A DNA stretch of 52,731 nt from Anaerolineae bacterium (GTDB lineage Bacteria; Chloroflexota; Anaerolineae; Promineifilales; Promineifilaceae): assembly GCA_028277515.1 (NCBI GenBank), contig JANQGC010000253.1, positions 1 to 52,731 of the forward strand, read 5' to 3'. Below are positions 1 to 52,731 of the stretch, in pieces. Under the pieces are notes generated by a model, which saw nothing but the letters and a program-made list of their open reading frames with translations, had not been told where the DNA came from and did not search any database. The translations under genes and the position numbers were made by a program. Within the stretch, counting starts at the first letter, position 1. Every line of letters starts with the position of its first letter.

Positions 1-417
1 AGCTAAAAACATCCCAATCGTGACCAGGAGTAACACACCCTGCCCTAAAAAGTAACCCAAGACGAACCCAGCTAATAAAAGGGTAAAAACAGTAGCATAT
101 ACTTGTTGGGAGCTTACCAGGCCGGACGGAATCAGTCGATCTGGTTCATTTATAGCATCAACCTCACGATCAAAGTAGTCGTTTATGACTTGAGATAACC
201 CACATAATATGGGTCCGGCTAAAATAATTCCTACGAGAAGTCGCAGAAAATCTTCAACAACCCAATGCGTCCCTCCACTTGCAATTGACCCACAAAGAAA
301 TGCCCACATCGGCCCAAACCAGGTCACCGGCTTCATGAGGACTAAGGATCGACCCAATAATGGTGGCCGTTTTAACTGGACGCGGGGTTGGGTTGTGCTC
401 TCAGAAGTGGAATTCAT
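1..417 (-). CDS. bchG: Bacteriochlorophyll synthase BchG (UbiA family), N-terminal part
   Basis: The gene reads leftward from an ATG at 417 and leaves the window after 139 codons without a stop, so the C-terminus is missing. BchG is a membrane prenyltransferase that attaches the phytyl or geranylgeranyl tail to bacteriochlorophyllide. The visible part has the UbiA-family prenyl-diphosphate/Mg site NDYFDREVDAINEPDR (about residues 84-99), followed by IPSG, the form seen in chlorophyll synthases, and then hydrophobic membrane segments. The N-terminal 20 residues are polar. It is the last gene seen downstream of the puf genes on the same strand, 142 bp after pufC. Another UbiA enzyme is possible but less likely, given the motif and the neighbours. 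Confidence 0.9.
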   Translation of the reverse strand, partial: MNSTSESTTQPRVQLKRPPLLGRSLVLMKPVTWFGPMWAFLCGSIASGGTHWVVEDFLRLLVGIILAGPILCGLSQVINDYFDREVDAINEPDRLIPSGLVSSQQVYATVFTLLLAGFVLGYFLGQGVLLLVTIGMFLA

Positions 418-454
418 AAAATTGTATTAATTTGATTGTATCAGAGAAATGTTT

Positions 455-490
455 AAGAACCGGTACTCCAAAAAGGAGTACCCGGTTCTT
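455..490 (-). terminator. Stem-loop between pufC and bchG
   Basis: A strong inverted repeat lies 70 nt downstream of the pufC stop. AAGAACCGGTACTCC (455-469) pairs with GGAGTACCCGGTTCTT (475-490) with a single bulged C and a five-A loop. On the minus strand it is followed by an A-rich stretch and not by a T-run. It may therefore be a 3'-end or mRNA-stabilising hairpin closing the puf transcript, or a partial terminator before bchG, rather than a textbook terminator. Confidence 0.55.
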
Positions 491-559
491 TGGATTATCA
501 TTATTCTAGTTGAAAATGCAACTAGTCTGAATCAAATCTTGGTCATGATACTGATGATT

Positions 560-1528
560 CTATTCACCAGTCGAGTTGAGTGCCGCCGGCAGTGATCTAG
601 CTGAAACAGCTGCCCCTGGTGGGAGTACATTTTCACGATGACACAAATAACAAGATGGTTCTTGATCATTCATAGTTTCTTGGTACTCGGCAAGGATATG
701 CTGATTCATTTGTAACATCGTATATGCATAGTACTTGGCGGGTTGTTCCCATTCGGGGAAGTAACGGGAATTATGACAATGTGTACAGCCTACCTGTAAG
801 CTCTCATTAAAGTGGTACATGGTATTCTGGTTGTATTGAACACCATCAAGGGAAACATCTTCACGACCCGTAATTACCAAGGCATTATCAATGTCTTCCA
901 CTGTGCCCACATTACCGTCTGCCGATCGCAGAGGTAGACGATAATCATCTGGTAGTGCGTGTAGATTCTGTGGCCAGGCCACGGGGAGCGGCTCACCCAA
1001 ATGACAGGTCGCACAAATTATTTGTGAGCCTGAAGGTTGTTTACCCTCAATGTCATTTAACATCGTTAACCAATTTTTATTCAAATCCGCCACCATTTGT
1101 AGATGTTCGAGGGCTTGCTCTTTTCTATCAGCGACTTCTGGGTCCCCTATTTCGTCGCCCTCAGCGGCAAAGTTTTCAATATTGTGGCAGTGAGTACAAT
1201 CTACTTTTAAGCCTCCGGCAACGTGGTTTGTCATGAAACCCCAAATCTCAGATGTATTCATGTCGGTCAAAACTTTCACGTTTTGCGGATCAGGAAACTC
1301 TGAAATATATTCTTGGATAGCAGCGTTTGATTCATCAGAAATATATGAACCGGCAGTGGAATACTCCACAAATGATGGGTTGAGCGTTATTTCCTCAGCT
1401 TCCGCACTCGCCACTTCCGACCAAATAAAATTGAGGACCCACAAGCTGCTTATCAACAAAACTGCCGTAACCAGTAGGAAACCTATCCAGTATTGCGTTC
1501 TTTTATTAAAAATGGTGCCTCTTGGCAT
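560..1528 (-). CDS. pufC: Photosynthetic reaction-centre tetraheme cytochrome c subunit PufC
   Basis: The 322-residue protein has one N-terminal membrane anchor (about residues 13-36) and an exported domain. Four haem-binding CxxCH motifs are visible: CTHCH at 111, CATCH at 172, CTHCH at 248 and CYLCH at 293. The count and pairwise spacing are those of PufC, which re-reduces the photo-oxidised special pair. There is no lipobox cysteine, so the anchor is probably an uncleaved helix, as in filamentous anoxygenic phototrophs. The gene follows pufLM after 72 bp on the same strand and belongs to the puf transcription unit. Periplasmic electron donors could include the auracyanin-like protein encoded at 7181-7654. 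Confidence 0.95.
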   Translation of the reverse strand: MPRGTIFNKRTQYWIGFLLVTAVLLISSLWVLNFIWSEVASAEAEEITLNPSFVEYSTAGSYISDESNAAIQEYISEFPDPQNVKVLTDMNTSEIWGFMTNHVAGGLKVDCTHCHNIENFAAEGDEIGDPEVADRKEQALEHLQMVADLNKNWLTMLNDIEGKQPSGSQIICATCHLGEPLPVAWPQNLHALPDDYRLPLRSADGNVGTVEDIDNALVITGREDVSLDGVQYNQNTMYHFNESLQVGCTHCHNSRYFPEWEQPAKYYAYTMLQMNQHILAEYQETMNDQEPSCYLCHRENVLPPGAAVSARSLPAALNSTGE

Positions 1529-1600
1529 GGTTCATTCCTCTTCGCTAACTTTTCAAAAAAATTAGATTTTTCGACCATTTGCGATTTTTCATTCACAGAT

Positions 1601-3490
1601 TTAGGGTATTGGTGCAACGATTCCGATGCTTTGTGCCCATTGAAACCAATCAGTGATAAGTGTACCGGACAAAATTAATCCTATTGCGCCAGTGATCACT
1701 GTTAGCATGGCGAACCACCAGCACCAATCATGAATCGTTTTAGAATTAACATTAAAACCCATTGTCCACCTCCAAAAGAGTTGCGAACGATGCGTTCCGG
1801 TACCTTCAACCATCATTTCTTCAATCTCACGGTGAGACCCATAACGTGAAGATGCAACAATTGTGGCTCCATGCATGGCCAACAACAAAGTTGAACCAAG
1901 CAGGAAGAAGATAGAAATCATGTGAAATGGATTGTAGTAAAAGTTTCCATACAAAACGCTGACATGATTTGTCCATTCCAGCAAAGCCTTAAAACCGTGG
2001 CCGGGTGCTTGTGCCCAATTACCAATAAGAATCGGCCGCACAATGTAAATCACTAAGTAGAATAGAACGGCAGTCAAAAACGCCCAAGCAAGTTTTGATT
2101 TCAAACCGGCTTGTTTAGCACGCAAATAAGTTCTTGCCCACCAGGCGAAAATAGCAATTGTTAAGAAACCTGTTGCTACCAGCCAGGCACCACCCTCATT
2201 CCAAGGAGCAAAAGTCAGCCCATATTGCATTGCCGGTGGGTTTAGGGTCAAGACAAAAAATTCACGGAGAAACAATATTGGGTTGTAGTTCACCTGGTAT
2301 AAATAGTTTTGCAGAATGATGAAGGAGGCCAATAGCCCTGTAATCACGGCAATGGTACCAGGAATACCAAGGTAGACCGGACCAAATTGACCAACTCCAA
2401 AAAGCCGCTTGAACAATTCAATGTTTTTGGGCTTTTTCAGGGCAGTACCTTCAATCCCTCTTCCACCATATTCATATTCGTCAACATCCACAGCTTTTGG
2501 TCGACGACCGCGCCACAGCACGATTGCTACAGTAGCACTGGTCATCATTGTAATACCTTCCCATACGGGTAAACGGTCCCAAAAACTCCAGAACCCTGTC
2601 CAGTTAAAAACAAGCGTTCCTGAGAGGAAAATACACAAATTGGAAAAAAGGACAGCGGCCATTGCCACCCAAAGACCAAGCCGGTGGATACCAACCTCCC
2701 CAATACTATAACCTTGCAAATTTCGCCAGAAGCTATCTACATGCCGCTCGTCAACATCAGGACGGCCCACCGTACTTAGGATAGCCGAACCGTGCATGGC
2801 CAGGATCAGGGTTGAAGTAAATAAGAGAGAGATCCCAATAGCGTGAAAGGGATTATAAAAGAAATTGTAATATTGATAACCTATGTTGGATACCCAATCG
2901 AGATGGTGCGTTATTCCTAAGGAAAACCCATTACCCCAGGACCCCATTGCAATCGGGCGCAGCCATTGCAAAGTAATCCATGAGGTAACAACAGCTCCAT
3001 AGGCCAGGGCAATTTCATAACTCATCCCTAACTTACGGGAGATATCGACTTGCCTTAGCATCCAACCAAGAAAAGCAATTGTGGCAAATAAAACTATCAT
3101 TTGCCAAAAAAAGCCCGGTTCATTGGGTGCAGCTAACCGTAACCCATTACTAATTGGAGGGGGATCAATCCGTGCTCGAAGTATGTTATAGGCGCCTTCA
3201 ACCACCCAGGCCTGGTAAATATAAAAGACGACACCAAAAAATATACCGATCAAAGACATGACCCCAAATGCGCCAACATAAAATCGCCCTATCCAGAAAT
3301 CGAAAATATCGGCACCGAATAGGGCATAAAGAATAGTTTTTCCGGGTTTCTTATATTGCTTTTCTATTTCAGAAAATGGTACTTTTTCGCCCTCCCTAAC
3401 ACGTTCGATTGCGGGTCGATGTTCTTTGAGGGAAGGATCTTGATCTTCAACAGTTGGAGTTACAATATTGGTTGTCACAGTCTTCCTCAC
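1601..3490 (-). CDS. pufLM: Fused type II reaction-centre L-M protein PufLM
   Basis: One 629-residue polypeptide carries an L-like half (about 1-320) and an M-like half (about 350-629). Separate L and M are about 275-320 residues each. By alignment from memory to Rhodobacter, L-half H196 matches the accessory-BChl ligand (L153), H216 the special-pair ligand (L173), and H233 and H269 the iron ligands. In the M half, H523 matches M202, and H540 and H587 the iron ligands. The M182 position is Leu503, which in Chloroflexus-type centres puts a third bacteriopheophytin in place of an accessory BChl. L168 is Phe211. The reading frame opens with GTG at 3490, where no Shine-Dalgarno is seen. A second GTG at 3478 sits 5-6 nt after GAGGA and may be the true start. 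Confidence 0.97.
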   Translation of the reverse strand: MRKTVTTNIVTPTVEDQDPSLKEHRPAIERVREGEKVPFSEIEKQYKKPGKTILYALFGADIFDFWIGRFYVGAFGVMSLIGIFFGVVFYIYQAWVVEGAYNILRARIDPPPISNGLRLAAPNEPGFFWQMIVLFATIAFLGWMLRQVDISRKLGMSYEIALAYGAVVTSWITLQWLRPIAMGSWGNGFSLGITHHLDWVSNIGYQYYNFFYNPFHAIGISLLFTSTLILAMHGSAILSTVGRPDVDERHVDSFWRNLQGYSIGEVGIHRLGLWVAMAAVLFSNLCIFLSGTLVFNWTGFWSFWDRLPVWEGITMMTSATVAIVLWRGRRPKAVDVDEYEYGGRGIEGTALKKPKNIELFKRLFGVGQFGPVYLGIPGTIAVITGLLASFIILQNYLYQVNYNPILFLREFFVLTLNPPAMQYGLTFAPWNEGGAWLVATGFLTIAIFAWWARTYLRAKQAGLKSKLAWAFLTAVLFYLVIYIVRPILIGNWAQAPGHGFKALLEWTNHVSVLYGNFYYNPFHMISIFFLLGSTLLLAMHGATIVASSRYGSHREIEEMMVEGTGTHRSQLFWRWTMGFNVNSKTIHDWCWWFAMLTVITGAIGLILSGTLITDWFQWAQSIGIVAPIP

Positions 3491-3709
3491 TTAAAGTATG
3501 GTGACAAATTTGAGCATTAATAATGCTCACCCGTAGTTGATGCCATCCATACTTAACTTAAATAAATATCCTAACACCATTTTGGTCCAGGTTATATTCA
3601 AAAACAAAAACCGACCGTACTAAATCAATTCATACTACGATACACAACCTATGCCATGCCAGGGCACAAGTGTGCATCACAGGATTATTAAGTAGGGTCA
3701 GTATTTTTA

Positions 3710-3751
3710 CTTGTAATGCAGGTTTGTCCGGAGCAAAACCTGCATTACAAG
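3710..3751 (-). promoter_or_regulatory. Perfect 16-bp stem-loop in the pufA-pufLM intercistronic region
   Basis: CTTGTAATGCAGGTTT (3710-3725) is perfectly complementary to AAACCTGCATTACAAG (3736-3751) across a 10-nt loop. It lies about 67 nt after the pufA stop and 220 nt before pufLM, in a 328-bp gap that holds no gene. No T-run follows on the minus strand. In purple bacteria an intercistronic hairpin after pufBA protects the antenna mRNA and raises antenna over reaction-centre expression. This hairpin has the right place and strength for the same job, but that role is inferred. Confidence 0.7.
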
Positions 3752-3818
3752 AGAATGGTTATAATTATTGACAATTCGATCTTCAAATTAATCGAATTTA
3801 TATTGTTCTTCTAAGTAA

Positions 3819-3944
3819 TTAACTCAACCAGTTATAGGTAGGAGTGCTTAGAAGAATGAAATGTATAGTCAAAGCAACTCCGATGCCGAGCAAGATGTAG
3901 AGAATTAGAACTGTGCGAAATTCGATTGGTCTTTCAGGGGGCAT
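3819..3944 (-). CDS. pufA: Light-harvesting antenna alpha peptide PufA
   Basis: This 41-residue ORF runs MPPERPIEFR... and ends ...TYNWLS, with stop TAA at 3821-3819. It has a short polar N-terminus, one transmembrane helix with His28 in ALTIHFILL as the bacteriochlorophyll ligand, and a C-terminal Trp39. This is the standard alpha antenna layout. A ribosome binding site GGAAGG lies 6 nt before the ATG. It follows pufB after 63 bp, matching the pufB-pufA order of other phototrophs, and precedes a strong stem-loop. With PufB it should form the single core light-harvesting ring around the reaction centre. The length is at the short end for alpha peptides. Confidence 0.9.
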   Translation of the reverse strand: MPPERPIEFRTVLILYILLGIGVALTIHFILLSTPTYNWLS

Positions 3945-4007
3945 GAGGATCCTTCCTTTTCCTTATAAATAAAAAACTTCAAAATAAAATGACTCTAGCC
4001 TTTATTG

Positions 4008-4190
4008 CTAACCCCACGGTCTCCAAAGGATACACAGGATATGGGCAATGATTGCAATCACCAGGAAGCCATAAGTGGATTTGACAACAATATCGTGCAT
4101 AAACCATTCTTCATTCGTGAAGAGGTTCTTCCATTTATCGGGCACTTGATCATTGTTGTACTGTTGCGTCGACTCATTACTTTCCATCAA
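4008..4190 (-). CDS. pufB: Light-harvesting antenna beta peptide PufB
   Basis: This 60-residue peptide has a polar N-terminal half, then EWFMHDI and a single transmembrane helix ending ILWRPWG. His50 in IIAHILC is the expected ligand of the B880-type bacteriochlorophyll. His32 is placed like the residue near the B800 pigment in Roseiflexus-type antennae. The Trp residues near the C-terminus (56 and 59) fit hydrogen bonding to the pigment. AAGGAG lies 7 nt before the first of two adjacent ATGs, which favours the start at 4190. It is the first gene of the leftward puf unit, and its promoter must lie in the divergent region shared with the cobalamin regulator at 4678. Confidence 0.93.
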
Positions 4191-4277
4191 AATTCTCCTT
4201 TTTAATGATGATTTGGTCTTCCCAGCCTATAGACTGACAAAGCCAATTGATAACCCAATCGAACAAAGCCTTATTTG

Positions 4278-4289
4278 TGACACTTGTCA
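4278..4289. promoter_or_regulatory. Dyad TGACA-CT-TGTCA upstream of pufB
   Basis: A perfect 5+5 inverted repeat lies 88 bp upstream of the pufB start, within the puf-regulator divergent region (4191-4677). A second dyad, ATTGT-TGG-ACAAT, lies at 4466-4478. Both are plausible operator half-site pairs for a dimeric or tetrameric MerR/CarH-type regulator. No binding site consensus is known to me for this group, and AT-rich DNA yields short dyads by chance. The rest of the gap shows no gene. Confidence 0.3.
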
Positions 4290-4555
4290 TTCATAAATCT
4301 TTAATGTCCAATTGCTAGAAATATACCATTAACCTTGGCCATTGTCAACATTATTTCAACCGATTGCCTAACCTTTTTCCGATTTTCACGCCAAAGAATG
4401 TTTCAATTTCAACTTTTTGATGTTTATTTGGAACTATTTTTCAAATTCAGCCCGAATTTTAGAAAATTGTTGGACAATAGTTATTCAAACATATGGCAAC
4501 TGCTCGCTAAATGTGATATTATTTATTAACAATTCTAAATCGGTTTGAAATAACT

Positions 4556-4583
4556 TTGGCCACGCAATCATCATACTTATAAA
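4556..4583 (+). promoter_or_regulatory. Possible promoter of the CarH-like regulator
   Basis: TTGGCC (4556-4561) and TATAAA (4578-4583) are separated by 16 bp. They would start transcription near 4590, about 88 nt before the regulator ATG at 4678. The -35 matches four of six consensus positions and the -10 five of six. This is a pattern match only. Confidence 0.35.
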
Positions 4584-4677
4584 TCGTAGTTATCGGACAT
4601 GCAAACGCGTTGAAAATTGGACCCTGGTGATTTTATTCTAATGCCACTTCAGATCGAATAAAGTGAAGGTGAGTCGC

Positions 4678-5991
4678 ATGGACATTTCCGAAACAAAACC
4701 GGCTTTCAACTTAAAAGCCGTCGTGCAAAAAACTGGCATCAAGGCTGATACACTGCGTTCGTGGGAACGTCGATATGATTTACCTCAACCGGGTCGAAGC
4801 TCAGGAGGGCATAGGCTTTACTCACTGTATGATATTGAGATCATTAAATGGATAATGGCCCAGATTGCTGAAGGCATGACGATAGGGCTGGCGGTAGATT
4901 TGTGGCGCAGCATTGAGGAAAAGGGAGAAGATCCATTAAGTATCAAGCCTTCCCCCCCGCCACAGACGGTGCCTGCCGACCGGGGCACACCTTTGATGTC
5001 GCTACGCCAACAATGGATTGAACGTTGTCTCGATTATGATGAAGCCGGTGCAAATGCCGTTTTGAACCAGGCATTTGCCCTATTCCCAATTCAACTGGTT
5101 TGCGAGGAAGTATTATTTCCCTGCCTGGTTCAAGTCGGAGAAGGTTGGTATCAAAATAAATTGCCTGTTCAGAAAGAACACTTTGTATCAAACTTAACGC
5201 TACAAAGAATTGCTGCAATTGCGGCAGCAGCACCTAATCCAACAAGATCAGAAACAATCGTTCTCACTTGCCCACCACAAGAAGAACATACTACAGGATT
5301 GCATGTTTTTAGCCTCTTACTCCGCTACAAAGGGTGGCATACCATTTATATAGGGGCGAACGTACCGGCAACTCAATTTGAAGACCTGGTAACTCATGTT
5401 AAGCCAAGCCTGATTGTTTTGGCGGCCCAACGTCTATTAACAGCCTCGACATTATTGGACACAGTAGTTCATTTAGATAATATCGGAATCCCAACTGCTT
5501 ATGGAGGTCGTATCTTCAATATTGAGCCTCAAATCCGCGATCGCATTCCGAGTCATTTTTTAGGCGAGACCGTGACGGCCGGACTCTCAACCGTCGAAAA
5601 TATTCTTAATGGTAAGCAAAAAATGTCTAATCATTCGGGCACGTCGGAGCATACGCAGAAAATGATCAACATATTTCGTTCTCGCCAGGCCATGATCGGC
5701 ACGGATGTCTGGCGTTCCCTGAAAGAAGATTCATCTACCTACCCCTACGTGAACGAAACAAATGGGCGAATGGTCGCCGATATTACGGCCGCACTAAATC
5801 TAGGTAATTTGGATTACATGGATAAGGAACTAGAATATACCCGGCAGTTGATGACAAATTACAATATTCCCTCAGAGTGGACGGACAACTACCTTAACGC
5901 CTTCCACCAGGCCACAAATTGGCATCTGGGAAGTGAATGCCAGCCCATCATTGATTGGTTGGAAAAAGCCAGCAACAACGCGCACGCCTGA
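4678..5991 (+). CDS. CarH/LitR-like MerR regulator with cobalamin-binding photoreceptor domain
   Basis: From the ATG at 4678 the protein has 437 residues. AAGGTGAG precedes this ATG, and a GTG at 4663 lacks a ribosome site. A MerR winged helix (LRSWERRYDLPQP, about residues 27-39) is followed by a four-helix and Rossmann cobalamin module. It contains the Wx9EH motif of light-sensing CarH/LitR/AerR proteins (W157, E167, H168) and the ExHxxG corrinoid motif (E202, H204, G207). In Thermus CarH, adenosylcobalamin bound here keeps a DNA-bound tetramer that light disrupts. The residue after W157 is Tyr, where I recall Thermus CarH having a His. About 110 extra residues (from about 325) follow the usual end. 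The gene diverges from pufB, so light- or B12-dependent control of the antenna and reaction-centre genes is the natural inference. Confidence 0.88.
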   Translation: MDISETKPAFNLKAVVQKTGIKADTLRSWERRYDLPQPGRSSGGHRLYSLYDIEIIKWIMAQIAEGMTIGLAVDLWRSIEEKGEDPLSIKPSPPPQTVPADRGTPLMSLRQQWIERCLDYDEAGANAVLNQAFALFPIQLVCEEVLFPCLVQVGEGWYQNKLPVQKEHFVSNLTLQRIAAIAAAAPNPTRSETIVLTCPPQEEHTTGLHVFSLLLRYKGWHTIYIGANVPATQFEDLVTHVKPSLIVLAAQRLLTASTLLDTVVHLDNIGIPTAYGGRIFNIEPQIRDRIPSHFLGETVTAGLSTVENILNGKQKMSNHSGTSEHTQKMINIFRSRQAMIGTDVWRSLKEDSSTYPYVNETNGRMVADITAALNLGNLDYMDKELEYTRQLMTNYNIPSEWTDNYLNAFHQATNWHLGSECQPIIDWLEKASNNAHA

Positions 5992-6175
5992 TAACGATTT
6001 TCACAATCTAGTAATTTCCCTCTCCGCTTCACATTTACTTCAAAGGTAATTTCTCTTTAAATAATTGAATTTGGAAAAAAATATAAAATTTTGATGCAAT
6101 TATATTGCAATTTAATTCAATTCTTGGTATCTTAATTAACACATACAATTTTTTGTACTTCAAAAAGTGAATATT

Positions 6176-7138
6176 ATGAGCAAGAAAGAATCGATTCGCA
6201 CCCTAAAAAGATTGCATAAGTATTGTAAGGCGAGTGAAAGAGGTTTTAACACCGTTGCCAACACTGTCAAGAATCGTGGCCTGAAGGTATTGCTGAAAAC
6301 ATATGCCCAACAGCGACACAAAATGGCTAACGATTTGGAAGCAATGATAAAAGAATTGGGAGATAGTGTAACCGACCGGCGCAGTCTATTGGAAATTATT
6401 CATCGGGGGCGAATTATTATTGTGGCCACATTAACAGTTGGTCCCACCGCAGCAGAAAACGTCGCGCTCAAGGAGGCGATGGTGGGGGAAAAGGCTGCTC
6501 TGAAAAATTATCAAAAAGCCTTAACAAAAATTGCAGACCCGGACACAAAAGCTCTGATCCAAAATCAATATGAGACGATTCAAAATACAAGCAGGCAAGT
6601 CAGCCACTTGCGAGGGTTGCCTGGCGAACGCCTGGTCGTTCGGCTTTTCAATTCCGACCAAGACGTCGATACAGCCATTGATGCCTTGGAAATGGTTGGT
6701 TTTTCAAGAAACATGATGGAGGTTGTCGACCTCGATCAAACGGCCGATCCTTATGAAGAGAACAATCGTGTTGTAAGTGAAACTATAATATCAGGGACCA
6801 TTGGAGGAGCTATTTGGGGAGTCTTGTTAGGTGCTGTTGTTGGTTTCAGCTTGTTGTTGATGCCTGGAATTCAGGAAGTTCTAGGTATGAACAGCCCCGT
6901 CACGATGTGGGGTCTGCTGGCTGTTAGCGGGTTACTCTCCGGAGCCTTACTTGGGGCGCTCCTTGGTTTTTTTATCGGTTTGGGAGTTGCCGGAGAAGAT
7001 TCTTATACTTACGAAGCGAGTATGGAGCGCGGCTCAATGATGATTCTTCTCCATACCAATCGTCGCCGCGCCCCGGAAGCATCTCAGATTATGCAAGGCG
7101 TCAATTTAAAATCAATCGCCGGGCAATTAACGCAATAA
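6176..7138 (+). CDS. PA2169/DUF2383-like four-helix protein with glycine-rich membrane domain
   Basis: The 320-residue protein falls into three parts. The first ~140 residues are amphipathic helices of PA2169/DUF2383 type (ferritin-like bundle; starts SKKESIRTLKRLHKYCKASE). Next comes an alpha/beta stretch (RLVVRLFNSDQDVDTAIDALEMVGF) like the domain of general-stress proteins of the YflT/17M type. After that come two strongly hydrophobic glycine-rich segments (SGTIGGAIWGVLLGAVVGF and LLSGALLGALLGFFIGLG) and a short tail. It probably sits in the inner membrane and responds to stress; no reaction is known. A GTG at 6167 is an alternative start. It follows the CarH-like gene after 184 bp on the same strand. 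Confidence 0.65.
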   Translation: MSKKESIRTLKRLHKYCKASERGFNTVANTVKNRGLKVLLKTYAQQRHKMANDLEAMIKELGDSVTDRRSLLEIIHRGRIIIVATLTVGPTAAENVALKEAMVGEKAALKNYQKALTKIADPDTKALIQNQYETIQNTSRQVSHLRGLPGERLVVRLFNSDQDVDTAIDALEMVGFSRNMMEVVDLDQTADPYEENNRVVSETIISGTIGGAIWGVLLGAVVGFSLLLMPGIQEVLGMNSPVTMWGLLAVSGLLSGALLGALLGFFIGLGVAGEDSYTYEASMERGSMMILLHTNRRRAPEASQIMQGVNLKSIAGQLTQ

Positions 7139-7180
7139 TCTGTAGCTCTCCACAAAATCATTATACTTGCTTATTCCCAT

Positions 7181-7654
7181 TTATTCTTCGACAACGAGGC
7201 GTCCTTGCATCCCCGGAAAGTGACCGGGCACTGTACAAATAACGTCATACTCACCAGGTGCCGGGGCAACAAATACATCATTGTATTCACTTGTACCTTC
7301 AACTAGACCAGTATCATACAGAATGATGTCACTATCTGTTTCAGGATCGAATGTCTCCGGCAATGCTACATCGGGCTTGACAATGGCCCAATTATGCTCG
7401 AGTGTTCCATTATTCGTTAATTGAACGGTTACTTGCTGACCCGTTGAAACAGTCCAGATCGGTGGATTTTCCACATTATCTGGGGTATCTCCATAGTAAA
7501 TATCATTTTGAAGGACTTCAATTGTTGCTGATTCAGGTTCTGTATTCTCGGCCGAGCCACCACCCCCGCCACAAGCAGCTAATATCCCGCCAATAAAAAA
7601 TGCCAAAACAAAAATGATTGTAAAAAACTTCAGGTCCTTTTTTTGCAGTTTCAT
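7181..7654 (-). CDS. Auracyanin-like type I blue copper lipoprotein
   Basis: The 157-residue protein has a lipoprotein signal with lipobox LAAC (Cys28) followed by a glycine-rich linker. A cupredoxin domain then carries the type I copper ligands: His in LEHNW, then Cys, His and Met in ICTVPGHFPGMQG. Auracyanins are the membrane-tethered copper proteins of Chloroflexales that shuttle electrons between alternative complex III and the reaction-centre cytochrome. Length, anchor, linker and ligand spacing all fit. It lies in the photosynthesis island, downstream of bchP on the same strand but separated by 147 bp, so it may have its own promoter. Another plastocyanin/azurin relative cannot be excluded. 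Confidence 0.88.
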   Translation of the reverse strand: MKLQKKDLKFFTIIFVLAFFIGGILAACGGGGGSAENTEPESATIEVLQNDIYYGDTPDNVENPPIWTVSTGQQVTVQLTNNGTLEHNWAIVKPDVALPETFDPETDSDIILYDTGLVEGTSEYNDVFVAPAPGEYDVICTVPGHFPGMQGRLVVEE

Positions 7655-7801
7655 GAAACCTCCGATCTTTCGCCTGGATTAAAAAATAATAAAGTATTGA
7701 AACATATTTCAAATATTTGTCAATTATTTGAAAAAACTACTTTCAAACTTCGCATGCAACATATTATCAAATGATTTTGAATAACAAATACGAGGTGAGA
7801 T

Positions 7802-8977
7802 TTATCGGCTCAAGGCTGGCGGTAGAAGACCTAATGAAGCGGCAATCGACCTTTGAACGATTTTCGGCGCGATATTTGCCAGGCGCCAAAGCGTCAGCCA
7901 AAATTTTGGATATTGATGAACATAGAGTTGGCGGGCAATTTTTGCTCGCTTCACAAGCATTTGTCCGAGACGATGTTTGAGCAACCTGTCTCTATAATCC
8001 ACAAAAGAAAAATCACCACTCATAAAGGATTTTTGCACGACCTGAGCCACGACCTCACCATATTCTAGCGCGAAAGAAATTCCCTCCGCAAAAATAGGAT
8101 CAACTCCGGCCGCATCTCCTACCAATAAGATATTAGGGTGCGAAAATTCTGCTTGAGGATTAAACCAACGAACGGGGTGGCCTTCTAAAAGGACTGCGTG
8201 TGGATCGATGTCGCGCGCCTCAAGCCTGGTAAAAAAAGAGCGCTTGAGTTGGCCTCTTTGTCTCCTGTGGGCAGGTTTAGGGACAATGCGGCTGTCAAAA
8301 ATGCCCCGATTCATGTAAGGTTTGTCGTCTATGAGGCAAGGAAAATCCCAGATATATCCTTGGATTCCTTGGGCTATGCAAGAAAAGTCAAAGGTAGCAC
8401 ACCGTTTTTGCCAATCAATGGATTTTTGCGGATCGATGGATGTAAGCACACGTAGCAAACGCGCCACCCCGACAGTCGATCTCATTCCAAGTTTTCTGCG
8501 GATGGTACTATTAGCGCCATCTGCGGCAATGACAATCCTGGCCTGGTATTTTCCTCGATTGGTCGTTAATCTGACACCCTTCTTAACTGGCTGAATTTCT
8601 AGCAATTTTTCCCCGGTTTTGAGTTGTAACCCCCGTTCAATAACAGCAGCCGCAAGCGCACCATCAAATTCTTCCCTAATAATGATGCGCATAGCGTTGG
8701 GAGAGTGCACGGAGAAGGAATAAGGATCAAGATGGAACACAAGGCGATCAACCGAAAAAGCGGGGACCTCCAGATTCAAATTCAAATGATCGAGTTGTTG
8801 CTCCGCGTGGAATGTCATGCCGCCGCCACACAATTTTGGCCTGGGGTGTTCAGCGGCTTCCAGGATCAATAACTCTTTTGTTAATTCCGGGGTTAATTTT
8901 GCTATGTGCAACGCGGCGGCTAACCCGGCCGGACCGCCACCGACAATGATAATTTTTTTGGATATTGTTACGCTCAT
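7802..8977 (-). CDS. bchP: Geranylgeranyl reductase family flavoprotein, probable BchP
   Basis: The 391-residue protein opens with an FAD Rossmann motif (IIIVGGGPAGLAAALHIA), then PRPKLCGGG, where geranylgeranyl reductases have a conserved cysteine. It also has the second flavin motif GDAAGVDPIFAEGISFALEYG. In phototrophs BchP reduces the geranylgeranyl tail of bacteriochlorophyll to phytyl. The gene starts 7 bp after the methyltransferase stop and lies in an apparent pucC-methyltransferase-bchP operon, which supports a pigment role. A reductase for archaeal-type or quinone isoprenoids is the main alternative. The C-terminal 60 residues are basic and hydrophobic, suggesting membrane association. 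Confidence 0.78.
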   Translation of the reverse strand: MSVTISKKIIIVGGGPAGLAAALHIAKLTPELTKELLILEAAEHPRPKLCGGGMTFHAEQQLDHLNLNLEVPAFSVDRLVFHLDPYSFSVHSPNAMRIIIREEFDGALAAAVIERGLQLKTGEKLLEIQPVKKGVRLTTNRGKYQARIVIAADGANSTIRRKLGMRSTVGVARLLRVLTSIDPQKSIDWQKRCATFDFSCIAQGIQGYIWDFPCLIDDKPYMNRGIFDSRIVPKPAHRRQRGQLKRSFFTRLEARDIDPHAVLLEGHPVRWFNPQAEFSHPNILLVGDAAGVDPIFAEGISFALEYGEVVAQVVQKSFMSGDFSFVDYRDRLLKHRLGQMLVKRAKIARQLYVHQYPKFWLTLWRLANIAPKIVQRSIAASLGLLPPALSR

Positions 8978-8984
8978 GACGATT

Positions 8985-9767
8985 TTACCAACCGCCAGAA
9001 GTCACTTTTATTTGAAAACGATGTAATACAGGTTGTTTTTCATTTAAGTCAGGCCATTTTTCGGCAGCAAATTCTTTTAGTTGCTGTAAGAGTGGATTAA
9101 AAATGGCCTCCGGCAAAAACCAACTTTCATTATCCATGCGATTTTCTATGGCCGCTAACCGTTCATTTGGCGAGAGCCAGGTTGTCCATTCCGCAGCTAC
9201 AAATTCCGATACCTGGTCGCCCCCAAGTTCGGTCAGGATTTGTTGCGGAGAGATAGTAGCAGATGGTGGACTTAAATCAGGATTCAAGGCTAAGGCTTTT
9301 TGCCGTAATGCATCACGCAATTGCCCAAACACCGATTCCGGGTCCACCCAGTCTTCTCCTTGAATAACGATTCCTTCCGGTTTTAATACACGAATACCTT
9401 CGGAAATGACCCGTTCCAGGTTATCTGCCAAATGCAATACATGGACAGCTAAAATGGCATCAACGGAATGATCCTTCAGGGGTATTGAATGCATATCACC
9501 TTGAAATAATGATAGGCCAGGGGATGATCCGGCAACTTCCGCTAACATATCGGCCGAAATATCAAGACCCATCACATGGCAGCCTGATTTCAATACAGGT
9601 TGGGCAATGCGGCCGTTTCCCACGCCGATTTCCAAAATCAGCTTACCTACACCAACTCCTTTAGCAATAGCGGCCCCGATCTGATCAGAAACATCAGGCG
9701 GATGCTCGCGCTGGGCTTTATAGCGCCGGGCAATCCGTTCATCAAATGAAAAATCAATATTCATCAA
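8985..9767 (-). CDS. SAM-dependent class I methyltransferase
   Basis: The 260-residue protein has the class I motifs in order: motif I LILEIGVGNGRIAQP (about residues 42-56), the acidic end of beta2 in GLDIS, GDMHSIPL for motif II and a VHVLHLADN stretch. It therefore binds S-adenosylmethionine, but the acceptor cannot be read from the sequence. It is 11 bp downstream of the PucC-like gene and 7 bp upstream of bchP, all in one direction. A role in bacteriochlorophyll, carotenoid or quinone methylation is suggested by context only. It is not recognisable as BchM, BchU or UbiE. Confidence 0.75.
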   Translation of the reverse strand: MMNIDFSFDERIARRYKAQREHPPDVSDQIGAAIAKGVGVGKLILEIGVGNGRIAQPVLKSGCHVMGLDISADMLAEVAGSSPGLSLFQGDMHSIPLKDHSVDAILAVHVLHLADNLERVISEGIRVLKPEGIVIQGEDWVDPESVFGQLRDALRQKALALNPDLSPPSATISPQQILTELGGDQVSEFVAAEWTTWLSPNERLAAIENRMDNESWFLPEAIFNPLLQQLKEFAAEKWPDLNEKQPVLHRFQIKVTSGGW

Positions 9768-9778
9768 TAATTATAGAA

Positions 9779-11164
9779 TTAAGAGGCGGCCGCACCTGCC
9801 TCCATCGCCCTGACGGCATCATCTCGATGTAAGCGCGCTTCATGCAAATTATGAAAACGCTTGACACTTATTCGCCATAATATGGCTGCGGCGACCACCA
9901 TTCCTGCCGCTTCAATGGAAAAGATGCCAAAGTAAGCGACATTGGGTGCTAACAAACCTGTTTCAATGAGCGTCGTGTGTAACAAACCACTGGTAATGGC
10001 TGATGTTCCGTTGCCATAGGCCTGGGCCACACCCCATAAACCCATAAACAACCCAACCGCGCCAACGGCTGTCATTTCCATCATCATAGACAAAGCTCCC
10101 ACATTAAAGAAGCCGGTAAAAATGCCCATAACAAATAAGGAGGGAGCAACCATCCCTTCCTGCCGAATAAGCGCGGCCGTAGCCAACGTAGCCATACCCA
10201 TTGCTGTTCCGATACAGCCAACCAATGTAATGGTCCTTTTCTTAATAGAAAACAGAACGCTGATGATGCCCATCAATATCATGCCAAGCAGGACGCCACC
10301 GCCCCAAATAGGCTGAAAGCCCGTCGTTTCCGTTACAGGCATATTGAAAACTTCGGCACCAAAAACCTCTAAAATGTTGTCTTGCAAAAAGATGGCAAAT
10401 ATGGAAATGAAAATGAAAAGGAAGAAGCCCCGAGCTTGTTTATTTTCCCGGAGCATATTAAAGGCTACCTTCAATGGATTGGTTTCTATATCAACTTCTT
10501 CAGCCTGTTTGATTGACTCTTTAAGTTCGTCTCCCTTCAAGCGTTTTTCCATACCTATGACACCTAACAGTGTGGCCGTGATAACGATATAGGGGGTAAG
10601 ATTATAAAGACGCTGCATAGCTTCCGGCGTATATACAGGGCGTACAATGTTCATCACAATAGCGGCGATAATTGTGCTTAATATGGTGAATGTCCATACG
10701 ACAGAGATAACGCCTCCGCGTGAGCGGGGTGTGGTGACCTCAGCAATCAGTGAATGATGGGAATCTCCCATAACAGCAATGGCGATCCCGAATATGGCCA
10801 GGAGAACAAAACCGGTCAAAAAAGCCATTGGTGAGCCTTCACCCATCGCATGAGCCGTGGAAGGTAAAGCTATAAAGACAAGGCTGCCGACAACACTGGC
10901 TAGTATGAGAAATGGCGTACGCCGGTAACCCCAAATTGGCCGACGGTCAGCCAATCGGCCGGCAATGACCTGGAACGGAGACAAAAAATAATGGATGGAC
11001 AACATTGCCGTGATGACGAGGGCGGTTATTCCAAGTTCGGCAATTGTAATGCGATTGAAATCAATGGTTAACAAAGCAAACATCCATCCGACACCTAATT
11101 TTGGCAAAGCTAATCGCAATGTCTTTATTCCAGCTTTCAAATATGATAAGATTTTAGTAACCAT
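9779..11164 (-). CDS. pucC: BCD-family major facilitator (PucC/LhaA-like)
   Basis: The 461-residue polytopic protein has about 12 hydrophobic segments and the BCD-family signature near the N-terminus: LPKLGVGWMFALLTIDFNR, then GRLADRRPIWGYRRTPF in the first cytoplasmic loop. PucC, LhaA and Bch2 proteins of this family assist bacteriochlorophyll delivery or antenna assembly in the inner membrane. It heads the pucC-methyltransferase-bchP set. An AT-rich 80-bp stretch precedes its ATG, with a GGAGG-type site (reverse complement of cctcc at about 11171-11175). A general pigment or sugar transporter of the same superfamily is less likely, given the location. Confidence 0.88.
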   Translation of the reverse strand: MVTKILSYLKAGIKTLRLALPKLGVGWMFALLTIDFNRITIAELGITALVITAMLSIHYFLSPFQVIAGRLADRRPIWGYRRTPFLILASVVGSLVFIALPSTAHAMGEGSPMAFLTGFVLLAIFGIAIAVMGDSHHSLIAEVTTPRSRGGVISVVWTFTILSTIIAAIVMNIVRPVYTPEAMQRLYNLTPYIVITATLLGVIGMEKRLKGDELKESIKQAEEVDIETNPLKVAFNMLRENKQARGFFLFIFISIFAIFLQDNILEVFGAEVFNMPVTETTGFQPIWGGGVLLGMILMGIISVLFSIKKRTITLVGCIGTAMGMATLATAALIRQEGMVAPSLFVMGIFTGFFNVGALSMMMEMTAVGAVGLFMGLWGVAQAYGNGTSAITSGLLHTTLIETGLLAPNVAYFGIFSIEAAGMVVAAAILWRISVKRFHNLHEARLHRDDAVRAMEAGAAAS

Positions 11165-11248
11165 TGTTGAAACCTCCTCGAAATCCTGATTTATATTATT
11201 TTATAAAGAACATTTTATTGTAATAGATTATACCAATTTTAATACCAA

Positions 11249-11446
11249 ATGCCTAGAAATTACTTGTTCATAGATATGACAAAGGTTTGCAATCAGCTTA
11301 AATCCAGAAGGAAAACCAAGAAAACAACAGTAGCAAACACGGTCCACAACGTCAGGAGAAACACCCGCAAGATGTACTCTGAGAAGGAGAAGATACGCAT
11401 TTTTCTGGAAGGTCTGCGAGGGAATAGGATAAATATATTACGATAG
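11249..11446 (+). pseudogene. Remnant of an IS3-type transposase OrfA
   Basis: A 65-codon frame ends in MYSEKEKIRIFLEGLRGNR followed by unrelated residues and a stop. YS.EEKIRIVLEGLRG is the hallmark opening of IS3-family OrfA helix-turn-helix proteins, here preceded by the usual Lys/Arg/Thr-rich leader. The continuation (SIAELCRREGI...) is missing and no OrfB is present, so only a decayed 5' stub survives. It sits in the 360-bp gap between the PucC-like gene and the sensor kinase; I see no terminal inverted repeats or other genes there. Chance similarity is possible because the match is short. Confidence 0.5.
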
Positions 11447-11524
11447 ATTGCAGCATAGATCCTTGAAGGTCAAGATTATGTGCTCACAACTGGATCTTGT
11501 AGAGATGAGGTTTTTACACTACTG

Positions 11525-12670
11525 CTATTTTGGGGTAAAGATAGGCAAATAGATAGCAATCGTCATGCCTTGCCCTTTTCCAGGACTGGTGGCGGTGATA
11601 CGACCGTTATGGGCTTCCACAATGGCCTTAGAAATGGCCAATCCCAATCCGGCACCGCCACTGTCACGGCGCCGGCTTTCTTCTGCACGATAAAAACGAT
11701 CAAAGACGTGGGGCTGTAATTCCGGGGAAATGCCTTCGCCGTCATCGGTAATCCTTAAGTGAACTTCACCGGCAACCAATTCAGTACCGATGATAATATG
11801 CCCACCCTCCGGCGTATGGCGCAAAGCGTTAGCAAGCAGGTTGTGTAGCACCTGCCGCAGACGGTCAGAATCTACTTGAATTTGGGGTATGGTTTCGGCC
11901 AGGTTGCAGACAATGGCGACGTTTTTTTCACCGGCGAGGGGCATAAAAAAGGTTGCTGTTTCATTAGCGAGGGTATTGAGGTCAACGGGGACTAAATTCA
12001 AGGGCAACTGCCCGGCTTCAGCTTGACTCAGCTGACGCAAATCACGAACCAGGCGGATCAAATGTTTATTTTGGGCGTAAATCCTGCCAATTTCATCTTT
12101 ATCCAATGCATAAACGTCATCCAAAATGGCGCGCAAATTACCCTGCATCACCGTAAGCGGTGTCAGCAGTTCATGGGATACATCGGCCAACATCATGCGC
12201 CGCAGTTGCTCTGAACGTTCAAGGGAGGCGACCATCTGGTTGAAGTTATTGGCTAAATCAGTAATCTCTTGGGCGCCTTTGATCTCGACACGATAGGTTA
12301 ATTCCTGGGAAGCAACAGCTTTAGTTGCCGTCACAAGTCGTTCGATGGGCAAACTTAGGCCACGACCCAACAAGACCCCGGCTACAACGCCAACAATGAG
12401 CGTGGTCAGGAGCAGAAATTGAACGTCACTAACGTATTCTTCCTGGACATAGTAAGCCAGATCTTCCGCCAGAGAATCAATCTGCAAGGATGATAAACCA
12501 AGGCTGGATTCTTCATTCAGCCATTCGACATACTCTTTCTCCCAGATCACAATATCTTGTGGCTCAGTGAGCAGCAAGCTGGCGACTGGTAGGACGGTGA
12601 CGGCAAACACAATAGCGATAATCGACAGGCTGAGGCGTACCCAGAGCCGATTTAATGTGCGCTTGATCAT
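11525..12670 (-). CDS. Two-component sensor histidine kinase (HAMP, HisKA, HATPase)
   Basis: The 381-residue membrane kinase has TM1 (about 13-34), a short extracytoplasmic loop rich in acidic residues (36-82), TM2 (about 84-102) and HAMP (103-155). The dimerisation domain carries the phosphorylated His166 in DVSHELLTPL. The ATPase domain follows, with the N box NLLANALRHTPEGG and G boxes DDGEGI and GGAGLGLAI. The architecture is BaeS-like. The small sensor domain suggests sensing of envelope state or a small ligand, but the signal is unknown. The start overlaps the end of the response regulator by 4 bp, so the two are translationally coupled. Confidence 0.93.
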   Translation of the reverse strand: MIKRTLNRLWVRLSLSIIAIVFAVTVLPVASLLLTEPQDIVIWEKEYVEWLNEESSLGLSSLQIDSLAEDLAYYVQEEYVSDVQFLLLTTLIVGVVAGVLLGRGLSLPIERLVTATKAVASQELTYRVEIKGAQEITDLANNFNQMVASLERSEQLRRMMLADVSHELLTPLTVMQGNLRAILDDVYALDKDEIGRIYAQNKHLIRLVRDLRQLSQAEAGQLPLNLVPVDLNTLANETATFFMPLAGEKNVAIVCNLAETIPQIQVDSDRLRQVLHNLLANALRHTPEGGHIIIGTELVAGEVHLRITDDGEGISPELQPHVFDRFYRAEESRRRDSGGAGLGLAISKAIVEAHNGRITATSPGKGQGMTIAIYLPIFTPK

Positions 12671-13380
12671 CTTCTTTCCCCGACGAGCCGGTAACCGACA
12701 CGATGTACAGTTTGTATGTACAACGGCCGTTTCGGATCATCCTCTATCTTTTGCCGCAAATTCTTAATGTGGGTGTCCAAAGTGCGACTCATTCCTTCGT
12801 AGGCGTAACCTAAGGCGCGTTCCAGAAGTTCTTCGCGGTCAAAGGTGGTGTTGGGGTGGGACATAAAAGTGACCATCAACTCATATTCGGTGGGGGTTAG
12901 TTCTATAGGATTCCCATTTAACGTGAGTTCACGTCTATCCACGTCCAGAGCAAACGCATCGACACGCAGAATTTTGCTGCGCGCCGGTGCTGTCATTTGT
13001 ACTCTCCGCAGCAGTGCCCGCACCCGGGCCACCACTTCGCGGGCGTTAAACGGTTTGGGGATATAATCATCGGCCCCCAGTTCTAGCCCGATGATTTTTT
13101 CGCCGTCGTCGACGCGGGCAGTGAGCATAATGATCGGCAGTGTGCTCAAGCGTAAGTCAGCGCGGATCATACGGGTGATGTCCCAACCATCTTTGTCAGG
13201 TAGGCCCAGGTCAAGTACCAACAAATCTAATTCTTCACGATGTAGGGTTTTTACGGCCGTCGCCCCATCATGCGCCACCACCACTGCATAACCCGCCTGC
13301 TCCAGATATTCCCGTACCAGACGAGTAATCTCTCGATCATCATCAACCAGTAAAATGCGCTGTTTTTGAAAATTGTCCAT
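12667..13380 (-). CDS. OmpR-family response regulator
   Basis: The receiver domain (residues 1-120) has acidic pocket DDD13-15, phospho-acceptor Asp57 in LVLDLGLPDKDG and Lys in PKPF. It is followed by an OmpR winged helix with LTPTEYELM and TVHRVGYRL. It pairs with the adjacent kinase. I place the start at ATG 13380; an upstream in-frame TTG at 13389 also exists. A perfect TATAAT (reverse complement at 13390-13395) ends 9 nt before this ATG, so the transcript may be nearly leaderless. No good -35 or Shine-Dalgarno is seen. Targets may include the adjacent genes, but nothing shows this directly. Confidence 0.92.
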   Translation of the reverse strand: MDNFQKQRILLVDDDREITRLVREYLEQAGYAVVVAHDGATAVKTLHREELDLLVLDLGLPDKDGWDITRMIRADLRLSTLPIIMLTARVDDGEKIIGLELGADDYIPKPFNAREVVARVRALLRRVQMTAPARSKILRVDAFALDVDRRELTLNGNPIELTPTEYELMVTFMSHPNTTFDREELLERALGYAYEGMSRTLDTHIKNLRQKIEDDPKRPLYIQTVHRVGYRLVGERR

Positions 13381-13417
13381 TACTAGCAAATTATATCGCT
13401 CACCTCACTGGTATTAA

Positions 13418-14259
13418 TTAAAATGAATCGCAAACCCGTTGAGCGGCCTCTAAACCAGAAATGTAAGCACCGTGAATGGTTGCAAAATGGTCTGAGCTTG
13501 TATGCTCACCAGCAAAAGTTAGCTGGCCGTTTAGCATTGCTTTGAATGCTTCTATATCTGCTTGGCCGGATCCAACGCCATAATTTGTGTAGGAACCACA
13601 TGTAAATGGTGACTGTATCCAATCTGACACCATGAATTTTTCTGGCTGGGGGATACTGAAAGATCCTGATGAAATTCGCTATAGTACATAAAGTTCAATA
13701 AGCGGCGACGATCCTCCGGTAGATCATCTAATGGTCCTAGCTCATTTAAAGTTTCGTAAACGGATTGATCCACAGTCAAATTACTTGCCAATTCATCCAA
13801 TGCCGACATGTCGTTATTATAACGCAGAAAAGCACGTGCCAGCTTGAGAAAACCAATCGCATGGCCATCTATGTCGTAGACACGAAGCGAGGAAGAGTTT
13901 GTGGGAATCGTTAAAGCAAGATCGTTGGCTTCAGCCAAATTCGTGATTGGGTTGCCGTTAATACCATGTATCCATGATGCGCCCATGTCCAGACCAAATC
14001 CTAAATCATCACGAGTCCATACCCGCCCACCAATCCGATCCCGTGCTTCCAAAACAGTAACCTGGTACCCAAAATCATGCAGGGTTCGGGCTGCCGCAAG
14101 TCCGGAAAACCCGCTGCCGATAACAATGACCGATTCATCTCCTGATTTACAATTGTTCAATTGTTTAGTTTCTACTACTTCATCTCCTGCATTACATGAG
14201 ACTCCTAATAGACCCAATAATGCTAAACTTGATAACTGCAAGAATTCACGCCTTTGCAA
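13418..14259 (-). pseudogene. Decayed flavin-containing amine oxidase
   Basis: The first 210 codons (start 14259) give an exported flavin amine oxidase N-terminus: a signal with LLGLLGVSC, FAD motif VIVIGSGFSGLAAARTLHDF, ARDRIGGRVWT and GLDMGASWIHG. At about 13635 the reading frame shifts. The +1 frame (13418-13633) supplies the family's C-terminus, with SPFTCGSYTNYGVG and FAGEHTS..IHGAYISGLEAA. The two parts together give about 280 residues against the usual 430-480, so roughly 150 central residues (substrate domain) are also gone. It therefore looks like an internal deletion with a frameshift and a non-functional gene. A sequencing error could explain the shift but not the missing length. 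Confidence 0.85.
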
Positions 14260-14360
14260 AATACAATCTCCTATTGTAAAAATTTCTGCGATTCTCTAGT
14301 GACCGACCTGTCTAAAGTTGCACTCAACTGCAAAATTCCTATTGAATGTTCCTTGGATGT

Positions 14361-15656
14361 CTATCCAATTTCTTGGGCGCGTACAATCTTCTTTATCTGC
14401 ATTGGTTGCCAGCGCCAATGGCTGAGGGTGCGCCACACCCATTCCAATGGACCATATTGAAAATGACTTAGCCACCATGATGAGCAGCCGATCTGGAAAA
14501 CCCAAATAAGAAAGATAATAAGTAACTGCGACAGCCGATTAAGCGTACCGTATAAACCCAAACCGAAACCATAAAAAATGAATGTGGCGATGAGTGATTG
14601 GCCGATATAGTTTGTCAGCGCCATCCGCCCCACCGCCGCCAGGCGCTCCCGTAATACGGCGAGGAAATCCGAACGGCTCCACAACATGATGAGCGCAATA
14701 TAACCGCAGGCAACAAGTGGTGTAGCGAGGTTATTGGGAACGCGGCCGATGAATAATGAGTAGAATGCATTCCAATCGTTGGCAGTGTATTGAAACAGAC
14801 TGATTAAGGCAATTGGCAAGCCGACCCCGAATCCCACCAGGGCCATGTTTACATAGAAAGTGTCGCTTCGTTTTGCTGTCAGGATACCCCAGGTGTAAAA
14901 GGCCATCCCTACCAGCATCATGCCCAGTGCGCGGCAGAAAAATTCGATGAGTAAACTTATTTCTAGCAGTTCTTCCCCTCGTGTGTAAGGTGCCGTGGGT
15001 GCCGTGGATGAATCTTCTGCCAGTCGATAGGCGACCTGTTCGCTGTAATCGCCCCGATAAAGTTCTAGTTCGGAATTTATATCAGTTCCCCCCGGTTGCC
15101 AATACGCTTCAAAATAACGCAAATCGGCCGTCGCTAAATTTGGCAACTCACTGTTCACCCATAAATTAAACATTGACGGCACAAAAAAGATCACCAACCC
15201 CAAGCCCAACTGCCATTTTGCCGGCATGTGTCGAAACCAGTACAAAACAAACGAACACAACGCATAAATCACCAAAATATCGCCATCCCATACCAGGATG
15301 CTGTGCAGAAGTCCGAATATGAGCAGCCAAAAATTGCGCGAATAATAATAAATTAACGGCGACTTGCCCCGCTTCTCTATGTTACCCGTCAGCAACATGA
15401 CACCAGCCCCGAACAACATGGAAAATAGAGCCATCATTTTCTGATCGGCAAATATATGACTCAAGCTAAACACCAAACGATTCCAAATTTCGTTGCCGCC
15501 AAAAACCGTTGGATTGGAATATGCATAACTAGGCATGGCAAAGCTGGACATATTCATCAGCAAAATGCCCAGCAGTGCAAAGCCCCGTAATACATCAATT
15601 GCTATAATTCGTTGTTTCATTGATTGCTGCGATGCCATATTGATAACATTACTCAT
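14361..15656 (-). CDS. DUF418 (YeiB-like) integral membrane protein
   Basis: The 431-residue protein has about ten hydrophobic helices. It starts with the family hallmark RIIAIDVLRGFALLGILLMN and ends with the DUF418 signature FQYGPLEWVWRTLSHWR. Related YeiB proteins have no established biochemical function; some belong to the wider acyltransferase-3-like membrane fold. The C-terminal motif is intact. It stands alone between the amine-oxidase pseudogene and the sugar operon. The 215-bp gap on its upstream side (15657-15871) holds no gene I can support. Confidence 0.85.
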   Translation of the reverse strand: MSNVINMASQQSMKQRIIAIDVLRGFALLGILLMNMSSFAMPSYAYSNPTVFGGNEIWNRLVFSLSHIFADQKMMALFSMLFGAGVMLLTGNIEKRGKSPLIYYYSRNFWLLIFGLLHSILVWDGDILVIYALCSFVLYWFRHMPAKWQLGLGLVIFFVPSMFNLWVNSELPNLATADLRYFEAYWQPGGTDINSELELYRGDYSEQVAYRLAEDSSTAPTAPYTRGEELLEISLLIEFFCRALGMMLVGMAFYTWGILTAKRSDTFYVNMALVGFGVGLPIALISLFQYTANDWNAFYSLFIGRVPNNLATPLVACGYIALIMLWSRSDFLAVLRERLAAVGRMALTNYIGQSLIATFIFYGFGLGLYGTLNRLSQLLIIFLIWVFQIGCSSWWLSHFQYGPLEWVWRTLSHWRWQPMQIKKIVRAQEIG

Positions 15657-15871
15657 TGTCCAACTCCTTGTTGGTAACTTCTAGTTGCCGATTCCTTGTT
15701 TGATGTTGAGGCAATCTTAAACCCAACATCTGAAGAAGTTCTGAAGGAGTTGCAAAGTTGATCTGTGGATTTAGAGAAAATAGAAACTGAGGGTGCAGCC
15801 CCGGTTTTTAGATGGTAATGGTGATGAAGGGAAAGCGGTCCTGGCGGGCGAATGCGGCCGTTGACGCGCGA

Positions 15872-17557
15872 CTACGGCCGGGGGTTTGAAGAAAGAGCAG
15901 CTTCTGCCAAATCTTCACAAGAGTGCATATCCACCTGGCGCATGATCCACTTGGCCTGTGGGATAGCGCTTGCGGACATGCTGAACTCATCCAATCCCAT
16001 ACCCAGTAAAAGCGGGATTGCTTTGGGCATTCCTGCCAGTTCTCCGCACATCCCAACCCGGATACCTTGTACATGAGCTGCTTCAATCGCGTGTTTGATC
16101 AGTCGCAATACAGCTGGGTGCATAGGCTGATACAGGTGGGCCACGCGCTCATTGGTGCGATCGACAGCCAATGTATATTGGGTCAGGTCATTAGTGCCGA
16201 TGCTGAAAAAATCACAATGTTTGGCCAGAATATCAGCTACCATAACCGCTGCAGGTGTTTCGATCATAATTCCCACCTGCACCTCTTGCGCGAAGGGAAT
16301 TCTTTCTGCTTTCAATTCGCTGCGAGACAGATCAAGCAGTCGGTTCGCTTCAAGCAGCTCATCAAGACTGCCGATCATCGGATACATGATGCGCACATCA
16401 TGATCCGGTGCGGCCCGCAGGATTGCACGGAGCTGGGTCTTGAACAGAGCCTCATCGTCCAGGCAAATGCGTATCGCCCGCCAGCCCAGGAAAGGATTCA
16501 GCTCCTCCGGAAAATCCAGATATGTGGGTGGTTTGTCACCACCAATATCTAGCGTACGTATGATGATGGGTTTGCCCCGCATCGCTTCAAAGATAGCGCG
16601 ATATATTCCTACTTGCTTTTCTTCGCTAGGTGGTATAGTCTCATCCAGATAGAGAAATTCAGTGCGCAAGAGACCAACTCCCTCGGCCCCGTGTTTCAAA
16701 GCCTGCTTGGCAGAAGCCAGATCTCCGATGTTGGCGAATACCTCAACCCGACGGCCGTCTGCGGTGTATGTCTCTTCCTGCGCTTCAATTCTCATGGCCT
16801 CAAATCGCTGCGCCTGTTCCTGGCCTTTCTGGCTATAATCATTGATCGTTTCCGGGGCAGGATCGACGATAATCTCGCCACTTTGACCATCAAGAATGAG
16901 AATGTCCCCATTGGCGATTGCGAACACTGCCTCGTTCCCAATGCCGACCACGGCGGGTATACCCAGTGTCCGGGCCAGGATAGCCGTATGCGAAGTTAAA
17001 CCGCCAACGGCAGTACAGAAACCCAGCGTCATCTCCGGCACAAGACTAGCCGTGTCCGAAGGAGTCAAATCTTCGGCCACAATAATAGCCGGTTCAGGTA
17101 TGGCATTGAGCGATGTATCAGGGACATCGAGCAATATGCGAATAATACGTCTGCCCACATCTTTCACATCAGCAGCGCGAGCGGCGAACAACTCATCCTC
17201 TAAACTGCTCAACATTTCGGCAATCGCCTCCGTGGCATTGACAACCGCCTGTTCAATCGTTTGGCCGCCAGCCAACTGCTCCTTCACTGAATCGTCGAGC
17301 ATCGGATCTTCAAGCATCATCATATGCGCCTCAAAGATTTTGGCCTGTTCTTCTCCAGCCCTCTGTGCCATCTGCTCAGTAATAGTTTGCAATTCACTGC
17401 GCGCCGCTGCGATCGCAGTTTGAAAACGGCCGTATTCACGCTCCATTGATTCCGGGCGCCGGTCCGGCAACGCCACTTCCGCAGGAGCATAACAAAACGC
17501 CGGCCCAATCACAACTCCTTCCGACGTGCCAATGCCCTTAACAACGTACTCGCTCAT
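15872..17557 (-). CDS. ptsI: PTS enzyme I (phosphoenolpyruvate-protein phosphotransferase)
   Basis: The 561-residue protein is close to the usual 570-575. It has an N-terminal HPr-binding helical domain, the phosphohistidine domain with GGLTSHTAILARTLGIPAV (active His about residue 190) and a C-terminal PEP-binding barrel. The barrel shows GVGLLRTEFLYLD, MYPMIG, GIMIETPAA and MCGELAGMP with the active cysteine. It transfers phosphate from PEP to HPr in the cytoplasm. It is the last gene of the sugar operon, 3 bp after ptsH. This gives the locus its own phosphate-entry proteins and suggests that the genome may lack a general PTS. Confidence 0.96.
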   Translation of the reverse strand: MSEYVVKGIGTSEGVVIGPAFCYAPAEVALPDRRPESMEREYGRFQTAIAAARSELQTITEQMAQRAGEEQAKIFEAHMMMLEDPMLDDSVKEQLAGGQTIEQAVVNATEAIAEMLSSLEDELFAARAADVKDVGRRIIRILLDVPDTSLNAIPEPAIIVAEDLTPSDTASLVPEMTLGFCTAVGGLTSHTAILARTLGIPAVVGIGNEAVFAIANGDILILDGQSGEIIVDPAPETINDYSQKGQEQAQRFEAMRIEAQEETYTADGRRVEVFANIGDLASAKQALKHGAEGVGLLRTEFLYLDETIPPSEEKQVGIYRAIFEAMRGKPIIIRTLDIGGDKPPTYLDFPEELNPFLGWRAIRICLDDEALFKTQLRAILRAAPDHDVRIMYPMIGSLDELLEANRLLDLSRSELKAERIPFAQEVQVGIMIETPAAVMVADILAKHCDFFSIGTNDLTQYTLAVDRTNERVAHLYQPMHPAVLRLIKHAIEAAHVQGIRVGMCGELAGMPKAIPLLLGMGLDEFSMSASAIPQAKWIMRQVDMHSCEDLAEAALSSNPRP

Positions 17558-17560
17558 AAT

Positions 17561-17836
17561 TTACTCCCCAAAATTACTGTTGATCAGATCCTCTAGCGCT
17601 GCCAGAGACTCCTCTGATTGCTCTCCATCCGCTTCGATTTCAATCATGTCTCCTTTCCCAACCCCCAAGGCCAGAACACTCAATATGCTTTTGGCATTTA
17701 CCTGCCGGTCGCTTTCCGATTTCAACTTGCGCAGTTGGATCGAGCATGGGTATGAGCTGGCACATTTGACAAATTCAGCTGCCGGCCGTGCATGAAGCCC
17801 GACTTCGTGCTCGATCGTGATTTCCAATTTAGACAT
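17561..17836 (-). CDS. ptsH: PTS phosphocarrier HPr
   Basis: The 91-residue HPr-fold protein has the active-site His15 in EVGLHARPAAEFV. A serine in the AKSIL motif (Ser50) matches the regulatory Ser46 of Gram-positive HPr. It passes phosphate from enzyme I to EIIA. It lies between the HAD phosphatase (4-bp gap) and enzyme I (3-bp gap), so all three are probably translated together. Presence of the serine site would allow HPr kinase control, but no such kinase is in the window. Confidence 0.95.
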   Translation of the reverse strand: MSKLEITIEHEVGLHARPAAEFVKCASSYPCSIQLRKLKSESDRQVNAKSILSVLALGVGKGDMIEIEADGEQSEESLAALEDLINSNFGE

Positions 17837-17839
17837 TTT

Positions 17840-18640
17840 TCACCCCATCTCCTTACTCATCATGGTCCTTAATTCAGCTAAATCCTGAACGATAAAATCA
17901 GGCTGGTGCGGCGCATCCGGCAGATCATCCCGCGTGGCTTCGCCAGTGAGCACCAACACCGTTGCAATGCCGGCCGCTCCAAGAGAGATGTCTGTGTATA
18001 ACCTATCACCAATCATGCATATATCATTTACGGGCGTTTTCGTCTTCTCAACAACGGCGTCAACAATCGCCTGGTTCGGCTTTCCCACGATGACATCAGG
18101 ACGCCGGCCGGTTGAAGCTTCTACAAAAGCGATCATCGCTCCAATATCAGGCATGTACCCCCCTTCAATAGGGCAATTGAAGTCAGGGTGTGTGGCAATG
18201 TAAGGAATGCCCGCGCGCACAAAATCGCACAATTTCCATAACTTTTTGTAGGTCAAGGTCGTGTCAAACCCCAAGACAGCAAAATCCACGTCATCTTCTC
18301 CGAGTTGGAAACCATGCTGCCGGAATTCCTCCTCTAATGCGGGTGTCCCAACCAGATAAATACGTGCATTTGGCCGCTGCTTATTAAGGTAAACGGCCGT
18401 GGCCAGGCCCGAAGTAAAAATCTTTTCTCGCTCCATGTCCAGGCCCAGTCGTTGTAACTTGGCTGCATACTGGTCCCGGTGTTTGGATGAATTATTCGTC
18501 AAAATGAGGTAAGGTAAACCGCGTTCGTCGAGCAAGCCAATAAACTCTTGCGCGCCGGGTAGCAACTTGTCACCCAAATAGATGGTGCCATCCATATCCA
18601 GTAAGAAAAGTTGAATTTGCTTCAAATCTTCTACATTCAT
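17840..18640 (-). CDS. HAD-IIA family sugar phosphatase (NagD-like)
   Basis: The protein has 266 residues from the ATG at 18640, which overlaps the upstream TGA stop as ATGA. HAD motif I is LLDMDGTIYLGDKLLPG (catalytic Asp), motif II is ILTNNSS, and motif III/IV is VGKPNQAIVDA with GDRLYTDI. The long C2 cap and GTPALEEEF stretch identify the NagD/phosphoglycolate-phosphatase branch. It should dephosphorylate a sugar or glycol phosphate in the cytoplasm, perhaps removing a toxic side-product of the phospho-sugar pathway. The substrate cannot be read. The frame extends to 18673 upstream but without a better start. Confidence 0.9.
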   Translation of the reverse strand: MNVEDLKQIQLFLLDMDGTIYLGDKLLPGAQEFIGLLDERGLPYLILTNNSSKHRDQYAAKLQRLGLDMEREKIFTSGLATAVYLNKQRPNARIYLVGTPALEEEFRQHGFQLGEDDVDFAVLGFDTTLTYKKLWKLCDFVRAGIPYIATHPDFNCPIEGGYMPDIGAMIAFVEASTGRRPDVIVGKPNQAIVDAVVEKTKTPVNDICMIGDRLYTDISLGAAGIATVLVLTGEATRDDLPDAPHQPDFIVQDLAELRTMMSKEMG

Positions 18641-19965
18641 TGCGTTTCCTCGGCAAATCGATCCAACAGCCACTCGCAGGTTTCAACCAGCAAAGGAGTG
18701 CAGACGTTTTCAAAGTATGAGCCGGATTGATACCATTTAACCTGCTGTGGATCACGTAAGTCAAGACCCAACAGACCCGAACAGGTGCTGCTCCCTTTTT
18801 GATTTTCATACCATTGAATCAACTCTGCGCCCAATGCTTTTGCCTTTTTTCTTTTCTGCGCATGTCCCTTATAAGCATGACTGCACTTAGCGCCAATTAC
18901 CATTAAGCCCCCGGCCAAAACGCCACACGTTAAGCCCTGATTTGCCATACCCCCAGAGAATGTAGATGCCGCTTGCTGTGCCGTAATGGAAGCGAAACCT
19001 TCAGCGATAGAGAAGGCGCGAAAGACTGCTTCCGAGCATCCGTAACCGGCCTGGAACAATTTCTCCGCATAGCGTGGGATATCAATGGAGCCGGATACGG
19101 CTGTCCCCACACTGCCCGACACTTGCAGATAGGGTTCCACTGCCAGGCGGACTGCTCTTTTCTGCGCCTCTGCCATTTCGATAGGACCCATATAACCAGC
19201 TTCCATCGTTGCCGTCAGTTGTTCCTGGACGGCCGTCACCAGCGCCGAGAACACATTGATCTTGCGAATGCCAAGCCCAATCGCCTGGCGCAAATTATCA
19301 TCTCCCGTTCCTGACGCACCATGCAGCACAAGCGGTACGGGAACCTGCTCATATAACTGTTGCAGCCGGTCAAATTGCAGCGCCGGTTCACCCCGGTAAT
19401 TACCATGAATCGTCCCCACCGATACAGCCAGGGCATCAATGCCCGTTAGCTCGACAAATTCAACCGCCTGTTCCGGGTCTGTGAATAATGTCTCGCTATC
19501 ATTCTGATCTGCCTGGGCAATATATTTATCCCCCACAGCGACATGGCCCAATTCCGCCTCTACAGGCACGCCGGCCGCATGAGCGATAGCGACCGCCTCT
19601 TTGGTACGCGCCACATTTACTTCCCAGGGTTCTGTACTGGCATCGATCATCACCGAAGTGAAGCCTATATCAACTGCTTCCCGGATCTGTTCCAGGGTTC
19701 CTCCATGATCAAGGTGCAAGCCAACCGGCACCGAAGCGCTATCCGCTTCTGCCAGGACAGTCTCGATAAATCGGCGATAGCTTCTTACATCCCGACCGGG
19801 CTTTAAGACAGGTGAATAGCTGAGCAAAAGCGGAGCCTTCACCTCTTCCGCCAATTCAATCAGCGCCGAAGCTGTTAATAGATTAATAAAGTCAGGCGCG
19901 ATGACGGCATATTTTCTTGATTCAGCTTGGTTCAACATCTCATCTAGCGTTACTAACATGGACAT
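18637..19965 (-). CDS. Class II ketose-bisphosphate aldolase fused to a C_GCAxxG_C_C redox domain
   Basis: Of the 442 residues, about 1-285 form a fructose/tagatose-bisphosphate aldolase barrel with zinc-site motifs PVGLHLDHGGTLEQI, VEAELGHVAVGDK, VGTIHGNY and VLHGASGTGDDNLR. Residues about 290-435 form a second domain rich in spaced cysteines (GYGCSEAVF, GLTCGVLAGG, GAKCSHAY, STCSGLLG, VCTP). These match the C_GCAxxG_C_C family of putative redox-active proteins. The aldolase should cleave the phosphorylated ketose made by the upstream isomerase/epimerase and kinase. I do not know this fusion as a standard arrangement. The frame is continuous with no stop or shift at the junction. Confidence 0.88.
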   Translation of the reverse strand: MSMLVTLDEMLNQAESRKYAVIAPDFINLLTASALIELAEEVKAPLLLSYSPVLKPGRDVRSYRRFIETVLAEADSASVPVGLHLDHGGTLEQIREAVDIGFTSVMIDASTEPWEVNVARTKEAVAIAHAAGVPVEAELGHVAVGDKYIAQADQNDSETLFTDPEQAVEFVELTGIDALAVSVGTIHGNYRGEPALQFDRLQQLYEQVPVPLVLHGASGTGDDNLRQAIGLGIRKINVFSALVTAVQEQLTATMEAGYMGPIEMAEAQKRAVRLAVEPYLQVSGSVGTAVSGSIDIPRYAEKLFQAGYGCSEAVFRAFSIAEGFASITAQQAASTFSGGMANQGLTCGVLAGGLMVIGAKCSHAYKGHAQKRKKAKALGAELIQWYENQKGSSTCSGLLGLDLRDPQQVKWYQSGSYFENVCTPLLVETCEWLLDRFAEETQ

Positions 19966-20049
19966 CTCCTATATACTCACAACCATATTAAAGATTGCCA
20001 TAACTTCGCCCTTGAGCAAGAATCCGATAAACTGGCGAAGCCCTGCGGA

Positions 20050-21477
20050 TCAGACCTGTAAATACGGGGTATATGGTTGTTTCTTAATCGGTTTAATACC
20101 CAACCATGCTGCCAATTCAAGGGACTCATCCACCAAATTATCATAAACGACCGGGTAATGATGTTGGAACCCGGAAGCCATCAAGGTTTGGATCAAGTCG
20201 GGAATGTGTATGAGGTCTCCATTCAGGCGAATGTCAGTCAGCCATCCCCGGCTGCCTATGTAGCTCGGTTTTTGATTATCAATCTTGCCATTCATAACCA
20301 TCAGTCGCGCAAAATCAGGTGTAAATCCCATCACCGTCACTGATCCGGGTTTCATAACGAGATTGTTTTGCAGACCAATCGGATCCCCTTCATATCCATC
20401 AAATAACCAAAGCGGCTGCATCTCTACTCCACTGCTATCGGCCAGAGAAGGAGCTGTTGGCCCACAATGCCAGAGCAAAACGCTTTCGTCCGTTTCATCC
20501 ATTGATACCAGATCCATTAAAGTGAGGGTTTTATCCCGACTCATATATCGCAAAGCCAACATACTTACCGCGCTGGGAATATCCCCCTCGCAGGCAGCCA
20601 CCAGTCCCAGATCATTCATGTATCCCATCACCGCACAGACCGCAAAGTGGTAATCTTCTTGAAACTGAGGCCAGCAACTAACAGCCAAGGCGTCAAGCGC
20701 ATATTCCTCTGCCAGGCTCTGATAGGCTAACTGCATCCGACCCGATTTTTGCAGAGCAATGTCTTGTTCAGCGGCTATTTTCGCTGCTGTTGCTGCGATA
20801 TCGGCCGCTGCTTCTTTTACTTCTTCGGAGTATTGCTCATTGGCCAGGCGAAGGACTTCTTCAAAGGTAAAATGAGCAACCTGCACGCCCAGGCGTTCCA
20901 ACAGGGTTTCTTCATTGATCCTCAGGTTATCAAATGATGGGGCAACACCGCCGATGATCCCAACTCGCGCCCCTTGTAGATTAACGACGGCCGTCAACGC
21001 CCGCACCGTTATTGCCAGGCGCTGGTCAAATAGAGGTTGGCCGGGACGACCGTAGAACCATTTAACTGTTTTCTTGCTCTCAGCCAGGCGCGTTTTGATA
21101 ATACTATTGTATAAATTCATTGCCGTAAAGCTGTTTAGAGGCAGGCCCCCTTCCGAGGTAGGCAGCCCTTCCGGCACCGCCCACAAACCCAGGTAACTAT
21201 CCAGATCGGTGAATGGGTAAATAAAATCACCGGCCGCAAATGAACTCGTTTGCACCAAAATAAAATCAACTTCCCACGCTTGCAGCGCCGCAGCGGCCTG
21301 TTGAGCATCATCTACACTGTAAATGCCATCCGGGATCACGTTAAGATCAAACGACAATTGCTGCGCCAACTTCTGAAGCGCGTCACCACTAGCGCTGTAT
21401 TGGCTTTCCTTGTCTCCGCGAAAGGGAGTACACATCACTCCCACAAGTCCAATTTTTAATTTCCGTGTTTCACCCAT
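20050..21477 (-). CDS. L-fucose/L-arabinose isomerase-family sugar isomerase
   Basis: The 475-residue protein has the two N-terminal Rossmann-like domains of the fucose/arabinose isomerase family (IGLVGVMCTPF, then FILVQTSSFAAGDF, then GARVGIIGGVAPSFDNL). A C-terminal domain ends with a dense metal- and substrate-site region (WLTDIRLNGDLIHIPDL, HHYPVVY). These enzymes interconvert aldoses and ketoses in the cytoplasm with a divalent metal. The final residues HHYPVVYDNL match the family's sugar-binding tail. It lies 84 bp upstream of the aldolase start and 24 bp after the kinase. Its sugar substrate is not evident; it is diverged from the named isomerases. Confidence 0.82.
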   Translation of the reverse strand: MGETRKLKIGLVGVMCTPFRGDKESQYSASGDALQKLAQQLSFDLNVIPDGIYSVDDAQQAAAALQAWEVDFILVQTSSFAAGDFIYPFTDLDSYLGLWAVPEGLPTSEGGLPLNSFTAMNLYNSIIKTRLAESKKTVKWFYGRPGQPLFDQRLAITVRALTAVVNLQGARVGIIGGVAPSFDNLRINEETLLERLGVQVAHFTFEEVLRLANEQYSEEVKEAAADIAATAAKIAAEQDIALQKSGRMQLAYQSLAEEYALDALAVSCWPQFQEDYHFAVCAVMGYMNDLGLVAACEGDIPSAVSMLALRYMSRDKTLTLMDLVSMDETDESVLLWHCGPTAPSLADSSGVEMQPLWLFDGYEGDPIGLQNNLVMKPGSVTVMGFTPDFARLMVMNGKIDNQKPSYIGSRGWLTDIRLNGDLIHIPDLIQTLMASGFQHHYPVVYDNLVDESLELAAWLGIKPIKKQPYTPYLQV

Positions 21478-21501
21478 TTTCTTTTCCCGTAAGTGTCATA
21501 T

Positions 21502-23178
21502 CTATGAATGATCATAGGGCCAATGGAAATAAGGGCCGACAGCAGGGCGCTGCCACAAGGGCAACATCTCATCATCAATAGCACAGAGGGAGAGTGAAAA
21601 ACCACCCATCTCCTGGGTTGTAAAGTATGAGCCGACGACACTGGATAGGACTTCCATGCCCAACTCTTGTAAACGATTGAATACGCGACGTTGCAATATA
21701 TGTAGTTCCATCATGGAAGTGCCTCCGGCGCCGTTGAGGAAGGTGAGATAACGGCCGTCGGCCAGGCCAATCAGGTCCTCAACCAACTTTTCCAACAGCA
21801 TGTCCACTAACTGGTCGGCCGGGAGTTGGTCGCCCTGATAGACACCTGCTTCCCCATGAACACCTGACCCGACCTCAATCTGGCCTGGTTCTAAAGTGAA
21901 GAGCGGCTGCCCCGTTGCCGGATGGGTGGCGGGACGGACAGTTACCATCAACGTTGCTGTCCGTTCATTTGTTTTACGCATAATGCGCACAACTTCAGGC
22001 AAAGGCGAGCCTGATTCGGCGGCCGCGCCACCGGTTTTCAGCGCAAATAGAAGCCCTCCCAACCCGCGGCGGTCGGACAACCTGTCTCGTGGCGCTGTGG
22101 CGATGTCGTCGCCAAGCAGCACCATTTCTACCTGTCTTCCTTCCTGCCGGGCACGGCGCATCGCCAACCTTGCATTGAGAACATCACCCGAATGATTGGA
22201 AACCAGCAATACAACTCCAGCGCCGCGATCAGCTTCGGCAACAGCCTGGGCGATGCGTACGCCGGGTGCACAGGTAAAGACAGGTCCATATGCATCAGCA
22301 TCGAGCAAACCAGGCCCAACAAACCCCCCCATTGAGGGTGTATGTCCACCCCCATGACCAATAGCAAGACCCACCTTGCCGGGCGCTTTGAGATGAGCGC
22401 GTGCAAGAATAAGGGGATGGCTGAGTTTGACTAAATGGGGACAAGTAAGTGCCAAGCCCTCCAATTCTTCGGTGATCATATCATCCGGGTGATTGATCAG
22501 TTTGCCGGGCGGAAGCGGTTGATCAGCTTCTGTTTCTTCCGTGGTTTTCTCTACTCGCTCCCCTTCCACGATATCGCGCAGAGCGCCTATGATGATGCTC
22601 ATGGAAGTTGCCCCGGCATCCTGGTATCCTCGTGAACGTTCCCCTAGAAAACGCGCCCGGCCATGTCCGGCAACCATTTCTTGCGTGCTGATTGCTCCCC
22701 GCTCGGCCGCTGCCGCAGCCACGTTTAAAGCGGAGGGGAGTTCATCATCAACATGTTTTTCCATAGCGTCGACCGCCAGGGCTAACGCATCAATCATTGT
22801 TTTTTGCCCTGGTTTTGCGCCGCCAATATCTTGTACCGCTGCTGACCCACCGGCGAGGAAAGCGGTCACGGTTTTAGTATCCGCGTCTACTTCGCCACGA
22901 AAAACAACACCGCCTTCGGCAAAGAATGCGGCCAGCAAGGGGCCAATCGCACCGCCGGCAGAGACCGCCAGCGCTTCTGCGGCCGTATCAAAGAGGCGTC
23001 CCAGATCGGTATATGCTCCCTGGGTCGCCTTCTCCGCCGCCAGAAATGCGCGGGCGATTGTATGCCCGTGATCCCCATCCCCTACGGCGCTGTCTAATTC
23101 GTTCAACATATCCATCTGCGCCACAAATCGGGCGCTTAAGAGTGCAAACCAGGCCTGCCCTTGCTCCAGATTAAACAC
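21502..23178 (-). CDS. Dihydroxyacetone kinase-family kinase, DhaL then DhaK order
   Basis: The 558-residue protein begins with a DhaL nucleotide domain (NELDSAVGDGDHGHTIARAF, Mg-ADP site, about residues 25-44; GAISTQEMVAGHGRARFLGERS and DAGATS further on). A DhaK substrate domain follows (about 225-558), with GHGGGHTPSMGGFVGPG, SNHSGDVLNA and the His-bearing loop GSGVHGEAGVY that binds the carbonyl substrate covalently in DhaK. Known single-chain kinases carry K before L; here the order is reversed. The presence of the ATP-type L domain argues for ATP-driven phosphorylation of a small ketose. It overlaps the epimerase stop by 8 bp. Confidence 0.88.
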   Translation of the reverse strand: MFNLEQGQAWFALLSARFVAQMDMLNELDSAVGDGDHGHTIARAFLAAEKATQGAYTDLGRLFDTAAEALAVSAGGAIGPLLAAFFAEGGVVFRGEVDADTKTVTAFLAGGSAAVQDIGGAKPGQKTMIDALALAVDAMEKHVDDELPSALNVAAAAAERGAISTQEMVAGHGRARFLGERSRGYQDAGATSMSIIIGALRDIVEGERVEKTTEETEADQPLPPGKLINHPDDMITEELEGLALTCPHLVKLSHPLILARAHLKAPGKVGLAIGHGGGHTPSMGGFVGPGLLDADAYGPVFTCAPGVRIAQAVAEADRGAGVVLLVSNHSGDVLNARLAMRRARQEGRQVEMVLLGDDIATAPRDRLSDRRGLGGLLFALKTGGAAAESGSPLPEVVRIMRKTNERTATLMVTVRPATHPATGQPLFTLEPGQIEVGSGVHGEAGVYQGDQLPADQLVDMLLEKLVEDLIGLADGRYLTFLNGAGGTSMMELHILQRRVFNRLQELGMEVLSSVVGSYFTTQEMGGFSLSLCAIDDEMLPLWQRPAVGPYFHWPYDHS

Positions 23179-24019
23179 CGGCTACCTCCCGGCGCATGAA
23201 ACGCGCAGCAGCAGTTGCATCTTGCTGTAAGTCATCAAATAGCTGTCGCCAGATAAACAAATCCCGGCCCACTTCGTCACCGGGCTGCACAAAAGACTCC
23301 ATCACCAACCAACCCCGGTAATCAATCACATCAAGGGCTTGTTTGATCTCCATCCAATCAATCTGGCCCTTGCCCGGGCATTTGCGGTTGTTTTCCGAAC
23401 AATGAAAGTGCACCAGTTGATCGCCTGCCGCTTGAATGGCAGCAGCCATACTATCCTCTTCTATGTGCATATGGAAGGTATCCAGGTGTAGCCCGACTGC
23501 CGGATGATCTACCTCCGCTAACAGCATCAATCCCTGCTTAACAGTATTTATCAAGTAGCCCTCAAACCGGTTCAACACCTCTAGTCCCAGCGTTACACCG
23601 ACATTATCCGCAATATATGCCACTTCTCGTAGGGAATCAATACAATGCCGCCGCCGCTCCATCATGTTGTCTTCAGGAAACAGCATCCACGGAGCGTAAG
23701 TTACGCCGGCTAAGATGGGGCTGCCTAACATCGCCGCACCTTCAAGGCAGGTACGCAGGTGGGCGATTCCCGTCTGGCGGATTTCTTTTACCGGGCTGGT
23801 AATATCTGTCGCCGGATTCAAACCAGTGCCGCAGGTCGCCTTCAGGCCATGATCGTCCAACATCAGACGCAGGCTCATAAAGTCCAGCGTGTCCGGCGCA
23901 ATCATTGGAATTTCTACGCCGTCAAAACCAGCTTCTTTAGCCAGATTGATCAACGGTAGTAGATCATCTGCCCATTTATTTTGCCAGTAGGAAAGGTGAA
24001 CGCCAATCGGCCGTGTCAT
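23171..24019 (-). CDS. Sugar phosphate isomerase/epimerase (AP-endonuclease-2 TIM barrel)
   Basis: I take the ATG at 24019 as the start (282 residues); the open frame extends 16 codons upstream into a hairpin. The TIM barrel has the family's metal-ligand strands: DGVEIPMI, LGLEVLNRFEGY, VGLHLDTFHMHIEE (Asp and His ligands), VHFHCSEN and YRGWLVMESF (closing Glu). These enzymes epimerise or isomerise ketoses or act on inositols. They sit with PTS and kinase genes in the same operon here, so a C3-epimerisation of a ketose is likely, but the substrate is open. Confidence 0.86.
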   Translation of the reverse strand: MTRPIGVHLSYWQNKWADDLLPLINLAKEAGFDGVEIPMIAPDTLDFMSLRLMLDDHGLKATCGTGLNPATDITSPVKEIRQTGIAHLRTCLEGAAMLGSPILAGVTYAPWMLFPEDNMMERRRHCIDSLREVAYIADNVGVTLGLEVLNRFEGYLINTVKQGLMLLAEVDHPAVGLHLDTFHMHIEEDSMAAAIQAAGDQLVHFHCSENNRKCPGKGQIDWMEIKQALDVIDYRGWLVMESFVQPGDEVGRDLFIWRQLFDDLQQDATAAARFMRREVAGV

Positions 24020-24037
24020 ATGATTCTCTCTCATGAG

Positions 24038-24068
24038 AGTGACTGTCACCGCTATGGTGACAGTCACT
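24038..24068 (-). promoter_or_regulatory. Perfect 13-bp stem-loop between EIIC and epimerase genes
   Basis: AGTGACTGTCACC (24038-24050) pairs perfectly with GGTGACAGTCACT (24056-24068) around a GCTAT loop. The palindrome CTCTCATGAGAG (24028-24039) overlaps its edge. It fills the 63-bp gap between the EIIC stop and the epimerase start. There is no T-run, so it is likely an mRNA processing or stability element that sets the ratio of transporter to enzymes rather than a terminator. Confidence 0.65.
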
Positions 24069-24082
24069 TCGCAACCAAATGT

Positions 24083-25366
24083 CTATAGCCCTAACAACCT
24101 GGCGATGCCGCCCACGAAAATCGCGATTGACGAGAAGTCATTACCACCAAATGCCTGGATGAAGTTACCGGCCGTATTGGCGATGAAAGGCAGGGCAAGC
24201 GCTTGCAATACAATGAGCAGAACACCACCGACAGAAGCGGCGATGATCGCGCCTCGTCGTCCACCAACGCCATTCCCTAACACGGCCGCGGGGCCAACAT
24301 CAAAGAACGCTGCCACAACCAAGGGTAAGAGCACGTAAGGCCAACCAATAGCGCCAAAAATGACCAGCGCTATGATCGATGTGATCATGGCAATGGGAAA
24401 ACCTATCGCCAGGGCGTTTTGTCCATAAGGGAAAACCATTGGGCAATCCAGCGCCGGTATGGCGTTGGGTACGATTTTTTCGGCGATGCCATGGAATGCA
24501 GGAATGATTTCGCCCAGCATCATACGCACACCGGCTAGTAAGACGACCAAACTAGCGCCAAAAATAATACCCTGGTAAATGGCCCAGAAGAGCCAGATCC
24601 AAACTTGACCACCGGCATAGGTATCTGCTACCGATTGTGGGCCAGCTATAAGACCGGCGACGAAATAGAGCAGCATCATGGTAATCGATGTGGAAACAGA
24701 CATCTCTTTGAAAAAACTTAGCCCGGCCGGGACGTTCATATCTTCCGTTGATTTCGATTCGTCCCCAAACCACTTGGCCAACCAGACACCGACAAATGAG
24801 AGGCTAGTCGTCGTGTGGCCTATAGCAAAGTCATCACCGCCAGTCAGCTTGCGCACATGGGGCTGTAATAGGGCGGGCAATATTGTGGAGATGATACCTA
24901 AAATGATGGCCCCGGCGATCACTAGAGCGGTTCGCGAAATCTGACCGCCATCGGCCAGTGCGGCCGCTACCATAAAAGCATTCCAAAAGAGTATATGACC
25001 TGTAAGAAACACATATTTCAGTGGAGTAAAACGGGCGAGTAGAACATTGACCAGAAAGCCCAAGACCATGATCAAGACAATCTCTACCCCAAATTCACCG
25101 AGAAATACGGTGAAGTCGGCCACTTCTTGGGTACCCTCAGTAGAGGAGTAGATCGTCCCAAACATATCTGCCAGTGGGCTAATTACGCCAACGATCAAGT
25201 CCACAGCAGCGAACAGAATGGCCACGCCGATCATTGTTTTGATAGTGCCGCCAATAAGGTCACCAAATGATTTACGTTGAATGAGCAGGCCGATAAAGGC
25301 AACGATACCAAGCATAAATGTTGGCAGCAGCCTGGGAACTAACGTGAAAATAATATTGACATCCAT
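24083..25366 (-). CDS. PTS EIIC permease, ascorbate (UlaA/SgaT) type
   Basis: The 427-residue inner-membrane protein has about 11 hydrophobic segments. It resembles UlaA in several places: RKSFGDLIGGTIKTMIGVAIL near the N-terminus, FLTGHILF, DDFAIGHTTT, and GVRMMLGEIIPAFHGIAEKIVPNAIPALDCP towards the C-terminus. This family moves a sugar inward while EIIB phosphorylates it. The ascorbate family also transports other sugars, so L-ascorbate is not implied. It pairs with the separate EIIB and EIIA genes upstream in the operon, after the intervening glycosidase gene. Confidence 0.9.
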   Translation of the reverse strand: MDVNIIFTLVPRLLPTFMLGIVAFIGLLIQRKSFGDLIGGTIKTMIGVAILFAAVDLIVGVISPLADMFGTIYSSTEGTQEVADFTVFLGEFGVEIVLIMVLGFLVNVLLARFTPLKYVFLTGHILFWNAFMVAAALADGGQISRTALVIAGAIILGIISTILPALLQPHVRKLTGGDDFAIGHTTTSLSFVGVWLAKWFGDESKSTEDMNVPAGLSFFKEMSVSTSITMMLLYFVAGLIAGPQSVADTYAGGQVWIWLFWAIYQGIIFGASLVVLLAGVRMMLGEIIPAFHGIAEKIVPNAIPALDCPMVFPYGQNALAIGFPIAMITSIIALVIFGAIGWPYVLLPLVVAAFFDVGPAAVLGNGVGGRRGAIIAASVGGVLLIVLQALALPFIANTAGNFIQAFGGNDFSSIAIFVGGIARLLGL

Positions 25367-25500
25367 TTTTTCCTCCTACAAAGACTTTTGCTTTTCATCC
25401 TTAATTTTTTGTAATCGTCGTTAACTAATTTGTGATATGAACCTTCTTACTCCGATAGAAACCCATTGGTTTTTAATATCTCAGCATAAAAATTTCTCCT

Positions 25501-27651
25501 TTACCAATGGATATCTACTATCAATGGGGTATCTTTCAAAACCGGGAGTTGAATGACAATCTTACCGTTGCTCATATGCCAAGTTACCTTTTGTTTTTCT
25601 TTATTGAATCCGGCTTCAACGGTTGAAGGCTCCCGGCCATTAACTGCCAGGATCATTTTGATATCCGTATCCCTTTTCAAATAGTTGGCAACTAATATGG
25701 TGCTGCGATTTTCGGTTTCCAGCAGATGGGCATCTAGTTCACGGATTTCACGCCCATCATAGATCAGCTGTAGAGTCGGGGATTGGTTCAGCCTGGATAA
25801 GACATCCGCCAGCACATTCTTAAGCAGGCCGTCATCACTTTGGACATAGCTTGAATCGGCCTGCGTAGCGATATATAAGCCATATCCTTTTCCATGTTGG
25901 GCCAGGGTGATAGCCGGCAAGCCGTCGGCAAATTGGGCGATTCTTTGGGTTCCTTGCTGCGGCCGGACAATGTCTCGATTAAGAAAACTATTGTATGTCT
26001 GCCCGCCAAATTGAATTGGAGGCACGGGGGGAGAATCCGCCTCAATGTGAGACAAACCGAACGCTTCCCGCAGCCCAGGCATCGGCAGATGGCGATGATA
26101 CCACCCTCGTTTATTGAGTGTGCCGCACCGGGCAAAGCCCACCAACAAGCCGCCATTGGCGACGTAGTTTTGCAGGGCCATACTCGTTTCCAGATCTATC
26201 AATGCCATTAAGGGCAACACAATCACCTTGTATGCATTGATGGGGCCATCCAGGACCTGGTCCGGGGTGATGAAATCGATCCGGTAATCCAATTCCCACA
26301 AAGCTCTGTACGCGCCCCGTTGGGCTGCAAACAGACGCTCTTCTTCATCAACGCCTCGCAGGAATATCGCATTGTCTTTCGATGTCAAAAGGGCAACCTC
26401 TCCCTGAGGCACGCGAGCTGCCTTTAGAAAATCGCTGTTCCGGTGAATGTAACGACCCAACTCCCCGGCGGCCGTCAATCGCGGCGTCGGTTGGCCATCC
26501 AAATCCACCAAAGCTCCCCAATGCAAAGGTTGGTAATCCCATTCACGCCAGGGCATAAAGAGGATAATCTTGACGTCATGGCCCAGCGCTTCCACGCCAT
26601 TCCGCCAGATGTCAACAGGGCCTGTGTTGTAATCCGGCCCCATGACCCATCCGCCAATAGGTCCACTCTCTAGTTCATGCAGCCAGAAATCTCTACCAGT
26701 CGTCCGGCAAACACTCCTACCGTGATCAAGAAAAATGGAGTTGTGTTCAGGCCGGCCAGCAAGTTTGTTGCCGCTGCCCGGATATAGATCATACCCAATA
26801 TGATCGACCGCGTGAGCCATTTTCCATTGATCCAGTCCGGTGAAAGTTCCAAAGCGATCATATCCCTTAAAGCTAAAAGTGTTGACAGAAGTCGGATGAT
26901 CCAGGTCTTTCTGGCGAATGCGATCATGCTGGTGTTTTGCAAAGCGCACAAACATCGCTTGCCAGAACAACCGCCAATCCAACCAGCGCGTGACGCCGGA
27001 CCAGGCATTCGGCTTGGACTCAGGGGGGGCGATCTCCTGCCAATCGTTATACCAAAATGCCGTCGTTCCCCACATCCATGCCTCGTTCACGGCTTCCAAA
27101 GCCTGGTATTTATCCTGCACCCATTGGCGAAATTCCTGGCGGCAATGTGAGCAGTAGCAATAAAGCTCTAATTCAGCCTTCTGAAACGTTGGTAAGAACG
27201 GAAATCCAATCTCGTTGCTGATTTGCCAGCCAAAATGATTTGGTTGAGCCAGAGCAAAATCGACAAGCGTATCCAGGTACCTGTCAGATGCCTCACGAAA
27301 GGCAGGGTGGTGAATGCACGCCCAATGGTACGAAGCCGCCATCGGATAACGTTGGCCTGAATTGGAAAGAATAACCACATCGGGGTGTTTTGTTGCCAGC
27401 CAGAGCGGAGGGCAGGATGCGCCGGTACTGAGTAAGATGGAAATATCAAACTTGGCTGCAACCACATAGAAACGTTCAAGAACATCTAACTGGTACTGTT
27501 TCTCCTGTGGCTCTATCCGATCCCAGGAACCATGAACATCGCCAATCCGCAGCAAATTCATGCCTGCCGTTTGCATATGGCGCAGTTCATTTGCCCATTC
27601 AGATTCCGGGAAAACTAAAGGTGAGTATGAAGCTCCGTAATAAACAGACAT
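25501..27651 (-). CDS. GH42 beta-galactosidase
   Basis: The 716-residue protein has an N-terminal TIM barrel of GH42 type: AGMNLLRIGDVHGSWDRIEP, CPPLWLATKHPDV and GWQISNEIG with the acid/base Glu, a Cys-rich segment (CYCSHCRQEF) where GH42 binds zinc, and LHELESGPIGGW with the likely nucleophile Glu. A glutaminase-like trimer domain and a beta C-terminal domain follow. No signal peptide is present, so it acts in the cytoplasm on a glycoside that has entered, possibly in phosphorylated form via the PTS. The position between EIIB (3 bp) and EIIC (134 bp) links it to transport. Phospho-beta-galactosidase activity is unproven. Confidence 0.9.
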   Translation of the reverse strand: MSVYYGASYSPLVFPESEWANELRHMQTAGMNLLRIGDVHGSWDRIEPQEKQYQLDVLERFYVVAAKFDISILLSTGASCPPLWLATKHPDVVILSNSGQRYPMAASYHWACIHHPAFREASDRYLDTLVDFALAQPNHFGWQISNEIGFPFLPTFQKAELELYCYCSHCRQEFRQWVQDKYQALEAVNEAWMWGTTAFWYNDWQEIAPPESKPNAWSGVTRWLDWRLFWQAMFVRFAKHQHDRIRQKDLDHPTSVNTFSFKGYDRFGTFTGLDQWKMAHAVDHIGYDLYPGSGNKLAGRPEHNSIFLDHGRSVCRTTGRDFWLHELESGPIGGWVMGPDYNTGPVDIWRNGVEALGHDVKIILFMPWREWDYQPLHWGALVDLDGQPTPRLTAAGELGRYIHRNSDFLKAARVPQGEVALLTSKDNAIFLRGVDEEERLFAAQRGAYRALWELDYRIDFITPDQVLDGPINAYKVIVLPLMALIDLETSMALQNYVANGGLLVGFARCGTLNKRGWYHRHLPMPGLREAFGLSHIEADSPPVPPIQFGGQTYNSFLNRDIVRPQQGTQRIAQFADGLPAITLAQHGKGYGLYIATQADSSYVQSDDGLLKNVLADVLSRLNQSPTLQLIYDGREIRELDAHLLETENRSTILVANYLKRDTDIKMILAVNGREPSTVEAGFNKEKQKVTWHMSNGKIVIQLPVLKDTPLIVDIHW

Positions 27652-27654
27652 GGC

Positions 27655-27942
27655 TCACTTTCCAGTGTCAACCAATTCCTTAACAGTGTCGAGTCCTTTC
27701 TCGCGAATTTCATCTTTATTGAGGAAATTGTTAATGACAATGACAGGTTCCGGTATATTTTCAAACCGCTTCGCCAGGTCATTCGATGTAAATACCATAT
27801 CGAAGTTTTCGCTCATGGCAGTCGTCATATCTGCACAGAACGTATCTGCCTGGATGTCACTATCCTTCAGAACCTGGTCAAGCTTGAGTTTCAAGATCAT
27901 GCTAGACCCCAAACCGAATCCACAAACAACCATAATTCTCAT
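27655..27942 (-). CDS. PTS EIIB, ascorbate/lactose-type
   Basis: The 95-residue EIIB has the Rossmann-like opening MRIMVVCGFGLGSSMILKLKL, with Cys7 in the P-loop as the phosphocysteine. It accepts phosphate from EIIA and transfers it to the sugar during EIIC transport. Its stop is 3 bp before the GH42 start and its own start lies 11 bp after EIIA. The length and CGxGxGSS motif match the SgaB/UlaB group, consistent with the EIIC type. Confidence 0.92.
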   Translation of the reverse strand: MRIMVVCGFGLGSSMILKLKLDQVLKDSDIQADTFCADMTTAMSENFDMVFTSNDLAKRFENIPEPVIVINNFLNKDEIREKGLDTVKELVDTGK

Positions 27943-27953
27943 GTCAAAACCCC

Positions 27954-28406
27954 TTATTTTGATTCAAACTCATCGATAATTTGCCATACATCGGCAATCG
28001 TCCCCGCTTCAGCCAATTTTTCTCTCCTGGCATCGTCTTCTAGGAATTGAGCCAAAGCCGACAAAAGACCAATGTGACTCTTACTGTCAGTACCTCCAAA
28101 CGCCAGCACCAACGATACGGGATCGTTGGCTTTTGAACCGAATTCAACTGGCGTTGCCAGCGTGATCAGACTAATGCCCATGTCTAAGACGCCATCTTCC
28201 GGACGAGCATGAGCCAGGGCCAATCCTGGCGCCAAAACCATATACGGTCCCATCTGATGGACGGCATCAATCATGGCCTGAACATAGGCCGGTGTACATT
28301 TCCCGGTTGATACAAGTAGATGGCCTGCCGCAGTGACCGCTGCTTCCCAATCGTCTGCTTCTACCTGTAGTTCAATAACGTCTTCCGTCAAATAGTCTCT
28401 AATCAT
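27954..28406 (-). CDS. PTS EIIA, mannitol/fructose-ascorbate type
   Basis: The 150-residue EIIA-2 domain has its phosphorylated His66 in LALAHARPEDGV, followed by ISLITLATPVEFGSKANDPVSLVLAFGGTDSKSHIGLL. That is the usual pattern of fructose/mannitol and ascorbate EIIA. It receives phosphate from the operon's own HPr. The ATG overlaps the SorC stop as TAATG, so the two are translationally coupled. No regulatory PRD domain is attached. Confidence 0.93.
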   Translation of the reverse strand: MIRDYLTEDVIELQVEADDWEAAVTAAGHLLVSTGKCTPAYVQAMIDAVHQMGPYMVLAPGLALAHARPEDGVLDMGISLITLATPVEFGSKANDPVSLVLAFGGTDSKSHIGLLSALAQFLEDDARREKLAEAGTIADVWQIIDEFESK

Positions 28407-29374
28407 TATTTACCCCCTTCAAGCAACTCACGCGCCGTCACATGATCTGTAATCAATACATTCAATAATTCACCCTTTACAGCGGCGCGAATAACCGGTA
28501 CCTTTTCGGCGCCTCCCGCTACCATGACCCTCATGGGGATCTGGCGAATATCATCCAGGGTAATGCCCACAATTCGCCCATCCAGAGAATTGGCTACATC
28601 CTTTCCTGCGGCATCAAAATACCGGCCCAACGTATCACCAACTGCCCCCAGGTTTGTTAGTTTTGCGATGTCTTTCTCATCCAGGTAGTTATGCAGATAT
28701 AGCAGAGATGATTTATCAACCGGGCCGACACCGTGGAGAAGAATATCACTTCCCCGTGCCACCTCTAACGAACGGGCAATCGTCCCTTCATTTAGGAAGT
28801 TTTGGCAGACTTCTTCGGAGGAAACAATCGAGGGTGCATATACGTAATTGACTCGACCACCAACCTGCTCCGCCATCTTAGACACCACGTTATAGGGAGC
28901 AAAACCGGAATCCTGATCGCCCAGACCTCCGACGACTTCAGAAAAGAGGCAATCGACTTTTTTATCCGAACGAGTAACGAGGGGGAGGTGGGAAAGCGTA
29001 CGGCCGTACCCCATTCCAATTCGCAGGTCAGGCTCCAACTTTGGGAGCAGCCATTCGGAGGCGCCTTGGGCCAGGGAGAAATAGAGAGGCTCACCAGGCT
29101 CGGCATGTGGGACCACAAACGCGTCTTGTAACCCAAGCTCTCGGCAAAGCGCTTGTTCTTCTGCGAAAAACGTCGCCCCAGGCGCCTTGACGGTAATTTG
29201 GACAGTCCCATCTTGCCTGGCCTGTTGCAACAGGCGGTTTACTTTTATGCGAGAAATTCCCAGCCTGCCACCAATTTCCTTCTGCGTCAACTCCTCCATG
29301 TAGTAAAGCCAGGCTACACGCGTAATTAAGTGAGATTTACTCGAATTGTTGCTCTGCGCGGATGAGGAAGACAA
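28406..29374 (-). CDS. SorC-family sugar-responsive transcriptional regulator
   Basis: The 322-residue protein has an N-terminal helix-turn-helix (RVAWLYYMEELTQKEIGGRLGISRIKVNRLLQQARQ broken across about 20-55) and a large SorC sugar-phosphate-binding domain (GMGYGRTLSHLP, GVGPVDKSS, GAVGDTLGRYFDAAG, RIVGITLDDIRQIP, VMVAGGAEKVPVIRAAVKG). These proteins sense a phosphorylated sugar and switch the operon on or off. It is the first gene of the 12-gene sugar operon. Repeated TGTTCATATG sequences lie just upstream and are likely its own operators. Confidence 0.93.
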   Translation of the reverse strand: MSSSSAQSNNSSKSHLITRVAWLYYMEELTQKEIGGRLGISRIKVNRLLQQARQDGTVQITVKAPGATFFAEEQALCRELGLQDAFVVPHAEPGEPLYFSLAQGASEWLLPKLEPDLRIGMGYGRTLSHLPLVTRSDKKVDCLFSEVVGGLGDQDSGFAPYNVVSKMAEQVGGRVNYVYAPSIVSSEEVCQNFLNEGTIARSLEVARGSDILLHGVGPVDKSSLLYLHNYLDEKDIAKLTNLGAVGDTLGRYFDAAGKDVANSLDGRIVGITLDDIRQIPMRVMVAGGAEKVPVIRAAVKGELLNVLITDHVTARELLEGGK

Positions 29375-29389
29375 GTCAAAACTCCCGAA

Positions 29390-29454
29390 TGTTCATATGT
29401 TCACTAATTGTTCATATGTAACATTAGTGTAACATAAGACTTTGATTAAGGCAA
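29390..29454 (-). promoter_or_regulatory. Promoter and operator of the sugar operon
   Basis: On the minus strand TTGCCT (29449-29454) and TACACT (29426-29431) are 17 bp apart. Between the -10 and the SorC start lie two direct copies of TGTTCATATGT (29390-29400 and 29409-29419), 19 bp apart start to start. CACTAAT (29402-29408) and ATTAGTG (29423-29429) form an inverted repeat straddling the second copy. The layout fits repression or activation by the adjacent SorC protein. Confidence 0.6.
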
Positions 29455-29465
29455 GGGTCAATTTC

Positions 29466-31079
29466 TTATGTGGTCGGACGCTTTGGTTGATATCCCCAGA
29501 CAATCAGGCCAATTGCAACTACAACAAAACTCAACAGATTCAACCAAATTGGAACCAAATTTCTAGTTAGTATATACAGGGAAAACCCACTCGTGACAAC
29601 GAGCCAGGTAAAAGCAGGGTGAATCCATAAATATTCCTGAAATCGACGTTTGCCCCCAAAAAACCAAAAAGCAACAGTAAAACCCACGGCGATAAGTCCC
29701 CAAAAGGCATTTAATTGAATTACACCCAATAAGAGGAGCGTTGTTATCAAGAAACCAACAGCTCCCATAAGTGTTAACCTAGCCGGGTTTCGCAATTGTA
29801 ATGTTATCCAAAGTGTTGAAAAGCTCAGAAAATAGGAAAATACCAGGGCAATGACAAGAATATCATTGAAGCTGTCAGGAAATATAGGTGGATTCTCAAT
29901 TGGGAAAAGAAAAATCAGGAGCCATAAGATCGCCAGAGGAATGACAAAGCCCAAGAGGAAGATCAAGACAGGTTCATGTAAGGGTCGTTGTTTTTGTCGA
30001 TACCACAGGATAATCCCGATGAGGAGGAGCAAAAAACTTGTCCCCGTTGCAGGATTAGCGAAAAATGGATACCACCAAAAGAGTGCTGCGCCCACCAAGG
30101 GTCCAGCAAAGAAGAATACAACCAAGAACCATTTATCAGCTGGATGGACTCTTAAAGATCCTCCATACATCTTGAGACGATCGGCCGGTATGCGCTTAGC
30201 ACCAATAATTCCCATAACCATTGGCAATAAAACTGCAAAACGCCAGACCCACACCATTGATGGCAACGTAAGATAATACCAACCAATCGCCACAAAAAGG
30301 AGTACCAAAATCATCACATTAAACCCGACTAAAGCGCCTGTATACTTCAACATAAAGAGGACAACCTTGGGTTTCTCACCTTTTTCCATGTTGGCACTTG
30401 TATCGGCTTCCGTAAACAAGGCAATGAGTAAGGGTAATCCAATCCAGGCGGCTGCAAAAGTTAAGGTGGCCTGTAGGCGAATAGGAACAGTTGTTAGCGG
30501 CCATTGCAAGATTGGAACCAAAGACCACGCTGCAGCTATCCACATAAAAATGAAGCTTAAAAAGGCAAAAAGATTATCGGTAGAGAACCGATCAGTTAAG
30601 GATGAGATGGACCAGATGGTCATGCCGGCCCAACTAGTCCTCGCATGGGCATCTGCCTGTGACCAATTAAAAATACTATCTAACCAATCAATAATTATGT
30701 TCCAAGCAAAGATAATACCAAAAGACTTAATTGCTTCAGAATTAGTTCTCTCACGCTCGACAAACCATTGAGGATTAATTTTTTGAATTTCATCACCCGA
30801 TAAAGGACTATAAAATCCTAATTGTAATAATTCATTTGCCTCTTTAAGTGATTGGATCCCACTACATCGAAAAAGTACTTTAATCAATGTCTCTAAGATA
30901 AATCGATCCGTATGTTTTATCTTTCTTTCCCCAGATTCCCAGTGGCCAATTAATTTTCCACTAACACCTATATCCAATAATTCAGCAAGGCGAGATTGGG
31001 TTAAGTAATTACGGGTAGTCGGCATTGGGTCTTTGGTTCTCAACCGATGTTCTTTCAATCTCGTGCCAAAATCGCTCAT
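29466..31079 (-). CDS. HTH protein with polytopic membrane domain, unknown function
   Basis: The first ~95 of 537 residues read as a lambda-repressor-like helix-turn-helix region (LTQSRLAELLDIGVSGKLIG, HWESGERKIKHTD). The rest is hydrophobic, with roughly a dozen predicted membrane helices, some ending in basic clusters. I do not recognise the membrane domain. It lies 151 bp downstream of the ComP-like kinase on the same strand. It could be a membrane-tethered regulator, or perhaps a transporter or sensor linked to the peptide signal. The region is visibly more AT-rich than the sugar operon beside it. Confidence 0.7.
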   Translation of the reverse strand: MSDFGTRLKEHRLRTKDPMPTTRNYLTQSRLAELLDIGVSGKLIGHWESGERKIKHTDRFILETLIKVLFRCSGIQSLKEANELLQLGFYSPLSGDEIQKINPQWFVERERTNSEAIKSFGIIFAWNIIIDWLDSIFNWSQADAHARTSWAGMTIWSISSLTDRFSTDNLFAFLSFIFMWIAAAWSLVPILQWPLTTVPIRLQATLTFAAAWIGLPLLIALFTEADTSANMEKGEKPKVVLFMLKYTGALVGFNVMILVLLFVAIGWYYLTLPSMVWVWRFAVLLPMVMGIIGAKRIPADRLKMYGGSLRVHPADKWFLVVFFFAGPLVGAALFWWYPFFANPATGTSFLLLLIGIILWYRQKQRPLHEPVLIFLLGFVIPLAILWLLIFLFPIENPPIFPDSFNDILVIALVFSYFLSFSTLWITLQLRNPARLTLMGAVGFLITTLLLLGVIQLNAFWGLIAVGFTVAFWFFGGKRRFQEYLWIHPAFTWLVVTSGFSLYILTRNLVPIWLNLLSFVVVAIGLIVWGYQPKRPTT

Positions 31080-31230
31080 TTAACACTCTTAACCGTTGAA
31101 TAAGGTCAAATCCTCCAAATTCGTACTATTTTCTACACTTTTGAGCATTCACAAATCTTGCTGATTTTCATATCCTGAAGCCAAGTTTGAACTTTACCAA
31201 TTGAATAGACCCAACTCGCACTCACTATTA

Positions 31231-33501
31231 TCAAATTTTATTGGCTTGATTAGCTGCTTGCCATGATAAGCTGATACATGTGCCCTTTCCTAGTATTGAG
31301 TCAACTTGCAGTGCGGCATCAATAAAGGAAGCACGCTCATGCATATGGGCTAAACCAAAATGATTGTTGTTGCGCAATTGATTGAAATTAAGTTGGCCAT
31401 CAATCGCAAATCCTACCCCATCATCGGCTACAGTGAATTGGATATATCCGGATTCTAGTTGTCCTTGTACTTGGATGATATGGGCTTCAGCATGGTCTAA
31501 AGCATTCTCAATAGCTAACTGAACGATTCGGAGCATATTCTGCTCGACTTCGACGCTATAACGCACTATTGAGTAATTGACGTCAAATGTGATCGCAACT
31601 TCATCCTGGTGCAGTTGATTTAAGTTATCAATTAACTCATCTAAGGCTGCCCAAAGACCAAAATCCAATAATTTAGGTCTTAATGTAACCATAGTTTGCC
31701 TGATGCGTGTAACAAGGGATTGATATATAGACTCAAGATGAGGATTTTCAGCTGAAACTGCTTTCGATAGCAAAGCAAGATTGTTCAATATCTCATCATG
31801 CAGCAATCGTGCAAGATTAGCCTTTTCCACTTCTTGATGATCTATACTGTTCTTGTATAAAGCATGTAGCTGTTCCGATTGTTGAATATTGGTAAGCGCA
31901 ATGCTGATCTGGTTTGCCAGTAATTTTAGAAGCGTTATTTCTTCTTGCCGGTACTCATCATCAGGATCATGTTTTCCCAGGAGCCATAAACCGATCAGTT
32001 TATTTTCAATTCGTAATGGTATTACAAGATACGCCCAGGAAACAATGGCCGTTATTCTGGACTGTATATGTTCGTCAAAGTCTTTATCAAGCGGTGAGAA
32101 TCCCAGACGAGTTGGAACATCTGCTTTGGTTACACCATCAACATATAAAACATCACAATGGCCCTGGTCTTTTAAAAGAAGTAAAACGGATTGTTTAATT
32201 AATAAACTCGGGACAATTTCCTCTTTAACTGTTTGAACCAATTGTTGTCTGGTGGAACTTGTAACGATGTGGGTTGTAAAGTGCTCAACGATTTGATCGT
32301 ATGGAACAGGTATTCCCAACAACTTTCTTTCAACAAAACGCTGGAAAGGGCGGAACCCAAAAGCCGTTATTAGACTAGCTACCAGGACGATTATTGCATT
32401 GAAAATAATTGAGTTCTCCGGCAAATTCTGAAGCCTAACAATGAGGCTCATAAAAATGGTTAAGATAATGAGCAACAAAAGAAACAAATAGTAGGTAGCA
32501 ATTCGGTTTGTTCTTAATTCAAGCCACCCGGTTGGACGCCGATAAGCCGTATAAAAATAAACAGCAGGTAATGCAGGCAATGTTAACAAAGCTAATGCCC
32601 CTGTAAGTGGTTGAATATAAAAAAAGCTAATGACAAAAACGATGAGAAGAGGAACAATAGCGAATAATAAAGTAACCACAAGTAATTTTATGGGCGAGCG
32701 ATAACTCGGCTGCAAGAAGTAATGCAAGATAATTAGCAAAACCGTTCCGCCTAAGGCTATTAATGCGGCAATAAAGTAGGCATTAAGTGGAAGTAACAAT
32801 AACCATTCAGAGACCGCAAGAGCTATCCCACCTAGATACAAAAAAATCCATATATAAACCGGCAATTTTTTAAGTGGAACGGGAAAAACCCAGTGAAGAT
32901 GCAAGTAAACGGGGATGCATAGCCAAAGTACGGAACGCATTACAATGGCACTCAGCCAAACATGGTGGCTTGATACGGTTCCAGCTATTAGCCAGATAGC
33001 TGTTAAATAATAAAAAAGAATCAGCAGCCACCATCGAAGATCTTTTGGACGAATCAGAATAAACGTAGCCACACCAGCAAAAAAGAAAAAATAAGCTAAC
33101 CACCAAATGTCAATAACTCTTCCCCATACCTCATTGGAGTTTATACCTGGAATTTCCCACTCTATATCCTTTATCTCCCCATCACGTATTACCGAAATAG
33201 GTATGGTTTGACCAGGTACAGCATCTTCAAAGAGCAGTCGGTACAAGTTTGGCCGAAAATCGGATTTCCAGTTGACATCTCCGACACTAACAATGAGGTC
33301 ACCTTCTTCAATAATCTGTTTCGGGTTGGACACTGTGTAGACAGTTTCAACTTGTCCCGTTGCACTGTTGATGTAAATACCTGCATATGGAACAACCCAA
33401 AACTTGGCAAAAGTGTAACCAACTAAAATAAGCAAAGTGAATAAAGTAATACCTGAATCGACTGGGTTTTGGAATTTTGATGCGGCACTCAATATTTTCA
33501 T
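31231..33501 (-). CDS. comP: ComP-like membrane histidine kinase (PDZ, multi-TM, GAF, HisKA_3)
   Basis: The 756-residue protein has TM1 (about 18-38), then a PDZ-like extracytoplasmic loop (EEGDLIVSVGDVNW, VPGQTIPISVIRDGEI). About nine more membrane helices, a GAF-like domain (about 410-530) and a HisKA_3 domain with phospho-acceptor His568 in ARLLHDEILNNLALL follow. An ATPase domain (VQLAIENALDHAEAH, VADDGVGF) closes it. Bacillus ComP has the same order of a PDZ-like loop, many TM helices and HisKA_3 kinase, and senses the isoprenylated ComX peptide. The gene diverges from the small ComX-like peptide gene, with 132 bp between. NarL-type kinases with GAF are common, so the ComP call rests on the PDZ loop plus the neighbours. 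Confidence 0.85.
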   Translation of the reverse strand: MKILSAASKFQNPVDSGITLFTLLILVGYTFAKFWVVPYAGIYINSATGQVETVYTVSNPKQIIEEGDLIVSVGDVNWKSDFRPNLYRLLFEDAVPGQTIPISVIRDGEIKDIEWEIPGINSNEVWGRVIDIWWLAYFFFFAGVATFILIRPKDLRWWLLILFYYLTAIWLIAGTVSSHHVWLSAIVMRSVLWLCIPVYLHLHWVFPVPLKKLPVYIWIFLYLGGIALAVSEWLLLLPLNAYFIAALIALGGTVLLIILHYFLQPSYRSPIKLLVVTLLFAIVPLLIVFVISFFYIQPLTGALALLTLPALPAVYFYTAYRRPTGWLELRTNRIATYYLFLLLLIILTIFMSLIVRLQNLPENSIIFNAIIVLVASLITAFGFRPFQRFVERKLLGIPVPYDQIVEHFTTHIVTSSTRQQLVQTVKEEIVPSLLIKQSVLLLLKDQGHCDVLYVDGVTKADVPTRLGFSPLDKDFDEHIQSRITAIVSWAYLVIPLRIENKLIGLWLLGKHDPDDEYRQEEITLLKLLANQISIALTNIQQSEQLHALYKNSIDHQEVEKANLARLLHDEILNNLALLSKAVSAENPHLESIYQSLVTRIRQTMVTLRPKLLDFGLWAALDELIDNLNQLHQDEVAITFDVNYSIVRYSVEVEQNMLRIVQLAIENALDHAEAHIIQVQGQLESGYIQFTVADDGVGFAIDGQLNFNQLRNNNHFGLAHMHERASFIDAALQVDSILGKGTCISLSWQAANQANKI

Positions 33502-33633
33502 AACTTAACTTATCCACCACATTGATTAAAGGCAAGGAACTAAGGAGGTGATAATTATCAGTAATAGGTTTATCTAACCAATTCTAACCAAATAAGTGAA
33601 TAAATGTATTAGTGTAAAAAGGAGAAATTTAAA

Positions 33634-33786
33634 ATGTTAGCAAATATGGAAGCTTTCTATGTGCAGCTCAATTCAGAAGATCATTCTACAAGCATCCCTA
33701 TAGGTGATCTTGTAAATGTAACACATATGAATCTTAAAGAACTGGCGTTGCTCACTAGCGAACTTACATGGAGCATGTGGGGCTAA
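33634..33786 (+). CDS. comX: ComX-like peptide pheromone precursor
   Basis: The 50-codon ORF starts MLANMEAFYVQLNS and ends LALLTSELTWSMWG. AAGGAG lies 9 nt before the ATG. ComX precursors are about 55 residues with a C-terminal signal peptide in which a Trp near the end is isoprenylated by ComQ. Here Trp46 and Trp49 lie 5 and 2 residues from the end. The sequence shows no signal peptide, as in ComX, and no other function is apparent. The next gene is an isoprenyl transferase on the same strand, the opposite neighbour is a ComP-like kinase, and a NarL-type regulator closes the locus. Confidence 0.78.
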   Translation: MLANMEAFYVQLNSEDHSTSIPIGDLVNVTHMNLKELALLTSELTWSMWG

Positions 33787-33809
33787 AAAAATAGCCTGCT
33801 AGTTTTTTT
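33785..33809 (+). terminator. Weak A/T-rich terminator or attenuator after the ComX-like gene
   Basis: A7-TAG (33785-33794) can pair with CTA-G-T7 (33799-33809), giving a short hairpin ending in a seven-T run. An alternative GGCTA/TAGCC stem (33781-33796) also precedes the T-run. Partial termination here would leave more comX than comQ transcript. Confidence 0.45.
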
Positions 33810-33825
33810 GCGTTCAAGCAAAGTG

Positions 33826-33860
33826 AAAGGGCTGGCCGACAAATTGTTGGCCAGTCCTTT
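33826..33860 (+). promoter_or_regulatory. Long stem-loop directly before the ComQ-like gene
   Basis: AAAGGGCTGGCC (33826-33837) pairs with GGCCAGTCCTTT (33849-33860) with one G-T pair, and the loop can close further. It ends two bases before the GGAG ribosome site of comQ (33863-33866) and about 12 nt before the ATG, so it could limit or stabilise translation of comQ. It has no T-run after it. Confidence 0.6.
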
Positions 33861-33872
33861 CTGGAGATAACA

Positions 33873-34802
33873 ATGAACATTTATGAAGCAACAGCATCTT
33901 ATCTGAGTAGTCTTTTCCCCACTCAAGAATGGCCTTATATGCAAAAGCTCATTAATAGGGCCAGAGCTAACAAACCACACAATTGGCAATTACCATTTGT
34001 TACTTGTGAAGCTGTTGGGGGGGAATTAGAGGAAGCAGTGCCGGGCGCGGCCGCAATCGCTTGCCTACAAATCAGTATCTTACTTATTGATGACCTACTT
34101 GATGAAGATCCGCGTGGTGAATATCATAACCTTGGAACGGCTCAAACTGCCAATCTTGCGGCCGGTTTCCAAGCTGTTGGTCTTGATGCTGTCTCAAAGT
34201 GTGATGCGAAACCACAAACCAAATTGCTTATTCTCCAACACTTAAACCAAATGCTACTTACAACGACTTTCGGGCAACATCTTGACATTCATAATCCCAG
34301 CAATGAATTGGATTATTGGAAACTAGTACGTACTAAAAGCACGCCTTTTTTCAGCACAGCATTTTATATTGGCGCTCTTCTGGGACAGGCAACAGAAATT
34401 GTAACAAAAAACATCCGACATCTAGGTGAATTGTATGGGGAAATGATCCAGATCCATGATGATATTAATGATGTTCTAGCTGTACCTGCAAACCCTGATT
34501 GGATAATGGGGCGCTTACCACTGCCATTATTATTTGCTCAAGTTGTCAAGCATCCGGAGCGGGAGCGTTTTATCAATTTGCGCTCGGAAATTACTAACCC
34601 GGACGCATTGCGAGAGGCACAAACTATTTTAATTCGTTGTGGTGCCATCAGCTATTCCATTGCCCATCTTATTGAGCGGCACAATAAGATGCAAAAGCTG
34701 CTGGAATCTACTTCACTCATACATCGACAGCAGCTATCAGGATTGCTTCAGACCGTCATTGAGCCAGTGAATAGATTGTTGGAAAAATCAAAGTTGATTT
34801 GA
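33873..34802 (+). CDS. comQ: ComQ-like isoprenyl transferase
   Basis: The 309-residue all-helical polyprenyl-synthase fold carries both aspartate-rich sites, DDLLDE at 73-78 and DDIND at 196-200, and GQHLDI (134-139). KSTPFF (about 155) fills the usual KT..LF position. The length matches ComQ (about 290-310). ComQ attaches a farnesyl or geranyl group to Trp of ComX in the cytoplasm. The call depends on context: a Trp-ending small peptide is encoded 86 bp upstream and a ComP-like kinase lies beyond. An ordinary short-chain prenyl-diphosphate synthase is the alternative, but it would not need this neighbourhood. Confidence 0.85.
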   Translation: MNIYEATASYLSSLFPTQEWPYMQKLINRARANKPHNWQLPFVTCEAVGGELEEAVPGAAAIACLQISILLIDDLLDEDPRGEYHNLGTAQTANLAAGFQAVGLDAVSKCDAKPQTKLLILQHLNQMLLTTTFGQHLDIHNPSNELDYWKLVRTKSTPFFSTAFYIGALLGQATEIVTKNIRHLGELYGEMIQIHDDINDVLAVPANPDWIMGRLPLPLLFAQVVKHPERERFINLRSEITNPDALREAQTILIRCGAISYSIAHLIERHNKMQKLLESTSLIHRQQLSGLLQTVIEPVNRLLEKSKLI

Positions 34803-34883
34803 AAAGTAATCGGGGATTGGAGCAGTCATCTTCCCTTCATCCCAACGGAATATGTCAAAGATTTGTGGCCAGACCATTTTCAA

Positions 34884-35573
34884 TCAACCGTCATCGTGAA
34901 AACCGAACTCTTCTTCCGGGGTAATTAAACCGAGAAGACGAGCCTTAGCAACCGCAGATGCTCGCGTCTTTACACCTAATTGAGAATATACCCTTCTCAT
35001 TAAATTACGATATGTTGAATGAGCGATATTTAGCATTTTTGCCAGTTCAGTCATAGGTACATCAGGATAAGCAGCACAAAGAGATAAAGCTTCTAGCTGA
35101 CGAGTCGTTAGAGCGGGTTTTGAATTAGCCCCACTCAAAAACAATTGGTGGGCTTGTTGACTTAAATGAACCCCTCCCCGTGATACTGAGCGAACAACGG
35201 ATTCCAAATCCTCCAGAACTTGATAATCGTCTTTGACAATAAATCCTTTAGCGCCCGCATCCATGGCTATCCTTATGAGTGTGCGCTGGCAATGCATTGA
35301 AATTATTAAAACGTTCAGCTCCGGATATTGTCTCAAAAGCTGAGGCAGAACGTATAGAATTGGATATGGATTAGAGTTACAAGCAGAAGTCGGGACATCT
35401 AGATCTAATAGAAGAATATCAATCCGATTTTCCGCAAGCGATATTTCAAGTTCTTCACCAGTTCGTGCAACTGCGGCAATGCTTATATCCGGCACGTTTT
35501 CTAACCGATATCGATAACCATCAATAGAAGGCTGATGATCATCAAGTATTGCCACGTTCAGTTTTGTTACCAT
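34884..35573 (-). CDS. comA: ComA-like NarL/LuxR-type response regulator
   Basis: The 229-residue protein has a receiver domain (residues 1-125) with DD at 11-12, Asp57 as phospho-acceptor in LLLDLDVP and Lys in FIVKDD. The C-terminus is a LuxR helix-turn-helix (LTTRQLEALSLCAAYPDVPMTELAK... with GVKTRASAVAKA). It is the expected partner of the HisKA_3 kinase at 31231-33501. It is convergent with comQ, 81 bp apart, rather than downstream of comP as in Bacillus. GAGG lies 8 nt before the ATG. Confidence 0.85.
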   Translation of the reverse strand: MVTKLNVAILDDHQPSIDGYRYRLENVPDISIAAVARTGEELEISLAENRIDILLLDLDVPTSACNSNPYPILYVLPQLLRQYPELNVLIISMHCQRTLIRIAMDAGAKGFIVKDDYQVLEDLESVVRSVSRGGVHLSQQAHQLFLSGANSKPALTTRQLEALSLCAAYPDVPMTELAKMLNIAHSTYRNLMRRVYSQLGVKTRASAVAKARLLGLITPEEEFGFHDDG

Positions 35574-35773
35574 GTCTAATCCTCAAACTCTCAATACATA
35601 CAGATTAGCACTCTTGCTTCCAATAACAATATCCTTATTGCAAAATAAGTACAGTTGTCTACAAACAAAATACTCCCGACTATTCTACCTTGGAGAAAAT
35701 TAAAGTAGTATTAAGTCAAGTCGCACGTTTGGTGGGGAGGATATATAAAAAGTTGTAAGCTAACGAGAAACCC

Positions 35774-35791
35774 CCTTTCTCATGAGAAAGG
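35774..35791. repeat. Perfect 18-bp palindrome CCTTTCTCATGAGAAAGG
   Basis: It lies about 200 bp upstream of the ComA-like gene, in the 368-bp gap to the permease operon. It shares the core TCTCATGAGA with the palindrome at 24028-24039. The gap otherwise holds a possible terminator near 35895 and no gene. The palindrome may be an operator or the stem of a small hairpin; nothing in the sequence decides which. Confidence 0.5.
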
Positions 35792-35894
35792 TTTGCATCC
35801 CCTCAATAGCGAAATCTTGAGGAACGAATCCAGGAAATCAAGAATTTATCCACCAGCACATTTCGAGAAACACTGAGAAAAAAAGAGTCTTCTT

Positions 35895-35919
35895 ACACTG
35901 GATGGTTTCCAACCGGTGT
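35895..35919 (-). terminator. Possible terminator of the permease operon
   Basis: ACACTGG (35895-35901) pairs with CCGGTGT (35913-35919) with one G-T pair, and TGG/CCA extends the inside. On the minus strand a run of seven Ts follows about 10 nt downstream. It sits 23 bp after the permease stop, at the right place to end the 10-gene leftward operon. Confidence 0.45.
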
Positions 35920-35941
35920 CTTTTCTATGGAGCGCACAAAC

Positions 35942-36865
35942 CTACTCGCGCTTTACTCGCTGTCGCGGGCTGAGCACATGCTGTACGCCATCACCAATCA
36001 GATTGAAACCTAAAACAAGAATCAGGATTGCCAGTCCGGCAAAAACTGACAGCCACCAGGCGGAGCGGTGCACATTTCCGGCGGATAGGACTTGCCCCCA
36101 GCTAGCGTGGTTGGGGTCACCCAGGCCAAGAAAGCTCAACGACGCTTCAAACAAAATGGCATAAGCCATCTGCAGTGTAGAGTTGGCGATAACGGGATAG
36201 AGACCGTTTGGTAGAATATGTCGGACCAGAATGCGCGGATGTCCAGCCCCGGAGGCGACGGCCGCTTTCACAAATGTGCGAGTTTTCAATGTCAATACCT
36301 GCGCACGAACAATCTTAGCATTAGATGGCCAAAGCGTTAAACCAACAACGATCATTGTATAAAGGATGTTGTTACCGAACAGAGCCACCACAGTAACGAT
36401 GAGTACAAACTGCGGAATCATCAGAAATATCTCGACAATTCGCGAGACGAGGTCATCAAGCCAGCCACCCACATAAGCGGGAATAGCCCCTGCGATGATA
36501 CCAATCACCAACGATATGCCTGCTACACCAAAGCCGAATGCCATTGAAACAATGGTTCCGTGAATCAACCAGCTCAGCACATCCCGGCCAATTTGATCCG
36601 TTCCCAAAGGGTAGCTTGAGCTTGGCGGGTGGAGTGTGTCATCCAGTAATTCAAATGGATCATGAGGGGCAATTAGATCGGCGGAAAGAGAGATGAGTAT
36701 AGCGCCCAGGACAATGACGACGCCTAATACAGCGGTTTTGTTCGTTTTGTACTGTGCCCAGAAATTCGACAAACTTTCCAGCAGTTGACGGAGGCGCGTC
36801 GCGAGCCGAAAGTTAGTTGAGGGGACCTGGGTGTCGTTGATTTCAGCGTCAGTTCTGCTACTCAT
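35942..36865 (-). CDS. Peptide-type ABC transporter permease, DppC-like
   Basis: The 307-residue inner-membrane permease has a hydrophilic N-terminal arm, a first TM (AVLGVVIVLGAILISL), the GTDQIGRDVLSWLIHG motif and about five further helices. The cytoplasmic EAA loop that docks on the ATPase is GAGHPRILVRHILPNGLYP. The substrate is a peptide, nickel or similar small molecule in this family. It overlaps the DppB-like gene by 8 bp and ends the operon; a possible terminator follows. Confidence 0.93.
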   Translation of the reverse strand: MSSRTDAEINDTQVPSTNFRLATRLRQLLESLSNFWAQYKTNKTAVLGVVIVLGAILISLSADLIAPHDPFELLDDTLHPPSSSYPLGTDQIGRDVLSWLIHGTIVSMAFGFGVAGISLVIGIIAGAIPAYVGGWLDDLVSRIVEIFLMIPQFVLIVTVVALFGNNILYTMIVVGLTLWPSNAKIVRAQVLTLKTRTFVKAAVASGAGHPRILVRHILPNGLYPVIANSTLQMAYAILFEASLSFLGLGDPNHASWGQVLSAGNVHRSAWWLSVFAGLAILILVLGFNLIGDGVQHVLSPRQRVKRE

Positions 36866-37835
36866 TACTAAATTTCACTCGAGGATCCAGATACATATAG
36901 ACCATGTCTGTAATGAAGCTGGCAATTACCACCGCGGCCGATGCAAAGAGAAAAATACCCATCAGTGTCGGGTAATCCCTATTGCCGATAGCCTGCCAAA
37001 GCAACAGCCCAATGCCCGGCCAGCTAAATACAGTTTCTGTGAGCACTGCTCCAGTTAAAATGAAGCCCAGTGTCAGGCCGGCGACAGTCACCGTCGGTAA
37101 GAGTGCGTTTCGCAGCGCATGGCGAAAGAAGACCCGATTGTCGCTTAGCCCAAATGCCCGCGCCGTGGTGATGTAATCCTCGCCCATTGTTTCAATCACG
37201 CTGGCGCGCGTGATTCGCACAAAGATGGGCAGATTGAAGGCAGTCAACGCCAATATTGGCAGCACGGCGTGCCACAATACGTCAGCATAATAGCGAATGC
37301 CCGTATGCTTGGCGATAATGTCAGACATGCCGCTAGATGGGAACCAGTCAAGCGTTCGTGAGAACACCAGAATCAAGAGCAAACCAAACCAAAATATGGG
37401 CATGGAATAGAAAACAAGGGAGGTGATCCAAATAGTCGAGTCGGTTCGGGAGGGAAATCGGCCGGCCGAATAGGCCCCTATTAAAGTACCCAGAATGATA
37501 GATAACAAACTGGCGGAAACCATTAGGATTAATGTTTGCGGCAGCCGTTCCCAGATTAACTCTGAAACAGGTGTCAGATAGTTGTAGGAATAGCCCAGAT
37601 CACCGTTGAATAACTTCTGTATATAGATGAGAAACTGCGTTCCTAATGGTTGGTCCAGCCCAAAGGCAACACGAATAGCCTCCACATTTTCAGGCGTTGC
37701 CATTTCACCGGCCATCACCCGGGCAGGATCGCCCGGGGCAAGCCGGATCAGCATGAAGTTTATCAGTATAATCGCCGCAATCGTGGGGACGATCTGCAAA
37801 AGGCGCCGAATAACATATGTTGGCATGCTTATCAA
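36858..37835 (-). CDS. Peptide-type ABC transporter permease, DppB-like
   Basis: The 325-residue protein has the family's opening (YVIRRLLQIVPTIAAIILINF), MIRLAPGDPARVM and then six helices. Its EAA loop is TARAFGLSDNRVFFRHALRNALLP. It forms the membrane channel with the DppC-like partner. It is followed by the overlapping partner permease and preceded (31 bp) by a solute-binding-like protein. With the two ATPases upstream it makes a complete importer. Confidence 0.94.
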   Translation of the reverse strand: MISMPTYVIRRLLQIVPTIAAIILINFMLIRLAPGDPARVMAGEMATPENVEAIRVAFGLDQPLGTQFLIYIQKLFNGDLGYSYNYLTPVSELIWERLPQTLILMVSASLLSIILGTLIGAYSAGRFPSRTDSTIWITSLVFYSMPIFWFGLLLILVFSRTLDWFPSSGMSDIIAKHTGIRYYADVLWHAVLPILALTAFNLPIFVRITRASVIETMGEDYITTARAFGLSDNRVFFRHALRNALLPTVTVAGLTLGFILTGAVLTETVFSWPGIGLLLWQAIGNRDYPTLMGIFLFASAAVVIASFITDMVYMYLDPRVKFSNE

Positions 37836-37866
37836 CTCCTAGAAGCTGGACTCAACATGAGGTGCA

Positions 37867-38637
37867 TTATGATTTCTCAAAGAACCGGTCAAACTTGCCT
37901 TCAAATTCATGATAGGCTTGCTGCTTAAAGCGTTTGATTGTGCCCTGAACCGTATGAAAGTCCATCCAATTATTTATCCAGTTTAAGAATCGTTGATCCC
38001 CAGGCTTGACGGCTGGATGAGAATAATCAATTGAGGTGATAACCGGCCGGCCTTCTTCATCTTTAAGAACTGTGCAGTCAGGGTGCAGCTTCAAGAAATT
38101 AGGCACAGCCTGATCACTCAACGTAATATCAACCTCAGCTAAATCCACCGCTTCCAACGCTCGTTCGGTGTTTGGATAATATTTGATCTGCGCCTTTGGA
38201 TAGCGTTGGCGGATTTGTTCCTCCTGCGAGTCGCCGCGCCCACACGAAATAGAGCGATCCGGATGGTTGATGTCACTCTCAGATTTCACGGTGCTATCCT
38301 TGCGCAAGACAATCTTCCCCTCATAGTTCAACACGCGGCCTGTTGAGAACTCCACCTCAAGTGCCCGCTGCGGTGTATTGGTATGCTTCATACAGATGTC
38401 GATTCGGCCATCTAGGAGAGCGGGAATATGATCTGCCCAGGCCAGGTCGACAAACTCTACCTGGACTCCCAGATCCGAGGCTAACTGCTCTCCCAACTTA
38501 CCAACAATGCCGGACGGCTCGCCCGTGTCGGGATCAAGATATTGTTCTGCACTTGGCGACCAACGGACGCCAACACGTACAACACCCCGATCCAAAATCA
38601 TATCTAGTCGTGATCGCTCGTTTATTGTAATTGACAT
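37867..38637 (-). CDS. Solute-binding-like protein (family 3 fold) without a signal peptide
   Basis: The 256-residue protein has a bacterial extracellular solute-binding family-3 fold: GVVRVGVRWSPSAEQYLDP, GIVGKLGEQLASDLGVQVEFVDLAWADHIPALLDGRIDI broken over two lobes, DSDINHPDRSI, and a ...VDLAEVDITLSDQ tail. The N-terminus (MSITINERSRLDMIL) is polar with no hydrophobic signal, so it is apparently cytoplasmic unless the start is misread. It sits between the permeases and the ATPases of a peptide-type importer, which normally uses family 5. A family-5 lipoprotein is encoded at 51880-52731. It might be an enzyme-like relative or a scavenged module. Confidence 0.8.
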   Translation of the reverse strand: MSITINERSRLDMILDRGVVRVGVRWSPSAEQYLDPDTGEPSGIVGKLGEQLASDLGVQVEFVDLAWADHIPALLDGRIDICMKHTNTPQRALEVEFSTGRVLNYEGKIVLRKDSTVKSESDINHPDRSISCGRGDSQEEQIRQRYPKAQIKYYPNTERALEAVDLAEVDITLSDQAVPNFLKLHPDCTVLKDEEGRPVITSIDYSHPAVKPGDQRFLNWINNWMDFHTVQGTIKRFKQQAYHEFEGKFDRFFEKS

Positions 38638-38655
38638 TTTTTCTTCCTTGTTTGA

Positions 38656-39654
38656 CTATTTCTTGATTTCTAGCGTACGGTCAGTGGAGCCATTTTTTGA
38701 AACCTTGTTTTCCGGCAACTTAGATAAAGGATCTTCAGCCACAAAGTGATTGGGTTCAACTTCTACTAAGGGCTTTGGCATCTCACTGTGATCAAAGGAG
38801 AATGTCCATTCCTCATCCACGGGCCGCTCGACGGTTGGATCGGCAACCTGGACGGAGTTGATAAGACGTCTCGTATACGGATGAAGCGGATTATGTAGCA
38901 CTTGATCCGTCGGTCCATATTCCACAATTCGGCCCTCATACATGATGGCGATGCGATTGCACATATAACGAGCCACTGATAAGTCATGAGTGATGAAGAG
39001 ATAAGTGAGACCTAGCTCGTCCTGAAGGGTGCGCATGAGGGAAAGAATGGCTGCACGTACTGAAACATCGAGCATCGACACAGGTTCATCCGCCACCAAA
39101 AAGGTGGGGTTGAGAATGATAGCGCGGGCAATGGCCACACGTTGGCGCTCCCCACCGCTCAATTCATGAGGATATTTGGTCAGGTATTTTTCGGCCGGCC
39201 GCAGCCCAACTTTCTCAATTGTTGCAATCACATTCCCGTGTCGCTCATGTCGATGGCCAATCCGGTGAATGGCCAGCGGCTCAAGCACGGTATCCTGAAC
39301 CCGGTATCGTGGATTAAGGGAATCGTAGGGATCCTGGAAAATGACCTGCACAACCTGGCGGAAATCGCGAAGACGTCGCCCGCTCAGCCCTGAGATATCC
39401 ACATCATCAAACAAGATTCTTCCTCCAGTTGGTTTCTCCAGTAAGGCAAGCATCATACCCAGCGTCGTCTTGCCGGAGCCACTCTGGCCAACCAATCCCA
39501 TGCATTCTCCACGCTCAATGAGCAAATTTACATGATCGACAGCAATGGTAAAATCAGGCGCTTCTGCACGGGCAGTTTGGCCAATAGTGCGCCGCGCATC
39601 AAAACGCTTGGTAAGTCCTTCTGTGCGAACATGGACATCCGGAATTTCGCTCAT
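38656..39654 (-). CDS. ABC transporter ATPase, OppF/DppF-like
   Basis: The 332-residue ATPase has Walker A GLVGQSGSGKTTLG, Q-loop VIFQDPYDSLNPRY, signature LSGGERQRVAIARAI, Walker B VADEPVSMLDVS and the Opp C-terminal tail (VEYGPTDQVLHNPLHPYTRRL). It supplies energy to the DppB/C permease pair. It overlaps the OppD-like gene by 4 bp. The C-terminal extension is longer than the iron-sulphur-free core and ends in a Lys/Ser-rich tail. Confidence 0.96.
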   Translation of the reverse strand: MSEIPDVHVRTEGLTKRFDARRTIGQTARAEAPDFTIAVDHVNLLIERGECMGLVGQSGSGKTTLGMMLALLEKPTGGRILFDDVDISGLSGRRLRDFRQVVQVIFQDPYDSLNPRYRVQDTVLEPLAIHRIGHRHERHGNVIATIEKVGLRPAEKYLTKYPHELSGGERQRVAIARAIILNPTFLVADEPVSMLDVSVRAAILSLMRTLQDELGLTYLFITHDLSVARYMCNRIAIMYEGRIVEYGPTDQVLHNPLHPYTRRLINSVQVADPTVERPVDEEWTFSFDHSEMPKPLVEVEPNHFVAEDPLSKLPENKVSKNGSTDRTLEIKK

Positions 39655-40649
39655 TCCGCTTCCTCAACGCTGCTAATAGGAGCAAGTATCCGGGGATCGG
39701 CAGCAAAATGACATCGTGAGATATGCTGCTTTGAGAGTTCCACGATTGGTGGTTTAGTTGTCTGGCATAAAGGCATCGTGAATACACAACGAGACTCAAA
39801 ACGACAGGGGGGCAGGGGATCCAGCAAGTTGGGTGGGGAGCCAGGCACCGATACCAACTCCTGCTTTGGCCCAAACAAATTGGGGATAGATTTCATCAAT
39901 CCAATGGTATATGGGTGGCGAGGTTCTTTGAAAATCGTGTAAACATCAGCATATTCTACGATTTGAGCGGCGTACATGACGGCTACAGAATCGCATGTAT
40001 CTGCAATTACACCCAAATCATGGGAGATGACAATGAGGGCAATGTCTAATTCCTTGGCTAGAGTCTTGAGTTGGCCAAGAATTTGACTTTGGACCACAAC
40101 ATCCAACGCTGTTGTTGGTTCATCAGCTATAAGCAGATCGGGATCACATAATAAGCTCATGGCAATGACAACACGCTGCTTCATCCCACCGCTCAGTTCA
40201 TGAGGATATCTCCGCAATATACGCCGTTCTAAATCGACCATTTCAAACAGCTCTTCACACTTGCGCTGGACTTCTGCCGACGGCAGCTTCTGGTGGTTCA
40301 ACAATGCTTCGCTCATTATGTCGCCAACGCGCATCACGGGATTGAGCGAATTCATGGCCGCTTGAAAAACCATGGATATATTATTCCAGCGGACAACCCG
40401 CAACTCATCCTCTGACATCTGAGCGATGTCCTGGCCATTAAGAATGATCTGGCCATTTTCGATTCGGGCGTTCGGTGGCAGGAGGCGCATAAGTGAGAAA
40501 GCCAGTGTACTCTTGCCGCATCCCGATTCACCAACGATTCCCAAGGTTTCTGAGCGCTCGACCGAGAAGCTAACATCATGAACCGCCGTCATCCACTTTG
40601 ATTGGACGCGATACTCGACATGGAGATTGTTGACTTGCAGTAATGTCAC
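39651..40649 (-). CDS. ABC transporter ATPase, OppD/DppD-like
   Basis: The 332-residue ATPase has Walker A GIVGESGCGKSTLAFS, Q-loop MVFQAAMNSLNP, signature LSGGMKQRVVIAMSL and Walker B IADEPTTALDVV. The C-terminal domain has the Opp-type zinc/cysteine motif (LDPLPPCRFESRC, ISRCHF). This cluster is known from several OppD and OppF members. It forms a heterodimer with the adjacent F-type ATPase. The start is 38 bp after the deacylase stop. Confidence 0.96.
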   Translation of the reverse strand: MTLLQVNNLHVEYRVQSKWMTAVHDVSFSVERSETLGIVGESGCGKSTLAFSLMRLLPPNARIENGQIILNGQDIAQMSEDELRVVRWNNISMVFQAAMNSLNPVMRVGDIMSEALLNHQKLPSAEVQRKCEELFEMVDLERRILRRYPHELSGGMKQRVVIAMSLLCDPDLLIADEPTTALDVVVQSQILGQLKTLAKELDIALIVISHDLGVIADTCDSVAVMYAAQIVEYADVYTIFKEPRHPYTIGLMKSIPNLFGPKQELVSVPGSPPNLLDPLPPCRFESRCVFTMPLCQTTKPPIVELSKQHISRCHFAADPRILAPISSVEEAE

Positions 40650-40687
40650 ACTCAGATCCTTATTGCTGCCTGGCTACTCACCAACCT

Positions 40688-41725
40688 TCATTCCGGTATC
40701 TCATCCATTTTACCCATGATTAGAACCGTTTCTCCTGATGTGCGAACAGGAGTAGTGTACATCATGAGCACAACGCCAGTTAATTGCGAAGAAAATGTGG
40801 CGATAACCTCACCATGCAGGTTTTGCATTTCCCCGATGCGGTCGCCAACACGAAGATAGTCGCCGACAGTCACATCCGGAAAAAACATACCGCCAAAGCT
40901 AGACTTCATTATATACATCCCATAACATTCTTCGTGCTCGATATTATCTTGGACTTCGCCTTCGAGCATGCCCATATAGCGCATACAGTTTTTGATCCCT
41001 TTAATTTCCATCTCCACGATCTCAGGGTCCAATGTGCCGGCGCCGCCGGCCTCAATGAGCACTGAGGGCACACCGGCCAGTGCTGCGTTGCCTACGCTGG
41101 TTAATCCGGATTGCAATCCTGCGAAGTAGGTGCCTTGTTCGTCTTCTGAAGCGCTCAGATCGTCAATTCCTTTGCCCATAATGTTCAAGAGCTTAATATC
41201 AAACAAACGGGCTAATTTTTCTGAAAGCTGATCGACCGGCTCGTTACCCACGCGCTGGCAGCAGGTATGGGGAGGGATCTCTTCAATTAGATCGCCGCTG
41301 TGTAGATCCATATATACGTCCGAGCGTTTGATGATGTCATTGTAGATAGTGTAAGTAATCTGTTCACTCACTGTACCGTATCTGTTGCCGGGAAAAACAC
41401 GATTAACGTTCTGGCCATCAATGGGATTGACAAAGGGGGTGCGTGTTTCAAATGCCGGGAGATTCACTACCGGAACGAGAATAAGCGTACCGCTCAACTC
41501 CTTGGGATCAATCTCTTGACCCAGACGCATACAGGTAACCACACCGGCATACTCAGCGCCATGAACCGCGGCCGTAATAGACATAGTGGGTCCATCCTCA
41601 GCACCATTGACAACCGTGATAGGTAAATTCAAGTCAGTTGCCGGCCGGTTAGCAATTGGTAATGAGCCAAAAGCTCGTGTTCCTGGCTCAACTTTCATGC
41701 CCGCAATCTCTACAATATTAGCCAT
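40688..41725 (-). CDS. Succinylglutamate desuccinylase/aspartoacylase-family deacylase
   Basis: The 345-residue zinc hydrolase has AAVHGAEYAG (HxxE zinc motif), PVVNLPAFE, NVNRVFPG and DVYMDLHSGDLIE (third ligand). The C-terminal beta barrel-sandwich (about residues 250-345) carries VTVGDYLRVGDRIGEM. The family hydrolyses N-acyl amino acids, including N-acetyl-diaminobutyrate in ectoine breakdown (DoeB). It lies next to an M24 hydrolase, as DoeA/DoeB do, but the remaining genes do not match ectoine catabolism. It probably deacylates the substrate brought in by the neighbouring importer. Confidence 0.86.
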   Translation of the reverse strand: MANIVEIAGMKVEPGTRAFGSLPIANRPATDLNLPITVVNGAEDGPTMSITAAVHGAEYAGVVTCMRLGQEIDPKELSGTLILVPVVNLPAFETRTPFVNPIDGQNVNRVFPGNRYGTVSEQITYTIYNDIIKRSDVYMDLHSGDLIEEIPPHTCCQRVGNEPVDQLSEKLARLFDIKLLNIMGKGIDDLSASEDEQGTYFAGLQSGLTSVGNAALAGVPSVLIEAGGAGTLDPEIVEMEIKGIKNCMRYMGMLEGEVQDNIEHEECYGMYIMKSSFGGMFFPDVTVGDYLRVGDRIGEMQNLHGEVIATFSSQLTGVVLMMYTTPVRTSGETVLIMGKMDEIPE

Positions 41726-41802
41726 CCGAAAACTCCTTTTTAATTTAACGATCTTGAACCCAATTTATTTTACAGTCAAAATACGACGGCCAATCACCCG
41801 AC

Positions 41803-43119
41803 TCAAAGGGCAGTCAAAGGCTCTTCAATAAGCTGAGCCAATGTGTTCAGGAATTGCGCCGCGCGTGCGCCATCGACCACCCGATGATCGCATGATAAGT
41901 TAAGCACCATCATCGGTCGAACCACAGGTTGGCCATCAACAGGTATGATGCGGTCCGCAATTCGCCCGACAGCCAATATGGCGGCTTGAGGCGGATTGAT
42001 GACAGCTTGGAAACTGTCGATGCCATACATGCCCAGGTTGCTAATGGTAAATGTACCCCCCGTAACTTCTTCAGGGCGCAGAGTACCGTCGCGCGCCCGA
42101 GCAACCAGATTGGCCCGCCGCTCGGCAATGGCAGGCACACTCAATGTGTGAGCGTCATGGATGACCGGCACAACAAGCCCCTCATCTATACCGGTGGCGA
42201 GGCCAATGTGAACGGCCGAATTTTCCACAATAGAGTTGTTAACCCACTGCGCATTTAGCCGGGGATGCCGGCGTAAGGAGAGGGCTACGAGGCGAACCAG
42301 CAGGTCGGTAAAAGTAACCTTCACCGACGACTGGTTAAGCATGATAGACCGCCATGCTTGTAAGCGGTCGGCCGACACCTCGCGCATTAGATAGAAATGG
42401 GGGACCGTCGTCCAGCTTTGGGTTGTACGTTCCGCCATCACTCGCCATATGTTCCCCATTTCTGATTTGGCGGCAGAGGCTGTGCTCGGAATTGCTGCCG
42501 GCATCATGGAATCGGAATGATGGGCCGTATCCAAATCGGCTGCCAGCACGGCACCATTTGGTCCGGAACCCTGTATACTATCCAGTTGAAGATTGCGTTC
42601 AATGGCCAGCCTCCGTGCCTTTGGCGAGGCTGCCGGCAATGATGGGCGTGGAGCAGGAATTATCCGCCGGGCCAGGTAAGCTGCAACATCCTCCTTCTTA
42701 ATCTGGCCGCCGTCAGGCTTAACCAAAGCCGGGTTGAGATCATGTTCAGCCATCATGCGTGTGGCCACAGGACTTGAGCTGATATTGGCCAAATGCGGTT
42801 TACTAGAAGCAGGAATGCTGGATCTATCTGATATGGTCGTTGCCCGACTATGAAAGGACTTCGGAGTGGGGGCTGATTCACCAGGTGCGAGAATGAGTGC
42901 AACGGTCTGCCCCACCGGCACGACATCACCCGCATCGGCCGTCACATGGCTCAGGATGCCAGTGGCCGGAGCCTCGATTTCCACCGTTACTTTATCGGTT
43001 TCGATCTCCATGATCGGCTCTTCCTTCTCAACCTGCTCTCCTTCAACCTTCAACCAACGAATTAAAGTTCCAGTTTCTTGCGCCATACCAAGCGCAGGCA
43101 TAATAACGTTCGTGGGCAA
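41803..43119 (-). CDS. Dihydrolipoamide acyltransferase (E2) of a 2-oxoacid dehydrogenase
   Basis: I start it at TTG 43119, which follows GAGG right after the M24 stop. The open frame continues to 43170 inside that gene but would overlap it by 41 bp. The 438-residue protein has a lipoyl domain with Lys43 in IETDKVTVEI and two peripheral-subunit-binding segments (VATRMMAEHDLNP and SPKARRLAIERNLQLDSI). The catalytic acyltransferase domain ends DHRVVDGARAAQFLN. It moves acyl groups from E1 to CoA. No E3 (dihydrolipoamide dehydrogenase) is encoded nearby, so that subunit must come from elsewhere in the genome. Confidence 0.93.
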   Translation of the reverse strand: MPTNVIMPALGMAQETGTLIRWLKVEGEQVEKEEPIMEIETDKVTVEIEAPATGILSHVTADAGDVVPVGQTVALILAPGESAPTPKSFHSRATTISDRSSIPASSKPHLANISSSPVATRMMAEHDLNPALVKPDGGQIKKEDVAAYLARRIIPAPRPSLPAASPKARRLAIERNLQLDSIQGSGPNGAVLAADLDTAHHSDSMMPAAIPSTASAAKSEMGNIWRVMAERTTQSWTTVPHFYLMREVSADRLQAWRSIMLNQSSVKVTFTDLLVRLVALSLRRHPRLNAQWVNNSIVENSAVHIGLATGIDEGLVVPVIHDAHTLSVPAIAERRANLVARARDGTLRPEEVTGGTFTISNLGMYGIDSFQAVINPPQAAILAVGRIADRIIPVDGQPVVRPMMVLNLSCDHRVVDGARAAQFLNTLAQLIEEPLTAL

Positions 43120-43129
43120 AGCAGACCTC

Positions 43130-44500
43130 TTATGTCCCTTGCCCGTCGGTAGAACGCTTTGCCGAAGCATGTGCAGAGTCTGCTACCTGAGTTGCCAACC
43201 CGTCTTGGTGATTGTGTGCACGGAGCCAATTTGGGGTTGATAGTGCCAATTGACCTGTGGCCGTTTGATATCGACCCCCGGAAACAATCAGTTCCTCGGC
43301 CGGGAAGCGGCTAATAATTTCACAGCCGTCTTCAGTCACCACAAGCTCCTCTTCAATGCGAGCAGCCGACCAACCATCGGATGCCGGCCAGAAGGTCTCA
43401 AGGGCAAAGACCATGCCTGCTTTTATCGTTTCGGGGTGGTCAAGAGAGACAAGGCGGCTGAAAACGGGTTTTTCCCAAATAGACAGTCCAATACCATGGC
43501 CATACTGCAAACCGAAACAAGACTCCTCATCCGGAAAACCAAACTCCTGAGCCTTAGGCCAAACGCTCACGACCTCAGCTGTAGTTACCCCTGGACGAAT
43601 CAGATCGATGGCCGCATCCAGGTAATCACGGCATCGTTTATAGGCTTCAATGAGCGCTTGAGATGCGCTGCCAATGGCGAAGGTACGATAATAACAGGTC
43701 CGATAGCCCATATAACTGTGTAGAATATCGAAGTAAACAGGATCTCCCGGGCGCAAAATGCGGTCGCTAAACACGTGGGGATGAGGGTTGCACCTTTCAC
43801 CGCCAATCGCATTGACCCCCTCGACCTGCTCTGAGCCAAGTTGATAGAGCAATTGGCTTACTAAGGCAACGCATTCACTCTCGCTCATACCAGCGCGCAT
43901 CGTTTCATACAACTTCTCATAAGCAGCATCGACCATCATACTGGCCGTATTCAATAACGTTATCTCATCCTGAGTCTTTATAACTCTGGCTTCTTGCATG
44001 AGTTGCTGGCCATCAACCACTTGTAATCCTTCCGCTTGCAGGGCAAAAAGAACCGGCGGTTCGACCACATCAACACCAATTGGTTCGTTTGCCAACCCTC
44101 GTTCTTCCAGTTCTTGACGAATCTTACGTGCCACATCCTCCGCTCGCCCTGACTCTGGGGACATAGCCCCGCGAAGTGTTGAGATACCGGCACGGGATCG
44201 GCCATCGCCCAACCAGGGGCAGTAAAGTTCATGATGGCGGGCGGCAGAGCCAAAATCCCAATTAATGGGGTCATCGTTTTGTGGCAGAAGACAAAATCGG
44301 GAGAGTTTGTCCATAGCCCACGTCCCAATATGCGTTGACGTAATATAGCGGATGTTGTTCATATCGAAACAGAGTAATGAACCTATCTCCGATTTTGATA
44401 GAACGGCTTTAATCCGATCCAGGCGCTCCGTTCGCAGCCGGTCAAAATTTGTCCGCTCTTCCCAATCGACACCCATAAGTCCAAAAGTTTTCAATGCCAT
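43130..44500 (-). CDS. M24-family (creatinase/Xaa-Pro peptidase-like) hydrolase with a substituted metal ligand
   Basis: I start it at ATG 44500 (preceded by AAGGGG), giving 456 residues; the frame extends to 44617. After a creatinase N-domain (LRTERLDRIKAVLSKSEIGSLL) comes a pita-bread domain with VYFDILHSYMGYRTCYYRTF, GLQYGHGIGLSIWEKP, VFALETFWP and EEELVVTEDG. In metal-dependent members the ligands are D, D, H, E, E. Here the first Asp, the His and both Glu are present, but Cys stands where the second Asp is expected. Metal-free creatinases and hydrolases of this fold (such as ectoine hydrolase) exist. It may open an amide or ring in the cluster's substrate. Confidence 0.85.
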   Translation of the reverse strand: MALKTFGLMGVDWEERTNFDRLRTERLDRIKAVLSKSEIGSLLCFDMNNIRYITSTHIGTWAMDKLSRFCLLPQNDDPINWDFGSAARHHELYCPWLGDGRSRAGISTLRGAMSPESGRAEDVARKIRQELEERGLANEPIGVDVVEPPVLFALQAEGLQVVDGQQLMQEARVIKTQDEITLLNTASMMVDAAYEKLYETMRAGMSESECVALVSQLLYQLGSEQVEGVNAIGGERCNPHPHVFSDRILRPGDPVYFDILHSYMGYRTCYYRTFAIGSASQALIEAYKRCRDYLDAAIDLIRPGVTTAEVVSVWPKAQEFGFPDEESCFGLQYGHGIGLSIWEKPVFSRLVSLDHPETIKAGMVFALETFWPASDGWSAARIEEELVVTEDGCEIISRFPAEELIVSGGRYQTATGQLALSTPNWLRAHNHQDGLATQVADSAHASAKRSTDGQGT

Positions 44501-44519
44501 ACCGTTGTTTCCCCTTTTG

Positions 44520-45539
44520 TTATTGGCGCTGACACAAGCTCTTCGCCATTTCGACGACGTCGCCGGCTGTGGGAATGGTGAGATCCTCAAGCACAGGCGA
44601 GAATGGGATAGGCACATTCATGGCGCCCAACCGCTTGACCGGCGCATCCAGGTAATAGAAAGCGCCGTCGGCGATGACAGAGGCCAGCTCAGCTGTTACT
44701 CCATATTGTTCATACCCTTCATCAATTACAATAACTCGACTGGTTTTTATAACGGATTGGATCAGGGTATTCTTATCCAGAGGGATAGTCGTGCGCGGAT
44801 CAATGACCTCGCTCTCAATCCCAAACTCGACAAGTGATTCCGCTGCTTCCAGTGCGACCTGGACCATGCTGCTCGTGGCAACCATGGTGATGTCGGAACC
44901 AATTCGTTTGATATCAGCCAACCCAAATGGGATGACATACTCTTCATCAGGGACAGGACCTTTGCTCTGATAAAGCATCTTGTCCTCGAAAAATGCTACT
45001 GGATTATCATCCCGTATAGCTGTCTTAAGTAGACCTTTCGCATCATAAGGTGTGGAAGGTACAACCACCTTTAGCCCCGGAATGTGACTCAACCAGCTAT
45101 GAAGTGATTGTGAATGCTGCGCACCAGAGCGCCGCGAGGCTCCCAATGTGGTCCGCAAAACCATGGGAACATGCAGCTTTCCACCTGACATATAATGAAT
45201 CTTTGCTGCCTGATTAACCATTTGATCCATCGTCAGCGTCACAAAATCACCAAACATGATGTCCACCACGGGACGCATCCCGGCCACCGCGGCGCCGACA
45301 GCCAAACCCGTGATGCCGGCTTCCGATATCGGTGAGTCGAGGATACGTTCCGGGCCAAATTCGTCGACCAACCCTGTAAGCACCTTGAAAGTTGTACCGG
45401 CCTCGGCAATATCTTCGCCAATGAGAAAAACTGCCGGATCGCGCCGCAGTTCTTCTGCCAAGGCCTCGCGAACGGCCTGGCCGAATGTCATCTCACGCTG
45501 AGCTGTTTGGATTGGATTTAGAAGTTGTTGACTATGCAT
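44520..45539 (-). CDS. 2-oxoacid/acetoin dehydrogenase E1 component, beta subunit
   Basis: The 339-residue transketolase-like beta subunit has FLIGEDIAEAGTTFKVLTGL, RILDSPISEAGITGLAVGAAVAG (split across two elements) and FGDFVTLTMDQMVNQAAK. VIVIDEGYEQYGV lies in the C-terminal domain. It pairs with the alpha subunit, whose stop it overlaps by 8 bp. The AcoB/PdhB type decarboxylates a 2-oxoacid or splits acetoin, passing the acyl group to E2. The substrate is not distinguishable by eye. Confidence 0.94.
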   Translation of the reverse strand: MHSQQLLNPIQTAQREMTFGQAVREALAEELRRDPAVFLIGEDIAEAGTTFKVLTGLVDEFGPERILDSPISEAGITGLAVGAAVAGMRPVVDIMFGDFVTLTMDQMVNQAAKIHYMSGGKLHVPMVLRTTLGASRRSGAQHSQSLHSWLSHIPGLKVVVPSTPYDAKGLLKTAIRDDNPVAFFEDKMLYQSKGPVPDEEYVIPFGLADIKRIGSDITMVATSSMVQVALEAAESLVEFGIESEVIDPRTTIPLDKNTLIQSVIKTSRVIVIDEGYEQYGVTAELASVIADGAFYYLDAPVKRLGAMNVPIPFSPVLEDLTIPTAGDVVEMAKSLCQRQ

Positions 45540-46491
45540 AAATGTGTTTGCTCACCTCGCTAACGGCCGGATATGGAGCCTCAAGGGCAAACTGTACAGC
45601 CTCATCTACTTCTTTTTGAACCGTTGATCTAATTTCCGAAAGAAGTTGGTTAGACACATTATGTTCAGCAAGAAGCCAATCTGCACACAACTGAATCGGA
45701 TCGCGGTTGCCGCGCCACTCTTTTTCTTCCGCTTTTGATCGGTAATACGTACGGTCTATATCACCGACATGATGTCCATGAAAACGATAAGTTTCACACA
45801 GTAAAAAAGCGGGACCCTCGCCGGCACGCGCATGCTCAACTAGCGGTTGGGCCGATTTATAGACCCTGGTCACATCCTGACCGTCAACGGCTTGTGTTCG
45901 AATACCGAAAGCTTGCGCACGTGCTAGTAATTCGCCTGCCATCGTCTCTGAGTAATGGGTATATTCACCATAAAGATTATTTTCACAGACGTATAGAACG
46001 GGCAATGCCCATAATGAGGCCAAATTCATTGTTTCATAGAGGAGGCCTTGACCCAACGCACCTTCGCCAAAGAAACAAACAGCCACACGGCCGTTTCCCA
46101 GACGGCGGGCTGCAAATGCGGCACCAGTGGCAATACCCGCGCTTCCGCCAACAATTGCGTTCGCCCCCAGGTTACCTGTTTCGGGGTCTGCGATATGCAT
46201 CGATCCCCCTTTGCCACGACAATAACCATCGGCTTTACCCAACAGCTCAGCGAACATGCGGTTGACCTGGGCACCCTTGGCCAGACAGTGACCATGACCT
46301 CGATGTGTGCTGGTAATATAGTCCGTATTTAGAAGCGCTTCACAGACACCCACGGCGACAGCTTCCTGGCCGATATAAAGATGAGCCAGCCCTGGCATCT
46401 TGGCAGATGTATATAACTCATTTACACGCTCCTCGAAAAAGCGTATCTTGATCATCTGCTCAAACATGTGCAGTCCAAGTTCTACATCCAT
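45532..46491 (-). CDS. 2-oxoacid/acetoin dehydrogenase E1 component, alpha subunit
   Basis: The 319-residue TPP-dependent alpha subunit has GLAHLYIGQEAVAVGVCEAL, STHRGHGHCLAKG, GKGGSMHIADPETGNLGANAIVGG (broken over two elements) and the TPP motif GEGALGQG...NN (residues about 145-170). PEYRFHGHH-type motif CETYRFHGHHVGD binds the cofactor phosphates. It is the first gene of the leftward operon. A near-consensus minus-strand promoter lies at 46699-46727. AcoA-like members act on acetoin; other branches act on pyruvate or branched 2-oxoacids. Confidence 0.94.
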   Translation of the reverse strand: MDVELGLHMFEQMIKIRFFEERVNELYTSAKMPGLAHLYIGQEAVAVGVCEALLNTDYITSTHRGHGHCLAKGAQVNRMFAELLGKADGYCRGKGGSMHIADPETGNLGANAIVGGSAGIATGAAFAARRLGNGRVAVCFFGEGALGQGLLYETMNLASLWALPVLYVCENNLYGEYTHYSETMAGELLARAQAFGIRTQAVDGQDVTRVYKSAQPLVEHARAGEGPAFLLCETYRFHGHHVGDIDRTYYRSKAEEKEWRGNRDPIQLCADWLLAEHNVSNQLLSEIRSTVQKEVDEAVQFALEAPYPAVSEVSKHIYA

Positions 46492-46698
46492 TAAGACGTT
46501 TCTCCCAGGCTCAATGCCGTTTTAATTGTTATTGTGTTTTATTGGCAGTGGCTAGCCGGTGGCTGATTCACCACCGCGTATTAGCTTCGATCACTCTCTG
46601 TATAAAAATTCGAGACAGGTTTGCTGCACAGTGCAAACGGTCAATTGAAGGCAGTAGGAGCCGTTAAGTACGGCCGAGTAGTTCACCCTGCTTAAACA

Positions 46699-46727
46699 AG
46701 TATAGATATATTGTACACTTGTGTCAA
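46699..46727 (-). promoter_or_regulatory. Leftward sigma70-type promoter of the dehydrogenase/transport operon
   Basis: On the minus strand TTGACA (46722-46727) and TATACT (46699-46704) are 17 bp apart. The -35 is perfect and the -10 differs in one base. TTGTTTAA (46692-46699) overlaps the downstream edge of the -10. The same half-site occurs as an inverted pair at the opposite promoter, which suggests control by one regulator. Confidence 0.72.
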
Positions 46728-46817
46728 ATTTTATTGTACATTGAATCATTATTTCGATCAAAAATAGAAAATATTCTCGAAAAATCCCCAAAATGTACAT
46801 TATTATAAAACAAATGG

Positions 46818-46846
46818 TTGACAAAACTGAACATTCTGCCTATAAT
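46818..46846 (+). promoter_or_regulatory. Rightward consensus sigma70 promoter of the XRE-cupin gene
   Basis: TTGACA (46818-46823) and TATAAT (46841-46846) are exactly 17 bp apart and both match the consensus perfectly. Transcription should start near 46853, about 90 nt before the regulator's ATG. The operator palindrome at 46844-46870 overlaps the -10 and start site, an ideal place for autorepression. Confidence 0.85.
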
Positions 46847-46870
46847 TTGTTTAATATTGTTAAACAAATT
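46844..46870. promoter_or_regulatory. Operator dyad AATTTGTTTAA-N5-TTAAACAAATT
   Basis: Two perfect 11-bp arms flank TATTG. The dyad covers the -10 and start point of the rightward promoter. The inner half-site TTGTTTAA recurs, as one copy, at the leftward promoter. A helix-turn-helix dimer such as the XRE-cupin protein encoded just downstream is the obvious candidate. The remainder of the 452-bp gap (46492-46943) contains three TGTACA copies and no gene. Confidence 0.7.
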
Positions 46871-46943
46871 CTCATTTTAAGTAACATCCTTGTTGATTTT
46901 TCAAGTAGCTTGTCCCTTTGAAAGGTGACTCTAGCCCAAGAAA

Positions 46944-47648
46944 ATGCACATGCTAAACATTGGAGAAAGACTTCGCACCGCACGCAAAGAACAGAATCTT
47001 AGTTTAAGAGCATTAGCCGCTAAAGCGAATGTCAGCGCCAGCTTACTAAGTCAAATCGAAAACGATCATGCTAACCCGTCGGTCGTCACACTTTTTGAAA
47101 TCGCTAAGGCGCTTTCTGTTCCTGTCCACTATTTCTTTCCTTTTTCCGAAGAAGACACAGACAACAATCATACTGACGATGTTTGGGCACAACTCGATGA
47201 TAATGGTCAAGACACTTCAGGGATCATTGAAATGGTATCCGATCAACTTAGCGCTTCACAAGACATAGCGCGGGCAAAAAGGATGTCTTCCCAGCTAATA
47301 CAAGTGCCCAATGATCGTAAGTTTGTTCTTCGCGTTGACCAACGTCCCATGATTGAGCTGATGGGCGGCGTTGTTTGGTCTCGACTAACTCCTCAGGAAG
47401 AGACAGGGCTTGAGTTTCTTGAGATCCGCTATGAGGTAGGTGGAACATCCGGACCGGCCAAAAGCAGACATTCTGGGCGTGAGTTTGGACTCGTTCTTGA
47501 AGGGGAACTACGGCTCGAGTTGGGTTTTGATGAATATTTACTCACGCCCGGTGACAGCGTCATTTTCAGCTCAGCCATTCCACATCGTTTAAGCAACGCT
47601 GGTGACGTACCGATGCAAGCTGTGTGGGTAAACATTGATTACCATTAA
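46944..47648 (+). CDS. XRE-family regulator with C-terminal cupin domain
   Basis: The 234-residue protein has an HTH (LRTARKEQNLSLRALAAKAN, SASLLSQIENDHANPSV, about residues 9-46) and a linker. A C-terminal cupin barrel (about 150-234) carries SRHSGREFGLVLEGELRLELG and LTPGDSVIFSSAIPHRLSN. Such regulators sense a small metabolite in the cupin and control catabolic genes beside them. It is divergent from the dehydrogenase operon and heads the rightward genes. The promoter is overlapped by an inverted repeat that probably mediates autoregulation. ATG 46950 is an alternative start; no clear ribosome site precedes either. Confidence 0.92.
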   Translation: MHMLNIGERLRTARKEQNLSLRALAAKANVSASLLSQIENDHANPSVVTLFEIAKALSVPVHYFFPFSEEDTDNNHTDDVWAQLDDNGQDTSGIIEMVSDQLSASQDIARAKRMSSQLIQVPNDRKFVLRVDQRPMIELMGGVVWSRLTPQEETGLEFLEIRYEVGGTSGPAKSRHSGREFGLVLEGELRLELGFDEYLLTPGDSVIFSSAIPHRLSNAGDVPMQAVWVNIDYH

Positions 47649-47780
47649 TCTGATAGAAAACAGGCGCCATTCTGCATTTTTGAACTGATAAGCGCCCTGC
47701 TGCAAAAAAATTCTGATGTCTAAAGCAGCTTAGCAACGCTGCGACTGGATATCAGCAATCTAAATCACCATTTATCCATC

Positions 47781-47801
47781 CCATGACCTTTAGGGTCATG
47801 G
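47781..47801 (+). terminator. Short stem-loop between the regulator and the oxidoreductase gene
   Basis: CCATGACC (47781-47788) pairs with GGTCATGG (47794-47801) around TTTAG. It lies 132 nt after the XRE gene and 30 nt before the luciferase-like gene. There is no T-run, so it is more likely an mRNA element than a terminator. Confidence 0.4.
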
Positions 47802-47830
47802 AAGTTAGTTAAATCAATAAGGAAACTGAT

Positions 47831-48757
47831 ATGAAGTTTGGTGTCTGTTTACCTACGTTTCGGTATGGTGCTGAACCTACCACCGAGCACATCTTCTCAA
47901 TTGTTCGGGCAGCCGAACAGGCCGGGTATGATTCCGTTTGGGCAGGTGACCACGTTTTAGTACCTGCTGACCAGACGCGAATGCGCTTTTTTGCTGACCC
48001 ACTGGTCACTTTAAGTGTTGTAGCCGGCATGAGTCATACGCTGGAACTGGGCACATCTGTCGTGATTGCACCCCTTCGGAATCCATTTGTATTGGCCAAA
48101 GAGGCGGCAACACTTGATTTTCTGTCCGGCGGTCGGCTTATATTAGGTCTGGGTGCGGGCTGGTTAGAGCCTGAATTTGATTATTTGAATGCGGACTTTA
48201 AGGAACGGGGCCGTCTCTTTGATGAAACATTGCAAATTTTACGCGCGGTATGGGGCGCGGTGCCGGCCTCCTTCACCGGTGATTATTACCAGGTTGAGGA
48301 AGCCGTTTTGGAACCTCAACCCGCCAGGCCAGGTGGACCACCGATATGGATTGGAGGTGGCTCCTGCGCGGCTCTGCGCCGCACGGCTCGATTTGGTAAT
48401 GCATGGCACGCTGATGATACCCCGGCTGATGATATCGCTGTTATTCGCGAGCAGCTCTCCGAACTTCTGGCTGAAACAGGGCGAACGGCCGAGGTTACCA
48501 CCCGTGTAACCACTAAGATTCGCGGGCTGAATGACAGTGAAGAGGAGCGCAAAGAACGTGGTGAAGGCTATTACCGTGACGCAGATGCCTGGTCTGGAGT
48601 TGAAGGTTCGGCTGACGAACTATACGATCAGGTTTGCGAGTTTGCCGACGCAGGCTCAACCCATTACATAGCCCAATTTGAACACACGACAGTGGAAGAC
48701 CACATCGCGGCGCTGGAAGCATTCGCTGACAACGTGATATCTAAGTTTCACTCCTAG
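47831..48757 (+). CDS. Luciferase-like (LLM class) flavin-dependent oxidoreductase
   Basis: The 308-residue TIM barrel opens MKFGVCLPTFRYGAEPT and has AEQAGYDSVWAGDHVLVP, LGTSVVIAPLRNPFVLAKEAATLDFLSGGRLILGLGAGW (broken over two strands) and GGPPIWIGGGSCAALRR. The features are those of the F420/FMN-dependent luciferase-like family; the cofactor cannot be told by eye. AAGGAA precedes the ATG. It may oxidise an intermediate of the cluster's catabolic route. Confidence 0.9.
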   Translation: MKFGVCLPTFRYGAEPTTEHIFSIVRAAEQAGYDSVWAGDHVLVPADQTRMRFFADPLVTLSVVAGMSHTLELGTSVVIAPLRNPFVLAKEAATLDFLSGGRLILGLGAGWLEPEFDYLNADFKERGRLFDETLQILRAVWGAVPASFTGDYYQVEEAVLEPQPARPGGPPIWIGGGSCAALRRTARFGNAWHADDTPADDIAVIREQLSELLAETGRTAEVTTRVTTKIRGLNDSEEERKERGEGYYRDADAWSGVEGSADELYDQVCEFADAGSTHYIAQFEHTTVEDHIAALEAFADNVISKFHS

Positions 48758-48825
48758 AGGAAATCTTGATCCTGCTTCGCGCCAATATAAACCGTGACTT
48801 TAAATTAGATTGAGGTAAGGAAACC

Positions 48826-49149
48826 ATGTCAAAGAAACTGGTTGTCTGGCTGAACGTTGATCCAGCCAAAGAGGAATCATTTAATCAATGGTACCAAGAC
48901 GATTATATCCCTCGTTTTGTGCAGCAAATTCCCGGCATCATCCATGTTAGCCGCTGGAATGTGCCCGGCACACAAACATATTTAACAATCTACGAACTGG
49001 ATCCGGAAACAACTGAGGCAGCCCTCATGGCTGCTTTGAAAAACCCGGCCCGTCAGGCCGAACGGGACGAATGGAACGAATGGGAACACGCCTTTTTATC
49101 CGACTTCCGTGATGGCTTCTTTGAGCAAACGTTCTCATACACACCATAA
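48826..49149 (+). CDS. Small EthD/dimeric alpha-beta barrel-like protein
   Basis: The 107-residue protein runs VVWLNVDPAKEESFNQWYQDDYIPRFVQQIPGI in two pieces, then RWNVPGTQTYLTIYELD. This resembles EthD/DUF4286-type ferredoxin-like dimers, in which a helix follows a short strand and an acidic tail ends the chain. Such proteins are accessory in degradation pathways of ring compounds or have no known reaction. A strong GAGG-AAGG leader precedes the ATG. It lies between the luciferase-like and VOC genes in one direction. Confidence 0.65.
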   Translation: MSKKLVVWLNVDPAKEESFNQWYQDDYIPRFVQQIPGIIHVSRWNVPGTQTYLTIYELDPETTEAALMAALKNPARQAERDEWNEWEHAFLSDFRDGFFEQTFSYTP

Positions 49150-49218
49150 GGACACGCCTGATCTGGCCGGCCACATTTCGTCACCTATTAAATTCTTAGG
49201 GCAAGAAAGGAGAAAGTA

Positions 49219-49677
49219 ATGAAAATAACCGGTTTACAACATGTTGGCATTCCTGTCAGTGATATGGATCGCTCGCTAGAATTTTATCAGAATGTCTTGG
49301 GACTTGAATTGTTATTCTTGACCGAAGGATCTGGTGAAGCTACCTCTAAAGCAGTTGGCGTGCCCAATGCCCATCTCAAGTTTGCATTTCTCCGGGCGGG
49401 AGACGCTATCTTCGAGCTGCTTCAATACATCACGCCTACAGGCAAACCATATACTGGCATGAACTGTGATGTAGGCGCTACACATGTCGCCTTTGAAGTT
49501 GAGGATATTGAGGAAGCGTATCAAAATTTAACAGCGCAGGGAATCCAGTTCAATACATCCCCTGTTCATCTTGATGAAGGTCCGTTGGCCGGCTGTGCTT
49601 TCGCCTATTTCCCCGACCCTGACGGCATTCAACTAGAAATTTTCCAGGCGGCCGAGAAACCAGAGTATCTAAAGTGA
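49219..49677 (+). CDS. VOC-family (glyoxalase/dioxygenase-fold) protein
   Basis: The 152-residue protein has two paired beta-alpha-beta units: GLQHVGIPVSDMDRSLEFYQNVLGLEL (split) with a His near residue 8, THVAFEVEDIEEAYQNL with a second His, and GIQLEIFQ with the final Glu. This is the vicinal-oxygen-chelate metal site used by glyoxalase I, methylmalonyl-CoA epimerase and dioxygenases. The exact reaction is open. AAAGGAG lies before the ATG. Confidence 0.87.
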   Translation: MKITGLQHVGIPVSDMDRSLEFYQNVLGLELLFLTEGSGEATSKAVGVPNAHLKFAFLRAGDAIFELLQYITPTGKPYTGMNCDVGATHVAFEVEDIEEAYQNLTAQGIQFNTSPVHLDEGPLAGCAFAYFPDPDGIQLEIFQAAEKPEYLK

Positions 49678-49762
49678 GTGTATTCGCTCTGGAAACCGCA
49701 ACAGCTTGTTTGCTTGATGAACACGCGAGCGCTGGGTAAGGTTTTTCACTAAAGGATTTACG

Positions 49763-50569
49763 ATGCTAAGTCTTCGAGAATGTTGGCGACAGGATGAGTT
49801 GATTTGGGGACCTTCTCTGAAATTCAGAGATCCGGCAATCATTGAGATCCTGGGCCATGCAGGAATTCGGTCAGTCGTGATCGACCAGGAACACGCCACA
49901 CTTAGTGAGGAAATCATTGAGCACCTGATACGCGCTGCGCTGCTTGTCAATGTTATCCCAGTAGTACGGGTCGCCGAGAATCGCGCACCGATGATCTCAA
50001 AAGCACTTGACATGGGGGCGATGGGCGTTGTAGTGCCTCATGTTACCACCGCTGCCGAAGCAGCCGCTGCTGTTCAAGCAGCCAAGTTCTATCCCTTAGG
50101 TAACAGAGGATTGGATCCAACTGTACGCGCCGGAAACTATTCATTCCAGGAACCGGGCACTTATTATCAGCACTCCAACGAACAAACTGCCATCATCGTT
50201 CAAATTGAAGGAGCAGTCGGGGTTGAAAACGCGGCCGAGATTGTGGCCACGCCAGGATTGGATGCTGTTTTTATTGGCCCTTATGATCTATCCCAATCCC
50301 TGGGAATCCCTGGCCAGGTGCGTGATCCACTATTGCGCCAGGCGATGACCGACATTGTGGCGCTCAGCCGAGAAGCCGGAATCGTCGTGGGCACCTTTGC
50401 GGCCAATATACCTGACCTTGAATTTTGGTTGGACGCCGGAATTCGATATTTCTGGTACTCAACCGACAATATCATGCTGGCAGCGCAATCTCGCACAGTT
50501 GTGGGCGAGGTTTCGTTAACCATAAGTCATATGACCGAAAAGGCAATGGCAGCCACCAGGAATTTGTAA
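49763..50569 (+). CDS. HpcH/HpaI-family class II aldolase
   Basis: The 268-residue TIM barrel has GIRSVVIDQEHATLS, PVVRVAENRAPMISKALDMGAMGVVVPHV (broken), RGLDPTVRAGNY and IVQIEGAVGVENAAEIVATPGLDAVFIGPYDLSQSLGIPG. The Glu/Asp metal ligands and arginine are in the usual places. The family splits or forms 2-keto-3-deoxy acids and hydroxy-acyl compounds, releasing pyruvate or oxaloacetate. It lies 4 bp before the aminotransferase gene. Role in a ring- or chain-cleavage route is inferred. Confidence 0.9.
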   Translation: MLSLRECWRQDELIWGPSLKFRDPAIIEILGHAGIRSVVIDQEHATLSEEIIEHLIRAALLVNVIPVVRVAENRAPMISKALDMGAMGVVVPHVTTAAEAAAAVQAAKFYPLGNRGLDPTVRAGNYSFQEPGTYYQHSNEQTAIIVQIEGAVGVENAAEIVATPGLDAVFIGPYDLSQSLGIPGQVRDPLLRQAMTDIVALSREAGIVVGTFAANIPDLEFWLDAGIRYFWYSTDNIMLAAQSRTVVGEVSLTISHMTEKAMAATRNL

Positions 50570-50573
50570 CGCT

Positions 50574-51725
50574 ATGAAAGCAATGAATCCCCGTGTCATC
50601 TCCATGCCACACTCTGGTATCAGGGAAATTGTCAATCAGGTTGTAAATATGCCCGATGTCATCCGGCTTGAAATTGGGCAGCCAAGTTTCAATACCCCCG
50701 ATCACATTATTGATGCCACAAACGAGGCGGCGCGCTCTGGCTTTACAGGCTATACCGAAAGCGCCGGCTATCTCTCATTACGCAAGCTGCTGGTGGAGAA
50801 ACTCAACCATATTAATGACATTGAAACACAACCGGACAATCTGACAATTACGGTAGGGGCTATGGGCGGCATTGCTTCGGCCATGCTAGCTTTGTGCAAA
50901 CCGGGAGACGAAGTGTTGATACCGGATCCGGCCTGGCCAAATTATGACATGGTCGTTCAGGGGATTGGCGGTATTGCCCGGCTCTATCCCTGTCCGCCGG
51001 AAAACGCCTTTTTACCAGATATGGACGCTTTAGGTGCGCTTGTCAATGACAAAACCAGTGTCCTGGTGCTCAACAGCCCTGTAAACCCGACGGGCGTCGT
51101 CTACCCGGCTGATGTCGTTGAAGCGTTAGTCGGCTTTGCTCATGAGCATGACCTGTGGGTAATCGCCGATGAAGTATATGATCAGCTCGTCTTCGACCGG
51201 CCTCATATTAGCCCAACGGCATTCGACCGGGATGGTCGCGTCATCACTGTTTTTAGCTTCTCAAAAACCTACGCCATGACCGGCTGGCGATTAGGCTATG
51301 TTGTGGCACCGGATGCGGTTTCTGAAGAGATACAGAAACTCCAAGAGCCATCAGTTTCATGCGCCCCAGCGCTATCACAAAAGGCAGCAGAGGCAGCCCT
51401 TCTCGGACCACAAGATTGTGTGGAAATGATGCGCCAGGTCTATCAACACCGGCGGAATCTCATCGTTCAAAAACTGAAAGAGCACAACCTGTATCAATAT
51501 ACCCCCCAGGGCGCATTCTATGTCCTGGTTGATATTTCGCAATCCGGATTGGACTCACGTTCTTTCGCATTTACGCTTTTGGATGAAATGAAAGTTGCTG
51601 TAGCGCCGGGGCAAGCGTTTGGTGCAATAGCTGATGATTATGTAAGGATTTCATTATGTGCTGATGACGAGTCTCTAATAAAAGGGCTGGATCGTATTGC
51701 AACGTTTATTCAGGGACATTGTTAG
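50574..51725 (+). CDS. PLP-dependent class I/II aminotransferase
   Basis: The 383-residue aspartate-aminotransferase-fold protein has the PLP-binding NSPVNPTG motif, DEVYDQLVF and SFSKTYAMTGWRLGYV with the Schiff-base lysine. RISLCADD near the end carries the substrate-carboxylate arginine. It probably moves an amino group between a keto acid of the pathway and glutamate or a similar donor. It starts 4 bp after the aldolase stop; ATG 50583 is an alternative. A strong ribosome site is not seen. Confidence 0.95.
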   Translation: MKAMNPRVISMPHSGIREIVNQVVNMPDVIRLEIGQPSFNTPDHIIDATNEAARSGFTGYTESAGYLSLRKLLVEKLNHINDIETQPDNLTITVGAMGGIASAMLALCKPGDEVLIPDPAWPNYDMVVQGIGGIARLYPCPPENAFLPDMDALGALVNDKTSVLVLNSPVNPTGVVYPADVVEALVGFAHEHDLWVIADEVYDQLVFDRPHISPTAFDRDGRVITVFSFSKTYAMTGWRLGYVVAPDAVSEEIQKLQEPSVSCAPALSQKAAEAALLGPQDCVEMMRQVYQHRRNLIVQKLKEHNLYQYTPQGAFYVLVDISQSGLDSRSFAFTLLDEMKVAVAPGQAFGAIADDYVRISLCADDESLIKGLDRIATFIQGHC

Positions 51726-51879
51726 AAGTAAGTAATGGGGATTTTTTGGTACTCCAATTAAACCCACCTTCAAAGAGAGGTATTGCTATATGTAATAAAA
51801 AACGGAAAAGAGCCATATGTTCAATGTAGGGAGTCAGTGAAGATTGTTGATACCTATAGAAATTGAAAAGGAGTGGGAC

Positions 51880-52731
51880 ATGATACGTTTTAAGCAGTTA
51901 TTTTTAGTAATATTTATAGTGGCGATGACTTTTGTGATTGTATCTTGTGGAGGAAACACCGCAGGAACTGAAACTACGGCAGAGGCTGAGTCAGCCGAGG
52001 CCGAAGCCGAGGAGCCGGCCGAAGATCAACCGGCCGAGGCCGAAGAACCGGCTGAGGATGAACCGGCCAAAAGTGAAGAAATGGTCGAGACTGCTGGAGA
52101 AGGTAACGTAGGCGGCACCTTGGTGGCCGGGGCGCTTTCCGGGCTGGAGCCAAAGAGTCTCAATCCTAACTTCCGGCGTGATGATGGTTCATTGCGTTCT
52201 GCTGCTCTACTCTATTGCCAGCTTGTGTATTCAGACTTTACGCATGGCACTGGTATTTATCCCGAGCTGGCCGAGAGTTGGGACGTGAACGAGGATGCCA
52301 CCGAGTTCACTTTCTACCTGGTGGAAAACGCAACCTGGCACGACGGGACACCACTAACATCGGCCGATGTGGCCTGGACACTGAACGAAATCATGGACAA
52401 AGAAGGCGGTGCCGTCGATTTCTTGACAGGCATTGAGTCTATTGAGACACCGGATGATCATACGGTTCAAATAACCCTAAGCGAACCAGATGCGGCATTC
52501 CTGGATGGTCTCGGCTCATTTTATGGTCCGAAGATTATGCCGGCTCACCTTTATGAAGGAACAGACTGGACGACAAATGAGTTCAATGATAATCCGGTAG
52601 GTTGTGGACCATTCAAGTTTGTGGAATGGCAGAAAGGCAGCTACATTGAAGTGGAAGCCAATCCCGACTACTATCGGGGACGCCCGCTTCTGGACCGGCA
52701 CATCATGCGCTTTTATGCTCTGGAAGGCTTG
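51880..52731 (+). CDS. Peptide-type ABC transporter solute-binding lipoprotein (family 5), partial
   Basis: The gene starts at ATG 51880 (AAGGAG 7 nt before) and runs off the window after 284 codons. A lipoprotein signal with VSCG lipobox is followed by a low-complexity linker of about 50 residues rich in Ala-Glu-Glu-Pro-Ala repeats, a common spacer in Chloroflexota lipoproteins. The family-5 domain starts GGTLVAGALSGLEPKSLNP and includes TADV-like ADVAWTLNE and NPVGCGPFKFVEW. It is the likely external receptor of the DppB/C/D/F importer at 35942-40649, which lacks a signal-bearing binding protein. Confidence 0.9.
   Translation, partial: MIRFKQLFLVIFIVAMTFVIVSCGGNTAGTETTAEAESAEAEAEEPAEDQPAEAEEPAEDEPAKSEEMVETAGEGNVGGTLVAGALSGLEPKSLNPNFRRDDGSLRSAALLYCQLVYSDFTHGTGIYPELAESWDVNEDATEFTFYLVENATWHDGTPLTSADVAWTLNEIMDKEGGAVDFLTGIESIETPDDHTVQITLSEPDAAFLDGLGSFYGPKIMPAHLYEGTDWTTNEFNDNPVGCGPFKFVEWQKGSYIEVEANPDYYRGRPLLDRHIMRFYALEGL

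Follow-up and report, generated by a model that had tools for sequence, protein, structure and literature searches.

At the locus described here, a histidine kinase gene stands back to back with the gene for a small precursor peptide, which is followed by the gene for an enzyme of the trans-prenyl-synthase fold and then, on the opposite strand, by a response regulator gene (Table 1). The locus lies within a stretch of DNA of 52,731 nucleotides from an Anaerolineae bacterium, which we call the window. A preliminary description of this DNA had read the same four open reading frames, all of which we recovered with identical coordinates, as the parts list of a Bacillus ComQXPA quorum-sensing system. 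It had also noted AAGGAG before the peptide gene, and AAAGGAG, a good ribosome site, does lie just ahead of the start codon. The GAF domain of the kinase, the fifth gene and the hairpin listed below are additions to that description.

Table 1. Features of the locus and their positions in the window
Feature	Position	Strand	Product or sequence	Remark
Fifth, frequent gene	29466..31079	-		behind the kinase gene
Kinase gene	31231..33501	-	756 aa	predicted receptor of the peptide signal
Divergent-promoter-region element	33538..33565	.	plus strand AAGGAGGTGATAATTATCAG; minus strand -10-like box, then CACCTCCTT	
Precursor peptide gene	33634..33786	+	50 aa; MLANMEAFYVQL...LTSELTWSMWG	predicted prenylation at Trp46 and/or Trp49
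Intergenic hairpin	33787..33872	+	17-pair stem GAAAGGGCTGGCCGACA / TGTTGGCCAGTCCTTTC	just ahead of the enzyme ribosome site
Trans-prenyl-synthase-fold enzyme gene	33873..34802	+	309 aa	predicted Trp peptide prenyltransferase, ComQ-like in role
NarL/LuxR-type response regulator gene	34884..35573	-	229 aa	converges on the enzyme gene

The genome had been called phototrophic, and this holds because PF00124 matches two stretches of a reaction-centre gene in the window, which also contains CytoC_RC and PUCC. The reaction-centre gene (1601-3490) carries its two Photo_RC stretches in one frame and sits beside CytoC_RC (560-1528); in G022, the sole matching genome among 21 Chloroflexota sampled, the two Photo_RC halves are separate frames. 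No reaction-centre match was found in three other genomes that carry the enzyme, G001, G021 and G028.

The four-gene set recurs in other Chloroflexota. A single genome scan with the window enzyme as query recovered 25 related loci, 24 of them distinct, whose titles all name Chloroflexota, Chloroflexi or Anaerolineae taxa; the database holds 1,530 relatives of the enzyme, and among the 120 matches listed those with a named organism come from the same taxa. L013, with gene coordinates and scores equal to those of L012, was left out of alignments A1-A4 and of the trees, and L025, cut by a contig end, was left out of A1. The arrangement first noted in the window, with the kinase gene divergent and the regulator gene convergent, is largely that of its relatives: a kinase homologue is present at 24 of the 25 loci (all but L009) and directly divergent at 23, and a regulator homologue is present at 24 (L025 ends before it) and directly convergent at 21. 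L009, L023 and L024 depart from this gene order, and the L008 kinase is split over two frames. When neighbouring ORFs of at least 90 aa were counted in flanks of about 6 kb (less at several loci), the most frequent companion beyond enzyme, kinase and regulator was the homologue of the fifth gene, found behind the kinase at 13 of the 25 loci as it is in the window, and the next sense-looking cluster was confined to 6 loci; no recurrent protease, exporter, transporter or immunity gene appeared within these limits. In genome samples of the class and of the phylum, the enzyme was detected at E<=1e-40 in 26 of 396 and 6 of 400 genomes, respectively, and the gene set is not universal in Chloroflexota. 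A tblastn search of plasmids with the enzyme gave three weak partial matches, in records of Prevotella, Phocaeicola and Bacteroides.

The preliminary description had staked its reading on the retention of a Trp peptide beside the enzyme in relatives, and such a peptide is kept at 25/25 related loci, 24 of them found by the first scan and L003 through a frame with an internal ATG. The peptides begin near MQxFY and finish in or near WxxW. In an alignment of the window peptide with those of 24 loci, all of them precursors of about 50-70 aa with a WxxW near the C-terminus, the only invariant residues are Met5, Trp46 and Trp49, the latter two being the candidate residues proposed earlier, and Phe8 is conserved in at least 90%. 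A database search with the peptide profile returned 39 proteins, a number that includes some of the query peptides themselves; 37 of the 39 contain WxxW, and the other two stop before the second Trp. As a chance control, which covers the type I peptide motif only, M[QEKH]x[FY]...WxxW was sought in all six frames of the window and the 25 loci (339,685 bases, 25,127 stop-to-stop segments), and it gave 26 matches, one per sequence and always 44-385 bases upstream of the enzyme. This control rules out a chance ORF as the peptide. The tail that follows WxxW varies from 0 to 16 residues across the 25 aligned peptides. ComQ RO-E-2 is described, in an excerpted source, as requiring a Trp at position 2-4 from the end; only 9 of the 25 peptides, including that of the window, have one there in the encoded sequence (tails of 0, 1 or 3), so the remaining peptides would need trimming or another rule. 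Distances among the peptides correlate with those of the sensor half of the kinase (0.68), its kinase half (0.63) and the enzyme (0.73) in 19 sequences (the window and 18 loci), and since these correlations are not separable from shared descent, we do not count them as evidence of peptide-kinase coevolution.

The enzyme matches PF00348 (Pfam, E 8.8e-17) and has the two DDxxD sites attributed to it, at residues 73-77 (FARM) and 196-200 (SARM). We compared its residues across 48 Chloroflexota enzymes (26 of type I, the window's among them, 18 of the type II variant described below and 4 paralogues), 21 canonical synthases (20 from ten locus-carrying genomes and one metagenome protein), and 13 proteins comprising ComQ and its close relatives. 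The hallmarks of canonical synthases are the GKRxRP motif, an RRG after the FARM and a GK loop after the SARM, whose residues we take, from work on farnesyl diphosphate synthases, to be IPP-binding. The Arg-Pro of GKRxRP is present in 20/21 canonical synthases, and the RR of RRG and the loop Lys each in 21/21; all three are absent from the window enzyme, found in 0/48 Chloroflexota enzymes, and likewise in 0/13 of ComQ and its close relatives. The loop is six residues shorter in 46/48 Chloroflexota enzymes and in 11/13 of the ComQ group, the rest being shorter by 5 or 7, and the FARM DDxxD is kept in 46/48 and 13/13, respectively. With its FARM kept, its IPP-binding signatures lost and its loop short like that of Bacillus ComQ, the enzyme looks like a peptide prenyltransferase and not a chain-elongating synthase, as judged from its sequence; the pairing of a synthase fold with a lost IPP-condensing site is a trait of trans-IDS-like enzymes that prenylate peptide Trp. 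An enzyme that only makes free prenyl diphosphates, the outcome against which the preliminary description had measured itself, fits poorly with the loss of IPP-condensation residues in this comparison. Nor is it the housekeeping enzyme, since canonical synthases are encoded elsewhere in all 10 genomes examined (those of 10 of the 25 loci); together with the lost IPP site, this rules out a housekeeping prenyl synthase.

The SARM is where the Chloroflexota enzymes and ComQ part company. Its first residue is D in 26/26 type I and 18/18 type II enzymes, and in 48/48 Chloroflexota enzymes overall, whereas it is N or G in 13/13 of ComQ and its close relatives; the FARM of ComQ is thus present in the window enzyme and the pseudo-SARM NDxxx/GDxxx is not. 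In ComQ, an N-to-D change in this motif drastically lowers activity, and ND or GD is needed there (PMC5331326, in excerpt). In PalQ, a proven Trp prenyltransferase, the two SARM Asp are conserved and non-essential, and the double mutant is still active (PMC10853753, in excerpt). The SARM therefore speaks against strict ComQ identity, and less against Trp prenylation.

Phylogenetic trees lead to a similar separation. In both a quick tree of 82 rows (without the fragments L087 and L088 and without repeat entries of genes already included) and a careful tree of 59 rows, for which 23 of the 82 were dropped as long branches or near repeats, three paralogues and the B. velezensis ComQ among the former, the canonical synthases, ComQ and the Chloroflexota enzymes form three separate groups. 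In the careful tree, canonical synthases fall on one side with branch values of 97/92, ComQ groups at 100/96 and the Chloroflexota enzymes at 100/100. A sister-group relation between ComQ and the Chloroflexota enzymes depends on a root placed among the synthases, and this reading is provisional because of long branches and skewed composition. The trees comprise synthases, ComQ and Chloroflexota enzymes, with PalQ and ChrPC absent from them.

A second, type II variant of the locus was also found, in which a peptide of the form MTIxxFNxLL...LRQLT...GWxGW is followed by the enzyme and then the kinase, all on one strand, and many loci from the class and phylum genome samples have this gene order. 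Of 21 loci examined, 15 satisfied a rule for Trp-ending peptides, and two of the 15, L069 and L070, are type I (by gene order; they are labelled II in the trees by locus number and counted as type I in the residue comparison); the misses are L075, L078, L079 (found by other rule), L082, L083, L087 (almost no upstream sequence). More distant enzyme paralogues occur in 3 of 10 genomes (L064-L067), with kinase-like frames on L065, L066 and L067. On L065, in the genome of L003, a 70-aa peptide ending in KNWG (7044-7256, minus strand; weak match to Frankia_peptide, E 0.041) adjoins a distant enzyme paralogue and a PAS/GAF kinase, a layout that resembles PalXQP.

The kinase had been described as a PDZ, multi-TM, HisKA_3 protein, of which the multi-TM character stands, the PDZ_2 match is weak (E 0.018) and HisKA_3 has no match in the window protein at E<=1; the firmer Pfam matches are HATPase_c (1e-7) and GAF (9.2e-6). 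Its layout is like that of Anoxybacillus ComP. In the window kinase, a first TM is followed by a loop of some 100 aa that has the weak PDZ match, and then by eight further hydrophobic peaks, GAF, an H568 box and HATPase; ComP shares the first TM, the loop with a PDZ match, the eight peaks and the HATPase, but no GAF match is listed for it. By a crude rule, hydrophobic peaks number 9 in the window kinase, 9 in Anoxybacillus ComP and 5-10 in five other kinases. In the kinase alignment (A3, from which L001, L006, L008 and L024, with long or split ORFs, and L009, with no kinase, were also left out), HATPase is matched in 20/20, HisKA_3 in 18/20 and PDZ_2 at E<=0.1 in 5/20, and His568 is invariant; the ComP-type combination of an N-terminal TM part, HisKA_3 and HATPase is thus found in the family, the window kinase itself being without the HisKA_3 match. 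The loop is the least conserved part of the 20 kinases, with a mean identity of 0.35 vs 0.45-0.47 for the GAF, dimerisation and ATPase parts. The assignment of the regulator to the NarL type is borne out by a receiver domain (Response_reg, E 3.4e-10) and a weak GerE match (0.0035, under the Pfam cut-off), which is the ComA-type pairing of a receiver with a GerE/LuxR DNA-binding domain, and by NCBIfam matches along the full length, MadR among them (2.1e-20 for residues 6-217, below the cut-off of that model). Asp57 is invariant among the 19 aligned regulators (A4, the window and 18 loci; L004, L013, L015, L018, L019, L023 and L025 left out). The product of the fifth gene has a helix-turn-helix at its N-terminus (HTH_31, E 0.0056, under the cut-off) and a long hydrophobic part, and it may act as a second regulator or be linked to transport.

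The DNA between the genes is also conserved in form. The hairpin between the peptide and enzyme genes has an MFE of -35.0 and a z of -5.0 in the window, and the same spacer folds with z < -2 against shuffles in 22 of 25 cases (the window and 24 loci; the misses are L015, L019 and L023). A stem of at least 10 pairs, G-U allowed, is present in 24 of the 25 spacers, with L023 lacking a stem and that of L015 placed far ahead of the enzyme, and the letters of the stem vary between loci while the pairing is kept. Support for the hairpin comes from the shuffle test, a MAFFT alignment of 16 hairpin regions having misplaced several stems, and comparison with Rfam gave no match. The hairpin probably holds the level of peptide mRNA above that of enzyme mRNA. 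A terminator-like stretch, TAAAAAAATAGCCTGCTAGTTTTTTT (33786-33815), lies right at the peptide stop, before the main hairpin. Ahead of the peptide, 79-119 bases before it, an element of the GGAGGTG type resembling AAAGGAGGTG...ATTATAGC occurs in 21 of 25 cases (the window and 20 of 24 loci; the misses are L009, L022, L023 and L024), with about 0.04 expected by chance per 120 bases. Read on the kinase strand, it appears as GCTATAAT...CACCTCCTTT in many loci and as a -10-like box followed by CACCTCC in most. It looks like a -10 box, and a transcript from it would open with an anti-Shine-Dalgarno sequence, upstream of the kinase gene; the element is a possible translational switch.

The resemblance to ComQXPA can now be weighed. 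We used as references a complete ComQXPA locus from an Anoxybacillus plasmid and a second from a B. velezensis plasmid with its kinase annotated in pieces, with E-values computed for a seven-protein set. The window proteins share 30% identity with the Anoxybacillus ComQ over 134 aa, 21% with ComP over 667 and 25% with ComA over 221, and the matches to B. velezensis are weaker (ComQ E 0.006, ComA 4e-4). Like the Bacillus system, the locus has a small precursor with Trp near its C-terminus, an enzyme that keeps the FARM but has lost the IPP site and about six residues of the loop after the SARM region, and a NarL-type regulator. At the same time, ComQXPA runs comQ-comX-comP-comA, four adjacent genes on one strand, while the window has a divergent kinase, a convergent regulator and the peptide before the enzyme; unlike ComX, its peptide has a WxxW with two invariant Trp and leaves PF05952 unmatched; and its SARM is DDxxD where ComQ has ND or GD. 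PF05952 matched 0/25 peptides at E<=10, with HMMER filters dropping most matches above about 0.1, and did match the ComX of L027 (E 2.7e-20) and L026 (2.3e-5) as positive controls; a ComX Pfam search of five carrier genomes gave 0/5 matches but carries no weight, as control genomes were likewise without a match. Thus, of the proposal that this is the ComQXPA parts list, a system that works like ComQXPA is well supported by architecture, but strict membership is not, given the unmatched PF05952, the DDxxD SARM, the gene order and the separate tree groups.

Two other systems are close in kind. PalQ is the C-terminal Trp prenyltransferase of Paenibacillus alvei, and PalXQP, like the window, brings together a peptide, a synthase-fold prenyltransferase with retained SARM Asp and a histidine kinase (PMC10853753, in excerpt). 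Compared by description, the window set differs in including a regulator, and its peptide is shorter than PalX, whose leader is of the NHLP type and whose Trp is strictly C-terminal; the window peptide has two Trp with one residue after them. The P domain of ChrPC is a Trp RiPP prenyltransferase, and ComQ, PalQ and ChrPC P have been classed together as trans-IDS-like enzymes whose target is a peptide Trp (PMC13290415, in excerpt). The window enzyme is likened to ChrPC P in type, by description; unlike the window enzyme, the ChrPC P domain works with a separate cyclase (C) domain.

Overall, we consider it probable that this locus encodes a Trp-prenylated peptide signalling system, likely ComQXPA-like in its working and belonging to a distinct Chloroflexota family. 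Because a two-Trp peptide, an enzyme predicted to attach prenyl groups, a kinase and a regulator are conserved as a set, signalling likely proceeds much as in Bacillus ComQXPA, and from this we infer prenylation, export and sensing. The general pathway can be outlined as follows. The conserved 50-aa precursor is encoded at the locus. A diphosphate, whether geranyl, farnesyl or longer, would be bound at the DDxxD of the enzyme, which, lacking an IPP site, would transfer the prenyl group to Trp46 and/or Trp49 of the WxxW. Other proteins would then cleave and export the C-terminal part and, by analogy with ComP, the membrane half of the divergent kinase would bind the processed peptide. A phosphate would pass from His568 of the kinase to Asp57 of the convergent regulator, which would in turn switch its target genes; those under the divergent promoter of the locus are perhaps among them.

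It is unlikely, in our judgement, that the peptide is instead a prenylated antibiotic or other RiPP effector, with a kinase and regulator that only control or self-sense its production, and not mainly a population signal. PalX, with a kinase beside it, has been called a RiPP (PMC10853753, in excerpt), and prenylation can raise the antimicrobial activity of peptides (PMC13290415, in excerpt); against this, no immunity or transporter gene recurs among the ORFs of at least 90 aa in the roughly 6-kb flanks of the 25 loci, and kinase and peptide form a divergent pair at 23 of them. A PF00348 fold with two Asp motifs, in a window with photosynthesis genes, might also suggest an enzyme that makes a free small isoprenoid (a terpene, free prenyl-Trp, or a quinone or bacteriochlorophyll side chain) beside an unrelated regulatory peptide, as photosynthetic pigments use prenyl chains. 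We regard this as very unlikely, with the IPP-binding signatures lost in every Chloroflexota enzyme compared, canonical synthases elsewhere in each genome examined, no reaction-centre match in the carriers G001, G021 and G028, and a WxxW peptide beside the enzyme at every locus. A true ComQXPA system gained from Firmicutes by gene transfer would account for the same four functions and the similar kinase layout, but it is the least credible of these alternatives and is disfavoured by the peptides' missing ComX matches and the well-separated enzyme groups, and by the differences in order, orientation and SARM.

A Trp-prenylated peptide signalling system thus remains our preferred interpretation, and its best reading from the sequences is a sister or parallel family of prenyl-Trp peptide signalling with a second, operon-type variant. 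We would go further only tentatively, giving somewhat less than an even chance to the idea that Chloroflexota own an independent or very ancient prenyl-Trp pheromone branch, in which a WxxW signal, possibly carrying a prenyl group on each Trp, is made by prenyltransferases that retain an Asp-rich SARM, with two gene architectures and with divergent paralogues present alongside them in these genomes. The view that ComQXPA is known from Firmicutes agrees with the 2014 census of Dogsa et al., which, in the excerpted account, found comQXPA-like loci in Firmicutes only, and none outside them, among 2,620 complete and 6,970 draft genomes (PMC4008528). We found no description of such Chloroflexota loci in the open-licence literature, covered mostly at title and abstract level, with preprints and subscription papers outside its scope.

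Anaerolineae are abundant and largely uncultured and, to our knowledge, cell-cell signalling among them is hardly known. If the interpretation advanced here is correct, the locus would provide a concrete, testable pheromone for Anaerolineae, and would add to the predicted Trp prenyltransferases a new set whose natural substrates carry paired Trp, of use in lipidating peptides. It would also make it possible to study whether signalling by prenylated peptides has a single origin, older than the split of the phyla, or several, and if the Chloroflexota branch is indeed independent or ancient, prenyl-peptide signalling would be a multi-phylum language and not a Firmicutes invention.
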